In this document: positions 1 to 64,000 of the stretch, in pieces
Layout of the letters: each line of letters opens with the position of its first letter
How positions within the stretch are numbered: the stretch's first letter is position 1
From: Runella slithyformis DSM 19594
Lineage (GTDB): Bacteria > Bacteroidota > Bacteroidia > Cytophagales > Spirosomataceae
Direction: 5' to 3'
Length of the DNA: 64,000 nucleotides
Assembly (NCBI RefSeq): GCF_000218895.1
Contig: NC_015703.1
Location: forward strand, 5,035,001-5,099,000
The notes under the pieces: model-generated
Told to the model about the DNA's origin: nothing
The model's database searches: none
The model's input: the letters and a program-made list of their open reading frames with translations, nothing else
Program-made: the position numbers and the translations under genes

Positions 1-54
1 GGCCAAGGCCGGATATTCCTCTTTGCTCATGGTCGGTAAGGCTTGTGTATCCAT
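1..54 (-). CDS. Hypothetical protein, 5' fragment cut by the window edge
   Basis: An ATG on the minus strand at 54 opens a frame that stays open to the window edge. Its first residues read MDTQALPTMSKEEYPALA. Only 18 codons are visible, so no family can be assigned. The short distance to the remnant at 59-256 leaves almost no leader. It could also be an accidental open frame. Confidence 0.4.
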   Translation of the reverse strand, partial: MDTQALPTMSKEEYPALA

Positions 55-58
55 TAGC

Positions 59-256
59 TTAAGTTAGAACTATAATGCGACCATTTGAAATGCACCCGTT
101 GACTTTGTCAAAATAGCCTGCATAATTGTTTTCGATTTTTTGCTGTAAAGTACTCAAACTTTTACTGCGTAAGCCGTCTTGTGAATATCCAACGGTAGTG
201 AGACTGTGTATTAAAATCAATTAAAAGTAATTTCTGAGTATACTTCCTGTTTTCAT
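59..256 (-). pseudogene. Remnant of a secreted protein gene, possibly S41-peptidase-like N-terminus
   Basis: Read on the minus strand from the ATG at 256, one frame gives a short start (MKTGSILRNYF), an in-frame TAA, then a segment like the end of a signal peptide (HSLTTVGYSQ) followed by DGLRSKSLSTLQQKIENNY and AGYFDKVN, and stops at 59. The pattern of cleavage-site Gln plus a helix ending in NYAGYFDKV resembles the start of secreted S41 peptidases, and an intact S41 gene lies just upstream in the same direction. The internal stop and the abrupt end suggest a broken, truncated copy. The family link is a resemblance from memory only. Confidence 0.35.
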
Positions 257-407
257 CGGGGTAATAAGGCAATCGTTTAGTTAAAATGGCAGTAGAGAAT
301 ACGGGGTAGAGGTAAATTAAACCTGAAAAATATATTTTAATTCACTTGTTGATAGGTATCATAAATAGCCGTGAAAGTTGCCGAGTACATGCAGTCTAAG
401 TAAGTAC

Positions 408-1757
408 TTAAATGACTCCATTGATAATTTGTATGATATCATTATAGTTAGTGTTTGTTTCAATACTATTCTGTTCAGGAATAATGCCTTGGCTGACAGT
501 TGATCTGCGGTCTAAAATCAACCTATAAGCCGGAAAAATAACTTCTATTTTAGAATTAGGCAGAGTAAGTGTGGGGAATGTACCGCCATTGTTACCATTA
601 TATCCTCCACCTGCCTGAGTGCCATAAAAGTTGGCATTGGTAAATTGCTTAAGCCAAGAAGTAACCATTGTTGAGGCAGAAGCCGTAAAGCCATCAGTGA
701 GTACAAATATCTGACCGTTAAAATTGTTCTTCTTTTTGGGTGTATACCTGTATAAGAATTCTTTACCTAATGCTGTTTTATGCCCTTTATGAACATTGCC
801 GATGTTGTACTTTAATTTAGAAAGAAACAGAAAAAATTTACCCTTCCCATCTAAGTAACTTTTCGTTTTTAATTTGGGTTGCAAAATAGAGTAGCTAAAT
901 ACAGAGTCTGCCAAATAGCGCGTGAGTTCAATGGATGCTTTTCTGTTTCCGCCTGTATTTTGGCGTAGATCTATAATTAGCTGTTTGCTGTTTCTGTCAG
1001 CAATTGCTCTGAATGATTTTTGAATGAAATTAATGTCTGATTTTGAGAAATCTGTAAATCTCAGTATGGGTATTTTATTTTGAAAAGACAGGAAATTTCC
1101 GTTGTTAATGAGGTGATATTCTCTGGGGCTTTTAGCCTCAATGTCAAATATTCCTTTTGGGGTTGCAGGTAATGTAAAAACCCCTTTGTCAGTGATAATT
1201 TCGTACACTGATGGGTTGTTTAATAAAACGGCGATAAGTTTAGTGGAAGCAAGCTGAAAATATTGTTTTGCAAAAGCGTCGCTCTTCCCGTCACTTGCTT
1301 TATATTGACTAAAAGCTTGTATGATTTTTGAGGATTCTGTTTTGTTTATTGAAAGTATTTTGTGTCCGATTAAAAGAGTATCTGTACAATTTTTTACGAT
1401 AATTTCTGAATTAGACATTTTTAAAGCGCAGGGAAAATAGCTGAAAGTGGAAGAGGGCAATAACAAAGGATTTTTTTTAATACTTGTATGAACACAGCCA
1501 ACATTAAAAATCGCTTTTTCAATCCATAATGTGTATTCAAAGGGCTTGAGAGTGTCTGATACTGTTTTTTTTGCCTCGATGATAACATTTTGTATGTCTT
1601 CCGTTTTTTTGTCTTTGTAGTTGACAGGGTGTCCGTTTTGCACTGCCTCATTCAAATAAGTAAGATCAGAGAGTAGGCTGTTTTTGGTTAAATATTGCCC
1701 AAAAGCAGTTGAGAATGCCAGCGCAAGAATAAAGGTGTTCAGAATTTTCTTTGCCAT
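408..1757 (-). CDS. Secreted S41 family peptidase (C-terminal processing protease-like)
   Basis: 449 residues from the ATG at 1757. This start gives a clean signal peptide (MAKKILNTF...AFSTAFGQ); the frame is open further upstream, but that extension has no signal-like character and was left out. The C-terminal half has the S41 fold signatures: a strand-turn DLRQNTGGN and the DGFTASASTM segment expected to carry the nucleophilic Ser, followed by a substrate-strand region GGGYNGNNGG. S41 enzymes use a Ser/Lys or Ser-His-Glu type centre and trim extracytoplasmic proteins; no PDZ domain is obvious. The gene is AT-rich compared with the S9 peptidase gene upstream, which suggests an accessory origin. 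The precise substrate is unknown. Confidence 0.8.
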   Translation of the reverse strand: MAKKILNTFILALAFSTAFGQYLTKNSLLSDLTYLNEAVQNGHPVNYKDKKTEDIQNVIIEAKKTVSDTLKPFEYTLWIEKAIFNVGCVHTSIKKNPLLLPSSTFSYFPCALKMSNSEIIVKNCTDTLLIGHKILSINKTESSKIIQAFSQYKASDGKSDAFAKQYFQLASTKLIAVLLNNPSVYEIITDKGVFTLPATPKGIFDIEAKSPREYHLINNGNFLSFQNKIPILRFTDFSKSDINFIQKSFRAIADRNSKQLIIDLRQNTGGNRKASIELTRYLADSVFSYSILQPKLKTKSYLDGKGKFFLFLSKLKYNIGNVHKGHKTALGKEFLYRYTPKKKNNFNGQIFVLTDGFTASASTMVTSWLKQFTNANFYGTQAGGGYNGNNGGTFPTLTLPNSKIEVIFPAYRLILDRRSTVSQGIIPEQNSIETNTNYNDIIQIINGVI

Positions 1758-2142
1758 ATTTATTGAAAGAAGGTTAATTTCTTTGTCCCGAAGTTGGCTT
1801 GTCAATCTCAACAAGCCTTTTTTGTATAAAACCCCATAGTGGGCCTTTGTGTTTTTGCTGTCATTTGTTTGTGCGTGTATAACGGTTTTCGGGAGATAGT
1901 TTTTGCCTGTAAAGAGGGGTCGGAAAGCCTGCTTTATCAGAATCGCCTGAACAACAGCGGGCAAATGCTCCCCGAAAAGAAAAAATTATCAGTAGGGCAT
2001 CCTTTAAAACGGGTTAGAATTGAAAAGAAGTTCAGCATCCGTATATCCGCAGCCGGCTACCTCAAATATAAAAAAACAGCCGGCTGTTTCCAACCGGCTG
2101 TTTTTAAAACGCAGGAGATTCCTGCGAAATGATAAATGAACC
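1758..2142. other. Intergenic region with one terminator hairpin
   Basis: 385 bases between the S41 and S9 peptidase genes, both on the minus strand. Apart from the hairpin at 2072-2105 I see no credible gene. The plus-strand open frame here has no homology I recognise and overlaps the hairpin. Confidence 0.5.
2072..2105 (-). terminator. Bidirectional rho-independent terminator
   Basis: Perfect 12-bp arms, AAAAACAGCCGG (2072-2083) and CCGGCTGTTTTT (2094-2105), enclose a 10-base loop. The A-tract and T-tract at the two ends make it terminator-like on both strands. It sits 38 bases past the stop codon of the S9 peptidase gene, so that gene is the likely client. Confidence 0.8.
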
Positions 2143-4629
2143 TTAGCGCTTCTCGCCTGACATTTGGCCCGTCTTGGGGACCGGGGCGGTAACGGGTGCG
2201 TTTTTTACGTATTTGTCCAACCAGCCGTTCATTTCGTACAGCATGTGGAGGAGGGATTCCTTGGCGGTGTAGCCGTGGCTTTCGTAGGGCAAAAACACCA
2301 GCTTGGCCGTGGCACCCATGCCTTTGAGGGCGTTGTAGTAGCGTTCCGATTGGATCGGAAACGTGCCCGTATTGTTGTCGGCTTCGCCGTGGGTCAAAAG
2401 GAGTGGGGTTTTTACTTTGTCCACGTTCATAAACGGCGACATTTTATTGTACACCTCCGGGGCCTGCCAGTAGGTACGTTGTTCGTTTTGGAAGCCAAAA
2501 GGCGTCAGTGTACGGTTGTAGGCGCCCGAGCGTGCAATACCTGCTTTGAATAAATTGCTGTGTGACAATAAGTTGGCTGTCATAAATGCTCCGTATGAGT
2601 GACCGCCCACGCCTACGCGGCCGGCATCCACCACGCCGAGGCGAACGCCTTCGTCGATGGCCGCTTTGGCACTCGCCACCAATTGCTCGACGTAGGTGTC
2701 ATTAGGTTCTTTGTCGCCCTCGCCCACGATGGGGATGGAGGCATTTTCCAATACAGCATAGCCCATAGTTACAAAGGCCGCGCCTGTCCAATAACTGATG
2801 CGGTTAAACTGGTACGGCGAGCCGTTGACCTGTCCGGCGGCGGCGGCGTTTTTAAATTCGGCCGGGTAGGCCCACAGGAATGTGGGCAGCGGGCCGTCTT
2901 CCTTTTTGTAGCCGGGCGGCAGCAGCAGGGTAGCGCTCAGGTCCACGCCGTCCGGGCGCTTGTAGCGGAGCTGCTGCTTCTGAATGCCTTTGAACTGCGG
3001 ATACGGATGCGGGAAAAAGGTCACCTGTGTCAGTACGGGTTCGGCTGCCTTTTTGCCTTTTTTGGGGGCGGGTTTCAGGTTGCGGATGAAATAGTTCGGC
3101 TGTTCTTCCTGCGATTCGCGCGAGGTCAGGATAAGGCCTTTTTCGGCGTTCAGAATGCTGATCGGCCGCTCAAAGAACGGTGCTTCAGACCGAAACAGGC
3201 GCGTGGACTGCTTGGTGGTGAGGCTGTACAGGTCCACAAACGGACGGTCGCCTTCGGGCGAGGCACCCTGTCCGGTCAGGTATATCTCGTTGGCGGGGGT
3301 AATGTCCAGCACGTATTCGCCGTAGGTATTTTTCTTCAATTCGGGTGTACCGGGATTGTTGTAACGGTCTTCCGACGAGCGGTCAAACAATACGACGGGA
3401 TTAGCCGGGTTGCTTGGGTTGACCAACTTGGTGATGATCTTGCGGGTGGCGTTCCAACGCTCCGAAAACAACGCTGTTTGGTCATTTCCCCACGTAACTC
3501 CGCCAAAACGATTGGCGGCCGCGTAGATTTCTTTGGCTTCGCCGCTAAAGGGGGCATCTAAGGTGTACACCACATCGCGGATGGCGATTTTGCGTTTCGG
3601 ATCGCCGCCGTCTTTGGCTTCTACCCAATATATCGTGGCGGGGGCGTCATTGCGCCAGTTGTGGTTGCGTTGTCCGGCGGGAGCGGCATCCTGCCCCCAA
3701 GGCACATTTTCCTGCAACGGAATGTCGGTCAGCGTTTTCACCAACGCCCCGGCGGTATCGAAAATATCAATTTTGGAAGGAAAACGGTTGACTGTGACCA
3801 GATATGAGAACGGACGGTGAATGGTCTCAACCATCACAAAGCGACCGTCGGGCGACGGCGAAGCCGTGGCGATGAGGCCCATGAAGCCAATCTTTTGCAT
3901 GCTGCCGTCCAGGCCGATCTTCATCGTTTGGGCCGTGGCGTAGTATTCAAACTGCCTTTCATCGGCGGGGCTTTTGAGCAGGTCCTGATAAGTGGCGGCC
4001 TGAGCTTTGGTACCCAGGTTTTCCTGAACGGTCGGGCCGGAAGGCACGCGGCTGATTTCGGGACCCGCGCCGCGCTCGGCAGGAATACCTCTGACGATGA
4101 AAGATTTACTGTCGGAAAGCCATTGGTACGGCACGCCCAACACGGCGTTGAGGGTCACCTCGCTTACTTTTCGGGCCACGGCGGTGGCCACGTCGGCAAC
4201 GTACAATTCAATTTTGGTGTCGGTGGTGTTGGTAAACGCAATTTTGCTGTCGTCCGGCGACCACTGAATAAAGGAAAGTTGCGAATTGGCGGGTAAACCC
4301 GTGATCTGAACATCCGAGGCATTGGCCGATACCCGGCGTAATTTGAGGTTGTTCACAAATACCGCCCGACTCGGGCCGTTGGTGGCGGGATTGATGCGCA
4401 GACCGGCGATTCGGAGTTCGGGTTGGGAAAGTTCGGCAATGGTCGTTGTGGCGGTGTTGCGTTCCGAGATCAGCATCCATTGGCCTTTGCTGTCCACACT
4501 GACAGTGGGAGTGGGAGGTGCCGTTACGAGATCGGCCAAGGGTTTGGGCGGTGTTTGATAGCCCGTGTTGTCCTGAGCAAAGGCGGTACCCGCACAGAAG
4601 CACCAGAACAACAGCAGTTGTTTTCTCAT
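2143..4629 (-). CDS. S9 family serine peptidase, glutamyl endopeptidase-like
   Basis: 828 residues with a signal peptide ending near GTAFAQ, so periplasmic or cell-envelope located. The N-terminal two thirds read as a beta-propeller; the C-terminal alpha/beta-hydrolase domain carries the catalytic Ser in GGHSYGAFM, the Asp in LTHGEADNN and the His in YESHGY. The set GGHSYGAF / HGEADNN / ESHGY and the length match the prolyl-oligopeptidase branch that includes plant chloroplast glutamyl endopeptidase (S9D), rather than classical dipeptidyl peptidase IV. It probably degrades small peptides. The gene stands alone with its own terminator. The family is certain; the glutamyl preference is inferred. 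Confidence 0.9.
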   Translation of the reverse strand: MRKQLLLFWCFCAGTAFAQDNTGYQTPPKPLADLVTAPPTPTVSVDSKGQWMLISERNTATTTIAELSQPELRIAGLRINPATNGPSRAVFVNNLKLRRVSANASDVQITGLPANSQLSFIQWSPDDSKIAFTNTTDTKIELYVADVATAVARKVSEVTLNAVLGVPYQWLSDSKSFIVRGIPAERGAGPEISRVPSGPTVQENLGTKAQAATYQDLLKSPADERQFEYYATAQTMKIGLDGSMQKIGFMGLIATASPSPDGRFVMVETIHRPFSYLVTVNRFPSKIDIFDTAGALVKTLTDIPLQENVPWGQDAAPAGQRNHNWRNDAPATIYWVEAKDGGDPKRKIAIRDVVYTLDAPFSGEAKEIYAAANRFGGVTWGNDQTALFSERWNATRKIITKLVNPSNPANPVVLFDRSSEDRYNNPGTPELKKNTYGEYVLDITPANEIYLTGQGASPEGDRPFVDLYSLTTKQSTRLFRSEAPFFERPISILNAEKGLILTSRESQEEQPNYFIRNLKPAPKKGKKAAEPVLTQVTFFPHPYPQFKGIQKQQLRYKRPDGVDLSATLLLPPGYKKEDGPLPTFLWAYPAEFKNAAAAGQVNGSPYQFNRISYWTGAAFVTMGYAVLENASIPIVGEGDKEPNDTYVEQLVASAKAAIDEGVRLGVVDAGRVGVGGHSYGAFMTANLLSHSNLFKAGIARSGAYNRTLTPFGFQNEQRTYWQAPEVYNKMSPFMNVDKVKTPLLLTHGEADNNTGTFPIQSERYYNALKGMGATAKLVFLPYESHGYTAKESLLHMLYEMNGWLDKYVKNAPVTAPVPKTGQMSGEKR

Positions 4630-4670
4630 AGAGGTCAGTTGTTTTGAAGTGTATTTATATTAAAGGTTGG

Positions 4671-5114
4671 TTATTCACTGCTTTTCGGTTTTGTCCGGCC
4701 GAAAAAGCCAAATTGCCTGCCGAGTTGCTCTTCCATGTCGCTGAGTTCAATTTTGAGGGCGTGTATTGAGAGCGAGATTTCCCAAATGGAGAGGCTCAAC
4801 GCGGCGATCTGTAACAATAACGCCACGAAAAATAATACCTGCGCGACGGATTGGTACTGTAAATAGATGAAAAGCATCGAAACAGCGCTCAACAGCAGGC
4901 TCGTCACGATGATGAATTGGATATTGCGGATGATGTGTACGCGCCGATGAAGGTGTTTGATCTGTTCGACATAATTCTCATCGGGGCTGATCCGGAATTT
5001 GTCGTGCAATTCCCGAATCAAACTGGCGATGGCCAGGTAGCGGTTCGTGAAGGCGATCATCATCAGCGAAACGGTCGAAAATAAAATGGCAGGCGTACTG
5101 ATAGAAAGTTCCAT
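4671..5114 (-). CDS. DUF2721 family membrane protein
   Basis: 147 residues. The N-terminus (STPAILFSTVSLMMIAFTNR) is typical of DUF2721, followed by a charged linker and two close transmembrane helices around residues 65-85 and 90-112. A charged C-terminal tail follows. Function is unknown for the family. It ends 42 bases before the S9 peptidase start on the same strand, so the two may be co-transcribed, although no functional link is evident. Confidence 0.75.
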   Translation of the reverse strand: MELSISTPAILFSTVSLMMIAFTNRYLAIASLIRELHDKFRISPDENYVEQIKHLHRRVHIIRNIQFIIVTSLLLSAVSMLFIYLQYQSVAQVLFFVALLLQIAALSLSIWEISLSIHALKIELSDMEEQLGRQFGFFGRTKPKSSE

Positions 5115-5227
5115 AGCGAAAAATGGGGTTTGACGAAAGGACGATACTAAGGATTTTTAACGAATAATGCGTCCTCTTTGCGTACTTTGCATGAAAACTA
5201 TCCGCAATCTTAATTCCACCGACCTTT

Positions 5228-5899
5228 ATGCTCGAAAACGTCTTTGATTCTCACAAATTTAACCTTTGGAAAGCCAATTTGTTAAAAAACGGTCTTGAAA
5301 TTCATCACATCGAAGAAAAATTTACCCGTCACAACAGCCACGGTGATGCTCTCTTTTCGGTCCTGATGCTGGACGCTACCACGCCCGAAGGTGACAAAAT
5401 TCCGCCTATCTGCTTTTTGAAAGGAGAGGTATTGTGCGTGCTCGTGTGTCTGATCGATGAGAAAACCGGCGAAAAATACCTGCTGTTGGTTCGTCAGCGG
5501 CGTATTTGCGACGGCTCGCAAACCTACGAACATCCTGCCGGTATGCTGGACAGCGAATCGGATGCGGTCAAAGTGGCCGCAAAAGAGGTATTTGAGGAAA
5601 CGGGAATCACCGTTGAAAAGGAACAATTGGTTCGCCTTCTGGACTATCCGGTGTATCCTTCCACCGGCACAAGCGACGAAACCATGTACTATTTTTATTG
5701 CGAACTGACCCTCCCCAAAGAGAAGATCATGAGCTATAACGATCTGTTTATGGGGGAAGCCTCTGAGCATGAGCGTATTGTGACCGTCGTGCTGCCTTTT
5801 TTGGAAGCCCATCGCCTCATCAACAATGCCAACGGCGTTTTACTGAATTTTCTTTACCTCAAGGCCGTCGGCGATTGGGAGTTATTGAAGCAATTGTAG
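5228..5899 (+). CDS. Nudix hydrolase, ADP-ribose pyrophosphatase-like
   Basis: 223 residues. The Nudix motif lies near residues 104-126: GMLDSESDAV... then KEVFEETGI. The metal-binding Glu set (E..EE) and the closing Gly are present. The first conserved Glu of the G-x5-E pattern is Ser here, with a Glu one position earlier, and the usual Arg before the Glu is Lys. Overall layout and length resemble ADP-sugar/ADP-ribose pyrophosphatases. It should hydrolyse a nucleoside diphosphate linked to another group, in the cytosol. It is divergent from the DUF2721 gene and followed by the SHOCT gene with a 91-base gap. Confidence 0.82.
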   Translation: MLENVFDSHKFNLWKANLLKNGLEIHHIEEKFTRHNSHGDALFSVLMLDATTPEGDKIPPICFLKGEVLCVLVCLIDEKTGEKYLLLVRQRRICDGSQTYEHPAGMLDSESDAVKVAAKEVFEETGITVEKEQLVRLLDYPVYPSTGTSDETMYYFYCELTLPKEKIMSYNDLFMGEASEHERIVTVVLPFLEAHRLINNANGVLLNFLYLKAVGDWELLKQL

Positions 5900-5990
5900 G
5901 CAATGGCACGGTTTTTTAACCCTTTCAGCATAAATAAGCCATGTAGATGCAAAGCGTGTTAAATGGTTAGTAAAAATAAAAACGGAAGCA

Positions 5991-6515
5991 ATGAAAAAGA
6001 TTCAGGAAATAGCCGAGAAATACAATGTTAGCGAACAGACCGTTCGTACATTATTGGAAGGGCTTAAAGCGTCGGGAGGCCGCCAGGTACAATTCAATAT
6101 CAGTGAATTGGGCGGTATGGGCCAATGGCAGGGCGGCATGGTTATGATCGGTGATATGTTCAATAACAGCCTGAAAGCAAAAGTGGCTGAATTGTGCTCA
6201 GAACTTGCTCCGCTTTCGCAAAGCATGGATGAAGAAGCGAAAGGACAGGATGCCGACATTGCCGAAACCGACCGGAAATCTGTTGAAAAAAGACCGTCGG
6301 CGTCGTTCAGCGGAAGCCAGAACGGGCATCAATACGCCTATTATGCATCCGAAAATATGCTGGAAATGGAACAGAACGGGCAGGTAACCCGATACAGTAC
6401 CGAAGGATACGCGCTTTCGGGCGTGCAGCAATCGCAGGATAACGGCGGCCGCAGCCTTCGTTTCAGCTATCCCGGCGGAACCGTCAGCGTAAATGACTTG
6501 AAAAAAGCCGAATAA
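5991..6515 (+). CDS. SHOCT-type small conserved protein
   Basis: 174 residues, cytosolic, no signal peptide. The N-terminus (KIQEIAEKYNVSEQTVRTLL) looks like a short helix-turn-helix-like segment, followed by a well conserved block GGRQVQFNISELGGMGQW and MVMIGDMFNNSLKAKV that I recognise from proteins annotated as SHOCT domain-containing. The C-terminal part is polar and low-complexity. No biochemical role is established. A clear terminator follows at 6607-6638, so it is probably monocistronic or the last gene of a Nudix-SHOCT unit. Confidence 0.7.
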   Translation: MKKIQEIAEKYNVSEQTVRTLLEGLKASGGRQVQFNISELGGMGQWQGGMVMIGDMFNNSLKAKVAELCSELAPLSQSMDEEAKGQDADIAETDRKSVEKRPSASFSGSQNGHQYAYYASENMLEMEQNGQVTRYSTEGYALSGVQQSQDNGGRSLRFSYPGGTVSVNDLKKAE

Positions 6516-6606
6516 GCACTTATATTGTCTGCCTGAGAGAAATAATTAAAAAGCGATAAGTAAGTTGGGGCAATGACCTCATCGACCTTTTGTTTGGTAA
6601 ATTGAG

Positions 6607-6638
6607 AACCGTTTAGCATCTTGCCGGACGGTTTTTTT
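6607..6638 (+). terminator. Rho-independent terminator after the SHOCT gene
   Basis: Arms AACCGT (6607-6612) and ACGGTT (6628-6633) are followed by a run of T up to 6638. It lies 92 bases after the stop codon and 24 bases before peptidase T. Confidence 0.65.
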
Positions 6639-6661
6639 AATGTTCACTAATCTATCCATCC

Positions 6662-7909
6662 ATGTTATCTGTCCCGGCCACTGTCCTTGATCGTTTCCTG
6701 CATTATGTACAAATAGATACCCAATCCGACCCGAATTCCGCCACGCAGCCTTCCACCGAAAAACAGAAAGATTTGAGTCGTGTGTTGGTTACGGAGTTGT
6801 TTGAAATGGGCATTTTGGATGCTCACCTTGATGAGCATGGCTACATATACGCGACCCTGCCCGCCAATACGCCCAAATACAATGTGCCGGTTATATGTTT
6901 TTGTTCGCACGTAGATACCTCCCCCGATTGCTCGGGCGCGGGCGTAAAACCCATTGTACACACTCAATGGGATGGCTCAGACATTGTGCTCCCTGATGAT
7001 CCCACGCAGGTACTGCGCCAAAGCGAACATCCTGATCTGAAGGCGCAGATCGGTAACGATATTGTTACAGCAAGCGGTACGACTTTGCTCGGCGCAGACA
7101 ACAAAGCCGGCGTGGCCGAGATCATGGATGCAGTACAGTTTTTGATCAATCACCCTGAGATCAAACACGGTACGGTCAAAATTCTTTTCACCCCTGATGA
7201 AGAGATCGGACGGGGAACGGCCAAGGTTGACCTGGAAAAGTTAGGAGCTGCTTTTGGCTATACCATTGACGGAGAAAGCCTCGGAACGCTTGAAGACGAA
7301 ACATTCAGTGCCGATGCCGTCAAGATCACCATTTATGGCGTCAGCACCCATCCCGGATTTGCCAAAGGAAAGTTAGAAAATGCCCTTAAAATAGCCGCTG
7401 AGGTGCTGGCGGCCCTGCCCAAAGATGGGTTGTCGCCCGAAACAACCGAGGCCATGGAAGGATTCATTCACCCGACCAACATTGAAGGAATTCTGGAAAA
7501 AGTCACCCTTGGCTTTATCATTCGTGATTTTACCGTGGCGGGGTTACACGAAAAAGAAGCCTATCTGAAAAGCATTTTGGATAAGGTCATGGAGAGGTAC
7601 CCTAATTCCTCTTCTCATTTTGAAGTGGTGGAACAGTACCGCAATATGAAAGAAGTTCTGGATCAACATCCGCAGGTGAGTCAATATGCCCTGGAAGCTA
7701 TCCAACGCAGCGGTCTGACCCCTGTGCGCCGAAGCATACGCGGCGGCACCGACGGTTCGCGGCTGTCTTTCATGGGGTTGCCGTGTCCCAATATCTTTGC
7801 CGGAGAGCACGCCTTTCATTCAAAACTGGAGTGGGTGTCGGTACAGGATATGCAAAAAGCGTCGGAAGTCATCGTGAACCTTTGTCAAATTTGGGAAGAA
7901 AAAGCCTAA
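6662..7909 (+). CDS. pepT: Peptidase T (tripeptide aminopeptidase, M20B)
   Basis: 415 residues, the usual length for PepT. Zinc-site motifs are visible: HVDTSPD for the first His and Asp, GADNKAGVAEI with the bridging Asp, DEEIGRG with the catalytic Glu pair, DGESLGTLE, and the C-terminal HSKLEWV. The dimerisation domain (THPGFAKGKLENALKIA) lies between. The enzyme removes the N-terminal residue from tripeptides in the cytosol and is part of peptide salvage. The start is preceded by a terminator and followed by typical PepT N-terminal sequence (VLDRFLHYVQIDTQSDP). Confidence 0.95.
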   Translation: MLSVPATVLDRFLHYVQIDTQSDPNSATQPSTEKQKDLSRVLVTELFEMGILDAHLDEHGYIYATLPANTPKYNVPVICFCSHVDTSPDCSGAGVKPIVHTQWDGSDIVLPDDPTQVLRQSEHPDLKAQIGNDIVTASGTTLLGADNKAGVAEIMDAVQFLINHPEIKHGTVKILFTPDEEIGRGTAKVDLEKLGAAFGYTIDGESLGTLEDETFSADAVKITIYGVSTHPGFAKGKLENALKIAAEVLAALPKDGLSPETTEAMEGFIHPTNIEGILEKVTLGFIIRDFTVAGLHEKEAYLKSILDKVMERYPNSSSHFEVVEQYRNMKEVLDQHPQVSQYALEAIQRSGLTPVRRSIRGGTDGSRLSFMGLPCPNIFAGEHAFHSKLEWVSVQDMQKASEVIVNLCQIWEEKA

Positions 7910-7966
7910 GCGAGCAGTTTGTTTCTCTATGTAAAAAGTATGCTTATCTGTGCAATATTTATGATG

Positions 7967-8004
7967 TTTAAACGGATTTAATAATCGTTTAAAAACTACA
8001 TTTG
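7967..8004 (+). promoter_or_regulatory. Promoter with palindromic operator for the MG2/TonB-plug gene
   Basis: TACATTTG at 7997-8004 fits the Bacteroidota -7 element TAnnTTTG. Directly upstream lies a perfect 8-bp inverted repeat, TTTAAACG (7967-7974) and CGTTTAAA (7986-7993), which overlaps where the -33 element would be. This suggests a dimeric regulator that blocks or replaces the -33 contact. The box also argues that translation starts downstream, at the ATG at 8088. Confidence 0.5.
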
Positions 8005-8087
8005 AGAAATCCTGGTGTTTGTATACTGAAATTTATGTTGTACTGAGTTATACATTCATTTGCGTTCTTATTCCTAAACTGCCCCAT

Positions 8088-10550
8088 ATGCTCCGTAACA
8101 GCCTGTTAACCCTTTTCATCGCGTTTAGCATTGCGCTGGCCGCCTTTCGTTTTGAAGATAATTGGTTAGACAAAATTGTGGCCAAGTTTGATGCTTATCA
8201 ACAGGCGTGGCCGCAGGAGAAAGCCTATCTTCACCTCGACCGCCCGTATTATTCAGCCGGAGAAACCATTTGGTTTAAGGTGTATTTGTTTAATAGCGGT
8301 AACCATGCCGCTGATTCGGTCAGCCGGGTCGTGTACGTCGATCTGGTCGACAAATCGACGGGAAAGGTGGTTTTGCTGAAAAAAATCGAAATGAAAGGCG
8401 GACTGGGAGAGGGCGATCTGGCGTTAAAGGATTCTCTTCGGGCCGGCGATTATAAGGTCAGGGCTTATACCAATTGGATGCGCAATTTTTCGGAAGATTT
8501 TTTCTTTCACCGTGACGTGTCCATTTTCCGTACAGACACCCCACCGGCCGAATTTCCGCTCAATGCCGATGCCATTGATGTGCAGTTTATGCCCGAAGGG
8601 GGGCAGTTGGTAATGGGATTGGAGGGAAGGGTGGCCTTTAAAGCCACCAATAGTTTGGGGAAAGGTGCTGACGTGACCGGGGCGGTCCTCAATGAAGCCA
8701 ATGATACCTTAGTGGGCTTTTCTACGTTTAAATTCGGCATGGGGTATTTTACCATTACCCCCGAAGCGGGACAAAATTATCGAATTGTTATTCGTAAACC
8801 GGATGGGAGCTATGCCAAGTACCCGTTGCCCGAACCGCAAAAGGAAGGCATCGTCATGATGGTGGATAATGTATCCAACAAAGAAAATGTCAGGGTGATC
8901 GTAAAACACAACAAAAACGTACCGGCGACCGCCGAAATGGCGCTCATTGCTCAAACAAGGGGCGATATCCGGTATGCCGCCAAGACGTCGATGGGGAAAA
9001 GAATGGCGCTTTTTAACATTCCCCGCGCCAATCTTCCCCAAGGAATTACACAGTTAACACTGTTTGATGAAATCGGGCACCCTGTATGTGAACGACTGGT
9101 ATTTGCTAATAAAAATCAGCAGTTGTCGGTACAGATTCAGCCGGGCAAAACGGTGTATAAAACTCGGGAAAAGGTGGAACTTGAAGTGACGGCCAAAGAC
9201 CCCGAAGGCAATCCGGTCAGCGGCAGTTTTTCTCTGGCTGTGACTGATGCCGGACAAGTCCTTGACAAAGAACCTTTCGGTGTCAATATTCATTCGTATG
9301 CCCTGCTGACCTCAGATCTGAAAGGAACGGTTGAGCAGCCATCTTATTACTTTGAATCAAAGGACCCCAACAGTGCCCGCGACCTCGAAGTGCTGATGAT
9401 GACGCAGGGCTGGCGGCGCTTTGTTTGGAAAGACGTGTTGGAAGGTTCGCCGGCGGCGCAGGATTATATTTTGGAGGATGGAATTTCCTTTACGGGCAAG
9501 GTCATTCGCGGCAATAAAAAACAGTCGGGCAAGGTAAAGCTGACCTTTATGCTGCAATCGACCGGAAAAGACAGTTCGCGCTCCGTTTTTATGGGAGAAT
9601 CAGAAGAATCCGGGGCTTTCTCAGTTCTCAGTTTAGACCTTCGTGATACCACAAACCTTCTTATACAAGCCGTCAGTGAGCGCGGCAACCGTAATTTTGA
9701 TATTGTGTTGAATCCCTTTCAACCCGCTACGGTAACCCTGACCAAGGTGCCGTTTAACAGTATTCAATTTGACGCCAATGAGCTGGCGCAGTATCTAAAA
9801 CGCGCCGATGAGTACTTACGAATAGAAAGACAAATTCGCGCAAATCGCGAGAAAATGTTGCAGGAAGTGATCATCAAAGCAAAAAGAAGCGACGAGCAGA
9901 AGAAAGACAGCCGACGGGCCATGTACGGAACGCCCGATGCCAGTATCAAGCTGGACATGATGAACTCGGCGGGCGCTATGAGTATTTTTGATATTCTTCA
10001 GGGACGGGTTGCGGGGGTGACCGTAACGGGCAGCGGCTTCAACCGGACGGTGCAGATCAGGGGCTCGGCCAATTTCAGCGGAGTGGTGGAACCTTTATTT
10101 GTACTCGACGGAATGCCGGTCGATAAGTCGACCATCATGAATATTCCGCCCGTGGATGTAGAAGCCATTGATGTGCTGAAAGGAGCGTCGGCGGCTATTT
10201 ACGGCAGTCGCGGCGGGGGAGGAGTGATCGCTATATTGACCAAAAGAGGCGGCAGTAATTATGACTGGACCAAAGACATAACCCCCGGCACACTGGTAAC
10301 CAAGCTCTTGGGTTACAGTCCTGTCCGAGAGTTTTATTCACCCCGGTACGATAAGCCGGCGCCCGAACACGAGCGGCCGGATTATCGTCCTACGGTGTTT
10401 TGGGCTCCTATGGTTCAAACTGATAAAGACGGGAAGGCAAAAGTCAGCTTTTTTACTTCTGATGCCCAAACCACATTAACTCTCCGCATAGAAGGCATGA
10501 CGCCCAACGGATTATTTGGCGCGGCGGCGGTAAAGCTTAAAACCGAATGA
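8088..10550 (+). CDS. Secreted MG2-type protein with TonB plug domain but no beta-barrel
   Basis: 820 residues from the ATG at 8088, chosen because it begins a signal peptide (MLRNSLLTLFIAFSIALA) and lies after the promoter at 7997. The N-terminal region carries the motif EKAYLHLDRPYYSAGETIWF, characteristic of macroglobulin MG2-like domains in Bacteroidota. Mid-protein beta domains follow (PEGNPVSGSFSLAVTDAG). Residues near 640-740 form a TonB-receptor plug: GRVAGVTV, VQIRGSANFSG, PLFVLDGMPVD and ASAAIYGSRGGGGVI. After the plug there is only about 90 residues, ending in another Ig-like strand set, so the 22-strand barrel is absent. It probably acts in the periplasm or on the outer membrane as an accessory of uptake or secretion. 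Confidence 0.8.
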   Translation: MLRNSLLTLFIAFSIALAAFRFEDNWLDKIVAKFDAYQQAWPQEKAYLHLDRPYYSAGETIWFKVYLFNSGNHAADSVSRVVYVDLVDKSTGKVVLLKKIEMKGGLGEGDLALKDSLRAGDYKVRAYTNWMRNFSEDFFFHRDVSIFRTDTPPAEFPLNADAIDVQFMPEGGQLVMGLEGRVAFKATNSLGKGADVTGAVLNEANDTLVGFSTFKFGMGYFTITPEAGQNYRIVIRKPDGSYAKYPLPEPQKEGIVMMVDNVSNKENVRVIVKHNKNVPATAEMALIAQTRGDIRYAAKTSMGKRMALFNIPRANLPQGITQLTLFDEIGHPVCERLVFANKNQQLSVQIQPGKTVYKTREKVELEVTAKDPEGNPVSGSFSLAVTDAGQVLDKEPFGVNIHSYALLTSDLKGTVEQPSYYFESKDPNSARDLEVLMMTQGWRRFVWKDVLEGSPAAQDYILEDGISFTGKVIRGNKKQSGKVKLTFMLQSTGKDSSRSVFMGESEESGAFSVLSLDLRDTTNLLIQAVSERGNRNFDIVLNPFQPATVTLTKVPFNSIQFDANELAQYLKRADEYLRIERQIRANREKMLQEVIIKAKRSDEQKKDSRRAMYGTPDASIKLDMMNSAGAMSIFDILQGRVAGVTVTGSGFNRTVQIRGSANFSGVVEPLFVLDGMPVDKSTIMNIPPVDVEAIDVLKGASAAIYGSRGGGGVIAILTKRGGSNYDWTKDITPGTLVTKLLGYSPVREFYSPRYDKPAPEHERPDYRPTVFWAPMVQTDKDGKAKVSFFTSDAQTTLTLRIEGMTPNGLFGAAAVKLKTE

Positions 10551-10565
10551 TGCTTTTGGGCTTTT

Positions 10566-11546
10566 CTACCATTTTTCAAGACCCAGCAGTTTTTTACCCA
10601 ACTCATTCAATTCCGCCGTTTCGTACTTGGTTTGTTCCCAGTGGCGCGGGTCTCCGGGAAAGGCGTATCCTTCGGGAGAAATGCGGTTTTTCCACGAATT
10701 GATACGCCACTGCCGCATGGCTTCGTTGTCTTCCTCGGCGGGCATCATGGAGATATACTGCGCAATGCGCACTTTATTCTCTGAGCGATTGGGACGGATA
10801 CCGTGCGGCTGTGAGCTGTTGAAAATCAGCAGATCACCGGCTTCCAACTTTACTTTTACCAATTTATCTTCAAAGCCGGTAATGTCCGGTTGAAAACGGT
10901 TACGGTCTTCGGGTTGCGTCAATTTCCACGTGTCATACGTACGGAAAAGCTCCGGAATACACTGAAACCCGCCCATGTTCTCGTCGGTCTGATCGGCCAG
11001 GGCCAAGACCCCCTGCACATTTTGGGGCTTTGTTTCGGGGTCATAATCCCAATGAATAAAGCCTTTGTATTCAAAGCCCGGCCGAATGGGGAAATTTAGA
11101 TTGGCGCGGTCGATGGTAACCCATAATTTCTCGGTGCCCCACACATCCACAAATGCCTCATAGACGCGCTGCATTTGGCGGTTGTTCCAGAGGTGTTGGT
11201 TGTTGTACACTTCCACCATGCCGGTGTTGGTCAACTCTTTCATTTTCATTTCAGCGCGAGCGGGTGCATACCAAGTTTCGGGGTCGTTGGCGTCTTTTTC
11301 TTCAAATTCCCACAAAAATTCGGCAGTGCGCTGCGCCTGTTCTTTCGGGACTGCATTTTTGATGACTACGTATCCGTTTTGAATCCAAAATTCCCAGTCT
11401 GCTTCGCTCAGTACGCGCAAAGGCATTCCATCCAAACGTTCGCGGAGTTTGATTTGGCTGCTGGTGGCGGTGGAGGGGTTGCCGGGAATGTTTTTATGGT
11501 TTTGGTTGGGGGCGGCCATGGTTGGGGCCATTGTCGGTGCTTCCAT
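10566..11546 (-). CDS. Phytanoyl-CoA dioxygenase (PhyH) family protein
   Basis: 326 residues. Fe(II)/2-oxoglutarate dioxygenase signatures are present: the HxD pair in FIHWDYDPET, the distal His in SSQPHGIRPN and the 2-oxoglutarate-binding Arg in NKVRIAQY. The N-terminal 30 residues are low-complexity (MEAPTMAPTMAAPNQNH) and may be non-catalytic. PhyH enzymes hydroxylate small molecules with oxygen; the substrate cannot be read from sequence. It is convergent with the preceding gene (15 bases between stops) and divergent from araC. Confidence 0.85.
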   Translation of the reverse strand: MEAPTMAPTMAAPNQNHKNIPGNPSTATSSQIKLRERLDGMPLRVLSEADWEFWIQNGYVVIKNAVPKEQAQRTAEFLWEFEEKDANDPETWYAPARAEMKMKELTNTGMVEVYNNQHLWNNRQMQRVYEAFVDVWGTEKLWVTIDRANLNFPIRPGFEYKGFIHWDYDPETKPQNVQGVLALADQTDENMGGFQCIPELFRTYDTWKLTQPEDRNRFQPDITGFEDKLVKVKLEAGDLLIFNSSQPHGIRPNRSENKVRIAQYISMMPAEEDNEAMRQWRINSWKNRISPEGYAFPGDPRHWEQTKYETAELNELGKKLLGLEKW

Positions 11547-11688
11547 GTTATGTCTAAGTTTGGATTGGAATCATGATGCAAAGATAGGGTGACACAACGA
11601 CCGGTTTCTACCCTTGTACTTACCTAAATTTGAACTATATTGATTTTTTGATTTATAATTTGTGCTTACTTTGTAAAGATAAACTCAT

Positions 11689-11758
11689 CTTTGTGTTTCT
11701 CTGTTTCTCCGTGGTTGATTATTTTTTAACCACAGAGGAACAGAGGGACACAGAGCAA
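11689..11758. repeat. Long imperfect inverted repeat of the CACAGAG type upstream of araC
   Basis: The left arm (11689-11716, ending TCTCCGTGGTT) pairs imperfectly with the right arm (11728-11757, starting AACCACAGAGGAACAGAGG) around an 11-base loop. Each arm is itself made of repeated ACAGAG units. I recall very similar CACAGAGG-type hairpins from intergenic regions of many bacterial genomes, but cannot check. It lies 7 bases before the araC start codon, so it would form in the 5' leader or at its promoter. Confidence 0.7.
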
Positions 11759-11764
11759 AAAGTT

Positions 11765-12613
11765 ATGAAAATACAATTTGAAGAATTAAAAATCGCGTCC
11801 GACAGCTCATTCAAGGTGATGTACAACCCGAGGATGAACGACTTCTTTTTCTGGCATTTTCATCCCGAATTTGAGTTGGTCTACATCGAAGGCGTCAACG
11901 GAAATCGGCACGTGGGCGAGCATATTTCCCGCTACGAAGGCAGCGATCTGGTCTTTATCGGCTCCAATATTCCCCACCTGAATTTTGATTACGGTGTGAA
12001 GGGAGAATACGAAAAAACCGTGATTCACCTTCGCCCCGATTTTTTGGGCGAATCTTTTGCCGCTATTCCCGAGTTGACCGCCGTCTTTGATCTTTTTGAA
12101 AAAGCCCGTTTGGGCGTAGGATTTGGAACGGAAACCAAAGGTAAAGTAAAGGAACGCCTGAAAAATTTGGCTCTATTGCCGCCCTTTGAGCAGTTTCTGG
12201 AAGTATTGCGCATTTTGCAGCTCTTGGCATCCGCCGGAGATATTGAATTATTACACGCAAAACCCGTTGAAAATCAATATACTAAAAAGGACCAGGAGCG
12301 CCTTAGACGCCTGTATCGGTTTATGGATGAAAATTACCGGCGCAGGATCGACATCGACGAAGTGGCCGAGCTGAGCTACCTGAGCAATGCTGCTTTTTGC
12401 CGTTATTTTAAGAAGATGACGCGCCTGACGTTTACCGAATTTCTGAATCATTACCGCATCAACCAAGCCAAAAGGCTGTTGCTGCTCGACAGAAATGTGA
12501 CCGAAACCTGCTTTGAATGCGGCTTTGAAAGCCTGTCGTATTTCAATAGAACGTTCAAAAAAATAACGGGCGAAAACCCGTTATCCTTTAAAAAACGCTA
12601 TTTGAATGGATAG
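11765..12613 (+). CDS. AraC family transcriptional regulator
   Basis: 282 residues from the ATG at 11765. A longer frame begins with a TTG at 11630, but it would run through the inverted repeat at 11689-11758, so the ATG is preferred. The N-terminus (FFFWHFHPEFELVYIEG) is a cupin-type sensing domain. The C-terminal 100 residues hold the double helix-turn-helix: DIDEVAELSYLSNAAFCRYF, then VTETCFECGFESLSYFNRTF and KKITGENPLSFKK. The last 89 bases of the gene are duplicated at 14192-14279, on the far side of the ATPase gene. Target genes are unknown; the divergent PhyH dioxygenase is a natural candidate. Confidence 0.88.
   Translation: MKIQFEELKIASDSSFKVMYNPRMNDFFFWHFHPEFELVYIEGVNGNRHVGEHISRYEGSDLVFIGSNIPHLNFDYGVKGEYEKTVIHLRPDFLGESFAAIPELTAVFDLFEKARLGVGFGTETKGKVKERLKNLALLPPFEQFLEVLRILQLLASAGDIELLHAKPVENQYTKKDQERLRRLYRFMDENYRRRIDIDEVAELSYLSNAAFCRYFKKMTRLTFTEFLNHYRINQAKRLLLLDRNVTETCFECGFESLSYFNRTFKKITGENPLSFKKRYLNG
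12516..12604 (+). repeat. Direct repeat copy 1: 3' end of araC
   Basis: This stretch, from AATGCGGCTTTGAAAG to AACGCTATTTG, recurs at 14192-14279 with five substitutions and one missing A by my count. Here it is intact coding sequence. The two copies bracket the ATPase gene. Confidence 0.9.
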
Positions 12614-12650
12614 GCTATACTCTTTACATAAAACCTCAATCTTTTCGCTG

Positions 12651-12729
12651 TTTACACTTTTGGCTAATAATAATAATAATTTTTAGCCAAAAGTGTAAAT
12701 ATTTTATAGATTTGGCCAAAAATATAAAA
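12651..12729. promoter_or_regulatory. Operator-like repeat array upstream of the ATPase gene
   Basis: A perfect 17-bp inverted repeat has arms TTTACACTTTTGGCTAA (12651-12667) and TTAGCCAAAAGTGTAAA (12683-12699) around a 15-base AT loop of TAA units. A third, degenerate copy of the right arm (TTTGGCCAAAAATATAAAA) follows at 12711-12729, ending 8 bases before the start codon. Three half-sites this close to the gene suggest autoregulation or a promoter operator rather than a terminator. Confidence 0.6.
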
Positions 12730-12737
12730 AATGACAG

Positions 12738-14162
12738 ATGAAATTAGTTGGGAGAAGTAGAGAAATTCAGAAATTAGACAAGCTGATGGGCTCGACCAAA
12801 TCTGAATTTTTGGCCGTTTATGGCCGAAGGAGAGTGGGAAAAACGTTCTTGATACGAAGCTATTTTAAAAACGAATTTGACTTCTATACCACAGGTCTTG
12901 CCAAAGGAAATACCAAACAGCAATTGACTAATTTTACCATTTCTATCAATAACTATTTTTCGAATCAACATGCGGTGCCTTCGAGTTGGTTAGAAGCGTT
13001 TAATCTCTTGATCAGGGAATTGGAAAAAAGTAAGTCGACCGGAAAAAGGGTGATATTCATTGACGAAATGCCGTGGATGGATACCAAAAAGTCGGATTTT
13101 ATGATGGGACTTGAGTTTTTTTGGAATTCATGGGCAAGTGCTCAAAGTGATGTACTGCTTATCGTGTGTGGTTCTGCGGCCTCATGGATGCTTAATAATT
13201 TGATAAAAAATACAGGAGGATTATACAATCGGGTAACGGAACGAATCAAACTGGAACCGTTCAACCTACAGGAAGCCAAAGCCTATTTTTTACAAAAAAA
13301 CATCGTTTTAGACCACTATCAGATCATTCAATTGTACATGGTCATGGGCGGAATTCCGTATTATTTAGACCAAGTGGAAGCCGGTAAAAGTGCTATGCAA
13401 AACATTGAAGACCTATGCTTCAGAAATGACGGTAAACTGAGAACGGAGTTCAGTTATATATTTTCATCCCTGTTTAGAAATGCTGAAAAACATGAGTTAG
13501 TACTTAAAACTATATTTGAAAAAGGAGGCGCGTTGACCAGAGATGAATTATTAAAATACACAAAAATGACGACCGGCGGAGCTATCACCAGGACCCTCAA
13601 TGAATTGGAGGAAAGTGGGTTTATTGCCAAATTCCCCAGGTTTGGAAACAAAACGGCTAATTCCGTGTATTGTATCTCTGATTTTTATACGCAGTTTTAT
13701 TTTCGGTTTATCAGCTCAGCGGGTAAGTACGAACCCAACAGTTGGTTGAATAAAATAGATAATCCTGCCTTTAGGGCATGGTCAGGGTTGGCTTTTGAGC
13801 AAGTTTGCTTTGCCCATATTACCCAAATAAAACGGGCACTAAACATAGGAGGTGTATTGAGCAATACGTATTCCTGGCATACAAAAGGCGATGGTGAAAA
13901 GAAAGGCAGTCAAATAGATTTGGTCATTGACCGCAGGGATCAAGTGATCAACCTGTTTGAGATAAAATTTTCAATCAATGAATTGGTGATCACAAAGGAA
14001 TACGATGCAAAACTTCGACAAAAAATTCAGGTATTTCGGGAAGAAACCGCCACTAAAAAATCCATATTTCTAACCATGCTCACCACTTTCGGCATTAAGC
14101 CCAACGAATATTCAACCTCCTGTATCCAAAACGAATTAAAGATGGAGGCGTTGTTTCAATAA
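12738..14162 (+). CDS. AAA+ ATP-binding protein with DUF234-type C-terminus
   Basis: 474 residues. The N-terminus holds a Walker A motif in YGRRRVGKTFLIR (near residues 29-41), the Walker B in RVIFIDEMPWMDT, and a sensor-like stretch IVCGSAASWM. A winged-helix segment (ALTRDELLKYTKMTTGGAIT) follows, and the C-terminus (GSQIDLVIDRRDQVINLFEIKFS) has the D...ExK spacing of the DUF234 PD-(D/E)XK nuclease-like domain. Such archaeal-type ATPases are common in Bacteroidota, often as singletons, with unknown function; toxin or mobile-element maintenance roles have been proposed. The gene lies between two copies of the araC 3' end, so it is an insertion. Confidence 0.85.
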   Translation: MKLVGRSREIQKLDKLMGSTKSEFLAVYGRRRVGKTFLIRSYFKNEFDFYTTGLAKGNTKQQLTNFTISINNYFSNQHAVPSSWLEAFNLLIRELEKSKSTGKRVIFIDEMPWMDTKKSDFMMGLEFFWNSWASAQSDVLLIVCGSAASWMLNNLIKNTGGLYNRVTERIKLEPFNLQEAKAYFLQKNIVLDHYQIIQLYMVMGGIPYYLDQVEAGKSAMQNIEDLCFRNDGKLRTEFSYIFSSLFRNAEKHELVLKTIFEKGGALTRDELLKYTKMTTGGAITRTLNELEESGFIAKFPRFGNKTANSVYCISDFYTQFYFRFISSAGKYEPNSWLNKIDNPAFRAWSGLAFEQVCFAHITQIKRALNIGGVLSNTYSWHTKGDGEKKGSQIDLVIDRRDQVINLFEIKFSINELVITKEYDAKLRQKIQVFREETATKKSIFLTMLTTFGIKPNEYSTSCIQNELKMEALFQ

Positions 14163-14191
14163 TTACCGGACAACAATGGGAATGAATGATT

Positions 14192-14279
14192 AATGCGGCT
14201 TTGAAAGTCTGTCGTATTTCAACCGGCCGTTCAAAAAAATAACGGGCGAAAACCCGTTATCCTTTAAAAACGCTATTTG
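14192..14279 (+). pseudogene. Direct repeat copy 2: displaced 3' fragment of an araC gene
   Basis: Near-copy of 12516-12604. It would encode the end of the AraC helix-turn-helix (CGFESLSYFN) but starts without any upstream gene, and one A is missing in the final A-run, which shifts the frame. It is therefore a non-coding leftover, presumably the old right-hand end of araC pushed downstream when the ATPase cassette arrived. Confidence 0.85.
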
Positions 14280-14295
14280 CACAAATAGCTAAAAA

Positions 14296-15189
14296 TCAAT
14301 CTATTTTGATTCTTTTTTGGTAATAACCGCCAAAAAAGCCTAACCCATTTTCAACGTTAGTGGGTAGTAAGACAGGCTCTTTAAATCGCTCAAAAAAAGT
14401 GTTCAGGTCTGTCTGATTTTGAGAAACATTGGTGATAAAATCAATGATCGACTGTTGGTTCGCTTGGTTTTGGTTGTACTGGGCAGATCTTTTGTTAAAA
14501 AAATCGGAAGTCGCTTGGTCAATATTGTAAAAAAGCAGCGTAAACTTTGTGGTGTCTGAAATGGAACTGCTTTTAGATAATGTACCTTTTGTGGTAAAAC
14601 TGGATTGATTGATTCCTTTATCTGAAATACTGATAGAAGTTCGAGCAATGCCTTCCCAATCCATGCCTGAGCTTGATATTCTGCGTAATTGGGCATTCCA
14701 GTAATTGATGGAAAGAGAATAAATATTGGCTTCCTCAGGGGTATCGTTCCAACTGACTTCTATTGCTATTTTCCGTTCATCTTTCGTTAGCTGTATTGTT
14801 GGCGAAATTTCTTTTAGCGTTTTATAGCGGGCTTTTAAGGGAAGTTGATTCGGAATTTCTACTAATAAATCGTAGTTTGTACCATACCTTACGAAGGTTC
14901 TTGACACTGCCTGATAGCGTTGAGTCGAATCAACAAAAAGTAATTGTAGTTGCTCTTTTCCCGAACTCATACGCACCTTGGCATTTTTTACAATCATATC
15001 AGATGCTTTGAATTCTTGTCCAAGGGGATTTATGGCCGAAACAAATACCGTAATTAATGAGTCCGTAGGTGATATTAGGGCAATAACTGCAAATTTTGGG
15101 CCTACTTTTGGAGAAACTGAATTTACTTCTACACAACCAAAGGCGATGAGCGCCAAGAAAATACACAAGACGATATTCCTGAATTTCAT
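14296..15189 (-). CDS. DUF4249 family lipoprotein
   Basis: 297 residues from the ATG at 15189; a GTG nine bases upstream is possible but overlaps the stop of the preceding frame. The N-terminus is a lipoprotein signal (FLALIAFGC, Cys near 19). The body (ISPTDSLITVFVSAINPLGQ, ASDMIVKNAKVRMSS) matches DUF4249, a family that is usually encoded directly after a TonB-dependent receptor. That receptor is here the remnant at 15192-16221, only 2 bases upstream, so this partner may now be an orphan with no promoter of its own. Confidence 0.85.
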   Translation of the reverse strand: MKFRNIVLCIFLALIAFGCVEVNSVSPKVGPKFAVIALISPTDSLITVFVSAINPLGQEFKASDMIVKNAKVRMSSGKEQLQLLFVDSTQRYQAVSRTFVRYGTNYDLLVEIPNQLPLKARYKTLKEISPTIQLTKDERKIAIEVSWNDTPEEANIYSLSINYWNAQLRRISSSGMDWEGIARTSISISDKGINQSSFTTKGTLSKSSSISDTTKFTLLFYNIDQATSDFFNKRSAQYNQNQANQQSIIDFITNVSQNQTDLNTFFERFKEPVLLPTNVENGLGFFGGYYQKRIKID

Positions 15190-15191
15190 AT

Positions 15192-16221
15192 TTACCACTT
15201 AACGTTATAGCTGACTGATGGAACAATGGGAAACAAGGCACGGCTTCTCAACTCATATTTTACGGTGTTTTGCTGCGGATTTTCTATTGTTTCTACTGAA
15301 TAATAGAACGGATTTTGCCGATTGTAGGAATTATAAACACCTATTTCCCAGTAACGTTCGAAGTGTTTACGTTTTCGATGAAACTGAATACCTACGTCTA
15401 ACCTATGAACGGCCTTGGTTCGGTACGCATTCATCGTACCATAATCTACCAAACCTATTCGGTCATTTTTGAAAGAGACAAAGGAGCTTAAAGGAGCCGT
15501 AATCGGATTGCCACTCGTATAAATCCAGTTGGCTGATAATTTAATTCTTGGTTTTAAAAAATACGTAGTGACCATCTCAAAATCATGACGGCGGTCTTGG
15601 CGAGAATAGAAAGGTTTCCCTTCGTTCAAATCGGGAAATTGCCGAATAGACCAAGCCAAGGTGTAACCGATCTATCCCTTTAGTTTGCCTGCGTTTTTTT
15701 TCAGTAAAGCCTCGTAGCCATAGGCCCACCCTTGCCCGGAAGTAAGTTTATTCTCCCAAAAATTGGTTTCTTGGTTGGTCGTGACATCAACAAAATAGGC
15801 ATTGTCTTTATAACTAACCACGTTCGACATTTTTTTGTAATAGGTTTCAAAAACAACTGAATAGCCGTTTTTAAATTTCTTCTCAATAGCGGCAGAAACT
15901 TGTTGGGCAACGGCAATTGGTACTTTTTCGGTAGCAGGAACCCACAGATCAGTAGGAAAACCAACACCCGTATTTGATAATTGATGCGTAAATTGAGAAG
16001 TACGGGCATATGCGCCTTTCAGCGTCCATGAATCATTGAGTTGATAGGATACAACGGCACGAGGTTCAATAAATCGACTGTCTTTTTTACCTAAACGATA
16101 CGAGTTTAAACGAATTCCCAGATTACTTGAAAACCTTGGCGTCCATTTTGACTCATATTCTGCGTACAAAGCCCATTCATAGTTGCGGATTTTTGTACTG
16201 GCCGGTGTTTCTGAAGCTACT
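15192..16221 (-). pseudogene. TonB-dependent receptor, C-terminal remnant with internal amber stop
   Basis: One minus-strand frame from the IS boundary to 15192 reads as the second half of an outer-membrane receptor barrel: IRNYEWALYAEYESKWTPR, then LKGAYARTSQFTHQL, and the terminal strands ending SVSYNVKW. The frame is interrupted at 15672-15674 by TAG where relatives have Trp (GKLKG-stop-IGYTLAW), a single base change from TGG. The N-terminal signal, carboxypeptidase-like domain and plug are all missing; the frame is abruptly replaced by IS sequence at 16222 and does not resume beyond the IS. The gene is dead. Confidence 0.88.
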
Positions 16222-17380
16222 TGGCTTTGTTGCATAGATGCTGAAAGATAAATCATTAGTATGAAAAAGCACCGGAATGGCGAACTTTGTGATTGCCAAA
16301 CCAACAAAATTGCCACCTGACCGGACTGTCAGGGCTAATCCGGTGCTATGCCAAAAATACACTTTTTTACCCAAGCCGAAAATTTACCGCCCAAGGCACA
16401 AAGAAATCCACCAATCCCCAAAGAAAAATACCGGTTAACCAACTGGCCTGAATATAATAAGGCATTGATTAACAGAGGCTTTGTCACCCTTTGGCTGAAT
16501 GAAAAGACGTTGACTCAATGGTACTATCAAGGACCTCGTACTCGCGGCGGGCTATTGCGCTATTCAGATCAATGTATCCAAGCAGCCTTGGCTCTTAAAG
16601 CGGCCTTCCGGCTGGCCTTTCGACAAACACAAGGGTTGATTCAGAGTTTATTAGCGATTATGAAGATTGACATTCAAGTACCCAGCTACAGTCAGCTTTG
16701 TAGGCGACAGGCTCACCTACAGGCCTTCCATACCCCTCAAAAACCTACTGATAACCAAGTCAAACCGATTCATCTGGTAGTGGATAGTACGGGATTAAAA
16801 GTCTATGGCGAGGGTGAGTGGAAGGTACGCAAGCATGGAGCTGATCAACGGCGTACCTGGCGTAAACTGCATTTAGTAGCCGATGAAGCTACTAATACCA
16901 TCCACGCTGTTGAGTTGACAACTCATTCCATCAGTGATGCTGAGATGATTAAGCCCTTACTGGCTGATATTGAATGGCCTATCGCTAAACTAAGGGCAGA
17001 TGGAGCTTATGACCAAGTCAAAGTTTTTGACGAGTTAGAAAAGCACTGGATTCAGCCTGTGATACCGCCCCGATCCAACGCAGTCATCTGGACCAGTGAA
17101 AACGGAAATGATTTAATACACCCTCGTAATGAGGCCGTTCGTCAGATTCGTTTGGTGGGTATAGCAGCATGGAAACAGCAAATTGGCTACCATCGCCGGA
17201 GCAAAGCCGAGACGGCTATGTTTCGTTGGAAGATGATTTTCGGTGAACGGTTGTCGGCTCGATTGGTAACTAATCAACAGACCGAAGCCCAAATCAAAGC
17301 CACTTGCTTAAACCGATTCACCAGATTGGGTATGCCTAAGACAGTCAAACGGTTGCCAACATAACTATGCAACAAAGCCA
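16222..17380 (+). mobile_element. IS5-family insertion sequence, IS903 group
   Basis: Terminal inverted repeats TGGCTTTGTTGCATAG (16222-16237) and its exact complement (17365-17380) enclose one transposase gene. The GGCTTTGTTG terminus and the transposase sequence match the IS903 group. An internal inverted repeat, GCACCGGA (16269-16276) with TCCGGTGC (16339-16346), lies ahead of the transposase start and may limit readthrough. The flanks share only ACT (16219-16221 and 17381-17383), not the 9-bp duplication usual for this group, which suggests a later deletion or rearrangement at one end. Confidence 0.9.
16348..17364 (+). CDS. IS5 family (IS903 group) transposase
   Basis: 338 residues and apparently full length. 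N-terminal block LTNWPEYNKALINRGFVTLW is typical of the group. The DDE catalytic residues can be placed as Asp in HLVVDSTGLKV, Asp in LRADGAYDQV and Glu in RRSKAETAMFRWK, with the YHRRSKAE box intact. It should catalyse cut-and-paste movement of the element. No frameshift or stop is seen, so the element may still be active. Confidence 0.95.
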   Translation: MPKIHFFTQAENLPPKAQRNPPIPKEKYRLTNWPEYNKALINRGFVTLWLNEKTLTQWYYQGPRTRGGLLRYSDQCIQAALALKAAFRLAFRQTQGLIQSLLAIMKIDIQVPSYSQLCRRQAHLQAFHTPQKPTDNQVKPIHLVVDSTGLKVYGEGEWKVRKHGADQRRTWRKLHLVADEATNTIHAVELTTHSISDAEMIKPLLADIEWPIAKLRADGAYDQVKVFDELEKHWIQPVIPPRSNAVIWTSENGNDLIHPRNEAVRQIRLVGIAAWKQQIGYHRRSKAETAMFRWKMIFGERLSARLVTNQQTEAQIKATCLNRFTRLGMPKTVKRLPT

Positions 17381-17477
17381 ACTGCAATTGGAAAATCAGT
17401 TGCTTAAAGCAAAATTGGAAAAAGCAGCATTGGAAGTTAGCTATTATCGTGAAAAATCCCTGCTGCCGAAGCAGTAG
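17379..17477 (+). pseudogene. 3' fragment of an unidentified gene next to the IS
   Basis: A plus-strand frame runs out of the IS terminal repeat and ends at TAG 17475-17477. It encodes a charged helix (QLQLENQLLKAKLEKAALEV, then SYYREKSLLPKQ) with a coiled-coil look. It has no start of its own, and its stop lies inside a terminator hairpin. It is probably the tail of a gene truncated when the IS-adjacent rearrangement happened. I do not recognise the family. Confidence 0.4.
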
Positions 17478-17485
17478 GGATTTTT
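17452..17485 (+). terminator. Bidirectional terminator between the IS-adjacent fragment and the PBP gene
   Basis: Arms AAAAATCCCTGCT (17452-17464) and AGCAGTAGGGATTTTT (17470-17485) pair with one bulged T and end in a T-run on each strand. It serves the truncated plus-strand fragment and the minus-strand penicillin-binding protein gene that ends at 17503. Confidence 0.75.
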
Positions 17486-17502
17486 AATTGATGGTCATTT
17501 TT

Positions 17503-20103
17503 CTACCTCGAATTGGTCGTATCTACCGGCACGTCAGGAATCTCAACGTCGGGGTCGATGGATGGGGGCAGCATAAAGAGCGAGTCGGAATAGGCGTTGG
17601 TAGAATCGGATTCCTGCTCAATAGGCGAGGAAGGTGCGCAACCTTTATAACTCTTAATGATGGTGATCGTGGGTTTAGGGAAGGGCCCGCGCCGATAACC
17701 GATGCTCGGGTCGTCGTACACTTTTTCCAGAAAACGTCCGACCAACGGCAGTGCGGTTTTGGCCCCTTCCCCCAGGTTGGTACTGCGGAAGTGGATACTG
17801 CGGTCGTCGCCGCCAACCCAACCGCCCACTACCAGGTCTTTAGTCACGCCCATGAACCAACCGTCGGAGTTATTGGAGGTAGTACCCGTTTTGCCGCCGA
17901 TCTCAAAGCCGTTTTTGAACAGGCTGCCGAATGTCCACATGTTTTGCGAAGTACCGCCGGGCTCTTCGATGCCCCCTTTGAGCATATGTACCATCAAAAA
18001 GGCGGACTCTTCGCTGATGACCTGCTTGCTTTGCGGAGCAAATTCTTCGATGACGCTTCCGTTGGCGTCTTCAATTCGTGCGACCACTACGGGATCGGTA
18101 TGACGGCCGCCGTTGGGAAATACGGCATAAGCGGCAACCATGTCAAATAATGACACGTCAAAAGGGCCTAAACCAATGGAAGGAACGGCTTTCAGAGTAG
18201 TGGTAATGCCCAATTTACGGGCATAATTAACCACCGATTGCGCTCCAATTCGATTGGTTAAATGTGCCGTAACGGAGTTGATGGAGCGTGCCAGGGCCCG
18301 GCGCAGGGTCAGCTCCTGATAGGTAAAGCCACCGGTAGAGTTTTTGGGACGCCAGATACGGGTTGTATCGCGGCCCCTTACCTTTTCCCGTACTTCAATT
18401 TGGAAAGGCTCATCGACCATTTTGTCGCAGGGGCTTAAATTGAAGGCCGAGCTGTCGATGGCAGCGCAGTAGACAAAGGGTTTGAAGGTAGAACCCGGCT
18501 GACGTTTTCCCTGTTGTACGGCGTCGTATTTAAAGAATTTATAGTTCAAACCGCCCACCCATGCTTTGACCTGACCCGTATAAGGGTCCATGGCCATCAT
18601 GCCGGCGCGTAAAATGCGTTTGTAATAATTGAGTGAATCGATCGAACTCATGACCACCTGTTTCTCCCGACCCGTTTTCCAGTCGTAAATGGTCATGGTA
18701 TCTTTTTTGTACATGTAATATCGGATGGAGTCCTGACGAATGGCGGAATCCAGACGGGCAAATTTCCGCGACAGTGATTTATAGCGGTCGGTACGTTTGG
18801 CCACATCGTCCAGAAAATTCGGAATTTCCTTCCCCTGCTCGTCGCACCACGGGTTTTGATTCAACCAGTGACTTTCAAAGGTTTGCTGCAGCATCCGCAT
18901 CCGCTCGGTAACGGCCGCTACGGCGTGTTTCTGCATCCGGGAATCAATGGTGGTGCGGATTTTCAGGCCGTCCGTATAAGGATCATAGTCATTTTCTTCG
19001 CCCCATTTTTTGATAAAATCTTCCACACTGCCGTTGAAATATTGATAAATGGCGTATTCGTCGTCTTCCTCGTTAAAACGCTCGGGAGTAAGGTGGAGGT
19101 CAATGGGGAGTTGGCTGATGGAATCGACCTCGCTCTGTTTTAAATAGTTGTATTTGACCATTTGCGACAGCACTGTATTACGGCGCGTGAGCGATTTGTC
19201 GTAATTTTTGGTCGGGTTATAGGTATTGGTCGCTTTCTGCAACCCCACCAGTACCGCCGCTTCCTGTACATTGAGCTGATAAGGTGATTTGTTGAAATAA
19301 TACCGTGCCGCCGTCTTGATGCCGTAGGTATTGTTGGCATAATCAACGGTATTGAAGTACATGGTCAGGATTTCTTCTTTCGAAAAATTTCGTTCCAGGC
19401 GAATAGCCGTCAGCCATTCTTTGGTTTTATAGACGATCGTCCGCACCAGCGGGATGTATCCGAGCAAACCTCTGGCGGAGCGCTTACGGGTTTTGAACAG
19501 CTTTTTTGCCAACTGTTGCGTAATGGTGCTGCCGCCGCCGCGTTCGCCTCCTTTTAAGATTCCAACCGCCACGCCCATCAATGCGCGGGAGTCAATGCCT
19601 GAGTGCTCATAGAAACGGGCATCTTCGGTCGCAATGAGGGCTTTGACCAGATTGGGTGAAAGACTGTCGTAGTCAATAGGGGTACGGTTTTCGGTGTAAA
19701 ATTTGCCGATCAGTTGGCCATCGGCCGAATAGATCTCCGACGCTTGGGCTACTTTGGGGTTTTGCAGGTCTTCTACGCTGGGCATACTGCCGCACAACCA
19801 CAGAAAGTTGGTTTCAACGCAAAAAATGTAAAAAGCAAAGCCTAACGTTCCATAGATAAAGGTTTTCCAGAGAACGATTACCGGACGGTAATAGGGCGAA
19901 TTGACATCCACCCGGCTATGGAATTTTCTTTTTAAGGAAGTGCGGTACGCAAGGAAAGTGGTGCTCCAGTGTTCAAGTCGCTCTTTACCAACTATTTTAC
20001 CCAGTAAATTGTAAAATAATGTAAATAGAAGGCTAAAAGCTTTTTTGAAAGGAGCGATGAGTTTTTGCCAAATCACGTTCAGTTTCTCCAAAAATTCACG
20101 CAT
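17503..20103 (-). CDS. mrcA: Class A penicillin-binding protein 1A (transglycosylase/transpeptidase)
   Basis: 866 residues. A cytosolic N-terminal tail of about 80 residues leads into one transmembrane helix (TFIYGTLGFAFYIFCVETNF). The GT51 domain shows ATEDARFYEHSGID with the catalytic Glu and GGSTITQQLAKKLF. The transpeptidase domain has the SxxK box in PGSTFKPFVY, SxN in ARSINSV and KTG in GGKTGTTSNNSDGW. It polymerises and cross-links peptidoglycan at the cytoplasmic membrane. A low-complexity acidic C-terminus (DPDVEIPDVPVDTT) follows. The unusually long N-terminal extension before the membrane helix is the only odd feature. The symbol could equally be ponA. Confidence 0.93.
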   Translation of the reverse strand: MREFLEKLNVIWQKLIAPFKKAFSLLFTLFYNLLGKIVGKERLEHWSTTFLAYRTSLKRKFHSRVDVNSPYYRPVIVLWKTFIYGTLGFAFYIFCVETNFLWLCGSMPSVEDLQNPKVAQASEIYSADGQLIGKFYTENRTPIDYDSLSPNLVKALIATEDARFYEHSGIDSRALMGVAVGILKGGERGGGSTITQQLAKKLFKTRKRSARGLLGYIPLVRTIVYKTKEWLTAIRLERNFSKEEILTMYFNTVDYANNTYGIKTAARYYFNKSPYQLNVQEAAVLVGLQKATNTYNPTKNYDKSLTRRNTVLSQMVKYNYLKQSEVDSISQLPIDLHLTPERFNEEDDEYAIYQYFNGSVEDFIKKWGEENDYDPYTDGLKIRTTIDSRMQKHAVAAVTERMRMLQQTFESHWLNQNPWCDEQGKEIPNFLDDVAKRTDRYKSLSRKFARLDSAIRQDSIRYYMYKKDTMTIYDWKTGREKQVVMSSIDSLNYYKRILRAGMMAMDPYTGQVKAWVGGLNYKFFKYDAVQQGKRQPGSTFKPFVYCAAIDSSAFNLSPCDKMVDEPFQIEVREKVRGRDTTRIWRPKNSTGGFTYQELTLRRALARSINSVTAHLTNRIGAQSVVNYARKLGITTTLKAVPSIGLGPFDVSLFDMVAAYAVFPNGGRHTDPVVVARIEDANGSVIEEFAPQSKQVISEESAFLMVHMLKGGIEEPGGTSQNMWTFGSLFKNGFEIGGKTGTTSNNSDGWFMGVTKDLVVGGWVGGDDRSIHFRSTNLGEGAKTALPLVGRFLEKVYDDPSIGYRRGPFPKPTITIIKSYKGCAPSSPIEQESDSTNAYSDSLFMLPPSIDPDVEIPDVPVDTTNSR

Positions 20104-20180
20104 ATAATGAATGCCTAATGGGTTTGAGCATCAAAGATAGCTTTTTTGGCAGATACGAAAAAACGAAGTGATTTTCCGAG

Positions 20181-20322
20181 TGGTCAGTAAGTGGTCATGG
20201 GGTGGTCAATTATGGTCATGGATTGTCGAGAAATAGCAGGCAGTAATATTTCTGACACCTCTTGACCGGCCATGACTATTTTCTGACAACCCCTGACTAT
20301 CTCATGGCTAACCATGACCGGC
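20181..20322. repeat. Intergenic cluster of TGGTCA / TGACC repeats
   Basis: The 218-base gap upstream of the PBP gene contains TGGTCA or GTCATGG four times on the left side and its complement (CCATGAC, TTGACC, CTGAC) six or so times on the right, giving an imperfect large palindrome centred near 20240. It ends right at the stop of the transglutaminase gene. Similar low-complexity motifs occur upstream of the STAS gene (44640-44730) and purL (54420-54480). Confidence 0.55.
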
Positions 20323-21200
20323 TAGACCAGCTCCAGCGGAACCAAATTGACGGCTACCGATAAGGTATGTTTGCCCGAACTGAAAATAATTCCTTTCAGG
20401 GGGGCAATGTCGCCATAATCGCGGCCGTAGGCAATGATGATGTGACGTTCCTGCGGAATCATATCGTTGGTGGGGTCAAATTCACACCAGCCCATATTGG
20501 GAATATACACTGATAACCACGCGTGGGACGCATCCGAGCCCTGTAATTTTTTCGTTCCGGGCGGCGGCAGGGTTTCGATATAACCGCTGACATACCGGGC
20601 CGGAAATCCCAAACTCCTCAGACTCGCAATGGCTAGGTGGGAGAAATCCTGACACACGCCTTTACGTTCTTTCAGAACGGTTTTGAGGGGAGTATGTACG
20701 TTGGTATAGTTGGAAACAAAGGTAAATTCCGAGTAAATTTTGTGGCACAAACTGCGTACGCATTCGTACAGGGGCAGTGTATCGGAAAAACAACCCTGCG
20801 CAAAATGACGGATCTCGTCATCCCACGAAATAAACGGACTGGGCAACAGGTATTGCAACAGTTCCGCTTTCAGTAAATGGGTACTCCAAATGTAATTGCG
20901 GGCATCGCGACACTGCATCGAAAGGCTCTCCGGCGGAATGATCTTGGGGAAACTTTCGACGGTACTTTCGGTCACCACTTCCAGTTCTTTATGCGACACA
21001 TCAATGGAAAAATAATGGAGTGTATTGCCGAAAAAGTCCGTTCGGGGGACGATTTCGACGGGGGTAGGCGTAATGTGAAGGGCAAACGAGTGGCACAATT
21101 GCCCCTTCATGGTTTGGGGTTTCAGGCAGACCAGGCTGTGATAGGTGCTTACCGGAACCGCATATTTATACTTAGTTCGATGTGTCAGCTTATACTTCAT
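20322..21200 (-). CDS. Transglutaminase-like protein (third gene of the ATP-grasp/alpha-E operon)
   Basis: 292 residues. N-terminal bacterial transglutaminase-like beta domain (KYKLTHRTKYKYAVPVSTYH), then the Cys-His-Asp core: Cys in RKGVCQDFSHLAI, His in SDASHAWLSVY, Asp in CEFDPTNDMI. No signal peptide is seen, so it is cytosolic. Its start overlaps the end of the upstream gene by 11 bases, showing translational coupling. These proteins accompany circularly permuted ATP-grasp and alpha-E proteins in many bacteria and are predicted to make or cleave amide bonds in a peptide product; the product is unknown. Confidence 0.88.
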   Translation of the reverse strand: MKYKLTHRTKYKYAVPVSTYHSLVCLKPQTMKGQLCHSFALHITPTPVEIVPRTDFFGNTLHYFSIDVSHKELEVVTESTVESFPKIIPPESLSMQCRDARNYIWSTHLLKAELLQYLLPSPFISWDDEIRHFAQGCFSDTLPLYECVRSLCHKIYSEFTFVSNYTNVHTPLKTVLKERKGVCQDFSHLAIASLRSLGFPARYVSGYIETLPPPGTKKLQGSDASHAWLSVYIPNMGWCEFDPTNDMIPQERHIIIAYGRDYGDIAPLKGIIFSSGKHTLSVAVNLVPLELV

Positions 21201-23757
21201 GGGTATCGTTGTTGTCGGTTCCCTCTAATAAAACGTTTTGAATGACGGTGTGCATGAAATACAGATTTGTCAGGCTGAGTGTTACCGACGATATGAGTTC
21301 AGTAACGTCGGTCAATAGACGGTCAAGATTTTCCCGAAATTGGCTGTTGGGCCGGCAGGCGCTGAGTTTGGAAATATCGGCCAGTTTGATCTTCACAGAG
21401 GCTTCCAAAACGGCTTTTTCAGCTTGGTTCAACCGGTCGAACTGTGCATTTTTAGGCAGTTGACAAAGACATTCCGACAGCATATCCAATTGATACACCA
21501 GCGAATAGGGAAGTGTTTTGTCGAGCAGCACCATGTCGAGCGTGGCTTCCAGGTTAAAACTCGTTTTGTAGATTCGGCGGTAATGAACCAGTAAATGTTG
21601 GTTGGTCAATAATGCTTCAATGAGTTCGCTCTCAATATGTTCGTCGGTTTTAAAGCTGAAAAACGACCGAATGATGCTGATCCGGGAAAGTACTCGCTCG
21701 ACCAGTTTTCCTGCTTCCAGTAAAAAATAGCCGCTGTCGCGGGGCATGGATTCGGAGATGATGCCGTAAAAGCTGAAAAGGCGAATGTGCAGTTTGTCCA
21801 GTACTTTCTGAAAACCGTTGGGATTGTGTATATCGGCCTTTAAGATTTTCTTTTGACTGTTTTCGATCAGGTTAATAATGCGTCGCGTGTCACCGCTCCA
21901 TTTGTCGCTGACGCTGATGACGCAATGCAGAAAGGAACCTAAATGAGACGCTACCGAACCTGCTTTTTGGGCGTTATGGATCAGGTCAATGATCTCAACG
22001 TACGGGTTTTCGCGAATCGCTTCGTTGGTTTCGTCGGTAAAGCCGGGATATGTAAAGGTCAGGTGCGTAATGGATTGCAGCAAAATATCAATGTACTCGG
22101 ATTTATACGAGCCGCGAAAGGCTACATTTTCGTTGAGGGCATTGATAACGATGGTTAAAAATTTGGTAAGGGCCATGGTTCGCTCGCTGTATCTGCCCAC
22201 CCAAAATAAATTTTCGGCGGTACGGCTGGGCAACGACGTATGGTGGATGACCGGCACCGACTTCGGAACGACCATCTTGGTATTTACCTCCGGCACCGTG
22301 TCGGAAACGATCCAGGTATCTTTGGAAATACCCCCGTATTGATTGGAAATGATATAGCGGTCTTTTTCGGCAGAGCTGCGCGTCAGACCGCCCTGCATCA
22401 CTTGGTATTCGTCGCCATCCGCTACCAAAAAAGCCCGTAATGACGCCAGTCGGGGTTCAATCTTTCCGTCGACCAGCGAAGGCGTGGTCGAAAGACTTAC
22501 TTCTTCCTGCGCTATGTACTCGTGCGGATGTTGGAGAATGGCATTTTTGAGCTCGGCAAGTTCTTCTTTGGTCAGCAACCGACCGAACACTGACCTGAAT
22601 TTTTGCTTCCGATTGGCTTTTTTGATGATCAGCCGGTGCAAGTTGGCCAAGACAAAATTGCGCTCTTTAGGCTGACCGCACCACCAGGTTGCAATGGATG
22701 GCATGATGAGCTCTTCCCCTAAAAAGTACCGGCAGGTAATGTTCATGAACGCCAGTAATGCACTGTTTTCCAGTACACTTGACCCCGGAGGATTCAGGAC
22801 CGTTACATTGCCGGAACGAATGACGTGCAGCAATCCGGGAACGCCCAGCCTGGAATCTTCGCGCAATTCGAGCGGGTCGCACCAATCATCATCTACGCGG
22901 CGTACAATGACATCCACGCGTTCCAATCCGTCAATGGATTTGAGCCATACGTAGCCGTTGCGCACCAATAGGTCGTCTCCCTGCGCCAGAGTATAGCCCA
23001 AAAAAGACGAAAGGTAAGCATGTTCAAAATAAGTTTCGTTGTTGGAGCCAGGCGTCAGGTAAACGATGTTAGGATTTTCCTTTCCCCGATTGGCAAACCC
23101 CGCAACCGTCTGACTGAAATGATTGAAGAACGGAGAAAGTCGATTGACAAACATCCCTTCGGTCAGCTCAGGCAGCAGCTTGCTCATGATCCGACGGTTT
23201 TCGAGGGTGTAACCCGCACCGGAAGGAACCTGCGTGCGATTGTCGACGAGCCACATGCGCCCGTCGGGGCCCCGGGCCATGTCAGCCGCGTACAGGATCA
23301 ACTGATTTTGAGAGGGAAGTTTTATGTCAAAACAAGGTCTGAAAAAACCGGTATTGTCAAAGACCAGTTCAGGGGGCAGAATATCATCTTTGACGAGTTT
23401 TTGGGGACCATAGATGTCTTTGAGCATGAGGTCCAGCACCAGCGCCCGTTGTTTCAGCCCTTTTGAAATATGATCCCATTCCTTCTGCTCAATGAGGAAA
23501 GGAATGGGATCCAACTGCCACGGGCGATTGAGCCCGTCGGAGCTGTCATAAATATTGTAGGTGACGCCGTTTTCCCGTAATCGGTTGATGATCTCCTGAT
23601 TGCGCACTTCCAACTCCTTGGTTCCCAATCGTTCGAGCGACGCAAAGAGCGTTTGCCAATGGGGCTTCACGCGGCCATCGGGGCCGATGGTTTCGTCGTA
23701 GGAATTGATCTCCTTTCGGTACGATTGAAATAAATCAGTAGAGGTGCCTGTGTGCAT
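21190..23757 (-). CDS. Circularly permuted ATP-grasp protein fused to alpha-E domain
   Basis: 855 residues. Roughly the first 490 residues match the circularly permuted type 2 ATP-grasp family (YNIYDSSDGLNRPWQLDPIP; MWLVDNRTQVPSGAGYTLEN; VTVLNPPGSSVLENSALLAF), and the remainder is an alpha-helical alpha-E domain (ENLFWVGRYSERTMALTKFL). In many bacteria these are two separate genes, so this is a fusion. ATP-grasp enzymes of this type are predicted to form peptide or amide bonds using ATP. It sits second in a three-gene operon, 49 bases after the transglutaminase-DUF2126 gene. Confidence 0.9.
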   Translation of the reverse strand: MHTGTSTDLFQSYRKEINSYDETIGPDGRVKPHWQTLFASLERLGTKELEVRNQEIINRLRENGVTYNIYDSSDGLNRPWQLDPIPFLIEQKEWDHISKGLKQRALVLDLMLKDIYGPQKLVKDDILPPELVFDNTGFFRPCFDIKLPSQNQLILYAADMARGPDGRMWLVDNRTQVPSGAGYTLENRRIMSKLLPELTEGMFVNRLSPFFNHFSQTVAGFANRGKENPNIVYLTPGSNNETYFEHAYLSSFLGYTLAQGDDLLVRNGYVWLKSIDGLERVDVIVRRVDDDWCDPLELREDSRLGVPGLLHVIRSGNVTVLNPPGSSVLENSALLAFMNITCRYFLGEELIMPSIATWWCGQPKERNFVLANLHRLIIKKANRKQKFRSVFGRLLTKEELAELKNAILQHPHEYIAQEEVSLSTTPSLVDGKIEPRLASLRAFLVADGDEYQVMQGGLTRSSAEKDRYIISNQYGGISKDTWIVSDTVPEVNTKMVVPKSVPVIHHTSLPSRTAENLFWVGRYSERTMALTKFLTIVINALNENVAFRGSYKSEYIDILLQSITHLTFTYPGFTDETNEAIRENPYVEIIDLIHNAQKAGSVASHLGSFLHCVISVSDKWSGDTRRIINLIENSQKKILKADIHNPNGFQKVLDKLHIRLFSFYGIISESMPRDSGYFLLEAGKLVERVLSRISIIRSFFSFKTDEHIESELIEALLTNQHLLVHYRRIYKTSFNLEATLDMVLLDKTLPYSLVYQLDMLSECLCQLPKNAQFDRLNQAEKAVLEASVKIKLADISKLSACRPNSQFRENLDRLLTDVTELISSVTLSLTNLYFMHTVIQNVLLEGTDNNDTHEV

Positions 23758-23806
23758 TAGGGATAGGTTACGAATACTAACAAAAACGTATTAGGGCCCT
23801 AAATTA

Positions 23807-26800
23807 CTACTTTGCGCGCCAAAACCGTCGTAAGTCCAGCGTATTTGGATATTCAGGATTGATCAGTTCGATCGGGGTGTCAATTTTCAGGTCTTTCTTA
23901 CTCTCCGCCACAAACCGCGATATGGCAGTCGTTGTCTGCTGAACGGGAGCCAGAGCTTCCTGATTTTCGTTGGAAGGCGTATGTCCAAAGCCCCAGAAAC
24001 GGCTGATCTTGCGGGATTCAGCTTCGTAGCTGTTGACCGGATACGTGTCAAAACTGCGACCACCCGGATGGGAGACAAAGTACGTACATCCTCCCAATAC
24101 GCGGTTGTTCCACGTATCGACTATGTCGAACACCAGCGGCGCGTCCACACCCACCGTAGGGTGGAGGGCAGACGGCGGGTTCCAGGCTTTGTAGCGTATG
24201 CCGGCCACAAACTCACTTTTAACGGCGGTACTGCGGAGCGGTACCCGACAGCCGTTGCAGACTAAAATATGGCGATCCTGCACAAATCCGCTTACTTTGA
24301 CCTGCAAACGCTCAAGGGAGGAATCTACAAAACGGGAGGTGCCGGAGCTCGACAGCTCTTCACCGAGCACATGCCACGGCTCAATGCCGAGACGAATTTC
24401 GAGTTGTATATTATCAACGGCGATGTTTCCGTAGTGCGGAAAACGGAATTCAAAGAAGGGGTCAAACCACGAGATATCGAATCGGTAGCCGGCCTCTTTG
24501 AGGTCGTTGACCACATCGACCATGTCCAGATAGGCAAAATGCGGCAACAGGAACCGGTCGTGCAGTTCGGTGCCCCAACGGATCAATTTCTTTTTGTAAG
24601 GTTGCTTCCAGAATTTGGCGATCAGGGCCCGCACCAACAGCGTCTGAACCAGGTTCATGTGCTTGTGTGGGGGCATGTCAAACGCCCTGAATTCCAAAAT
24701 ACCCAACCGCCCGGTCGAGGAGTCAGGAGAATACAGTTTATCAATACAGAATTCGGTGCGGTGGGTATTGCCGGTTACATCGACCAATAGGTTTCTGAAA
24801 ATCCGGTCGACCATCCAGAAGGGAACTTCGCCTTCGTCGGGAATTTGGTCAAAAGCGATCTCGGCTTCGTAGAGGCGCTCGTCGCGGCCTTCGTCGATGC
24901 GCGGTGCCTGACTGGTTGGCCCAATGAATGAACCCGCAAACAGATAACTCAATGCCGGGTGATGCTGCCAGTAAGTAATCAAACTGCGCAGCAGATCAGG
25001 TCGGCGAAGCACCGGGCTGTCAGAGGGGGTAGCGCCGCCAATGGTGACGTGGTTGCCGCCGCCCGTGCCTGTATGCCGCCCATCGACCATGAATTTGTCG
25101 GTGCCCAAACGAGCAAAAAAGGCTTCTTCGTAGAGTGCGCTGATATTGTCGACCAGTTCTCCCCACGATTTGGACGGATGAATATTGACCTCGATTACAC
25201 CCGGGTCGGGCGAAACGATCAGTTTCTGCAAACGATGATCCGACGGCGGCGTATAGCCTTCAATACGCACGGGCATCTGCAGTTTTTCGGCCGTGGCTTC
25301 AATGGAAGCCATCAGGTCCAGATAATGCTCTAAGTATTCGGTAGGAGGCAGGAAAACGTAAATGATGCCGTCGCGCTCTTCGACCGAAAGGGCCGTTTTG
25401 AACGTATCAACTTCATAAACGATTGTTTTTGCTTCTTCTTCTTTCTTTGTTTTTTGATCAGGCGTTGTATCTTTCACGGAAGAAACCGGGGCCTTGTATT
25501 GCGGAGCAATGCTGCCGTATCGTTTCTCCACCACGCTTCCGTACTCACCCAAGGGTGGTAAATCCTCAAACGGACTGCGTTCCACGGGGTCTTCACGCCG
25601 GTCTTTAGAAACTTCGGGCAGAGAATCGAGCGGCAAACGCAATCCAATGGGCGAGTTGCCGGGGATCAGGTAGCAGTGATTGCGTCTGAACTGCCACACA
25701 CAGCTTGTCCAAGCCTGCGTACGCCAATCCCATTTGATGGGTAAGACATAGCCGGCAGGATTGTTCAGTCCTTTTTCAAGTAATTTGGCCAAGGTTTGGC
25801 GTTCGACCGAATCTTTCAGGTTGACAGCCAACGGATCGATGTTGACGGGCAGTTTTCCCTCTTCCAATGCCCAGTATATGGGGTCTTCGTAGGTTGGGGT
25901 TAGGTTATTAGGGCTAATACCTAAGTATTTGGTCAGTTCGGCGGCGAATAATTCCGCGTCTCTAAACGTGAATTTCGGCCCGTCTTCTTTGGCGACCAGC
26001 GCGTCGTTTTTCCACAGCGTTTGGCCGTCTTTGCGCCAGTAAAGCGCATATTGCCAACGGGGAAACAATTCTCCCGGGTACCATTTCCCCTGTCCGAAAT
26101 GAAGCAAACCGCCATGGGCAAACCGGTTCTTGAGCCGTAACGCCAAATCGTAGGCCAATTTACGCTTCAGCGGTCCGTCGGCGGTGGAATTCCATTCGGG
26201 CGATTCAAAATCATCGATCGAAACGAAGGTCGGTTCTCCGCCCATCGTAAGCCGCACGTCGCCTTCCTGCAAGTCTTTCTCCACATCAAAGCCCACCTGC
26301 ATGATGTTTTCCCACTGTTCTTCGGTATAGGGCTTGGTTACCCGAGGGTCTTCGTGGATGCGGTATACTTTATTGTCAAATTCAAAGGTCACGTTGCAAA
26401 CGTCGGTCGCACCCGTGACGGGGGCCGCGCTGGCATAATCCGGTGTACAACACAGTGGAATGTGCCCCTCACTCGCAAAAAGCCCCGAGGTAGGGTCGAG
26501 TCCGATCCACCCGGCACCCGGCACATAGGCTTCCGCCCAGGCGTGCAGATCGGTGAAATCTTCTTCCGGGCCCGAAGGTCCGTCGAGTGATTTTACGTCG
26601 GAGGTCAATTGCACCAAATAGCCCGACACGAAGCGGGACGCAATGCCAAGATGCCTCAGGATTTGTACCAGCAACCAGGCGGAATCCCGGCACGAGCCGC
26701 TCAGACTCGTAAGGGTTTGCTCGCAGGTTTGCACTCCGGGTTCCATGCGTACATTGTAGAACAGGTCCCTGAAAAGCTTTTGGTTGAGGTAGACCAAATA

Positions 26801-27232
26801 GTCAACGGTTTTGATGTCCGTCGTAATTTTATTTCGCTCGATCCAGTCCATCAGCATGGGGCCGGCTTCCCGCGCTTCCAGGTAAGGCGTCAGTTCATTT
26901 TTAAGGAGACTGTCATAGCTGAAAGGGAATTGTTCCGCGTACTCTTCGACAAAAAAGTCAAACGGGTTGATGACCTGCATTTTGGCAATGACCTCGACCT
27001 CAATGCTGAGTTCCGTTGTTTTTTCGGGAAAAACCACCCGCGCCTGATAATTGCCGAAGGGGTCCTGCTGCCAGTTGATAAAATGGTTTTTGGGCGTAAT
27101 CTTAAACGAATACCCCTCGATCGGCGTCCGCGAGTGAGGAGCGGGACGTAACCGAAAAATATGGGGTGACAGACTTACGCTTCGGTCAAAAATGTATTTT
27201 GTTTTGTGGGAAATTGCAACTTTTATCGACAT
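23807..27232 (-). CDS. Transglutaminase-DUF2126 fusion protein (first gene of the operon)
   Basis: 1141 residues. Residues 1-300 hold a transglutaminase module: N-terminal beta domain (VAISHKTKYIFDRSVSLSPH), Cys in SGSCRDSAWLLVQILRHLG, His in DLHAWAEAYVPGAGW, Asp in GLDPTSG. From about 310 on (DVRLTMGGEPTFVSIDDFES) the sequence is DUF2126, with a conserved block GGGNHVTIGGATPSDSPVLR and LGILEFRAFDMPPHKHMNLV that resembles amidoligase-type active sites. The length and order match known transglutaminase-DUF2126 proteins. It is probably cytosolic. Function is undetermined, but the company it keeps points to peptide synthesis or processing. Confidence 0.9.
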   Translation of the reverse strand: MSIKVAISHKTKYIFDRSVSLSPHIFRLRPAPHSRTPIEGYSFKITPKNHFINWQQDPFGNYQARVVFPEKTTELSIEVEVIAKMQVINPFDFFVEEYAEQFPFSYDSLLKNELTPYLEAREAGPMLMDWIERNKITTDIKTVDYLVYLNQKLFRDLFYNVRMEPGVQTCEQTLTSLSGSCRDSAWLLVQILRHLGIASRFVSGYLVQLTSDVKSLDGPSGPEEDFTDLHAWAEAYVPGAGWIGLDPTSGLFASEGHIPLCCTPDYASAAPVTGATDVCNVTFEFDNKVYRIHEDPRVTKPYTEEQWENIMQVGFDVEKDLQEGDVRLTMGGEPTFVSIDDFESPEWNSTADGPLKRKLAYDLALRLKNRFAHGGLLHFGQGKWYPGELFPRWQYALYWRKDGQTLWKNDALVAKEDGPKFTFRDAELFAAELTKYLGISPNNLTPTYEDPIYWALEEGKLPVNIDPLAVNLKDSVERQTLAKLLEKGLNNPAGYVLPIKWDWRTQAWTSCVWQFRRNHCYLIPGNSPIGLRLPLDSLPEVSKDRREDPVERSPFEDLPPLGEYGSVVEKRYGSIAPQYKAPVSSVKDTTPDQKTKKEEEAKTIVYEVDTFKTALSVEERDGIIYVFLPPTEYLEHYLDLMASIEATAEKLQMPVRIEGYTPPSDHRLQKLIVSPDPGVIEVNIHPSKSWGELVDNISALYEEAFFARLGTDKFMVDGRHTGTGGGNHVTIGGATPSDSPVLRRPDLLRSLITYWQHHPALSYLFAGSFIGPTSQAPRIDEGRDERLYEAEIAFDQIPDEGEVPFWMVDRIFRNLLVDVTGNTHRTEFCIDKLYSPDSSTGRLGILEFRAFDMPPHKHMNLVQTLLVRALIAKFWKQPYKKKLIRWGTELHDRFLLPHFAYLDMVDVVNDLKEAGYRFDISWFDPFFEFRFPHYGNIAVDNIQLEIRLGIEPWHVLGEELSSSGTSRFVDSSLERLQVKVSGFVQDRHILVCNGCRVPLRSTAVKSEFVAGIRYKAWNPPSALHPTVGVDAPLVFDIVDTWNNRVLGGCTYFVSHPGGRSFDTYPVNSYEAESRKISRFWGFGHTPSNENQEALAPVQQTTTAISRFVAESKKDLKIDTPIELINPEYPNTLDLRRFWRAK

Positions 27233-27793
27233 ATATAATCAATTTGATACGAGCGTGGGACGATTTATGTAAAAAAAATCAAAAATGCGGTTAAATGTAA
27301 ATTAACCACTAAAAAATCATAGATTGTCTTTGAGGAGTAATAAAATAGCATTTTGCAGAAGTTGACGCCTAAAAAATTCTCTTTCTTCTTTGAGGTAACG
27401 TTATGCCGCCTTAATTCGTTGCCATCATCCGGAAAGTCCGAAAGTCCTTTCACCAACGACTGTTTTTACGAATCCTTTGGGAGATCATGTACCGGGTACA
27501 GCTACCGTACACGGTGTTTGGAAGAAGTTAATGAAAAAAAGTGAAATTCGACCGGAGGAATTACGTTTTAATACTATCATGAGTTAAAAAACTCCGTAAA
27601 AGATCTGTTAATCCCTTGTAAAAGACAGCTTCTACGGAGCATATTTTTGTCTAAAGGAGTTCTTTCCCGAAGGTACAGCTTTTCAGGACTTGATGGATGA
27701 TGATGATAGGAGTGGAGCTTAGGTAGAGTAGCCCTTGAATTTTGGATACTTTACCTGTAGAAATCAAAGACTTTCCCAAAGTATCAACTCCGC
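27233..27793. other. 561-base intergenic region between divergent operons
   Basis: It lies between the minus-strand ATP-grasp operon and the plus-strand GH30 gene, so promoters for both must be here. The only structures I see are the inverted repeat at 27592-27639 and a short plus-strand frame ending near 27587 whose tail (MKKSEIRPEELRF) looks like the start of a class I SAM-methyltransferase, followed at once by a stop. That tail may be a remnant. No intact gene is supported. Confidence 0.4.
27592..27639. repeat. Inverted repeat in the GH30 upstream region
   Basis: CTCCGTA (27592-27598) and TACGGAG (27633-27639) pair perfectly around a 34-base spacer. It could form a leader RNA structure or an operator pair. 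It is 155 bases before the GH30 start. Confidence 0.35.
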
Positions 27794-29308
27794 ATGAAGC
27801 ATCTGTCCTTTTTATTGATCTTCAGTTTTCACCTCGGTATTGCGCAAAAACTCAGCATCGACCCCGACGTAACGTACCAAACCATGCATAGCTTCGGGGC
27901 TTCGGATTGTTGGTCCATGCAGATGGTTGGCCGGTATTATCCGCTTGAAAAACGCAATAAGATTGCCGAATTGCTTTTCAGTAAGGAGTTTGACGCTGCC
28001 GGAAACCCCAAAGGAATCGGGCTGTCGATGTGGCGATTTAATATCGGTGCCGGAAGCACGGAGCAGGGGATGGGCAGCAAGATCACCAACGAATGGCGCA
28101 GGGCAGAGTGTTTTTTGGAAAACGGAAGCTATGATTGGAGCAAACAACAGGGACAACAATGGTTTTTGGAAGCGGCCCGGCGTCACGGCGTTGATTTTAC
28201 GTTGGGATTTCTCAATTCTGCACCCGTTTCAATGACCAAAAACGGGCTGTCGATCGGTAGCGGCAGGCTGGGGGAATGGAATTTTGACAAAGCAAATATG
28301 AATGACTTTGCAGAATTTCTGTCCCGGGTATCGGCCAGGTTCAACTTCGATTACCTCAGTCCTTTCAACGAGCCGCAATGGGATTGGGGCCCCAAATCAA
28401 AATCGGGCTTTGGCTCCCAGGAAGGTACTCCCATTAACAACGAAGACATCGCGTGGGCCACCCGAAAACTGGATGAAACCTTTGGGCAGAAAAAGCTGAA
28501 AACGCGCATTGTGTTGACCGAAGCGGCACAAATTGATTATCTGTACAAATCCAAAACTAACCGTTCGGAGGTTCATCAGGACAATCAGATTACCGCTTTT
28601 TTTGACAAATCAAGCCCCAATTACGTAGGAAACCTGAAATCAGTCGAAAGTCTGATCTGCGGTCACAGTTATTTTACGACGTCTCCTGCCACCGAACTCA
28701 TTCAAAAAAGACAGGACTTGGGCGCTAAAATAAAGCAGCAAAACATCGGGTATTGGCAGTCTGAATACTGTATTTTGGGCGATAATGCGGGTGAAATCAA
28801 AGGCAACGGAATGGATTTGGGCATGAAAACGGCCCTGTACGTTGCCAAAGTGATTCATGCCGATCTTACGCACGCCAATGCTTCGGCCTGGCATTGGTGG
28901 CTTTCGGTGAGTGCTAATGATTTTAAAGACGGCTTGATCTATGTTTCCAACAACGGAGCCAAAGGAGAAAACGACAACAATAAATTTGACGGCGAAGTGC
29001 TGGATTCCAAATTGCTGTGGGCCCTGGGGAATTATGCCCGATTTGTCCGACCCAATATGCAGCGGGTCAAAGCGGAGATTGCGGCAGAAAACGTGCTGGT
29101 ATCAGCGTATACCTCTCAGCAACAAACCGTCGTAGTTTTTGTAAACACCGGCCAAAACCAACGGGTTGAATTGCCGAAGATGCGTAAAAAGCAGAAGACG
29201 GAAGCGTTTGTCACCTGTCAATCCGAAAATTTGGCACACCGAAAAGTAAGCAAAAATCGCCTCGATCTGCCCGCCCAATCGGTGGTGACGGTGGTGATAA
29301 CGTATTAG
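27794..29308 (+). CDS. Secreted glycoside hydrolase family 30 enzyme
   Basis: 504 residues with a signal peptide ending near HLGIAQ. The (beta/alpha)8 barrel begins HSFGASDCWSMQMVGRYYP. The acid/base Glu is in YLSPFNEPQWDWG, and the nucleophile Glu is in GYWQSEYCILGD. A C-terminal beta domain (residues about 410-504) is typical of GH30. The EPQWDW motif and length suggest the subgroup that acts on beta-1,6-linked galactan or glucan, but linkage specificity is inferred. It probably degrades plant or fungal polysaccharide in the periplasm or outside. It appears monocistronic. Confidence 0.85.
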   Translation: MKHLSFLLIFSFHLGIAQKLSIDPDVTYQTMHSFGASDCWSMQMVGRYYPLEKRNKIAELLFSKEFDAAGNPKGIGLSMWRFNIGAGSTEQGMGSKITNEWRRAECFLENGSYDWSKQQGQQWFLEAARRHGVDFTLGFLNSAPVSMTKNGLSIGSGRLGEWNFDKANMNDFAEFLSRVSARFNFDYLSPFNEPQWDWGPKSKSGFGSQEGTPINNEDIAWATRKLDETFGQKKLKTRIVLTEAAQIDYLYKSKTNRSEVHQDNQITAFFDKSSPNYVGNLKSVESLICGHSYFTTSPATELIQKRQDLGAKIKQQNIGYWQSEYCILGDNAGEIKGNGMDLGMKTALYVAKVIHADLTHANASAWHWWLSVSANDFKDGLIYVSNNGAKGENDNNKFDGEVLDSKLLWALGNYARFVRPNMQRVKAEIAAENVLVSAYTSQQQTVVVFVNTGQNQRVELPKMRKKQKTEAFVTCQSENLAHRKVSKNRLDLPAQSVVTVVITY

Positions 29309-29505
29309 AATTGCATCAACGTAAAAATGAGTCGATTTTTTCTTAAATACAGGTTTAGAGGGGGTTAGCGAAATTAAATCGGTTTTTTTAAAACATTTTA
29401 AAGGAATTTACTGTATTTTAGCTGCATGCTCCGCCCATTTCAGTGACAGCTTTTTTATCTTGACGTTACCCTCATAAACACGTTCATTCATTTTACACTG
29501 AGCTT

Positions 29506-30243
29506 ATGGAAAGGATACGATGTTTTACCCTACTCATTTTCTCGTGCTTTTGGGCAAAGGCGCAGGAAAGACAACAGCAGATCAACTACATTGTGCCGGA
29601 ATCAAAAATTGCCGATTCTGACCATAAAATTGAAGTCAATAAAAAAGGCGATACCGTCTTTATTGCTTACTATAAAGGGCAGGACCTCATCAACCGCAGC
29701 AATCAGGATTTTGTCAGAACCTACAAGGGTACTCCTTTTTTCGGCAACGGCTGGTATCGGGGCAAAGTCCAAACGGGGAGCGGGATGGAATGGGAGTTTT
29801 TGATGGCGTACAATGTCCAAAAAGAAGAGGTTTATCTTGCAAGCATCCCCGGTCAGGAAGCTACGGTCATGCGGCCTGCGTCGTTTACCCTGTTGGGCCA
29901 TACCTTCCGACAGTACAAAAACCAATATTATGAGGTGATTTACGAAGGAGGAAGTCAGGTATGGAAAGAATATCAATGCACGTTGTATTTCAGTAAATCC
30001 GGACAGCGAACGGGCTACGAAGCCGAAGGCGGCGTCAATGAATACGACGGGGAGTTTGTAAAGAGTGTGAAGTATTACCTGAAAGAAGGGGATAGGTTGA
30101 AGGAGATACCGTCTAAGAACCGCGTTTTTAAACTGTTTGGCAAGAAATCAACGGATGTCAAGAATTACGCAAAAAATGAAAAATTGAATCTCAGTGCCGA
30201 GCATAGCCTGGTTTCGTTGTTTCGATTTTATGATTCTCTATGA
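29506..30243 (+). CDS. Secreted protein of unknown function, paralog A
   Basis: 245 residues with a signal peptide (FTLLIFSCFWAKAQ). I do not recognise the family. Key shared segments with the next gene are ESKIADSDHKIEVNKKGD, DFVRTYKGTPFF, VMRPASFTLLGHTF, and GYEAEGGVNEYDGEFVKS. The two genes are tandem duplicates of exactly equal length, roughly half identical by eye. No catalytic motif stands out; a small beta-rich periplasmic or surface protein is likely. A short AT-rich leader separates it from GH30. Confidence 0.7.
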   Translation: MERIRCFTLLIFSCFWAKAQERQQQINYIVPESKIADSDHKIEVNKKGDTVFIAYYKGQDLINRSNQDFVRTYKGTPFFGNGWYRGKVQTGSGMEWEFLMAYNVQKEEVYLASIPGQEATVMRPASFTLLGHTFRQYKNQYYEVIYEGGSQVWKEYQCTLYFSKSGQRTGYEAEGGVNEYDGEFVKSVKYYLKEGDRLKEIPSKNRVFKLFGKKSTDVKNYAKNEKLNLSAEHSLVSLFRFYDSL

Positions 30244-30328
30244 GGATTATGATTAACAAAGTGTTTTATTATAGTGATAGTTTAATATAAGAATGTACAT
30301 TTTGTTAATCTACCGTAATGCACAGGTT

Positions 30329-31066
30329 ATGAAAATTGCGCTTTCGGTATTCCTGTTCAGTCTTTTTCCTTACTGGGTAATGGCTCAAAGCAATTCGTAT
30401 AATTACTATGTACCTGAATTTAAACTTCCGGACAGTGATAGTAAGATTGTAGTTAATGAAAAAGGAGATTCAGTGTTGGTTGTTCGATTTCAGAAAAAAG
30501 ACATAGGGCTGAATACCTATCAGGATTTGGTTAAAACGTATAAGAGCACTCCTTTTTTTGCAAACAAATGGCATAATGGAGAGATTGTGACTGATAATGA
30601 GAAAAGATTACCTTTTATCATTGCTTATAATATTGAAAACGGCGTTGTTTATTTGGTTAGAAATACAAGCGAAGTGGCGACGTTAATGCGGCCAAAGGAG
30701 TTTTCAGTGATGGGGCATACGTTTAAAAAAATTCAAAATAGATACTTTGAAGTGGTTCATGAAGGTCGTACACAGCTTCTTAAAGAATATGAGTGCAAAT
30801 TGCAACTGAATAATCCCATCATAAAGACAGGCTATGAAACGGAAGGAGGCAGTAACGACTATGAAGGAGAATACATTAAGAGTGTTACGTATTATTTAAA
30901 TAAAGATGGTAAATTAAAATACCTCCCCCTCGGAAGAAAAATTTTCAGTCAATTTGGAGTTCAGCAAAAAGAAGTCGAAGAATATGCGGAATCAAATAAG
31001 CTTAATCCCAAGACAGAAAGTGGCTTATTGGCTATTTTTAAACATTTTGATACTCTACATAAATAA
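30329..31066 (+). CDS. Secreted protein of unknown function, paralog B
   Basis: 245 residues from the ATG at 30329, which begins the signal peptide (MKIALSVFLFSLFPYWVMAQ); an earlier open stretch lacks signal character. It aligns end to end with paralog A (EFKLPDSDSKIVVNEKGD; DLVKTYKSTPFF; LMRPKEFSVMGHTF; GYETEGGSNDYEGEYIKS). It is visibly more AT-rich than paralog A, suggesting relaxed selection or a separate origin for one copy. Function unknown. Confidence 0.7.
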   Translation: MKIALSVFLFSLFPYWVMAQSNSYNYYVPEFKLPDSDSKIVVNEKGDSVLVVRFQKKDIGLNTYQDLVKTYKSTPFFANKWHNGEIVTDNEKRLPFIIAYNIENGVVYLVRNTSEVATLMRPKEFSVMGHTFKKIQNRYFEVVHEGRTQLLKEYECKLQLNNPIIKTGYETEGGSNDYEGEYIKSVTYYLNKDGKLKYLPLGRKIFSQFGVQQKEVEEYAESNKLNPKTESGLLAIFKHFDTLHK

Positions 31067-31174
31067 GTGAAATCTAATTGCCGAAAATGTAATGCCCTTT
31101 TTTGTGTCGGAGTAACAATTATTCAACGGGAGTTTCGTTTCAGAGTAAGTTCATTAAATAAATATTAAACAAAC

Positions 31175-31681
31175 ATGAGAAAGTCAATTTTTGCTTTATT
31201 TCTAACAGTCATTGCTCTTAACTTTGCCTGCAGTCAAAACCCTCCCAAAAGTCCTCACCTTACCGTTGAGGGCAAAGATGTAAAAGTGGTGTATGGTCAA
31301 CCTTCCAAGCGCGGTCGGGTTATATTTGGTGCCGAAGGCAGCCAAAGCCTCGAAAAATACGGAAAAGTATGGCGTGCCGGTGCCGATGAAGCAACCGTCA
31401 TTACCTTTAAAAAGGACGGTATGTTTGGTGGAAAACCGGTAAAAGCCGGTGATTATGGCTTCTTTACTATTCCGGGTGAAAAACAATGGGTAATCATTCT
31501 GAACAGTGAACCCAAGCAATGGGGTGCCTACAATTATAAGCAGGACAAAGATGTACTCCGCGTCACTGTACCGGCCATGACCCTGAAAGAACCGGTGGAA
31601 AAACTGACCTACGAAGTAAAAGACAATGCACTGATGTTTATGTGGGACACGGCCGGTTTTTCGGTGCCGTTGCAGTTTTAA
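31175..31681 (+). CDS. DUF2911 family lipoprotein
   Basis: 168 residues. The N-terminus ends in a lipobox (ALNFAC, Cys about 19), so it is probably anchored in the envelope. The DUF2911 core is clear: DVKVVYGQPSKRGRVIFG, GKVWRAGADEATVITF, KAGDYGFFTIPGE and VIILNSEPKQWGAYNY. The family is common in Bacteroidota and has no known biochemical role. It is followed by its own terminator. Confidence 0.88.
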   Translation: MRKSIFALFLTVIALNFACSQNPPKSPHLTVEGKDVKVVYGQPSKRGRVIFGAEGSQSLEKYGKVWRAGADEATVITFKKDGMFGGKPVKAGDYGFFTIPGEKQWVIILNSEPKQWGAYNYKQDKDVLRVTVPAMTLKEPVEKLTYEVKDNALMFMWDTAGFSVPLQF

Positions 31682-31710
31682 GATGCAGTTACCTAAAAAA
31701 TATACAATGC

Positions 31711-31738
31711 AGCCCGGCCGTATGGTCGGGCTTTTTTG
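31711..31738 (+). terminator. Rho-independent terminator after the DUF2911 gene
   Basis: AGCCCGGCC (31711-31719) pairs with GGTCGGGCT (31724-31732) around GTAT, with one G-T pair, and is followed by a run of T. It is 29 bases after the stop codon. Confidence 0.85.
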
Positions 31739-31946
31739 TCAGACTACCCGTATCGAATTGGAGACGAGGTGCTGCAATTGAGTTTTAGGCTTCCGTATTA
31801 AAAATACCGCCTGAAAAGTAAAGACGACAAAAACGGACTGCTGCGATCAGGAATTTTGAGAAAACAGCCATAAATACGGTTGTCAGACTGTTAAATTTAA
31901 GCTTACTGTTCCTTTTGCCTGTAAATCTCTTATTCAGAAACTGCGT

Positions 31947-32882
31947 ATGTCTGTTCTCAATCGTCGTCAAACCCTTGCCGTGCTGGCGTCCACTGCCGGA
32001 GCCGGTTTATTGCCCGATACTTCCGCGGCTGCCGTTGCCAAAACACCCGCGTTTATTCCCTGCCTCAATATGAGTACCATTCGAGGCCAAAAGCTGGGAT
32101 TTGTCAAAGAGCTGGAAACGGCTTCCAAAGCGGGTTTTCGTTCGGTCGAAATCTGGATGGATACCTTGCAGAATTTTATCAAAGAAGGCAATACCCCCGC
32201 TCAGGCCCGTAAAATCCTCGGAGATCTGGGAATTACCGTTCAAAACGCCATTGGTTTTGCCCCCTGGATCATTGACGAAGATGCTGCCCGTGCCAAAGGA
32301 GTGGCCCAACTGAAAAGTGAAATGGAATTGCTGGCGCAGGTGGGCTGTATGCGTGTAGCCACGCCACCGGTGGGAGCTCAAACCGCGCAGGCACCTAAGA
32401 TAGATCTGCAAAAAGCCGCCGAACGCTACCGGGCTATTCTTGACATCAGCGACGAAACCAAGGTGATTCCGCAGTTGGAACTGTGGGGCTTTTCCAAAAA
32501 CCTAAACAAATTGAGTGAGGTAATGTACGTAGCCATCGAAAGCGGCCACCCCTCCGCACGGGTGCTTCTGGATGTGTACCATCTGTACAAAGGCGGTTCA
32601 AGCCTTGACAGTCTGCCTTTGGTTGGAAAGCCGGGGGTTGAAATATTTCACATCAATGATTATCCTTCTACGCTCTCACCTGCCGTGATCACCGATGCCG
32701 ACCGGGTATATCCGGGAGATGGGGTGGCCTCCATTGCCAAGATCCTGAAAACCATCAAAAACCCCGAACGCCCCATTGTGCTTTCGTTGGAAGTATTCAA
32801 TAAAACGTACTACGCACAGGATGCTCTGACCGTAGCCAAAACGGGGTTGGCCAAGATCAATCAGGTCATTGCGGGAATTTAA
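31947..32882 (+). CDS. Exported TIM-barrel sugar isomerase/epimerase-like protein
   Basis: 311 residues. The N-terminus LNRRQTLAVLASTAGAG has a twin-arginine-like signal, so Tat export is likely. The rest is an AP-endonuclease-2 / xylose isomerase-like TIM barrel: metal-ligand candidates are Glu in RSVEIWMD, Glu in IPQLELWG, Asp and His in VLLDVYHLYKGG, His in EIFHINDYP, and Glu in VLSLEVFN. Such proteins isomerise or epimerise sugars or inositols. The exact substrate is unknown. It is isolated between a terminator and the BatA-like gene. Confidence 0.8.
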   Translation: MSVLNRRQTLAVLASTAGAGLLPDTSAAAVAKTPAFIPCLNMSTIRGQKLGFVKELETASKAGFRSVEIWMDTLQNFIKEGNTPAQARKILGDLGITVQNAIGFAPWIIDEDAARAKGVAQLKSEMELLAQVGCMRVATPPVGAQTAQAPKIDLQKAAERYRAILDISDETKVIPQLELWGFSKNLNKLSEVMYVAIESGHPSARVLLDVYHLYKGGSSLDSLPLVGKPGVEIFHINDYPSTLSPAVITDADRVYPGDGVASIAKILKTIKNPERPIVLSLEVFNKTYYAQDALTVAKTGLAKINQVIAGI

Positions 32883-33196
32883 CAGATCATTCAGGGTTGT
32901 ATTTATGCAAGTCTTCGTGAATTGCTTCGGGTGCTCAAGCCCGAAGCCACACTATGCTCCACTGTATCAAATCAACGGTACGACAGACAAAAGCCGGTAA
33001 AAAGGCAGGGGGCCGCAACGAATGCACTTTTATCCCGAAAATAGTCGTAATTTGGAAAGAATAAGCGGTTGATACGTTCGGCACAAACGTTTTGCACGAT
33101 ATTTGCGTTAGTTATAAAGTTAAAATGAACGTACGCTCCGGACACTGACGTTAGCTTGTGCCGCGACTATATAACACCAATAATACCCAGACCCGA
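32883..33196. other. Intergenic region with one strong hairpin
   Basis: 314 bases. The only structure is a perfect 8-bp hairpin, GCTTCGGG (32924-32931) and CCCGAAGC (32940-32947). It lacks a T-run but lies 42 bases after the isomerase stop, so it may stabilise that mRNA end. The remainder should hold the promoter of the BatA-like gene; I see no gene. Confidence 0.45.
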
Positions 33197-35254
33197 ATGC
33201 AGTTTCTTTTCCCGACCTTTTTATGGAGTTTATTGGCGGTAGGCGTTCCGATTGCCATCCATTTATTTAACTTTCGTCGCACCCGGCGCGTTTATTTCTC
33301 TAACGTATCGCTTCTGAAAAATGTCGAAATGGAAACGAGTTCGTTTCGACGCTTAAAACAATACCTCATTCTCGCCACTCGCGTATTGGCCATTGCGGCG
33401 TTGGTCTTTGCCTTTGCGCAGCCGTACCTGCCCGGTAAAAACAAATCGGGAGCCAATGCCCAAAGCGTAACGAGCGCCTACATCGACAATTCGTTTTCGA
33501 TGCAGAACGAAGATAATAACCAACGCTACCTTGACATTGCCACAGCGAAGCTGGACCAATTGCTGACCCTCTTTCGCAACGCGACGCGTCTGCAGCTCAT
33601 GACCAATGATTTCAGTCCCGAAGAGCAGCAGCTTACCACCACCGACCGCCTTAAAGACCGTTTGACTACGCTCAAACTGTCACATACCCCGCGCAATTTT
33701 TCAAGTATCTACAAGCGTCAGGCCAACCTGCTGGCACGCTACGCCGGCAGCGGCAAAAACCAATTGTTCTGGTTCTCCGATTTTCAGAAAAGCACCTCCG
33801 GCGATTTGGCCAATCTTAAAATAGATTCCCTCAATAAGCTGTTCATCATCCCCGTACAGGCTTCCGTTTCCCAAAATGTTTATGTTGATTCGGTGTGGCT
33901 GAATACTCCTTTTGTGCGGGAGTTTCAAAATAATATCGTGTATGTGCGGGTCAGCAACGCAGGAAATGGTGATGTTAAGAATCTGGTGGTCAAGTTATTC
34001 TTGGATGATGTACAGGTTTCTACGGCTCCCGTCAGCCTGGCTTCCAAAGGCTCTGCCACTACGGCCTTTAACTTCAATGTACGCGGGAAAGGCTTCAAGC
34101 GCGGCCGCGTAACCTTTGATGACCTGCCCATTACGTTTGACAATGAATACTTTTTTGTATTGAATGCTTCGCCCGTCATCCGGGTGCTGCACCTGTGGGG
34201 ACAACCCAATCCGACGCGCTCCGTCGAAAAAGTTTTTTCTAACGACAGCTTATTTACCATGCGCAGTCTCAGTGCCAATAACGCTGACATCGGTTTGTTG
34301 AAACAATCCGATCTGGTGGTTTTGGAAAGTGTTGAGCGCATAGAAGGGGCCATGCGCAGTGAGATCGAAAACTTTACTAAGCGCGGTGGAAGCGTGTTGG
34401 TGATTCCTCCATCCAATCCCGATATGGCTTCGTACGGTGGTTTTATGTCGGCCTTAGGTATCAATGGATTATCGGAGCGGCCTTCTGATGAAGCCATTCC
34501 GTTGGCCAATCCCGAGCGCGGAAGTCCTTTTTTCAGTGACGTGTTCGAGCAGTCCGTTCGGCAGGAAAACCTTGAATTGCCCGTTTCCAGACCCGTGTGG
34601 CAGTGGCAACCCGGCGGAGCCAAACTGCTCTCCTTACGCAGCGGCGACGTATTTTTGAGCCAATCGACCATACAGCGCGGGAAAGTGTATGTGATGGCCA
34701 ATCCGCTGTCGGAATCGTTCGGCAGTTTTGCCCAAAACGCCCTTTTCGTGCCCGTCATGTACAAAATAGCGGCCCAAAGCGTTCGAGAACAGCGTACCGC
34801 CTATTCTTTTGACGAAAATACCGTTGCGCTTACGGTGCCCGAATCGTCGCAAAACACCATTTTTAAACTCAAAAAAGACAAAGTCGAACTTATCCCCGTC
34901 CAGCGTCTTAACGGAAATCAACTGACCCTTGAATTGCCCAAAAGCAATCAGCTGGATTCCGACCAAGATTTGGAGGCAGGCTATTATGAACTTCAAAAAG
35001 ACGGTCAACCGGTGCAGCTGCTGGCGTTGAATCACGACAACTTGGAATCTCAACTGGACTATTATACGCCCGCCGAATTGAGGAGCTTTTTTGCCAATCA
35101 GCCCAACGTACAGGTGTTTGACAACGTGGCCGACGGTGATTTTGTAAAAGAATTTCAAAAACAGAATATCGGCACCAGCCTGTGGAGTTATTTCCTGTGG
35201 GCCGCTCTGCTCTTCTTATTGCTTGAAATTCTCGTGATTCGATTCGTGAAATAA
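33197..35254 (+). CDS. BatA-type membrane protein with vWA-like domain
   Basis: 685 residues from the ATG at 33197, which begins the conserved BatA N-terminal domain (FLWSLLAVGVPIAIHLFNF then RRTRRVYFSNVSLL). Two N-terminal membrane helices lie near residues 8-25 and 58-78. A vWA-like domain follows with a DxSxS metal-site motif in YIDNSFSMQN. The middle is a long periplasmic region, and a C-terminal helix (SYFLWAALLFLLLEILVIRF) closes the protein. Related Bat proteins act in stress tolerance or envelope functions with MoxR ATPases; no moxR is adjacent here. Precise role is unknown. Confidence 0.82.
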   Translation: MQFLFPTFLWSLLAVGVPIAIHLFNFRRTRRVYFSNVSLLKNVEMETSSFRRLKQYLILATRVLAIAALVFAFAQPYLPGKNKSGANAQSVTSAYIDNSFSMQNEDNNQRYLDIATAKLDQLLTLFRNATRLQLMTNDFSPEEQQLTTTDRLKDRLTTLKLSHTPRNFSSIYKRQANLLARYAGSGKNQLFWFSDFQKSTSGDLANLKIDSLNKLFIIPVQASVSQNVYVDSVWLNTPFVREFQNNIVYVRVSNAGNGDVKNLVVKLFLDDVQVSTAPVSLASKGSATTAFNFNVRGKGFKRGRVTFDDLPITFDNEYFFVLNASPVIRVLHLWGQPNPTRSVEKVFSNDSLFTMRSLSANNADIGLLKQSDLVVLESVERIEGAMRSEIENFTKRGGSVLVIPPSNPDMASYGGFMSALGINGLSERPSDEAIPLANPERGSPFFSDVFEQSVRQENLELPVSRPVWQWQPGGAKLLSLRSGDVFLSQSTIQRGKVYVMANPLSESFGSFAQNALFVPVMYKIAAQSVREQRTAYSFDENTVALTVPESSQNTIFKLKKDKVELIPVQRLNGNQLTLELPKSNQLDSDQDLEAGYYELQKDGQPVQLLALNHDNLESQLDYYTPAELRSFFANQPNVQVFDNVADGDFVKEFQKQNIGTSLWSYFLWAALLFLLLEILVIRFVK

Positions 35255-35337
35255 GGAAATTATAGTACGAAAATCGCGTTTCATTGCCAACGCTTTATTC
35301 GTTTTTCAGCCTATACCTCTCTTAATCGTCTGTACTC

Positions 35338-36183
35338 ATGTCTCTGATTCCTGCGTATCAAAAAGACGAAGCGCTGCTTCAGGCTATTGAAAAAAATAGC
35401 TCAACTGCCCAAGGGTTTCGTGTTTGGTGGTTGGGACAAAGCGGTTTTTTGATTCAGTGGCAGGGAAAACATTTGCTTTTTGACCCGTATTTGTCGGACT
35501 CACTTTCGGTAAAATACGCCGCCACCGACAAGCCGCACACGCGCATGAGTGAGTTGGTGATCGACCCCGCCCGTCTGACGATGATCAACGTAGTGACCTC
35601 TTCGCACAATCATACCGATCATTTGGATGCCGAAACCTTGGGTCCGTTGTTGGCCGCTAATCCCGGCATTCAATTGGTCATTCCCGAAGCCAATCGTGCC
35701 TTTGTCGCAGAGCGCCTGAAATGCGCGGCAGATTTTCCGAAGGGACTGAACGACGGTGAAAACATACATGTCGCCGGCTTTACACTCTATGGTGTGCCGG
35801 CTGCCCACAACACGCTGGAGCGCGATGCCGAAGGCCGTTGTAAATTCATGGGGTTTGTGGCTGAGTTTGGCGGCTATCGCGTGTACCACTCGGGCGATAC
35901 GCTTTGGTACGACGACATCGTGGAGGTGTTGAAACCGTATGCGGTTGATGTGGCCTTTTTACCCATCAACGGCAACAAACCCGAACGCCGCGTGGCCGGC
36001 AATCTTTCGGCCGAAGAAGCGGCGCGTTTGGGCGTCGCCATCGGCGCAAAACTCGTTATTCCGCATCATTATGACCTCTTTACCTTCAATACCGAAGATC
36101 CGCGAGAGTTTGTAAAACACGCCCTCCTGCACGGAACGCCGCATCAGGTGCTGCAAATTGGGGAAGGGGTGTCGATTGAATAG
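35338..36183 (+). CDS. MBL-fold metallo-hydrolase, UlaG-like
   Basis: 281 residues, no signal peptide, cytosolic. The metal motif is SSHNHTDHLD, with further ligands in YHSGDTLW and IPHHYD. The opening FRVWWLGQSGFLIQWQGKHL matches UlaG / beta-lactamase superfamily 2 hydrolases, which cleave lactones or phosphodiesters. The substrate cannot be named. It is monocistronic by spacing, 83 bases after the BatA-like gene. Confidence 0.85.
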   Translation: MSLIPAYQKDEALLQAIEKNSSTAQGFRVWWLGQSGFLIQWQGKHLLFDPYLSDSLSVKYAATDKPHTRMSELVIDPARLTMINVVTSSHNHTDHLDAETLGPLLAANPGIQLVIPEANRAFVAERLKCAADFPKGLNDGENIHVAGFTLYGVPAAHNTLERDAEGRCKFMGFVAEFGGYRVYHSGDTLWYDDIVEVLKPYAVDVAFLPINGNKPERRVAGNLSAEEAARLGVAIGAKLVIPHHYDLFTFNTEDPREFVKHALLHGTPHQVLQIGEGVSIE

Positions 36184-36246
36184 TGTGAGGGGAGAAGGCT
36201 GGGTTCAATTTTACAAATTATCTCGCCTGATGTAAAACACTTGTTA

Positions 36247-36699
36247 TTAGAAGTCTTTTATTAGTTCTTTTAATGCAGATGTCCCAAATTTTTCCACAAT
36301 AGCTATTGAGTCATTGGTCAGATATTTCGTATCCGCACCATTTTCAATAAGCCATCTTACTATTGAAATGTTCTTAGTATTTGTTGCGGTAATTATGCTT
36401 GTATTTATAAGCATTCCATTATTAACGTTAATGTCTACTCCTTTTTGAATTGAGTATTTTAAACCTTCAAGTTCATTGTTATGAACTGCATAATAAACTC
36501 CCTGATATTCATTATTTGAGAATTGAGCGCCAAGTTTTAATAAGAAGTCTGCTGTTTGAAGTTTAGAATAAGCAATTGCATTTTCCAAAGCCATATCAAT
36601 TTCAAATTGGGTATATGATTGACCAAGCAGCTGTTGTAGTTGGTCAAGTTTTCCGTCACCGGCAAGCAATTCAATTTTTGTTTGTCTATTTGTATCCAT
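36247..36699 (-). CDS. Small ankyrin-repeat protein
   Basis: 150 residues from the ATG at 36699; an ATG 27 bases upstream is an alternative. Ankyrin-like helices are seen in LDQLQQLLGQ, LENAIAYSKLQTADFLLKLG, VYYAVHNNELEGLKYSIQKG and NISIVRWLIENGADTKYLTN. About four repeats, no signal peptide. It is strongly AT-rich compared with both neighbours, which suggests recent acquisition. Ankyrin proteins of this size often act as immunity or binding partners; none is seen next to it. Confidence 0.7.
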   Translation of the reverse strand: MDTNRQTKIELLAGDGKLDQLQQLLGQSYTQFEIDMALENAIAYSKLQTADFLLKLGAQFSNNEYQGVYYAVHNNELEGLKYSIQKGVDINVNNGMLINTSIITATNTKNISIVRWLIENGADTKYLTNDSIAIVEKFGTSALKELIKDF

Positions 36700-36770
36700 A
36701 AAATGCCTACTAACATTAGGGCTCAATTATACAATCCCTCGGGTGATTTTGAAATTTCTGATAAATATTT

Positions 36771-36860
36771 ATATAAGGCCAGAGGCCTGAAAATAGTCGT
36801 CACGGCTCGGGTCGCCCCGTCGCGTGACGCGAGCGACTGCGGTCCCCATTCGTACTTCGT
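36771..36860. repeat. GC-rich intergenic repeat with odd palindromes
   Basis: Between the ankyrin gene and the receptor gene end lies a compact GC-rich block containing the 13-base odd palindrome TCGCGTGACGCGA (36820-36832) inside a larger imperfect AGTCG...CGACT pairing, preceded by GGCCAGAGGCC. It contrasts sharply with the AT-rich ankyrin gene. I recall similar blocks as interspersed repeats in Bacteroidota, unverified. Confidence 0.4.
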
Positions 36861-36879
36861 CATTCGGATAATTCGTCAA

Positions 36880-39285
36880 TCAATTCACGCTTTTCTCCAA
36901 CGATTCAAAATTCATCATATTGGTCTTTTCTTCTTTTTTGCGGATACCGAAGTTATAGACTACGGTACATCCAAAGCGGCGCGTGTCGCTTTGACGCATT
37001 CCGGAGGCCGAAATACTGCCTTGCTTTAGCGTAAATTGATTGTTGGACGTAAAGAAAACGTCATTGGCCGAGAGCGTTACGGTCAGCTTACGGTCCAGAA
37101 AACGTCGGTTGAGGTTGATGTTCAATGCCCCGAAATTGCTCAGTTCATAAAACTGCAATTGTCCTTTCAGGCGCAGGTATCCGTTGAGGCTGAGGGTAGA
37201 GCGTGTGTCGAGTTTGAGTTGGTGAAATGTAAAGATCGACCACGAGCCGCGCTGAAATGTGAGCGGTTTTCCTTCATAGAAGCCGTCGTATTTGTTGTGG
37301 TTAAACTGCGTTCCAACCACAAAGAAGTATTTCCCGCCCGGTGGGATGGCGCCCATTAACCGAAAATAGGTTTCCTGATTTTTGCCTAAGTTGTCGTACG
37401 TACGGTACGCGAGGCTGGGGTTTTTAACGTCCTGATACACCACATTCGTGAAAATATCGCTCGTATAATTGCGGCCTACGGCAAAGATGGGGCGGTCTTG
37501 CACGCTGATATTGGCTTCGATGTTTTGGGTAAACTGCGGGCGAAGGGTCGGGTTGCCGGTTTCGTAGAGGTACTGGTCCAGGTAGCGCGGAAACGGATTC
37601 AGGTATTCGTATACGGGGCGCGTGATGGATCGGCGGTAGACTAAATACCCGCGCAGTTCGTAGCCGGCGATCTTGGTCACCCGGCGACTCAGGTACACAT
37701 ACGGAAACAGGTCGGTACGCCGCAGGTGGAAGGACGTATCGCCCGGGCTGCGCTGATGACCGTTCATGACGGTATTTTCCAGACGCACTCCGGCTTTGAT
37801 GACAATTAAGTCAATGGTTTTGGAGGCTTGGACGTAGGCTGCACTGATGTTTTCATCGTACTCAAACGAACGGGTACGAAAAGTATCCGGTTTGCGGTTG
37901 GCACCATTGACGCTGAAATACTGCGTTTCGTTCGTAAAGCGCTGAAGAGCGGTTTTGAGGCCCGTTTCCACCACCAATTTATCGGGCAACTGAAATTTTA
38001 GATCAGTCCGTACCGAAAATGAATGACGTTCATTGGCAATGGTACCATCGCCGCCGATTGCGCCTTTGGCGGGTTTCAGGTAAGCCGTACTGAATAACTG
38101 CGTACCGTCATTCTTAGAAAACCCGTAGGTAAGGTCGGCCGTAAACTCTGAGCCGAGAGTGTCTATTTTATATTTGGCTGAAATGTCCTGATTGAAACCA
38201 AACGCCGTGGTTTTGTTGCGGAGCGTATTAGTGTTTTCCGTCACAAGGAGAGCCTCACTGATGCGACTGATCTGATTGTGGTTATCGGCAAAGGACTGAT
38301 AATCATTGAAGGTAAGGCGGTCGTCGAAATTGATGTCCCATTTTTTGGTGGGCGTAAAGCTGAAGCCGAAGCCGCTGTAGATCGTCTGACTTGGGGTAGT
38401 GGTAAACGACCGCTGATTCAGCAGCGAATCGGCCGAAAACGGTCGGTCGGTTTCCACCTGATCGTACGTATTACGACGGTTGTAGTTGAGGGTCAGGTAG
38501 GAGGTTCGGTTGCCGGTGTTATTGTTGAGGGTACCGCTGATGAATTGATTGCCATATCGTCCCTGATTCATGCCAAGGTTCAGGCTGCCTGTTATTCCGA
38601 TCTTTACGCCTTTTTTAAGGATAATGTTGACCACGCCGCCGCTTCCGCTCGCGTCAAACCTGGCCGAAGGCGTACGCAGGACCTCAATTTTTGCAATGCT
38701 GCTCGGGGGCAGGTTCTTGAGCAGGGAGGCAATATCGGCGGCACTCATTTTCTGCTCCCTTCCGTTGATGTAGATCGTAGCTACCGTGGTGCTGTTGAGG
38801 TAGACGTTACCGTCCTGGTCGACAAAGAGCCCCGGAATTTTTTCGATGATTTCCATGGCGTTGGTGCTCGTGGCCGCAATGGGCTCGGGGTCTACAACGG
38901 TTTTGTCATCTTCCTGCGTCATCAGGGGTTTTGGCGCGGTGACCACGACCTCGTTCAGGGTACGCTTATCGGTTTCCATCACAAAGGCCAGCGTCGTCTT
39001 GCCGCCTGTGAGCGAGATGGTTTTCCGCAGCGGTTTGAACCCAATGGAAGTGGCTTCCAACAGGTATTGCTTCCCCGGTTTAAGGGTGAATTTCGCTAAG
39101 CCCGACGTGTCAGCAACGCTGAACATCCGTTTGGTCGAATCGGCGCGCTCAGACAGACGGAGGGTGGCCCCGATGACGGGAGTATTAGAGCCGTCTGTTA
39201 ACCGAATCGTAAGGGTTTGGGCAACAGACGAACGGGTCAGAATAAAACAACAGAAAAAGATAAAGTGTAGCGTAGATAATTTCAT
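36880..39285 (-). CDS. TonB-dependent receptor, outer-membrane beta-barrel protein (OMP_b-brl_3 type)
   Basis: 801 residues with signal peptide ending near RSSVAQ. Residues about 23-110 form a carboxypeptidase regulatory-like domain (GATLRLSERADSTKRMFSV). A plug follows (IPGLFVDQDGNVYLNSTTVA; SGSGGVVNIILKKG). The remainder is the barrel, ending GCTVVYNFGIRKK plus a short tail (EEKTNMMNFESLEKSVN). Such shorter receptors import or bind unknown ligands. It is a complete gene, unlike the remnant at 15192-16221. The extra charged tail after the last barrel strand is unusual but typical of this subtype. Confidence 0.88.
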   Translation of the reverse strand: MKLSTLHFIFFCCFILTRSSVAQTLTIRLTDGSNTPVIGATLRLSERADSTKRMFSVADTSGLAKFTLKPGKQYLLEATSIGFKPLRKTISLTGGKTTLAFVMETDKRTLNEVVVTAPKPLMTQEDDKTVVDPEPIAATSTNAMEIIEKIPGLFVDQDGNVYLNSTTVATIYINGREQKMSAADIASLLKNLPPSSIAKIEVLRTPSARFDASGSGGVVNIILKKGVKIGITGSLNLGMNQGRYGNQFISGTLNNNTGNRTSYLTLNYNRRNTYDQVETDRPFSADSLLNQRSFTTTPSQTIYSGFGFSFTPTKKWDINFDDRLTFNDYQSFADNHNQISRISEALLVTENTNTLRNKTTAFGFNQDISAKYKIDTLGSEFTADLTYGFSKNDGTQLFSTAYLKPAKGAIGGDGTIANERHSFSVRTDLKFQLPDKLVVETGLKTALQRFTNETQYFSVNGANRKPDTFRTRSFEYDENISAAYVQASKTIDLIVIKAGVRLENTVMNGHQRSPGDTSFHLRRTDLFPYVYLSRRVTKIAGYELRGYLVYRRSITRPVYEYLNPFPRYLDQYLYETGNPTLRPQFTQNIEANISVQDRPIFAVGRNYTSDIFTNVVYQDVKNPSLAYRTYDNLGKNQETYFRLMGAIPPGGKYFFVVGTQFNHNKYDGFYEGKPLTFQRGSWSIFTFHQLKLDTRSTLSLNGYLRLKGQLQFYELSNFGALNINLNRRFLDRKLTVTLSANDVFFTSNNQFTLKQGSISASGMRQSDTRRFGCTVVYNFGIRKKEEKTNMMNFESLEKSVN

Positions 39286-39308
39286 ATAAGCTGTTGAAAA
39301 ACAACGAT

Positions 39309-40564
39309 TCAGTGCGTGGGGATAGGGGTTAATTGTAAAACGGAGTGCGTTCGGGTTCGGATATGCCGGGTGAGTTCCGGGCCAGTGGTCAGATGCTTTC
39401 CAGAGGAGGGGATCATCTCTTTAAGTTTGGTGCGCCGGGTAGTTGAGTTCATTTGGTCCTTAAAACACTTTTGCAGGAATTTAAGCATGATGGAAGCCAA
39501 CGTGGAAGCGCGGGGGGAGGCCCGAACACCTCGGTGCCAAATTCCCGTACATCGCCTTCCTCTTCATCTTTTTTGATGACCTGCACACGTTGTTCGGCAA
39601 TGGATAATTTCCAATCATCCGCTTGTGCGTCAGGAATAAACTCACGTAATGCGTCCATGGATGGAGCGCTGACTTTGGTTTTTCCATAGACTTTGGCGTG
39701 ATGTTGAGCGATCAGCGCTTCTTTTTTACACACCAACCACTGCCCACTGACCGGAAAGCCGCTGTAGCCATCGCCTTGTTTGATGTCTGATTTTTCCAAT
39801 AATCGTAACGCACCTCCTCCTGCGCCCATAAACACAAATTTAGCGCTTACTCCTTTGGTATCGTCGTTGGCTTCATCTTTCACCCGTACTATCCAGCGTT
39901 TTTCTTCATCCTGCTCCAATGATCGCACTTCATAATTAAGAAAAACCTCTATTTCATGCCTTTCTTTCAGGTGGTTGAACAAACAGCGGGTCAGGTCTCC
40001 AAAGTTAACATCCGTTCCCAAAGCCATATGCGTAGTGGCTGCTTTTTGGGAACGGTCCCGGTGTTGCATCACCGGCGGTATCCACGAAGCTAAGGTTTTG
40101 AATTGTTCACTGTATTCCATTATCTGAAACAAATGGCTCGATTGGCGTGCTTCGTGCCTTTTTCGAAGAAACGCCACGCCTTCATTACCCCACACAAAAC
40201 TCATGTGAGGAATACTGTTAATGAAAGAGTTTGGACTACTGAAATAGCCGTCAGCTACTAAATAGGATCCAATTTGCTTTGATACCTCAAAGGATTCAAT
40301 GATTTTCAGGGCTTTGGAAATATCAATACTGCCGTCTTCCCTTTGGGGCGTGTAATTGAGTTCGCCGAGTGCCGAGTGCCCGGTGCCGGCATTGTTCCGG
40401 GCATTGAAACTTTCGGCCGCCAAACGGTCGAGGCGCTCGTAAATGTCAATGTTAAGTTCCGGTTGGAGTTCTTTCAGAAATACCTCCAGCGCAGCGCTCA
40501 TCCCAACCGTACCGATCAATAGGACATCACAATCTGCTAAGGCAGGGTTTGAGTGGCTAAACAT
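39309..40564 (-). pseudogene. mqo: Malate:quinone oxidoreductase, decayed
   Basis: Clear Mqo sequence (NARNNAGTGHSALGELNYTP; INSIPHMSFVWG; GTDVNFGDLTRCLFNHLKER; GQWLVCKKEALIAQHHAKVYG) runs from 40564. Between KVSAPSM and DALREFIPDAQ a conserved internal segment of roughly 80 residues is missing. After EFGTEV the sequence SSADGSIAALLG expected there is gone and the frame shifts; the true C-terminus (IMLKFLQKCFKDQ, LKEMIPSSGK) continues in another frame down to 39309. The FAD-binding GxGxxS is IGTVGMS, lacking a key Gly. Intact Mqo is about 500 residues. It cannot be functional. Confidence 0.88.
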
Positions 40565-40611
40565 TCTTTATACAACGAGTGGGTGGCGTAGTTCTTACTG
40601 AAATTCCTTGA

Positions 40612-40656
40612 GTGTAAAAAAGGGTATCCTGCTGAGTTCGTCTTTCGGCAGGATAC
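40612..40656 (-). terminator. Terminator of the GT39-TPR gene
   Basis: On the minus strand GTATCCTGC (40656-40648) and GCAGGATAC (40632-40624) pair perfectly over 9 bp around a 15-base loop, followed by CCTTTTTT. It sits 45 bases past the stop at 40701. Confidence 0.85.
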
Positions 40657-40700
40657 TAGTTGAAAGGAATGAAGGGAAGAATAGTTCCGGAATATGAAGA

Positions 40701-42824
40701 CTATTTTCGTTGCTGCAATTGAGCCCGAATCTGGTTGGCGCTTGCTGTATCACCCTTACGCTCATAAGCCATGGCCAGGTATTGGGCCGCGTCGCGGTTG
40801 GTGGGGTCTTGGGTAAGTACCTCGCTCAGCATAAAAATAGCGTTTTCGCTTTGGTTGAGGTTGATGTAAGCAATGGCCATTGTGGTCATAGCTCCCAGAT
40901 AATCCGGGAAGATTTCGAGTGCTTTCCGGCATTCCTGCAACGCTTCGTTGAACTTTCCTACATTGATATAGGCATTGGCCAGGTACAGTTTTACCACTTC
41001 ATTGTTGGGGTCCAACTGCTTTGCTTTTTCCAAATAAGGGATGGATTCTTCAATTTTTCCCTGTTTGATAAAGTTGATGCCGATAAAATCATCTTTGGAG
41101 ATGCGTTTGACAACGATGCCGATGGGTGCTCCGTTGACTTCTATCTTGTGGATAGTACCTGCCGGAGGAAAGACATTGGGGTTGCTGAAATGGCTCGGTG
41201 TCAGGTGGCCCGTCAGAAAAACCGCATAATCCCAATCGTGCTCAGAGCGTTGATAGTAACGTCGATAGCCCATTTTGAGTTTGGGATAATCGGTAAAATA
41301 ATCCTTGAGCGGAACAAAATAATCACTTGCCATGACGAGACTGTCTTTCTCAATGTTCGGAATATTTTTCTTCATCCAATCGGCAATTTCACGGGTGCTT
41401 GTTCCGAAATAATCCGTTTCATACTTTCCGAAAGCGCCTTTTACTCCCCCCGTCAATTCATTGTAATACGTGTATTGATACGGATGATTTTTGATCATGA
41501 ACCAGAGCGGCAACGCCATCAGTACTGCCATAATCCCCATAAATATTTTTTGACCGAGCCCCGAAAAGCGACGCAGGAGGTATTCTGTCCCAATGGCTGA
41601 AAGGACTACCAGCGGCGGATAGATAAAGGTGGTATGACGCCAACCGTTGTAAAACGCGGAGTTTTTGGAAATGCCGTAAATGAGCGGAAACAGGCCAACA
41701 AAAAGGACAAGCAACAAATAGCGCCGATTGAATTGTTTGCGGACAAACGGAAATATCAGCGCAAAGATCAACAATCCCACCAAAAAATAAAGCGGTGTAG
41801 AAACCATCATGTATTTGGGTACATAATACCACGGCAGGGAGGTTGAATAGATCTTGGTTCCGTCAAAAAGGGTTTTGATGCTGATCGGGAAATTGGTCAG
41901 GGTCTGAAGGGCCACCAACGGATTTTTGAGCGGATTGGCTAAGGCAAACGGCCAAAAGGCAATGCCCAGTACATATCCTCCCAGAGACGCAACGGTCGTT
42001 TTGAGCGCAATATCCTGAACTCGTTTTTTATCACTGAAGATGGTTTTGCGTAATCCTCTGCGGAGAAACACTTCTGCCAATACAAAGAACGGTACATACC
42101 CCACCAACGCCAACCCCGGTGCCCGGCTGCCCAATCCGATTCCGATGCCCGCGATCAACATCAGTACCGAGCGCCACGAAGGGTGGGGGAGCTCCTGTAG
42201 GTACTTAATCAAAAAACAAATGGTAACAATGTAGCCTGCCGCAAAGGTTATATCCTTGGGGTTGTTCATGGAATCGCCGAAAATGCGCGGAGAAAATAAC
42301 GTAAACAGCAGCGCAATCAGTCCCACGCGCCAGTTGCCGCCCGCCAATCGACCCGTCAGACCGCTGAAAACGATGATCAGCACCCCCATCAGCGAAAGCA
42401 TAATGTGCCGTATGGTATACGGGTCCGCGCCGGTGGTGCGATAAATGGCCGCTGAGATCAGGTCAAGTGTAGGGCCGTAGCAATACATCACCTCTCCGCC
42501 GCGCGGTGCGTAGGAAAGCGCTTCTTTCTTTTCTCCTAAACTTGTAAAATAATCAAGACAAAGTTCGCCGTAGGCTTTGTTTCCCCATTCATCGGCCGTG
42601 ATTCCGTACTGCGTACTCAAAAGGGGCATACCGATAAGCAGTACCAGCGACAATCCCCAAAATATTTTACGAAATAACCTATCGTTCACGGGCAGGGCCT
42701 GAGGGGCAGACGGGAGGTCTAAGGCGGGTTGAAAAACAGCGGAGGGTGAAGGTGTTTCACCCGCAATGGTCTGTTTATGAGGTGCTTTATGGGTGGGCGT
42801 TGTTCCTTTTTTAGCTTTAGACAT
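40701..42824 (-). CDS. GT39-like integral membrane glycosyltransferase with C-terminal TPR repeats
   Basis: 707 residues from the ATG at 42824; the frame is open nine codons further to a TTG, which is less likely. A polar N-terminus of about 50 residues precedes around ten transmembrane helices. The first extracytoplasmic loop holds the acidic motif ITADEWGNKAYGE expected of GT39-type, polyprenyl-phosphate-sugar-dependent transferases. Residues about 590-707 form three TPR units (YLEKAKQLDPNNEVVKLYLA; ALQECRKALEIFPDYLGAMT). The combination suggests a membrane glycosyltransferase that binds partner proteins by its TPR tail. The sugar acceptor is unknown. Confidence 0.8.
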   Translation of the reverse strand: MSKAKKGTTPTHKAPHKQTIAGETPSPSAVFQPALDLPSAPQALPVNDRLFRKIFWGLSLVLLIGMPLLSTQYGITADEWGNKAYGELCLDYFTSLGEKKEALSYAPRGGEVMYCYGPTLDLISAAIYRTTGADPYTIRHIMLSLMGVLIIVFSGLTGRLAGGNWRVGLIALLFTLFSPRIFGDSMNNPKDITFAAGYIVTICFLIKYLQELPHPSWRSVLMLIAGIGIGLGSRAPGLALVGYVPFFVLAEVFLRRGLRKTIFSDKKRVQDIALKTTVASLGGYVLGIAFWPFALANPLKNPLVALQTLTNFPISIKTLFDGTKIYSTSLPWYYVPKYMMVSTPLYFLVGLLIFALIFPFVRKQFNRRYLLLVLFVGLFPLIYGISKNSAFYNGWRHTTFIYPPLVVLSAIGTEYLLRRFSGLGQKIFMGIMAVLMALPLWFMIKNHPYQYTYYNELTGGVKGAFGKYETDYFGTSTREIADWMKKNIPNIEKDSLVMASDYFVPLKDYFTDYPKLKMGYRRYYQRSEHDWDYAVFLTGHLTPSHFSNPNVFPPAGTIHKIEVNGAPIGIVVKRISKDDFIGINFIKQGKIEESIPYLEKAKQLDPNNEVVKLYLANAYINVGKFNEALQECRKALEIFPDYLGAMTTMAIAYINLNQSENAIFMLSEVLTQDPTNRDAAQYLAMAYERKGDTASANQIRAQLQQRK

Positions 42825-42904
42825 CTTTACCGGTATTGAATAACTACTCAAAATAAAGCGATATACCCAAATTCACCAAAACTGTGCCAAAATTTAAAAA
42901 CTCG

Positions 42905-42912
42905 TATCTTTG
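42905..42912 (+). promoter_or_regulatory. Bacteroidota -7 promoter element for the TPR gene
   Basis: TATCTTTG exactly fits TAnnTTTG. Transcription would start a few bases downstream, so the coding start must lie after about 42918. No clear -33 TTG is seen at the expected spacing. Confidence 0.5.
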
Positions 42913-42948
42913 CGGTGCTGTTTACAAAATACCGATAATACTACGATT

Positions 42949-43644
42949 TTGCTGCCATCACTTTTGATATATATTCTTTTATGGGTCTGGGACAACCGTT
43001 CATTTGATACTATCTCAAGGAGTAATCGTGCCAAATTGGAAGCACAGGAAGCCTACAAAGAAGCGGATTACGACAAAGCTATGGAAGCCTACCGAGATGT
43101 TTCGAATAACTCATTGTTTACGGAGCCCTCGGTGCGGTTGAATTTGGCGCACACGTATTTTAAATTGGCGCAATTGCAGAAGGCACGGCGCTATTATTTA
43201 AAATTGACGCAGGTCGATAACCCTCGGTTGGCCTCTCGAGCCTATTCCCAACTTGGCGTCATTGAGGCCATTGACAGAGATACTCTGAAGGCACTGCGCT
43301 ATTTTAAGGAAAGCCTTCGGCAAAGCCCTGACAATCAAATTGCACGATTCAATTTTGAATACCTGAAAAAACATTTTAACGGAAAAGAAGAGTCACAGCC
43401 GGCAAAAACCACCACTCAGCAAAAGGAACAAACTGCCCAAAATGCTCCTGCATTAAATGCGGCGCAGGAAGTTCTGAAAACGGAAGAAAAAAAGGAGTTA
43501 TTGTCGCGTTTACAATCCATAAAAATGAGCGAAGCGCAGGCCATGATGATTCTGGAGGCGCTTAAGGCGTCGGAGATCCAATATTTACAACAGCAAAAAC
43601 ACCGTTCCCTAACGTCAGATGATGACAGCAAAGGCAAATGGTGA
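42949..43644 (+). CDS. TPR-repeat protein with N-terminal membrane anchor
   Basis: About 231 residues. The start is uncertain: no ATG exists in this frame before residue 47 of the product, and the promoter box at 42905-42912 rules out the most upstream TTG. The TTG at 42949 would give a membrane anchor LLPSLLIYILLWVW and is my choice. TPR units follow (AQEAYKEADYDKAMEAYRDV; VRLNLAHTYFKLAQLQKARR; LKALRYFKESLRQSPDNQIA). The C-terminus is Gln/Lys-rich with a helical end. It resembles BatC-like TPR proteins of aerotolerance clusters, but no other Bat gene is adjacent. It runs into purC after 46 bases. Confidence 0.65.
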   Translation: MLPSLLIYILLWVWDNRSFDTISRSNRAKLEAQEAYKEADYDKAMEAYRDVSNNSLFTEPSVRLNLAHTYFKLAQLQKARRYYLKLTQVDNPRLASRAYSQLGVIEAIDRDTLKALRYFKESLRQSPDNQIARFNFEYLKKHFNGKEESQPAKTTTQQKEQTAQNAPALNAAQEVLKTEEKKELLSRLQSIKMSEAQAMMILEALKASEIQYLQQQKHRSLTSDDDSKGKW

Positions 43645-43690
43645 AAGTGAATGAAAGAATTTGTCCATCAAAAAAGAGTAATAATCAAAC

Positions 43691-44638
43691 GTGCAGACAC
43701 TTACCCAAACCAATTTTCAGTTTCCCGGCCAAACGAATTTTTATCGTGGCAAAGTTCGTGATGTTTATAGCTTCGAAAACGTAGTGGCCATGGTGGCCAG
43801 CGACCGCATTTCGGCATTTGACGTCATTTTACCCCGTGCCATTCCGTACAAGGGGCAGGTACTTAATCAAATAGCGGCCCATTTCCTGACGGCCACTGCC
43901 GACATTGTACCCAATTGGTTGCTGGAAGTTCCCGACCCCAACGTAAGTATCGGTAAAAAATGCGAAACTTACCCCGTAGAGATGGTCGTACGCGGTTATT
44001 TAGCGGGACATTCGGCGCGGGAATACAAGGCCGGTAAGCGCAGCGTATGCGGCGTGGCATTGCCCGAAGGACTGAAAGAAAACGATCGATTGCCGAGGCC
44101 CATCATTACGCCGACCACCAAAGCCCACGAAGGACACGACGAGGATATTTCGCGGGAACAGATACTGAAACGTGGTATTGTGTCGGTGGCGGAATATGAT
44201 CAATTGGAGCAATATGCATTGGCTCTTTTTGCCCGAGGGACCCAAATGGCCGCCGAACAGGGGTTGATTCTGGTGGATACAAAGTACGAATTCGGCCGTG
44301 CCGATGGGCAAATTTACCTGATTGATGAGATCCATACGCCTGATTCGTCCCGTTATTTTTATGCGGATGTGTACGATGAAAATCAGCGTAACGGATTGCC
44401 CCAAAAACAATTGTCAAAAGAGTTTGTCCGAGAATGGCTCATTGCCAACGGATTTCAGGGAAAACAAGGCCAGATCGTGCCCGAAATGTCCAATGAATGG
44501 ATCGACCAAATCTCGGCCCGTTATATTGAGCTGTTCGAAAAAGTGACCGGAAAAACGTTTATCAAGGCGGAAACGGAAGATATTTTACGTAGAATTGAAG
44601 AAAATGTGCTGCGTTCGTTAACTTCGCGCACTGTTTAG
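43691..44638 (+). CDS. purC: Phosphoribosylaminoimidazole-succinocarboxamide synthase (SAICAR synthetase)
   Basis: 315 residues with a GTG start. Hallmarks are [52 protein letters not shown], and [20 protein letters not shown] with [13 protein letters not shown]. It is the long SAICAR synthetase form seen in Bacteroidota and yeast-like enzymes. It joins aspartate to CAIR with ATP in purine synthesis, in the cytosol. Although purL lies about 10 kb away, the two are not in one operon. Confidence 0.95.
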
Positions 44639-44731
44639 AAATTGTTGATTGTTAACCCATCGCTGCATTCCTCTAACCCTTCCCGAATCGCACCATTGTT
44701 AACGCTTAACCATTGACCATTATACCAAACT

Positions 44732-45160
44732 ATGAATTACGTCCTGCAAAAACATGAGCAATACGCCCTCATCAATATCAAAGAAACGGAGGGTGAAGGA
44801 GCATTTGCGACTGATTTGGAGACCCTTTCCCGGGAGTTGTTTCGCGAAGGATTCCATAATTTAATCATTGACTTTACCCCGACCAAAACTATTGATGCAG
44901 CGGGTATCAGCACGCTTAAAAAAATTAATATGCTGTGCTCACGAGAGCTTGGGTTGATGGTGTTGGTGTCTGACGACGACAATTTTGTCGATCAGCTGAT
45001 CGAAGGTAAAATCCGTGATGTGACCATATTGCCAACGGTCGAAGAAGGTATCGACGCAGTATTCATGAATGATCTGGAAAATGAATTCGGTGCAGAAAGC
45101 GACGACTTCGACGACGAAGATTTCGGCGAAGATGGCTTTACTAAGAGCGAACAACCCTGA
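44732..45160 (+). CDS. STAS-domain protein, non-canonical
   Basis: 142 residues. The STAS fold is indicated by YALINIKETEGEG, LIIDFTPTKTIDAAGISTLKK and LGLMVLVSDDDNFVDQLI. The position normally Ser in the iDSaG loop (the phosphorylated residue of anti-sigma antagonists) is Ala here (DAAG), so canonical partner-switch phosphorylation is unlikely. The C-terminal tail is very acidic (SDDFDDEDFGEDG). Its stop codon overlaps the RNase Z start by one base, which suggests translational coupling and joint expression. Confidence 0.8.
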   Translation: MNYVLQKHEQYALINIKETEGEGAFATDLETLSRELFREGFHNLIIDFTPTKTIDAAGISTLKKINMLCSRELGLMVLVSDDDNFVDQLIEGKIRDVTILPTVEEGIDAVFMNDLENEFGAESDDFDDEDFGEDGFTKSEQP

Positions 45161-46080
45161 TGCAGTTTTCGGTAATGATCTTGGGGGCGGGATCTGCCAC
45201 GCCCACCATCAACAGACATCCTTCGGCGCAGTTGCTTACCTATGAAAACGAATGTTTTCTGATCGACTGCGGGGAGGGTACTCAATATCGCCTGCTGGAA
45301 CATAAAATTCGACCGGGGAGGCTGCGCGGGGTATTTATCAGTCACTTGCACGGCGACCATTATTTTGGGCTGATTGGGTTGCTTTCCAGCCTGAACTTGG
45401 GCGGTCGGACCGAGGCGTTTTTTCTGGTAGGTCCGCGCGGCCTGGACGATATCATTACCCTTCATTTTAAATATTCACACACACCCCTGCATTTTCCCAT
45501 TCAATTTACGCCTACTGATACCGAGTCAAGTGAGCAGGTATTTGAAAACCAGTATTTTACGGTTAAGACCATCCCACTCGACCACCGTATTCCCTGCGCG
45601 GGCTACCTCTTCAAAGAAAAGCCGCAAAAACGAAAGCTCATTAAGGAAAAACTGGTAGAAGATATGCCGCATGAGTATCTTCGGGCGCTGAAAAATGGCG
45701 AAGACGTGCTCGATGAAGCAGGCAATGTACTCTACAAATGCCTCGAATTTACCACCCCGGCACCGCCACCCCGGAGTTATGCCTATTGCTCAGATACGAG
45801 GTATAAAGAAAGCGTTGGGGATGTAATTCACGGAGCTGATTTACTTTACCATGAAGCTACTTTTCGGGACGAGCTGGAACAACAGGCTTTTGAACGTTAT
45901 CATTCTACCGCAAAGCAGGCGGGAATCATTGCGGCAAAAAGCAGAGTAAAAAAATTGTTGATCGGCCATTTTTCTTCCCGTTACAAAGAATTCAGCGGAT
46001 TTCTGGAAGATGCCCGCTCTGTTTTTCCCGCTACCGAAATTGCCGAAGAAGGCAGCGTATTTGTCATTGAGCATATCTGA
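45160..46080 (+). CDS. rnz: Ribonuclease Z
   Basis: 306 residues, a normal short-form RNase Z. The metal centre is in FISHLHGDHYFGLIGLL, with further ligands in IPLDHRI, YCSDTRY and LIGHFSSRY. The YHEATFRDELEQQAFERYHS block is the expected exosite-side region. It endonucleolytically processes tRNA 3' ends in the cytosol. It starts on the last base of the STAS stop codon. Confidence 0.95.
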   Translation: MQFSVMILGAGSATPTINRHPSAQLLTYENECFLIDCGEGTQYRLLEHKIRPGRLRGVFISHLHGDHYFGLIGLLSSLNLGGRTEAFFLVGPRGLDDIITLHFKYSHTPLHFPIQFTPTDTESSEQVFENQYFTVKTIPLDHRIPCAGYLFKEKPQKRKLIKEKLVEDMPHEYLRALKNGEDVLDEAGNVLYKCLEFTTPAPPPRSYAYCSDTRYKESVGDVIHGADLLYHEATFRDELEQQAFERYHSTAKQAGIIAAKSRVKKLLIGHFSSRYKEFSGFLEDARSVFPATEIAEEGSVFVIEHI

Positions 46081-46167
46081 GGCTGACGTATTTGGCGTGC
46101 TTTCGGTTTCTCAAAACCGAAAAATAACGGAATCGCCTAAAACACGGATGTATTAACTGTTCGCTTG

Positions 46168-46761
46168 TTACTTTACCCTTAACACATGGAGCCGGTGGCG
46201 GCCTCCTACGTGATAGGTCGGGAAACTCAGACGTTTGCATAAAAAACCCAAAGAAGCAATTCCGCCCCCGATTAAGGCGGATTCAGGAGTAAACTGTATC
46301 CCGAATTCAAGCCCTCCCTGATAAATAAAGGTATCGCTGATCAGAAAAATCCCCCCCGCTACAGGTAGCATATACGCCCCCTGTGTGACCCACGGGATTC
46401 GGCGATAAATCCTGATCTTTCGCACATTGCTTAACCTGACTTCGGTATGAATGTGTTCATTCAGAATTTCATTGAATTGGGTAAACGTAAAAGAACTGTC
46501 GGAAACCGACGTAATATTCTCACGGATCATTTTTCGCTGTCCTTTAATTTTAAAGACGAGTTCATCTCCCGCGTAGAAACGATGACGTCTGATCTGTCCA
46601 GGTCGGTATACGTCCAGCACCAAGTAGCGACCCTCGTTTTGCAGATAAGTTTGATAGCGGGGGTTTTGTTTTAAGAACAGTTCTGTATCACTCAGGATTT
46701 CCTGAGCGTACGAAGAACCAATAGTCGCTGCCGTAAAAAGCAATAAGTAAAGAGAGCGCAT
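46168..46761 (-). CDS. Secreted protein of unknown function
   Basis: 197 residues with a signal peptide (LYLLLFTAATIGSSYAQ). A beta-rich stretch (YLVLDVYRPGQIRRHRFYAG; ENITSVSDSSFTFTQFNE) precedes one or two hydrophobic segments near residues 135-175 (VAGGIFLISDTFIYQGGLEF; ESALIGGGIASLGF). I do not recognise it as a named family, though the layout is common for small Bacteroidota envelope proteins. It is convergent with rnz. Confidence 0.65.
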   Translation of the reverse strand: MRSLYLLLFTAATIGSSYAQEILSDTELFLKQNPRYQTYLQNEGRYLVLDVYRPGQIRRHRFYAGDELVFKIKGQRKMIRENITSVSDSSFTFTQFNEILNEHIHTEVRLSNVRKIRIYRRIPWVTQGAYMLPVAGGIFLISDTFIYQGGLEFGIQFTPESALIGGGIASLGFLCKRLSFPTYHVGGRHRLHVLRVK

Positions 46762-46900
46762 ATCCTATGGCTATTTTGAATACAACGTAAAAGAAATACT
46801 TTTCTTGCAAAGGTGTTGAGGTAAGGTTCGGTGAAAAAAGGTGAAAGGAATGGAGAACCTGATAATAAGGGAATAGAGTTAATTGTTTTTGATGAAAATC

Positions 46901-46932
46901 ATAAAAAAAAGCCCTGCCATTCAGCAGGGCTT
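46901..46932 (-). terminator. Terminator of gltD
   Basis: On the minus strand, AAGCCCTGC (46932-46924) and GCAGGGCTT (46917-46909) pair around TGAATG and run into eight T. It lies 57 bases past the gltD stop. Confidence 0.88.
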
Positions 46933-46988
46933 CCTATCAATAGGTTGCTTTAAATGAATCCCGATTGGCATCTGACTGCCTGGTTCGG

Positions 46989-48524
46989 TTATGCATGGGC
47001 AAATGCGGGATTGAACATTCCGATTTCTTTGGCTTCCAAAAGTGATTCGCCCATCAGGAACTCATCTACTTTACGGGCGGCTTCGCGTCCTTCGGAGATA
47101 GCCCACACGACCAGTGATTGTCCGCGGCGACAGTCGCCGGCGGCAAATACTTTTTCGACCGAAGTCGCATAGCTGTTTTCGGAGGCTTTGATGTTTTTAC
47201 GAATATCGGTTTCGACGCCGAATTGTTCCAACAGACTCTGTTGAGGATGTACAAACCCGGCAGCGATCAAGGCCAGGTCGCACGGAATGAGGCGTTCATT
47301 TTCGGTGATGGGGGCTTTGCGCCCGTCTTCCAATGTCCGCTCGCCGGTAATATCGGCAATGCGCAGATGCGTCAGTTTTTCGCCGTCGCCTACAAATTCC
47401 TGTACGGCAATGGCCCAAAAACGCTCACAGCCTTCTTCATGCGAAGTAGATGTACGCTTGGTCAGCGGCCAAAGCGGCCAAGGGGTCTTTTCATCCCGAA
47501 CTTTATAGAAAGGCTCATTTTTATCGTCGTATTTGGGTGCGGGCATTACTTCTACCTGCGTGATGGTCGCCGCTTTGTGACGGTTAGAGGTTCCCACACA
47601 GTCAGAGCCGGTATCACCTCCGCCAATGACCACAACGTGCTTATCAGTGGCTAATAATTCGCCGTTTATGTATTTTTCGCCGCGATGGTCAACCAAACGG
47701 TCGATATTTGAAACACGCTTATTTTGCTGGCTCAAAAATTCCATCGCCGGGTGTACGCCTTTGCCAAGGTACGACTGCCAGCCCGGAATGGTAATGGAGC
47801 GCGGCTCAGTAGAGCCGATGGCCAAAACGATGGCGTCAAAATCACGCATCATTTCTTCTGACTTCAGGGTAATGCCGACATGAACGTTGGTTTTAAACGT
47901 AACTCCTTCGGCTTCCATCACTTCCACCCGACGGGAAACGACGGTTTTTTCCAATTTAAAATCAGGGATACCGTAGCGGAGCAAACCGCCCACTTGGTCG
48001 GCCCGTTCAAATACCGTTACCCAATGGCCGGCATAATTGAGCTGTGCCGCAGCCGCTAATCCTGCCGGACCTGAACCGATGACGGCTACTTTTTTTCCCG
48101 TCCGTTTTGACGGAATACGGGGTTTTACGTAGCCCTTCTCGTAGGCAGTCTCAATGATTGATTTTTCGATAAACTCAATAGCAACCGGAGGTTTGTTGAT
48201 GCCTAATACGCATGAAGACTCACAGGGAGCCGGGCAGATACGTCCCGTAAATTCGGGGAAGTTGTTGGTACTGCTCAAAATTTGGTACGCGTATTCCCAG
48301 TTGCCTTCATAGACGGCATCGTTGAACTCGGGAATGATATTGCCCAGCGGGCAGCCATTGTGGCAAAACGGAATTCCGCAGTCCATGCAGCGGGCGGCCT
48401 GCTGCTTGGATTGGGTTTCGCTGCCGATGGGCTCAATTTCTTTGTAATCCACGCGACGCTCGTTGATATCGCGTTTTTTTGGCAACTCACGGCCAAATTC
48501 TATGAATCCGGTGGGTTTTCCCAT
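46989..48524 (-). CDS. gltD: Glutamate synthase (NADPH) small subunit
   Basis: 511 residues. The N-terminal Fe-S region shows CMDCGIPFCHNGCPLGN and GRICPAPCESSCVLG, then the FAD-binding motif VAVIGSGPAGLAAAAQLNYA and the NADPH-binding VVVIGGGDTGSDCVGTSNRH. The C-terminus shows VFAAGDCRRGQSLVVWAISE. It supplies electrons to GltB for converting 2-oxoglutarate plus glutamine into two glutamates. It follows gltB on the same strand after 170 bases, so they are likely co-transcribed although a hairpin lies between. Confidence 0.96.
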   Translation of the reverse strand: MGKPTGFIEFGRELPKKRDINERRVDYKEIEPIGSETQSKQQAARCMDCGIPFCHNGCPLGNIIPEFNDAVYEGNWEYAYQILSSTNNFPEFTGRICPAPCESSCVLGINKPPVAIEFIEKSIIETAYEKGYVKPRIPSKRTGKKVAVIGSGPAGLAAAAQLNYAGHWVTVFERADQVGGLLRYGIPDFKLEKTVVSRRVEVMEAEGVTFKTNVHVGITLKSEEMMRDFDAIVLAIGSTEPRSITIPGWQSYLGKGVHPAMEFLSQQNKRVSNIDRLVDHRGEKYINGELLATDKHVVVIGGGDTGSDCVGTSNRHKAATITQVEVMPAPKYDDKNEPFYKVRDEKTPWPLWPLTKRTSTSHEEGCERFWAIAVQEFVGDGEKLTHLRIADITGERTLEDGRKAPITENERLIPCDLALIAAGFVHPQQSLLEQFGVETDIRKNIKASENSYATSVEKVFAAGDCRRGQSLVVWAISEGREAARKVDEFLMGESLLEAKEIGMFNPAFAHA

Positions 48525-48644
48525 TGTCTTAGATCAGATAAGCGGTTCGCCGCTGCGATGAGTGAGTAAAGGAACGAATAGGGTTGTTCAATACTTTATT
48601 CGTTCATCAATGAATGTATTTTCTGCACCTTATCCCTTTATTAA

Positions 48645-48672
48645 GACCTTACAGGCTTACACCTGCAAGGTC
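48645..48672. repeat. Interspersed-type hairpin between gltB and gltD
   Basis: GACCTTACAGG (48645-48655) and CCTGCAAGGTC (48662-48672) pair with one mismatch around CTTACA. I recall GACCTTACAGG-type hairpins as frequent repeats in Bacteroidota genomes. It lies in the gltB-gltD spacer and lacks a T-run, so it may act as an mRNA processing or stability site. Confidence 0.6.
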
Positions 48673-48694
48673 ATACTGTTAAGGGATGGGTTAA

Positions 48695-51600
48695 TTAATT
48701 GTGCGCTACGTCCACGACGATGTCTTGGTACACTATATTTTTGTCGGCTAATTGTTGCGCCAGACTGATGCCGCGACCGGCAAGTGCTTTCTTAAAATCG
48801 CCCGGCATTACTTTTACAAACTGACTGATGTAGGTATCCCAATGCTGTAACATCATAAAAGCGACGTTACTGGTCGTGTATTGGAAGTGTTTTTCTACAA
48901 ACTCTTTGATGATTCCGTGGTCTTCTTCGGTCAGTGCTTCCAGATTGACCATCTCAGGGTTTACCTTCGGTGCAAAATCACCGTTTTTATCCCATACGTA
49001 GGCTACCCCGCCCGACATTCCGGCGGCAAAGTTGCGACCTACCTCTCCCAATATTACGGCTAATCCACCCGTCATGTATTCCAGGCCGTGGTCTCCGACA
49101 CCTTCGACCACCACTTTAGCCCCGGAGTTGCGTACACAGAAACGTTCTCCGGCGGTTCCGCGAATGAACGCTTCCCCGGCGGTGGCTCCGTAGAAGGCTA
49201 CGTTTCCGATAATGATGTTTTCTTCGGGTTTGAACGTGGCTTCACGGTCGGGATAGACGATCAGTTCCGCCCCGCAAAGGCCTTTGCCAAAGTAGTCATT
49301 GGCGTCACCTTCCAGTTCCAGGCGAATTCCGCTTGTGTTAAAAGCGCCGAAACTTTGTCCTGCGGTTCCTCTGAATTTATAGTGGATGGTGCCTTTCGGT
49401 AAACCTACTCCGCCAAATACCTTCGAGATTTCGTTGGAAAGCATGTTGCCGACCGAGCGGTTCAGGTTATTGATGGGGTATTCTCCATAAACTTCCTCCG
49501 AGCGCAACAGGGCCGGTTGGGCGGCTTCGATCAATTTCCAATCGATGACCTCCGAAATGCCGTGATCCTGCTCTTCCTGTTTAAACTGAGCAACGTCAAG
49601 ACTGACCGGCTCTTTGAACAGCATGGCGTGGAAATCAAGTGCTTTGTATTTCCAATGTTTGATATCGTCGCGCATTTCGAGGTATTGTACCTGACCCACC
49701 ATTTCGTTGATGGTACGGAAGCCCAACTGCGCCATGATCTCGCGCAATTCTTCGGCCATGTACGTAAACATATTGACCACGTACTCAGGCTTACCTGTAA
49801 ACAGCGCCCGCAATTCCTTGCGCTGGGTGGCTACACCGACCGGGCAGGTATTCAGGTGGCATTTACGCATCATGATACAGCCGGCGGTGACGAGGGCTGC
49901 CGTGGCTACGCCCCATTCCTCCGCCCCTAAGAGGGCTGCGATCGCTAAGTCGCGTCCGGTACGCATCTGACCGTCGGCCTGAATGGTCACGCGTCCGCGC
50001 AATTTATTTTTGACGAGGGTTTGGTGGGTTTCGGCCAGGCCAAGTTCCCACGGCAATCCGGCATGACGGATTGAGCTCAACGGAGAGGCACCCGTTCCGC
50101 CGTCGTGGCCGGCAATCAAAATATGGTCGGCGTGGGCTTTGGCTACGCCCGTGGCTACCGTACCTACGCCTGCTTCCGAAACCAGCTTGACGCTGATGCG
50201 GGCGGCGCGGTTGGCATTTTTAAGGTCATAGATCAATTGGGCCAAATCCTCGATCGAATAGATGTCGTGGTGAGGCGGTGGAGAGATTAAACCCACGCCG
50301 GGCGTTGAATGACGGGTACGTCCGATCCAGTCATCTACTTTGTGGCCGGGCAGCTGTCCGCCTTCACCGGGCTTGGCTCCTTGAGCCATTTTGATCTGGA
50401 GTTCCTGCGCATTGCTTAAATAATGGCTGGTGACCCCAAAACGCCCCGAAGCAACCTGCTTGATGGCCGACGACATAAAGTCACCGTTGGGAAGGCGTGT
50501 GTAGCGAAGTTCATCTTCGCCGCCTTCTCCCGAGTTTGACTTCCCGCCGATACGGTTCATCGCAATGGCCAGCGTGGTGTGCGCTTCCCACGAAATGGAA
50601 CCGAATGACATCGCTCCCGTGGCAAAGCGTTTGAAGATATTTTCCACCGATTCCACTTCTTCGATCGGAATGGATTTGCCCTTGCGGAAACGCATCAAAC
50701 CGCGCAGCGTCAGAGCCTTTTGCGTCTGATCATCAATGAGTTTTGAGAACTTCTTGAAGATCTGATAGCCTTCTTCTCCGCCTTTACGGGTTGATTGCTG
50801 CAGTAAATGTATGGTTTGGGGGTTGAAAATGTGGGCTTCACCGCGCTGTTTCCATTGGTAAAAGCCGCCCACTTCCAAACGTGGATTGACCACGGGTACT
50901 TCAGGGTAGGCTACTTTATGGCGAATTAATACTTCACGGGCAATTTCGTCAATACCCATGCCGCTGATGCGTGAGATGGTGCCCGTAAAATATTTGTCGA
51001 TTACTTCTTTGTTCAGGCCGAGGCACTCGAAAATTTGTGCCCCCTGATAAGATTGAAGGGTTGAAATTCCCATTTTAGAGAAGATTTTCAACAATTCCTT
51101 ATTGATGGCCTTGATGTAGTTGGCGTTGAGTTTTTCGTTGGTAAATTCTCCGTTGATCAAGCCGTGGCGGTTCATGTACGCCAGCGTCTGGAACGCCATG
51201 TAAGGACACACTCCCGAAGCACCGTATCCGATGAGGGTGGCTACGTGGTGAGTCTCAAATACGTCACCGGCTTCTACCAAAATGCCGACCTTCCCGCGTA
51301 ATCCTTTGCGGATCAGGTGGTGGTGAATCGCCGATGTGGCCAACAACGACGGGATGGGAGCGTGGTCGGAGTCGATGGCCCGGTCAGAAATGATCAGGAT
51401 CTCAAACCCGTCTTCGATGGCATCTTCGGCGTAACGACAAATACGCTCTAACGCCCGCGTGAGACCTTTGCCGCCGTCGAACGCCGAAAAATAGGCATTA
51501 ATGGTTTTGGCCTGGAAGTGAGATTTATCTACCCAGCGAAGTTTATCAAATTCTTCGATGGTCAGTACCGGTTGGTCCAACTCGATCTGACGGCAGTGCA

Positions 51601-53275
51601 GCGGTGATTCGGTCAGTAAGTTTTCGGTTGAGCCTACAAAGGAGATCAGCGACATGATGGAACGCTCCCGAATTGAGTCGATGGGAGGATTGGTCACCTG
51701 TGCAAAAAGCTGCTTGAAGTAGTTGGATAGGTGCTGACTTTGCTCCGATAATACCGCCAAAGGTACATCCACACCCATCGAACCGATGGCTTCATAACCC
51801 GTTTCGGCCATGGGGCCGAGTACCATCCGAAGGTCTTCGGAAGAGAACCCGAATGCGATCTGGCGCTTCAGCAATGATTTGTCGTCGTAGGCGGCAAAAG
51901 GACGCTGCGACGGTTCGAGGTCAACGATCTTTATCTTATTCTCATCCAACCATTCCTGATACGGCCGGCGTGAGCAAATATCGGCTTTCAGTTCGTCGTC
52001 GGGTATGATGCGACCCTGTTCCATGTCGACCACAAACATTTTTCCCGATTGCAGACGACCTTTGGACACCACCTTGGCAGGATCAACATCCAACACCCCC
52101 GCTTCCGAGGCCATGATGACCGTGTCGTCGTCCAGTACCCAATAACGGGAAGGACGCAACCCGTTACGGTCGAGGGTAGCGCCGATGATTTTTCCGTCGG
52201 TAAAGGAAATGGATGCCGGTCCGTCCCAGGGTTCCTGAATGGCCGCGTGATATTCGTAAAAAGCGCGGCGCTCGGGGTCCATGGCCTCGTTGCCGTCCCA
52301 TGCTTCGGGTACCACCATCATCATGACGTGCGGCAGCGAGCGTCCGGACAGGTACAAAAGCTCAATGGCGTTGTCAAGGTTGGACGTGTCGGAATTGGTA
52401 ATGTCGCAGATAGGCAGCAACATATCCATTTCTTCTTTGGTAAATTTATCCGACCAAAACGATTTTTCGCCCGCGCGAATCCAGTTGACGTTTCCTCGTA
52501 CGGTGTTGATCTCGCCGTTGTGGGCTACGTAACGGAACGGCTGCGCCAGTTTCCACGAAGGAAAGGTATTGGTCGAAAAACGCGAGTGGATAATGGCAAA
52601 GGCCGAAACCACCGATTCGCTGTGCAGATCGGGGAAATAGTATTTTAACTGTCCTGTCGTCAGTTGCCCTTTATAGGAAATGGTACGGCAGGAAAGGGAA
52701 GAAAAGTAAAAGTGCGCTTTTGACCCCACCACGGAGTCATAAATCAGACGGGTAGCGTATTGGCGAAACACAAATAGTTTGCGCTCAAAACCCAGCTCAT
52801 CAGTCACCGAGTCGGGACGTTTGATAAATAATTGTTCTACCTGCGGCTCTACCGAAAGAGAACCGTCACCTAACGTATCATTAAGGGTAGGAACGCGGCG
52901 ATAGCCCAATAGTTCCAATCCCAGCTTTTTCAGCTTACGATTGAGAATGTCGCGGCATTCGTCACGCAACTTCTGGTCTTTGGGAAAGAAGATCATTCCG
53001 ACACCATACTCTCCGGCGGAAGGGAGGGGAATGGCCAGCTTTGCGCATTCTTCCAGAAAAAACTCGTGGGGAATCTGAATAAGAATGCCGGCACCGTCGC
53101 CGGTATTCGGGTCACAGCCACAGGCACCGCGGTGGTCCATGCGTTCGAGCATGGTGATAGCATCCGCTACCATTTGGTGCGACTTACGACCTTTCATGTT
53201 GGCGCGGAAACCGATACCGCAAGCGTCGTGTTCAAACTCGGGGCGATATAACCCCAGTTGGGCAGGCTCTGACAT
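48695..53275 (-). CDS. gltB: Glutamate synthase (NADPH) large subunit
   Basis: 1526 residues, typical length. N-terminal class II glutamine amidotransferase domain opens with FEHDACGIGFRANMKGR; the Cys is the expected catalytic nucleophile after removal of the preceding residues. The central and FMN domains follow (SFGSISWEAHTTLAIAMNRI; GEGGEDELRYTR; HDGGTGASPLSSIRHAG). The 3Fe-4S Cys cluster is in MMRKCHLNTCPVGVATQ. The C-terminal beta-helix domain has the Gly-rich repeats (GLEYMTGGLAVILGEVGRNF). It transfers glutamine amide nitrogen to 2-oxoglutarate. Confidence 0.97.
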   Translation of the reverse strand: MSEPAQLGLYRPEFEHDACGIGFRANMKGRKSHQMVADAITMLERMDHRGACGCDPNTGDGAGILIQIPHEFFLEECAKLAIPLPSAGEYGVGMIFFPKDQKLRDECRDILNRKLKKLGLELLGYRRVPTLNDTLGDGSLSVEPQVEQLFIKRPDSVTDELGFERKLFVFRQYATRLIYDSVVGSKAHFYFSSLSCRTISYKGQLTTGQLKYYFPDLHSESVVSAFAIIHSRFSTNTFPSWKLAQPFRYVAHNGEINTVRGNVNWIRAGEKSFWSDKFTKEEMDMLLPICDITNSDTSNLDNAIELLYLSGRSLPHVMMMVVPEAWDGNEAMDPERRAFYEYHAAIQEPWDGPASISFTDGKIIGATLDRNGLRPSRYWVLDDDTVIMASEAGVLDVDPAKVVSKGRLQSGKMFVVDMEQGRIIPDDELKADICSRRPYQEWLDENKIKIVDLEPSQRPFAAYDDKSLLKRQIAFGFSSEDLRMVLGPMAETGYEAIGSMGVDVPLAVLSEQSQHLSNYFKQLFAQVTNPPIDSIRERSIMSLISFVGSTENLLTESPLHCRQIELDQPVLTIEEFDKLRWVDKSHFQAKTINAYFSAFDGGKGLTRALERICRYAEDAIEDGFEILIISDRAIDSDHAPIPSLLATSAIHHHLIRKGLRGKVGILVEAGDVFETHHVATLIGYGASGVCPYMAFQTLAYMNRHGLINGEFTNEKLNANYIKAINKELLKIFSKMGISTLQSYQGAQIFECLGLNKEVIDKYFTGTISRISGMGIDEIAREVLIRHKVAYPEVPVVNPRLEVGGFYQWKQRGEAHIFNPQTIHLLQQSTRKGGEEGYQIFKKFSKLIDDQTQKALTLRGLMRFRKGKSIPIEEVESVENIFKRFATGAMSFGSISWEAHTTLAIAMNRIGGKSNSGEGGEDELRYTRLPNGDFMSSAIKQVASGRFGVTSHYLSNAQELQIKMAQGAKPGEGGQLPGHKVDDWIGRTRHSTPGVGLISPPPHHDIYSIEDLAQLIYDLKNANRAARISVKLVSEAGVGTVATGVAKAHADHILIAGHDGGTGASPLSSIRHAGLPWELGLAETHQTLVKNKLRGRVTIQADGQMRTGRDLAIAALLGAEEWGVATAALVTAGCIMMRKCHLNTCPVGVATQRKELRALFTGKPEYVVNMFTYMAEELREIMAQLGFRTINEMVGQVQYLEMRDDIKHWKYKALDFHAMLFKEPVSLDVAQFKQEEQDHGISEVIDWKLIEAAQPALLRSEEVYGEYPINNLNRSVGNMLSNEISKVFGGVGLPKGTIHYKFRGTAGQSFGAFNTSGIRLELEGDANDYFGKGLCGAELIVYPDREATFKPEENIIIGNVAFYGATAGEAFIRGTAGERFCVRNSGAKVVVEGVGDHGLEYMTGGLAVILGEVGRNFAAGMSGGVAYVWDKNGDFAPKVNPEMVNLEALTEEDHGIIKEFVEKHFQYTTSNVAFMMLQHWDTYISQFVKVMPGDFKKALAGRGISLAQQLADKNIVYQDIVVDVAHN

Positions 53276-53601
53276 GGTTTTGTAGTGTATTGGGGTTGGG
53301 TGAACAGCCGGGGCGTGTTGGGATACGCATCGACTTTAAGAATGAATTGGCACTCTGTTTTTCTGAATAATCACACGCAATTTACACAAAAATTTATTTG
53401 GTACAACAACGTTTTTGCCGAATAATGTACCTGCAAATTTGTGTTATTAAGAATATGGTAAATTATCTTGGAATTTTACAATTTGATAAAACAATCAAAC
53501 ATAGTTTTGCAAAATTTTAAATAAATGAATAGATTATTGATTGTTTCTCCAAAAAAAGGTAAAAATATTGAAAAATAAGCAAAGTTAAAAAAGCCTCTTC
53601 C
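53276..53601. other. AT-rich region upstream of gltB
   Basis: 326 bases with no gene I can support. On the minus strand, TATGTTTG (53503-53496) fits the -7 element, which would place gltB transcription start about 215 bases upstream of its ATG, giving a long leader. No convincing -33 was found. It also holds the end of the beta-lactamase gene's downstream flank. Confidence 0.35.
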
Positions 53602-54327
53602 TCATTTTTTTGAATTTTGTTCAACCAACTCAATCGTTCGCGAAAAAGAGGTAAGATTATCCCACTTTTCATGTCCCGGAATGACAAATTCGGCGTTGGG
53701 GAATTTGTTTCGCACATTGTTTACCGATTGTTTCCATGTTTTGAGGTTTGCGTCGGCAATGTTTCCGATTCCCATGGCTACATAACTCTTGATCAGACAG
53801 CCTCCGACCAGTACTTTTGAATTCGGAAAATAAATCACAATGTTATCATCAGTGTGTCCTGCACCGGGAAAATAGGTTTGAATTGTGGTATCGCCCACGC
53901 GAAAGGTTGTATCCTGCGGCAAAATGCCTTCCGGTGCAGGAAGGCCCTGAGCGACCGTTTTCTGAGCAGTGAGCGGAGTGCCGATGATCTTAATACCCCG
54001 TTGCTGAAATGCCTTCACCCCTCCGATTCGGTCTTCGTGGGCGTGAGTCACAATGCAGAGTACTACTTTTTGTTTCAATTTTTGTTCAATCTGCGCCAGT
54101 AATTTTTCCGTCTGCTCCAACCCCCAACCGGTATCCACCAGAACAATTCCTACCGATGTACTGACAATCAGTCCGTTGGAAGGAAACGGATTGTTTTGGA
54201 TGAGTTGATAGGTCGTATGTACATAATGGTTGGGTACCAACGAAGTGATCTCAACGGGAAGCTCTTGGCAAAAGGTCTGAAAATGAACGAAAAAAAAGAA
54301 GAGAAGAGCGGAAACGGGGTTTTTCAT
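53602..54327 (-). CDS. Subclass B1 metallo-beta-lactamase
   Basis: 241 residues from the ATG at 54327, which starts the signal peptide (SALLFFFFVHFQTFCQ). All B1 zinc ligands can be placed: His95, His97 and Asp99 in VTHAHEDRIGG, His158 in PGAGHTDDN, Cys177 in VGGCLIKS and His219 in IPGHEKW. The GNIADANLKTW segment carries the B1 Asn/Asp loop. The mature enzyme should be periplasmic and hydrolyse beta-lactams including carbapenems, as in chromosomal B1 enzymes of flavobacteria. No regulator or mobile element is beside it, so it looks resident. Spectrum is inferred. Confidence 0.88.
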   Translation of the reverse strand: MKNPVSALLFFFFVHFQTFCQELPVEITSLVPNHYVHTTYQLIQNNPFPSNGLIVSTSVGIVLVDTGWGLEQTEKLLAQIEQKLKQKVVLCIVTHAHEDRIGGVKAFQQRGIKIIGTPLTAQKTVAQGLPAPEGILPQDTTFRVGDTTIQTYFPGAGHTDDNIVIYFPNSKVLVGGCLIKSYVAMGIGNIADANLKTWKQSVNNVRNKFPNAEFVIPGHEKWDNLTSFSRTIELVEQNSKK

Positions 54328-54369
54328 AGGGCTTAAAATGGATAAATGTAAGGTAAAGATACAAAATAG

Positions 54370-54400
54370 TTGAGCCTCTGCCTTCAAAATCCTACCTTTG
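54370..54400 (+). promoter_or_regulatory. Promoter of purL
   Basis: TTG at 54370-54372 and TACCTTTG at 54393-54400 are 20 bases apart, matching the Bacteroidota -33/-7 arrangement. It lies 92 bases before the purL GTG. The intervening leader holds a short CACTAATCACC-type repeat and a GC-rich stretch. Confidence 0.6.
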
Positions 54401-54491
54401 CACCGTGTTTACTCCGTAATAGTGTAAAACCAACCAATCACCAGTCACTAATCACCAACCGCGCGGGCGGCCCCGCACAACTCCCCCACTC

Positions 54492-56759
54492 GTGGAACAC
54501 GTCGAACAACTACCAACCGTCGAAACTGCTAAAAAATTAGGTATTCTTCCCGAAGAATTTGAACAAATCAAGCAGATATTAGGTCGCACACCTAATTTCA
54601 CCGAGCTGAGTATTTTCTCGGTCATGTGGTCAGAGCATTGCTCCTATAAAAACTCCATTGTTTGGCTCAAAACACTCCCGCGCGATTCGGACCGTATGCT
54701 TGCGAAAGCCGGCGAAGAGAATGCCGGACTCGTAGACATCGGCGATGGATTGGCCTGCAGTTTTAAGATCGAATCTCATAATCACCCGTCGGCATTGGAA
54801 CCTTACCAGGGCGCGGCCACGGGAGTAGGCGGTATCAACCGCGATATTTTTACGATGGGTGCCCGGCCCATTGCACAGCTTAACTCATTGCGTTTCGGCG
54901 ATCCTAAATTGGCCAAGACCAAGTGGTTAGTGAAAGGGGTCGTCAAAGGAATCGGCGATTACGGCAATGCGTTCGGTATTCCAACCGTGGGCGGCGAAGT
55001 CTTTTTTGACGAATGTTACAATACCAATCCGCTCGTCAACGCCTTCTCAGCGGGTATCGTAGAAGCGGGAAAAGTGGCCAAAGCCATCAGCTATGGCGTG
55101 GGTAATCCTGTGTTCATTGTTGGTTCAGCCACGGGGAAAGATGGTATCGGCGGAGCTAGTTTTGCCTCGGAAGACATCAGCGAAAAATCGACCGAAAAGC
55201 TGCCTGCCGTGCAGGTAGGGGACCCGTTCATGGAAAAACTCCTGCTCGAAGCCACGCTCGAAATCATCGAAACGGGCTACGTGGTCGGGATTCAGGACAT
55301 GGGTGCTGCGGGTATTATCTGCTCTACTTCCGAAATGAGCGCCAAAGGCGAACACGGAATGATCATTGACCTCGACAAAGTACCTACGCGCCAGACCAAC
55401 ATGAAAGGCTGGGAGATCCTGCTTTCGGAATCGCAGGAGCGGATGCTCGTGGTAATTGAAAAAGGCAAAGAAGACGACATAAAACAAATATTTGATAAGT
55501 GGGATCTGCACTGCGCCCAAATCGGCGAAGTAGTGGAAGGCGGCAGTCTGCATTTTTACCAACACGGCGAACTGATCGCCGATGTTCCCGCCCACGACCT
55601 GGTTCTTGGTGGTGGCGCGCCCCAATACCGCCGTGAATACCGCGAGCCGGCCTATTATCAGGAATTTAAGAAATTTGATATTAATACCATTCCTGATCTC
55701 CCCTCCCTAACAGGGGAGGGGTCTGGGGGTGGGGTTAGGGATGTAGCAAAACACCTTTTATCGCACCCCAACATCGCCTCCAAAAAATGGGTATATGAGC
55801 AATATGATTCTACGGTTGGTACGGCCAACCGCACCACCAACCGCCCTTCGGATGCAGGAGTGGTACGCATTCGGGATGTAAAACGCCCTCATTATCAGAA
55901 ATCTATCGCCATGACGGTCGATTGTAACGCCCGTTACGTCAATGCCGATCCGTTCATCGGTGCGCAGATTGCCGTTGCCGAAGCTGCGCGCAATTTGGTA
56001 TGTACGGGCGCGGAGCCGTTGGCAGTGACCAACAACCTTAACTTTGGGAATCCGTACGTGCCGGAAGTGTATTGGCAGTTTGTGAATGCCGTTCAGGGCA
56101 TGGGCAAAGCCTGTTTGAAGTTCAAAACGCCGGTAACGGGTGGAAACGTGAGTTTTTATAACCAATCATCCGACGACGGCCCCGTGTTTCCCACGCCGAC
56201 CATCGGGATGATCGGACTGATCGAAAAACCCGAAAACCAAACGTCGCTGGATTTTAAGAACGAAGGTGATTTGATCTACCTCGTGGGCCAATCTCAAAAT
56301 GACATTGCCTCTTCGGAATATCTGTATTCCTACCGCGGGGTGAAGGCATCCCCGGCACCGGCCTTTGATTTGGACGAAGAATACAATTTGCAGGTGGCTG
56401 TCAACCGATTGATCGAAAAACAATTGGTGCAGTCGGTGCATGATGTGTCGGATGGTGGATTATTTATCACCCTTGCCGAATCAGCCTTGCCGAGCGGGTT
56501 AGGCTTTGACATAGCCACGATGGACGGTTACCGCAAGGATGCGTTCCTGTTCGGTGAATCACAGAGCCGGGTGGTCATCAGCGTTAGTCCCGACAAACAG
56601 GCTGAATTCCAGAAAGTATTGGGCGGAGAACTGAAAACCCCGCATGCCTTGCTGGGAAAAGTAACCTCGGGCGGTTTTGTCGTTGACGGTCAGGAAATAA
56701 TTTCAACGGCAGAAGCCAAAGATCTGTACGATAATTCGTTGGGACGATTGATGAGTTAA
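54492..56759 (+). CDS. purL: Phosphoribosylformylglycinamidine synthase subunit PurL
   Basis: 755 residues with a GTG start. Hallmarks: FSVMWSEHCSYKNSIVWLK, SFKIESHNHPSALEPYQGAA, GVGGINRDIFTMGARPIAQL, and the second half NGRYVNAD-type MTVDCNARYVNADPFIG and TPVTGGNVSFYNQSSD. This is the small PurL that works with PurQ and PurS; it converts FGAR to FGAM with ATP. Residues about 403-417 (LPSLTGEGSGGG) are not part of the family and coincide with a GC-rich palindromic repeat inserted in frame (55697-55740). The bacteriocin island is joined directly to its 3' end. Confidence 0.95.
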   Translation: MEHVEQLPTVETAKKLGILPEEFEQIKQILGRTPNFTELSIFSVMWSEHCSYKNSIVWLKTLPRDSDRMLAKAGEENAGLVDIGDGLACSFKIESHNHPSALEPYQGAATGVGGINRDIFTMGARPIAQLNSLRFGDPKLAKTKWLVKGVVKGIGDYGNAFGIPTVGGEVFFDECYNTNPLVNAFSAGIVEAGKVAKAISYGVGNPVFIVGSATGKDGIGGASFASEDISEKSTEKLPAVQVGDPFMEKLLLEATLEIIETGYVVGIQDMGAAGIICSTSEMSAKGEHGMIIDLDKVPTRQTNMKGWEILLSESQERMLVVIEKGKEDDIKQIFDKWDLHCAQIGEVVEGGSLHFYQHGELIADVPAHDLVLGGGAPQYRREYREPAYYQEFKKFDINTIPDLPSLTGEGSGGGVRDVAKHLLSHPNIASKKWVYEQYDSTVGTANRTTNRPSDAGVVRIRDVKRPHYQKSIAMTVDCNARYVNADPFIGAQIAVAEAARNLVCTGAEPLAVTNNLNFGNPYVPEVYWQFVNAVQGMGKACLKFKTPVTGGNVSFYNQSSDDGPVFPTPTIGMIGLIEKPENQTSLDFKNEGDLIYLVGQSQNDIASSEYLYSYRGVKASPAPAFDLDEEYNLQVAVNRLIEKQLVQSVHDVSDGGLFITLAESALPSGLGFDIATMDGYRKDAFLFGESQSRVVISVSPDKQAEFQKVLGGELKTPHALLGKVTSGGFVVDGQEIISTAEAKDLYDNSLGRLMS
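55697..55740. repeat. GC-rich palindromic repeat inserted in frame in purL
   Basis: CTCCCCT (55698-55704) pairs with AGGGGAG (55712-55718), followed by a GGGTCTGGGGGTGGGG tail ending GGTTAGGG. It encodes the extra LPSLTGEGSGGG in PurL, in a spot where relatives have a short acidic linker before the VAKFLIAHPNIASK-type block. The motif has the look of intergenic interspersed repeats. Confidence 0.7.
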
Positions 56760-56826
56760 TTCATTCGTATGCTATCACAAAAAACGCCGGCAGGGTTTAA
56801 TCCCTGTCGGCGTTTTTTTGTGGGAG
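56713..56826 (+). repeat. Direct repeat copy 1: purL 3' end plus terminator (left island boundary)
   Basis: From AAGCCAAAGATCTG through the stop codon and the terminator to GTGGGAG, this segment recurs at 61780-61891. The coding part differs at three positions and the terminator block is identical over about 41 bases. Here it belongs to the intact gene. Confidence 0.92.
56779..56819 (+). terminator. purL terminator
   Basis: AAAAAACGCCGGCAGGG and its near complement ending CGGCGTTTTTTT pair around TTTAAT, with one G-T pair. The A- and T-tracts make it work in both directions, so it also serves the exporter gene ending at 56835. Confidence 0.92.
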
Positions 56827-56834
56827 CCGTTTCT

Positions 56835-59093
56835 TCAATTTCTGCCATTGTTTAATTCAGTAAGCATCTGAGTTTCTAAATTCAACTCACTCCAATAATC
56901 GCTGTACATATTGACATTTTGCAAGAGTTGTTCGTGTGTTCCGGATTGGGCAAAAACGCCATTTTCCAACAAATAAATACGGTCACAAATACTGCTCAGG
57001 GTATGAAGTCGGTGAGTGATGAAAAGGATACCCATTTTGCTTTTCAGTTGTTTTAAAAGCTCTAAAACAAACTTTTCTGTATGACGGTCGAGGGCAGCGG
57101 TGGCTTCATCCAAAATTAAAAGTTGAGGTTGAGCCACGAGGGCTCTTGCCAATCCTATCAGTTGACGCTGCCCTCCCGATAGATTTACCCCTTCTTCCCC
57201 CACTATTGTAAGAACTCCCTGAGGAAAACTATCCAGAAAAGGGGCAAAACCATAACGCTCCAACCATTGAAAAGCTTCGGCGATTTCCTGTTCGGTGGTG
57301 CCGAAACAGATATTATCGACCACCGTTCCATTGAAAATGTGTACCTGTTGGGGCACAACACTAATCAATTTACGCCACTGCTGAACATCCAATTCTTCCA
57401 ATGGAAATTGTCCATTGACTCGAATTTGGCCCGCTTCAGGTTCATAAAAACGTTGAACCAATTGACAAATGAGGCTCTTCCCACCGCCGCTTTCGCCTAC
57501 GATGGAGATAACTTCGCCTTTTTGTAATTGAAAATCAATGTTTTGTAACAGCTGCGTTTTACCCGGAAAACGAAAGGAAACGTTTTGAAATTGAAGCGAT
57601 TGAAAATCAAAGGTTTGTTCTTCGTTGTTTACTTTTTCGGCTTTTACCTGCACAAACTCATACATCCGCTCAAAAGCGATTTTAGCATCATTGAGCGGAA
57701 CACTGATCAAAGCCAGATTGGTAACGGAAGGCAAAAGAGAGGAAACCGCTCCTAAGATGGCGGTCATTTCGCCTATTTTGATTTGGTTTTTATAAACGGC
57801 ATAAATGGTAATGCCCAAGACAACGCCGATAAAAACGGTGGCGGCCACGCCCGTAGAAGCCGATAAACTCACCTGCCTGGTGCCTGATTGATAGACCCTT
57901 TCTTGAAAACTCCCAAACAAAAGTTGGTTGAGATTACTGAAAAAGGCCTGTTTGTTGCGGTTCTTGACATCGGCAATACCCTGAATGGTATTGATGAAAT
58001 TACTTTCGCTCAATGAATATGCAACCATGACGTTGGTTTGGGCTTCAATGAGTCCTTTATTTTGACGATAAATCAACCAAAAATAAATCGGCAAAATCAA
58101 TAGACTTGCTAAACCCACTTGCCAATTGTAATAAAACAACAATCCGAAAGAGGCAAAAACCATCAATAAATCTACCAAGAGGTTGCCTGTGAGCATACTG
58201 ACTGTACTCTGAATACGGCCGGTGTCGTTGAGACGCGCGACAAAATCACCGATTTTGCGGGTATCAAAGAAAGACTTTGGCAGATGCAGCAGTTTATCAT
58301 AGAAAGCGGTGTTCATTCGTATTCCAAATTCTTTGCTTTGACGCATGAGCAAAAACTGCCGTAATACCGAAAGCCCAACACGGGCCAAGAGTAGGACTAC
58401 GACCAATACAGTAGATAAAATGATACGAGTGGGGTTTTTAGATGGCAGAATTTTGTCAATCAACTGTTGGGAGTAAATAGCCATTGTCAAACCCAAAACG
58501 GCCATCAATACACCCACGCCCGCACTGACGGCCAGTAATGGCACATCTTGGCGAATCAAATTCAAAAACCATTCTTTTTTGAGGTTGGCTTTATCGGCAA
58601 CTTTTATAAAAGATCCGTTGGGTTCTAATACCAAACAAGCCCCTGACTTCCAGTGCTTTTTAAGGTCATCTTCTGTCCATTCAACCACGCCACGGACGGG
58701 GTCGCTTATGATAAAAACCACTATCCCCATCCCTTTCCCCTCTGAGGGAAAGGGAGTTATTCCCCCATTGGGGGTTAGGGGGCCATACCAAATCACATAA
58801 TGCTGCAAACCGCCTTCCAATTCAATGTGCAGTATGACGGGCTTGCCGTGTTCGATGAGCGAGGGAATATCAGATTCGTAGCCATCGGCCTCAAAACCCA
58901 ATTGTAGAGCGGCTTCTTTGAGACCAAGCAAGGATGTTCCACTTAAATCAGCCCCGCAAAAGCGGCGTATTTGTTCAAAATTGCTATCGCCACCGTAAAA
59001 ACGCACCAACGACAACAGGCAAGCTACGCCACAGTCACGTTGGTCAAGTTGTAAGACATGGCTGCGTTTGATTAATTCCAATGAGGTGGGCAT
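56835..59093 (-). CDS. Peptidase-containing bacteriocin ABC exporter (C39 peptidase + ABC)
   Basis: 752 residues. N-terminal C39 peptidase: Cys21 in LDQRDCGVACLLSLVRFYGG, His98 in LQHYVIWYG, Asp131 in IISDPVRG. Residues about 105-124 between His and Asp are an extra loop encoded by a palindromic repeat (58721-58788). Six transmembrane helices occupy about 175-460. The ATPase has Walker A in VGESGGGKSLIC, signature NLSGGQRQLIG, Walker B in LLILDEATAALD and the H-loop in LFITHRLHTL. It should cut leader peptides after the double-glycine and export the mature peptides across the inner membrane. Its start is 2 bases after the microprotein stop. Confidence 0.93.
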   Translation of the reverse strand: MPTSLELIKRSHVLQLDQRDCGVACLLSLVRFYGGDSNFEQIRRFCGADLSGTSLLGLKEAALQLGFEADGYESDIPSLIEHGKPVILHIELEGGLQHYVIWYGPLTPNGGITPFPSEGKGMGIVVFIISDPVRGVVEWTEDDLKKHWKSGACLVLEPNGSFIKVADKANLKKEWFLNLIRQDVPLLAVSAGVGVLMAVLGLTMAIYSQQLIDKILPSKNPTRIILSTVLVVVLLLARVGLSVLRQFLLMRQSKEFGIRMNTAFYDKLLHLPKSFFDTRKIGDFVARLNDTGRIQSTVSMLTGNLLVDLLMVFASFGLLFYYNWQVGLASLLILPIYFWLIYRQNKGLIEAQTNVMVAYSLSESNFINTIQGIADVKNRNKQAFFSNLNQLLFGSFQERVYQSGTRQVSLSASTGVAATVFIGVVLGITIYAVYKNQIKIGEMTAILGAVSSLLPSVTNLALISVPLNDAKIAFERMYEFVQVKAEKVNNEEQTFDFQSLQFQNVSFRFPGKTQLLQNIDFQLQKGEVISIVGESGGGKSLICQLVQRFYEPEAGQIRVNGQFPLEELDVQQWRKLISVVPQQVHIFNGTVVDNICFGTTEQEIAEAFQWLERYGFAPFLDSFPQGVLTIVGEEGVNLSGGQRQLIGLARALVAQPQLLILDEATAALDRHTEKFVLELLKQLKSKMGILFITHRLHTLSSICDRIYLLENGVFAQSGTHEQLLQNVNMYSDYWSELNLETQMLTELNNGRN
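58721..58788. repeat. GC-rich double hairpin inserted in frame in the exporter gene
   Basis: TCCCTTTCCC and GGGAAAGGGA form a perfect 10-bp hairpin, followed by CCCCCA/TGGGGG and a GGTTAGGGGG tail like the purL element. It encodes the extra PLTPNGGITPFPSEGKGMGI in the C39 domain, keeping the frame. Confidence 0.75.
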
Positions 59094-59095
59094 GG

Positions 59096-59173
59096 TTAGA
59101 AAGTGGGTAGATTGGTGATGTACTTAATGACCCATGCAAGCAAGTAAGCCGCGAGTTTGAGAAGATAGTTCAT
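59096..59173 (-). CDS. 25-residue hydrophobic microprotein
   Basis: ATG at 59173 overlaps the thioredoxin stop as ATGA, and the TAA at 59096-59098 is 2 bases before the exporter ATG, so it is coupled on both sides. The peptide begins MNYLLKLAAYLLAWV, continues IKYIT and ends NLPTF. It is a single hydrophobic helix with three Tyr, one Trp and two Lys, and would lie in or on the membrane. It is not a double-glycine precursor. Possible roles are exporter subunit, immunity or assembly factor. I know no described family. Confidence 0.72.
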   Translation of the reverse strand: MNYLLKLAAYLLAWVIKYITNLPTF

Positions 59174-59688
59174 CGGTTTAGGTATTTGATAATGGCCTCC
59201 ATTTTGGTTTCTCCCACGTATTTTTTTGCCAGATTCCCATCGGCATTATAAATCAAAACAGTAGGTACGGTACGAAAACCAAACTGTTTATCAGCATCTT
59301 GGGGGGAGATTTGCGCAATGGTGAGCGAAGGAATCGTTTTTTGTAACGCATATTCTTTCTCAAATGACCGTAGCACCCAGAGGCGTTCGGTAGATAGCCA
59401 AAGCAGTTGGGCATTTTTAAAAGCCTGTGACTGTTTTTTTAATTCTGTAGCCTCATGTTGACAATGCTCACAATGAGGATCGAAGTAAAATAAGACAGTG
59501 GGTTGATGTTTTTGTGTGAGAGTAACGGCTGTACTATCCAACCCCCTCAAAGAAATAGTGGGCAGTTGTTGCATCTTTGTCTCTATTTCCTTTTTGTGTT
59601 GGAGGGTTTGGTACGATTGTACCAACAACCACACAACAATCCCGACCACACTTGTTAAAAGTGCTGCACTGATTATCTTCTTGTTCAT
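59170..59688 (-). CDS. Membrane-anchored thioredoxin-like protein (CxxC)
   Basis: 172 residues from the ATG at 59688, which begins the anchor helix (KKIISAALLTSVVGIVVWLL). The TlpA/thioredoxin fold shows FYFDPHCEHCQHEATELKK with the CEHC redox site and the cis-Pro in FGFRTVPTVLIYNADG. The active site faces the periplasm. In this cluster it could form or isomerise the Cys6-Cys38/39 disulfide predicted for the peptides, or help the exporter. Its stop overlaps the microprotein start by 4 bases; its start follows the upstream stop by 5 bases. Confidence 0.85.
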   Translation of the reverse strand: MNKKIISAALLTSVVGIVVWLLVQSYQTLQHKKEIETKMQQLPTISLRGLDSTAVTLTQKHQPTVLFYFDPHCEHCQHEATELKKQSQAFKNAQLLWLSTERLWVLRSFEKEYALQKTIPSLTIAQISPQDADKQFGFRTVPTVLIYNADGNLAKKYVGETKMEAIIKYLNR

Positions 59689-59693
59689 AAAAT

Positions 59694-60323
59694 TTAGGGA
59701 GTAAAACTTACTGTAATAAACATCACTACCGTTACCCACAGCACCAACCCCGTACCATAAGAAGCCAAAACCAATTCAAACGATTTGGCAAAATCTCGTT
59801 CGATAATTTGACTCACTCCTTTTGCTAACAAAACCCAGTAGAGAATCTCAAAGACATTCAGTAATTGTAATGGATAAATTAACCACGGCTGTACATTGGT
59901 GTAATCAAAAAAATGAAGAGCCGAGAGCGGATAAAACATTTGTAAATCTTGCAGCGAATAATCAGTTTGAATAATGGAAAACCACAGGATTTTTAATAAA
60001 GAAGGAATCAAAAAAACAAACTCAGCGTCTAAAGCGATTCCAAAAGCTAATTTGAAGGAAAACTGGTTGGTTAAAAAATATAAACCAATACTTAGACAAG
60101 AAGTAACTAATGTAAGTTTAATAAGAGTCAAAATAGGTAAAATAGCATAACTTATCCACTCCCATTGTTTACTCTGATTTATTATGTTTTCTATTTGTTC
60201 ATAGGTTAGCTGCTCGGCGAAAGTATTGAAATATAGGTTTTCTGAAATAAATAAATAGTTTGATAAAAATACCAAACCACTCAGTGCTGCAATAAGGAGT
60301 AAAAATAGGAGACGTTTGTCCAT
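59694..60323 (-). CDS. Multi-pass membrane protein of the bacteriocin operon
   Basis: 209 residues with about five hydrophobic helices (LFLLLIAALSGLVFLSNYLF; ISYAILPILTLIKLTLVTSC; LIYPLQLLNVFEILYWVLLA; ELVLASYGTGLVLWVTVVMF). I recognise no enzymatic motif; the pattern is YIP1-like only in a general sense. Coupled closely to the thioredoxin-like gene (5-base gap). A role in export or self-protection is likely from context alone. Confidence 0.65.
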   Translation of the reverse strand: MDKRLLFLLLIAALSGLVFLSNYLFISENLYFNTFAEQLTYEQIENIINQSKQWEWISYAILPILTLIKLTLVTSCLSIGLYFLTNQFSFKLAFGIALDAEFVFLIPSLLKILWFSIIQTDYSLQDLQMFYPLSALHFFDYTNVQPWLIYPLQLLNVFEILYWVLLAKGVSQIIERDFAKSFELVLASYGTGLVLWVTVVMFITVSFTP

Positions 60324-60554
60324 ATTTAATGTAACTACTTTTTATAGTTTTCGCAAGAAAAACAACCTAAATTAAAAAGGGGGTATTAAATTTGTCGATA
60401 GCCATTTCCCAATAGTCAGTCAATGAATCTATTCCTTTATTCCTGAAAAATGCATAGGTAAACTACAGGAGAATAGCAATAGCTACAGGAAAAATATACA
60501 AACAAAAATTAACACTTGCGTATCCGATTAGATATCATACATTGATGTTTTACA
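60324..60554. other. AT-rich gap inside the island
   Basis: 231 bases between the two membrane-protein genes, with no open frame I can support. It may hold a second promoter, dividing the cluster into a precursor/immunity unit and an export unit. Confidence 0.3.
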
Positions 60555-60749
60555 TTATTTACCCCATTTAGACAATAAATACACAATCCCTATTCCGAAC
60601 AAAAAACCTAAAATTAAATGAATACCATCAACCGAAGTTATTAAGGCAAGTATATTTTCATAATCACTTAAACCGTACCAAATAGAGAAAACAAATATCA
60701 TGAAGCCGAAAAATTGGTTAAGTTTTAATTTGAAAAAAATATTTTTCAT
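60555..60749 (-). CDS. Small two-helix membrane protein, immunity candidate
   Basis: 64 residues. Two hydrophobic stretches (FFGFMIFVFSIWYGL; GIHLILGFLFGIGIVYLL) are separated by an acidic loop (SDYENILALITSVD), and both ends are Lys-rich. Small cationic two-helix proteins beside class II bacteriocin genes commonly give producer immunity. It follows the second peptide gene after 109 bases. No sequence family is recognised, so the role is inference. Confidence 0.65.
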   Translation of the reverse strand: MKNIFFKLKLNQFFGFMIFVFSIWYGLSDYENILALITSVDGIHLILGFLFGIGIVYLLSKWGK

Positions 60750-60858
60750 CTGATTTCAGTATTTACACTCAAGACAATAAATTCGTTGATGATGGCGCAT
60801 TTACTGCCTTGAGTAAGTTTATATAAGAGCCAAAATAAAATAAAGACTATACCGGATA

Positions 60859-61044
60859 CTATTTCTCATCCGTGATTCCACCGACACATGCAGCTGCCCC
60901 GACGATTACAACTCCTACTCCCCAAGGACCGAGAGCCCACCCAAAAGATAATGCTGTTCCTATACCAGCCAAATAACCAATACAAAATGACTTGAGACTT
61001 CCTGCATGTGTATTAGCCATAACCTCAATATTTAGTTTTTTCAT
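60859..61044 (-). CDS. Bacteriocin-like precursor peptide 2
   Basis: 61 residues. A 15-residue leader (MKKLNIEVMANTHAG) ends in AG instead of GG. The mature part starts SLKSFCIGYLAGIG and is rich in Gly/Ala/Val with GxxxG motifs; it has Cys6, Pro25, Trp26 and Cys38 followed by VGGITDEK. Cys6 and Pro25 line up with peptide 1 when both leaders are cut at residue 15. It is probably a class II-type pore-forming peptide made as a pair with peptide 1. Confidence 0.75.
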   Translation of the reverse strand: MKKLNIEVMANTHAGSLKSFCIGYLAGIGTALSFGWALGPWGVGVVIVGAAACVGGITDEK

Positions 61045-61137
61045 GATTTGTAGTTTTTGTAGTCAAAATTTTTCGATTAAAAATAATTCGAGCGGTTGCG
61101 ACCATAAAATTGGTAAATATGGCGTTACAATTATCTA

Positions 61138-61332
61138 TCATAGATAAATCCTACGTAATACAGACCCACCACAAAAAGTTCCTATAGAAGCACCAATAAA
61201 ACCCCATGTGGCAGGTGCTATAGCAGAGGTTGTAACAGCCGCTACAACTCCAATGCCTACTGCGAATCCACACGCAGCATCAATATCTCCTCCGTTTACT
61301 CTTTCCATTTGCAAATTCTCTAATCTCTTCAT
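61138..61332 (-). CDS. Bacteriocin-like precursor peptide 1 (double-glycine leader)
   Basis: 64 residues. The leader MKRLENLQMERVNGG fits the double-glycine pattern (Leu4, Leu7, Glu10, Gly14-Gly15). The mature 49 residues start DIDAACGFAVGIGVV, with Cys6, Pro25, Trp28 and Cys39-GG, and end in a cationic tail (SVLRRIYL). Hydrophobic Gly-rich composition and two Cys suggest a disulfide-closed membrane-active peptide. It is the first gene of the minus-strand operon. Confidence 0.82.
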   Translation of the reverse strand: MKRLENLQMERVNGGDIDAACGFAVGIGVVAAVTTSAIAPATWGFIGASIGTFCGGSVLRRIYL

Positions 61333-61433
61333 TGTATAAATTATTTTAAAGTTTCAGCCTACTCTTTACGCATTTCGGCAATCGCGGTTGGATGCGCATC
61401 AACGGCACAAGAATAGAAAAAATAATAACATAA

Positions 61434-61532
61434 GTCAACGGATATGTTGACATTTTTTTAATATTTTTACTGTGCTTTTGTTTTGGTATATTTATATTTA
61501 CTTTAGGGTGATATTTATATACTAATTACCCT
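61434..61532. promoter_or_regulatory. Divergent control region with two palindromes
   Basis: GTCAAC/GTTGAC (61434-61451, 6-base centre) and AGGGTGAT/ATTACCCT (61505-61532, one mismatch, 12-base centre) lie between the peptide operon and the XRE gene. The second ends 5 bases before the XRE ATG at 61538 and is the best candidate autoregulatory operator. No Shine-Dalgarno is visible. Confidence 0.5.
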
Positions 61533-61537
61533 ATATA

Positions 61538-61759
61538 ATGGAAAAGAAGGAGTTACTGCATAAAATTGGCCAAAGAGTTGTACGGTTGCGAATGGTTAAA
61601 AATTGGAGCCAAGCAGATTTGGCTCGGGCGAGTTTGAAAGACCGTCAGAGCATCGAACGCCTTGAAAATGGCAAAGTCAATCCATCCGTGTATTATCTAC
61701 AGGAAGTGGCCAAGGCATTGGAAGTACCTCTACTAAAAATTTTTGAATGGGATGAGTGA
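61538..61759 (+). CDS. XRE-family transcriptional regulator
   Basis: 73 residues forming one helix-turn-helix domain: IGQRVVRLRMVKNWSQADLA, then SLKDRQSIERLENGKVNPSV and VAKALEVPLLKIFEW. No other domain. It is transcribed away from the bacteriocin operon and ends 20 bases before the right-hand purL repeat. It probably binds the palindrome in front of it and represses itself and perhaps the operon. Confidence 0.88.
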   Translation: MEKKELLHKIGQRVVRLRMVKNWSQADLARASLKDRQSIERLENGKVNPSVYYLQEVAKALEVPLLKIFEWDE

Positions 61760-61779
61760 GGTAGAATAAACTACAATAA

Positions 61780-61891
61780 AAGCCAAATATCTGTACGATA
61801 ACTCATTGGGACGATTGATGAGTTAATTCTTTTTTATCCTATCTAAAAACGCCGGCAGGGTTTAATCCCTGTCGGCGTTTTTTTGTGGGAG
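61780..61891 (+). repeat. Direct repeat copy 2: purL 3' end fragment (right island boundary)
   Basis: Starting AAGCCAAATATCTG, it could still encode the last residues of PurL (LYDNSLGRLMS) with a stop, but no gene leads into it. It is followed by the same terminator (61845-61884). It is probably the original purL end, displaced by the island, next to the Uma2 gene. Confidence 0.92.
61845..61884 (+). terminator. Second copy of the purL terminator
   Basis: Same hairpin as at 56779-56819 with TTTAAT loop and a T-run. It now terminates the XRE gene. Confidence 0.9.
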
Positions 61892-61934
61892 AGTTATGAA
61901 AATTCTTATATTTGGAAAGTAAAGCACAAAAACT

Positions 61935-62549
61935 ATGACAACTGCAACGCAACAGATCCCCGAGAGCCTGATTTATGAAGAGTTTGGCGGCCGAGTGTAT
62001 TACCGTCGCGGGTATCGTCAGGTGTTATCAGGACTTAAATCAGAAGACGAAATCATGGGGAGCAGTGTTTTTCAATCGCTTATTATTCAGGCGCTTGTCT
62101 TTTATTTAAAAACTATTTTACCTAAAAAACTGTATTGGGTCCCCACTAACGAAGCAGGGCTTCATCTCAATCACCGGCAAAACCTGGCAAATGATATTGT
62201 TATTGTAGAGAAAAGTACGCTGAAAGACCCATTTTCCGATAAATACAGTGATGTGCCGCCAAAATTTATCGTAGAAGTAGACATAAAAATTGACCCCAAA
62301 GAGTACGCTGAAGAGGCGGCTACCGGTACCGAAATGGACTATATCTTAGAAAAATCAGGGCAGTTGTTGGATTTTGGCGTTGAAGGCATTGTTTGGATTT
62401 TGACCAAAGGGCGTCGCATCATCCTGATTAAATCTCACCGTATTGTGGAGGTGTACCAGTGGCACGAAACGGTGCCTCTTTTTGATGACTATTCTTTTTG
62501 TCTGCAACAAATTTTGGAAGACGAAGATATTTTGCCGACTACGACGTAA
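61935..62549 (+). CDS. Uma2 family (DUF820) nuclease-like protein
   Basis: 204 residues. The PD-(D/E)XK-like core of Uma2 is visible: GLHLNHRQNLANDIVIVEKS with the Asp, PPKFIVEVDIKIDP with the Glu, and FGVEGIVWILTKGRRIILI. Members are common in Bacteroidota and cyanobacteria; activity is predicted as endonuclease but largely untested. It was probably the original downstream neighbour of purL before the island arrived. Confidence 0.82.
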   Translation: MTTATQQIPESLIYEEFGGRVYYRRGYRQVLSGLKSEDEIMGSSVFQSLIIQALVFYLKTILPKKLYWVPTNEAGLHLNHRQNLANDIVIVEKSTLKDPFSDKYSDVPPKFIVEVDIKIDPKEYAEEAATGTEMDYILEKSGQLLDFGVEGIVWILTKGRRIILIKSHRIVEVYQWHETVPLFDDYSFCLQQILEDEDILPTTT

Positions 62550-62551
62550 CC

Positions 62552-62585
62552 AAAAGCGCAAATGATGTTTCACATTCGCGCTTTT
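62552..62585. terminator. Bidirectional terminator between Uma2 and rpe
   Basis: AAAAGCGC (62552-62559) and GCGCTTTT (62578-62585) pair perfectly with an 18-base loop between two convergent genes. Confidence 0.75.
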
Positions 62586-62590
62586 ATTGT

Positions 62591-63247
62591 TCACCAAACC
62601 TTCTTTAACTCCGCAATCGTCTGAACAGGATCGGCGGCGGTAAAGACAAAATTTCCTGCTACTAACGCGCGCGCGCCGGCGTGGTAGAGGAGGGCCGCGT
62701 TGGACTGATTGACGCCTCCGTCGATCTCAATGATAGCGTTGCTGCCTGCTTCGGCAATCATGGCGGCCGTTTGACGCACGCGTTCGTACGTGCGCTCAAT
62801 GAATTTTTGCCCGCCAAAGCCCGGGTTGACCGACATGATCAATACCAAGTCCAAATCCGCAATCACATCCTGCAACAACTGTACGGGCGTGTGCGGATTG
62901 AGTGCTACGCCTGCCTTTGCGCCCAGCGATTTGATTTGCTGAATGGTCCGGTGCAGGTGCGGGCAGGCTTCATAGTGTACGGTGAGAATATCGGCTCCCG
63001 CGTCGCGGAAAGCTTCGAGGTAGCGCTCGGGCTGAACGATCATCAAATGAACGTCGAGCGGTTTTTGCGCGTGTTTTTTGATGGCCGCCGTTACAGGCAG
63101 ACCAAACGAAATATTGGGAACAAATACCCCGTCCATGATGTCTACATGAATCCAGTCGGCGGCGCTGCGGTTGAGCATTTCTACGTCGCGTTGGAGATTG
63201 GCAAAATCGGCGGCTAAAACGGAAGGGGCAATCAAAGGTGCATTCAT
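62591..63247 (-). CDS. rpe: Ribulose-phosphate 3-epimerase
   Basis: 218 residues, normal length. Motifs: IAPSVLAADFANLQRDVEML, WIHVDIMDGVFVPNISFG with metal-binding His and Asp, LDVHLMIVQPERYL, LVLIMSVNPGFGGQKFI and IEIDGGVNQSNAALLYHAGA. It interconverts ribulose 5-phosphate and xylulose 5-phosphate in the pentose phosphate pathway, in the cytosol. Confidence 0.97.
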   Translation of the reverse strand: MNAPLIAPSVLAADFANLQRDVEMLNRSAADWIHVDIMDGVFVPNISFGLPVTAAIKKHAQKPLDVHLMIVQPERYLEAFRDAGADILTVHYEACPHLHRTIQQIKSLGAKAGVALNPHTPVQLLQDVIADLDLVLIMSVNPGFGGQKFIERTYERVRQTAAMIAEAGSNAIIEIDGGVNQSNAALLYHAGARALVAGNFVFTAADPVQTIAELKKVW

Positions 63248-63310
63248 GAACTAAATTATCCGGCTAAAAAGTATACGTACTGAGAGAATCGCCGGCAAAG
63301 TTCGTCTTTT

Positions 63311-64000
63311 TTATGAACTCCGGCTCATTTCCCAGCCTAAAATCGCTTTTTTACGCGTAATTCCCCAGCGGTAGCCACCGATGCCTCCCACTTTTTGCAG
63401 TACGCGGTGGCAGGGAATCAAGAATCCGATCCGATTGCTGCCAATGGCCGTTCCCACCGCCCGACTCGCCTTGGGCTGCCCGATGTGCTGCGCTATTACA
63501 TCGTAACTGACCAACTGCCCAAACGGAATCCTCAACAGGGCTTCCCACACTTTGATCTGGAAATTGGTGCCCCGCAAAAGCATCGTTAAGGGAACGTCGC
63601 GGGAAGTGGTTTGGTAAAAAATTTGGTCAATGTACACCTGCGTAATCAACTCATTTTGAATCCATTCGGCATTGCTCCAGTCCCGACGTACTTCTTCAGT
63701 AACGGCATCGGCGGTATCTTCGCTCAAAAACCGCAGATCGGTGATTCCCCGGGGAGTAACGGCAATCAGGCAAGCCCCGAAGGGTGTTTCATGAATACCG
63801 AATTGGATGGTGAGGCCCGCCCCTTTGGACTTATATTCGGCGGGGGTCATGGCTTCGTAGGCCACAAACAGATCGTGCAGTCGGCTCGTGCTTGAAAGCC
63901 CCGTTTCAAAAGTGGCGTGGAGCAGGTTGTCGGATTTGGAAAGGCATTCTTTGGCAAATTCCTTGGTCAAAAAACGCATAAAACGCTGCGGGCTCGTGCC
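63311..64000 (-). CDS. Ada-like regulator/O6-alkylguanine-DNA methyltransferase, 5' end cut by window
   Basis: The frame stays open past the ATG at 63979 to the window edge (GTSPQRF just before it), so the gene continues outside. The visible N-terminal part (MRFLTKEFAKECLSKSDNLL; FETGLSSTSRLHDLFVAYEA; TPAEYKSKG) is the second half of an AraC-type helix-turn-helix. The C-terminus is the methyltransferase: FQIKVWEALLRIPFGQLVSY and the active-site Cys in FLIPCHRVLQKVGG. It should repair O6-alkylguanine by suicidal transfer and may act as a damage-responsive activator. Confidence 0.9.
   Translation of the reverse strand, partial: GTSPQRFMRFLTKEFAKECLSKSDNLLHATFETGLSSTSRLHDLFVAYEAMTPAEYKSKGAGLTIQFGIHETPFGACLIAVTPRGITDLRFLSEDTADAVTEEVRRDWSNAEWIQNELITQVYIDQIFYQTTSRDVPLTMLLRGTNFQIKVWEALLRIPFGQLVSYDVIAQHIGQPKASRAVGTAIGSNRIGFLIPCHRVLQKVGGIGGYRWGITRKKAILGWEMSRSS

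Follow-up and report, generated by a model that had tools for sequence, protein, structure and literature searches.

Bacteroidetocins (class IIf), known from Bacteroidetes of the gut, are the described bacteriocins that come closest to the locus presented here. Their leaders of 15-16 aa are cut at GG and their mature parts are 42-53 aa long with at least two cysteines; 36 such peptides were assigned to 35 regions, for which the absence of an obvious immunity protein is stated (PMC6671954). Activity was attenuated upon deletion of the TM, peptide or oxidoreductase gene, the four genes together were reported to confer toxin activity on E. coli, and further peptides with at least two cysteines and similar ancillary genes are described as present in four classes of Bacteroidetes (PMC6671954). 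BamA has been reported as the bacteroidetocin target (PMC8546649), and class II candidates in Bacteroidota have been treated in a commentary on a genome-mining survey (PMC12648078).

The window, by which we mean the whole stretch of 64,000 nucleotides of Runella slithyformis DSM 19594 that was analysed, lies on a 6.57-Mb contig in a 6.92-Mb genome. It contains two small peptide genes, A and B, followed on the minus strand by genes for a small membrane protein, a TM protein, an oxidoreductase and a PCAT, in that order, with a divergent gene on the other side:

61538..61759, plus strand: HTH_3 (Xre-type) protein by Pfam, 73 aa, divergent, possible regulator
61138..61332, minus strand: precursor B, 64 aa; 15-aa leader ending GG, mature part 49 aa with Cys6 and Cys39
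60859..61044, minus strand: precursor A, 61 aa; 15-aa leader ending AG, mature part 46 aa with Cys6 and Cys38
60555..60749, minus strand: 64-aa hydrophobic protein between the precursors and the five-helix protein, candidate immunity protein
59694..60323, minus strand: membrane protein of 209 aa, five long helices in its structure model; by homology the counterpart of the bacteroidetocin TM protein
59170..59688, minus strand: thioredoxin-like thiol oxidoreductase with an N-terminal membrane anchor and CEHC; AhpC-TSA and Thioredoxin above cut-off; the start is a chosen ATG in a frame open from GTG 59739
56835..59093, minus strand: C39 peptidase/ABC exporter (PCAT), 752 aa; Peptidase_C39, ABC_membrane and ABC_tran above cut-off

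As in the bacteroidetocin regions, a TM protein, a thiol oxidoreductase and a C39 ABC exporter stand together in one region, and A and B likewise have 15-aa leaders of the double-glycine type, mature lengths of 46 and 49 aa that fall inside the range of 42-53 aa, and at least two cysteines. The window differs in having two peptides, each with two cysteines at the ends of a hydrophobic loop, and in adding a small membrane ORF where the described regions have no obvious immunity protein. The genes, leaders, domains, cassette homology, cysteine pattern and recurrence of pairs are observed directly. On the strength of these sequence features we predict that A and B probably constitute a paired, disulfide-stapled, membrane-active bacteriocin, handled by machinery of the bacteroidetocin kind.

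Precursors A and B and their export cassette

Precursor A consists of the leader MKKLNIEVMANTHAG and the mature part SLKSFCIGYLAGIGTALSFGWALGPWGVGVVIVGAAACVGGITDEK, in which Cys occupies positions 6 and 38, Pro position 25 and GG positions 40-41. Precursor B consists of the leader MKRLENLQMERVNGG and the mature part DIDAACGFAVGIGVVAAVTTSAIAPATWGFIGASIGTFCGGSVLRRIYL, with Cys at 6 and 39, Pro at 25 and GG at 40-41. The preliminary description of this DNA had reported two ORFs here with 15-residue leaders, one ending GG and the other AG, and had noted that a cut at residue 15 brings Cys6 and Pro25 into line and puts the second Cys at 38 or 39, with a GG motif after it; we find the same, with both ORFs on the minus strand, the GG leader belonging to B and the AG leader to A. 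When scored with a matrix of 78 leaders drawn from other loci only, A and B reach 29.0 and 29.4; three of the 78 are regulator tails, and the search that originally yielded the 78 used an initial 42-leader matrix to which A and B had contributed. The next-best score among the 342 ATG starts of the window is 6.7 and the best in the reversed window is 0.3, so that the two leaders stand far above chance expectation. An AG ending rather than GG, as in A, is shared by a few relatives (L098:8173, L096:6187).

The mature peptides A and B have mean hydropathies of +1.05 and +1.16 and net charges of about -0.6 and -0.3. GxxxG motifs start at positions 8 and 20 of A and at 7, 32 and 36 of B. A structure model of A, of low confidence (pLDDT 58), shows two helices, the turn falling at precursor residues 34-38. 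Neither peptide has a clear homologue outside the host genome, the best E values being 0.003 for A (in a frame with stops) and 4.6e-4 for B, whose top two matches are to leaders and portions of precursors from other cassettes. Searches of genome contigs with A and with the 209-aa protein gave no named relatives.

The two-peptide bacteriocins of Gram-positive bacteria (class IIb) resemble the window in their adjacent genes, double-glycine leaders, C39 exporter and Gly-rich hydrophobic peptides with GxxxG. The window differs from them in its accessories, a five-TM protein and an oxidoreductase, and in its Bacteroidota host. Class IIb peptides are usually cationic; A and B are not. Bacteriocin family models reach B only below their thresholds and A not at all: A has no Pfam match, B scores 17 bits with Pfam Bacteriocin_IIc (gathering cut-off 27.1) and 10.2 bits with NCBIfam TIGR03949, the lactobin A/cerein 7B family (cut-off 21.5), and A gives no score with the latter. 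The motif YGNGVxC, printed in PMC6671954 as that of the pediocin-like class IIa, is absent from A and B by reading.

Within the cassette, all of the 25 NCBIfam models listed for the exporter fall under their own cut-offs, the best being TIGR01193 (peptide cleavage/export ABC transporter) with 348 bits out of the 524 needed. The 209-aa protein has no Pfam match, and its model, with five long helices and a mean pLDDT of 93.9, retrieved no PDB match at E ≤ 0.001 in a fold search. Two copies of the promoter motif TTTG-N-TANNTTTG are present in the window, neither of them before B, and shuffled sequence contains about as many; sigma-70-like and terminator-like sites are close to background. Peptidase_C39 matches in the host genome amount to 14 rows on the main contig, or about 12 genes (two being split over two rows), and this number suggests that more peptides may be exported than those of its three cassettes.

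Distribution of the cassette and its relation to bacteroidetocin loci

Of the 222 genomes searched from the host's taxonomic family, 30, spread over 10 of 36 genera, contain a match to the 209-aa protein at E ≤ 0.001. The 38 match rows correspond to 36 separate places, three of them in the window's own genome; these 36 comprise the window and 35 other stretches, each place being a whole stretch of 10-19 kb, with a few precursors sitting 1-2 kb off the cassette or beyond the exporter. Exporter sequence is present at all 36 places (at L121 as a fragment only) and a thioredoxin-like gene at 33. At several places the exporter, oxidoreductase or membrane genes are split or truncated (e.g. L099, L104, L111, L116, L120, L121, L122).

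When the search was extended to the taxonomic class with an alignment of the 209-aa family (A1, 23 rows), 20 of 395 genomes matched at E ≤ 1e-4. This gave 21 new places, of which 15 were examined. Precursors were kept for seven of these and for none of the other eight (one candidate, at L160, was below threshold). An exporter is found in seven, a weak half-size C39 protein only in three and neither in five, one of which is a 4.6-kb contig; an oxidoreductase is found in six, with L164 and L166 among those lacking it. Outside the host family, the 209-aa protein often occurs without the rest of the cassette.

Three of these more distant places tie the cassette to the bacteroidetocins. The profile of the 209-aa family matches the TM proteins at L163, L164 and L166 with E values of 5e-21, 1e-24 and 2e-22 among the ORFs of the 15 stretches, and of 2e-19, 8e-22 and 5e-20 in the whole genomes. 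These TM proteins adjoin peptides with four cysteines that start KFWG or KFFG after GG or GS. The window's oxidoreductase and exporter match their L163 counterparts with E values of 2e-8 and 3e-109, and the gene order at L163 (TM, peptide, oxidoreductase, exporter) is the published one. We infer from the peptide and the gene order, which fit the published description, that L163 is a bacteroidetocin locus. In a midpoint-rooted tree of 25 exporters, 23 cassette exporters, including those of L163 and L166, separate from two other C39 exporters of the same genome with a support of 0.97, a weak result given that a filter left out three further exporters of that genome and the exporter of L107.

The likeness of the machinery does not extend to the cargo. 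Mean hydropathy is -1.21 and -0.62 for the four-cysteine peptides of L163 and L164, as opposed to the clearly positive values of A and B, and A and B differ from the bacteroidetocin-like peptides of L163, L164 and L166 in composition and cysteine number, in a comparison that covers the peptides of these three loci. Judged by sequence, the cassettes of the host family use the same machinery as the described bacteroidetocin set for a different cargo, namely hydrophobic two-cysteine loops, often paired, versus polar peptides with four cysteines. The preliminary description had called the bacteriocin undescribed and had made this dependent on its belonging to no described family. That view has to be narrowed: the machinery is that of the bacteroidetocins (PMC6671954), so that novelty can lie at most in the peptide pair.

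Against a plasmid collection, the 209-aa protein gave a single match, in Flammeovirga pectinis (Cytophagales), and the L163 oxidoreductase a distant ResA only. The plasmid concerned (NZ_CP034564.1) carries a cassette with a redoxin, an exporter and a GG peptide; next comes a LanC-family gene, which suggests that this exporter set can be combined with lanthionine chemistry.

Pairing, small membrane proteins and regulators among the relatives

Precursors at the related places were sought by their leader alone, not by cysteine. The 42-leader matrix gave 80 hits, of which six were dropped (five inside regulator genes, and L168:6715, which is no precursor), and six were added by eye. After removal of three regulator tails (L116:5718, L117:5810, L114:3383), the 64 rows of the family leave 61 precursors; these are not independent, as some come from close relatives (e.g. 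L124/L125 and L112/L113/L120/L121). There is at least one precursor at each of the 36 places, and all 61 have at least two cysteines in the mature part (two in 55, three in 2, four in 4). A hydrophobic closed loop, defined as at least 18 residues of mean hydropathy above 0.7 between the first and last Cys, is found in 53 of the 61. In these 53 loop peptides GxxxG occurs 86 times, against 63.9 +/- 6.6 in shuffles, a count reached by 1 of 1000 shuffles, the peptides being partly related. Of 58 precursors taken from the 80 for family searches (alignment A3), six match Bacteriocin_IIc at E ≤ 0.01, the best at 1.1e-8, and one matches TIGR03949 at this threshold; single precursors match other bacteriocin models, such as lactococcin G-beta.

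The matched register of A and B is not a property of the family. Loop peptides of different loci share the first Cys, a Pro index and, give or take one residue, the last Cys in 6 of 1353 comparisons; within loci 2 of 25 comparisons show this, namely A/B and the pair of L063. First cysteines lie anywhere from 1 to 20 and last cysteines from 28 to 54 in the 53 loop peptides. We have for these reasons rejected Cys6/Pro25/Cys38-39 as a family signature. Homology between A and B was rejected as well, their Smith-Waterman Z of -0.4 not rising above shuffles, and the coincidence in register is thus not due to detectable homology; it may reflect matched lengths in some pairs. What survives of the paired bacteriocin put forward in the preliminary description is the prediction itself, which draws on double-glycine-type leaders, a cognate C39 exporter, a CxxC oxidoreductase and pairs that recur in relatives, without the exact register.

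Two loop peptides are present at 16 of the 36 places and three at another 3, so that paired homologues, which the preliminary description had suggested looking for, do occur at 19 places; one loop peptide is found at 12 places and none at 5. Pairing appears to be common and sometimes conserved; a solitary loop peptide at 12 of the 31 places that hold any shows that it is not obligatory. The other two cassettes of the host genome, L096 and L097, have three passing loop peptides each, and in both the third of these, a leader-bearing two-cysteine small ORF, lies between the thioredoxin and exporter genes (L096:6187-6348, L097:5933-6091).

Conservation of pairs was assessed on mature sequences without their leaders. 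Four comparisons show both members recognisable at Z ≥ 5: L100 with L102, L098 with L120, L110 with L113, and L100 with L106. The last comparison is between genera (g5 vs g3, Z 12.0 and 9.0), as is that of L096 with L104 (g1 vs g17), where Z is 12.7 and 4.2. By this measure one pair appears to be kept clearly across genera (L100/L106) and one marginally (L096/L104). At Z ≥ 5, at least one peptide type is common to 27 locus pairs and both members to 4 of these, although many of the 27 include a locus with a single peptide. Only one peptide is common to L097/L115, L110/L111, L111/L113, L102/L106 and more, and a third peptide type is common to L112, L113, L120 and L121.

Such data bear on whether A and B work together. 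They could be two independent single-peptide bacteriocins that use a common exporter, each killing alone without synergy, in which case the places with a solitary loop peptide, the dissimilarity of A and B, and loci such as L097/L115 and L110/L111, where one type is shared while the partners are unmatched at Z ≥ 5, would be readily understood. The joint retention of both members in L100/L102, L100/L106, L098/L120, L110/L113 and probably L096/L104 is harder to reconcile with independence, which we consider rather unlikely, and we continue to favour joint action of A and B. Two genes per cassette are not peculiar to the loop type, given that L166 has two peptides with four cysteines; these lie side by side (L166:5501-5920) and are bacteroidetocin-like, in a locus without a thiol oxidoreductase. 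Another cassette outside the host family is preceded by six GG-leader peptides in a row, five of them with four cysteines (L156:4903-6306).

Small membrane ORFs of 49-84 residues were picked by eye near the precursors at 25 of the 36 places, mostly between the precursors and the 209-aa gene and in a few cases beyond the precursors. They match each other in 7 of 13 locus pairs with matching peptides versus 11 of 287 without (Fisher p 1e-6, with related genomes and pairs that are non-independent), and the matched pairs and small membrane ORFs come mostly from related genomes. By these comparisons the small membrane ORF appears to follow the peptide type. The 64-aa protein of the window has no clear relative among these ORFs (best Z 4.2).

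A pair of Gly-rich peptides next to a small membrane protein also recalls Cdz of Caulobacter, a Gram-negative system with two small Gly-rich secreted proteins and a small transmembrane immunity protein (PMC5380434). A and B could by this analogy remain bound to the cell surface and kill upon contact, rather than diffuse, and their strong hydrophobicity and glycine content would suit such a mode. The peptides of the window are shorter and are closed by two cysteines, while CdzC and CdzD are proteins of 86 and 84 aa with extended glycine zippers, for which the relevant part of the report mentions no disulfide loop (PMC5380434); the window moreover has the five-TM protein and the oxidoreductase. 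No second type I secretion component comparable to CdzB was recognised nearby in the clusters common to at least three places, of which one sequence per cluster was read. Surface-bound killing strikes us as very improbable, and a diffusible toxin is the reading that we retain.

HTH proteins lie near other cassettes too (clusters c3, c4 and c15). In a number of them the protein ends in a leader-like tail, GG and 9-33 further residues. Such tails occur in cluster c4 (L103:10367-10696, L104, L111, L116, L117, L122, L123, L063:10653-10967, L115) and in short LuxR-type members of c3 (L110:8599-9042, L113, L121, L112). With the leader matrix, which includes three such tails, 9 of 12 c4 proteins score 17-36; among the 15 c3 proteins, scores of 24-30 are reached by three and 19 by one more, which ends GV, and two others have scores of 13-15 that lie inside the HTH domain and represent background. 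The best non-precursor among 453 other proteins scores 15.4. The tailed HTH proteins are possibly cleavable pheromones or regulators that sense the exporter; the window's own HTH protein has no leader-like tail.

It is tempting to read these regulators, together with the fact that C39 exporters also carry quorum signals (PMC6363468), as a hint that A and B are pheromones and the exporter a device for cell-cell communication. Mature peptides of 46-49 residues that are membrane-like and highly variable between relatives would fit a toxin better, and homologous machinery has been proven for toxins (PMC6671954). A signalling role consequently seems improbable to us, and we hold to a toxin.

Other genes accompany the cassette at some places. 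A glycosyltransferase gene (cluster c5; L063:9274-10614 and eight further loci) is near it at 9 of the 36 places, either ahead of the precursors or on the far side of the exporter, with PF00201 in the one member scanned; some peptides might accordingly be glycosylated, or the enzyme might serve resistance. At five loci (cluster c8; L103:2115-4225, L104, L111, L119, L127) an extra ABC ATPase of about 250 aa and a membrane-like protein of about 450 aa stand by the cassette, and this ABC pair is a possible self-protection exporter.

Predicted mode of action and significance

Cleavage, disulfide formation, killing, synergy and immunity are the inferred part of the model, which would run as follows. 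The C39 domain of the exporter would cut A and B after residue 15, and the exporter would then move the 46- and 49-residue peptides out, as the motifs and the studied bacteroidetocin region suggest. The CxxC protein would make one disulfide in each peptide, and the hydrophobic loop thus closed, 31-32 residues long, would form a helical hairpin, a shape suggested by the low-confidence model of A only. By analogy with its counterpart for bacteroidetocin B, the five-helix protein would be an export or maturation partner needed for full activity. The two hairpins would most likely cooperate in the membrane of a competitor, held against each other by small-residue (GxxxG) contacts, and the producer itself would most likely be shielded by the 64-aa membrane protein. 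Being hydrophobic and of near-zero charge, such a peptide may need a receptor to cross the outer membrane.

How much of this is new can be delimited. Among the titles and abstracts surveyed, none describes bacteriocin pairs served by this machinery; further peptides are listed in Fig. 8 and the supplements of PMC6671954. As peptides with at least two cysteines (PMC6671954) and class II candidates (PMC12648078) are known from these sources, single peptides of the sort of A and B may already be listed. The described bacteroidetocins have almost all one peptide per region and no obvious immunity gene. What is probably new, judging from the sequences compared here, is the use of bacteroidetocin machinery for a paired, hydrophobic cargo with predicted disulfide loops, together with possible immunity genes.

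One may go further and speculate that the Bacteroidota hold a large class of true two-peptide bacteriocins, made up of hydrophobic hairpins with one disulfide each, bacteroidetocin machinery and a small membrane protein that co-evolves and gives immunity, joined in many relatives by HTH regulators whose leader-mimicking C-terminal tails are cut by the same exporter. This wider picture is a tentative one, and we put less trust in it than in the pair itself. For export machinery of the bacteroidetocin type, candidate immunity genes would be at hand in the small membrane ORFs. If paired killing and the immunity genes are true, they would widen the known arsenal of diffusible toxins in the Bacteroidota, would place another two-peptide system beside Cdz in Gram-negative bacteria, and would provide a test case for how pairs of membrane-active peptides cross the outer membrane.
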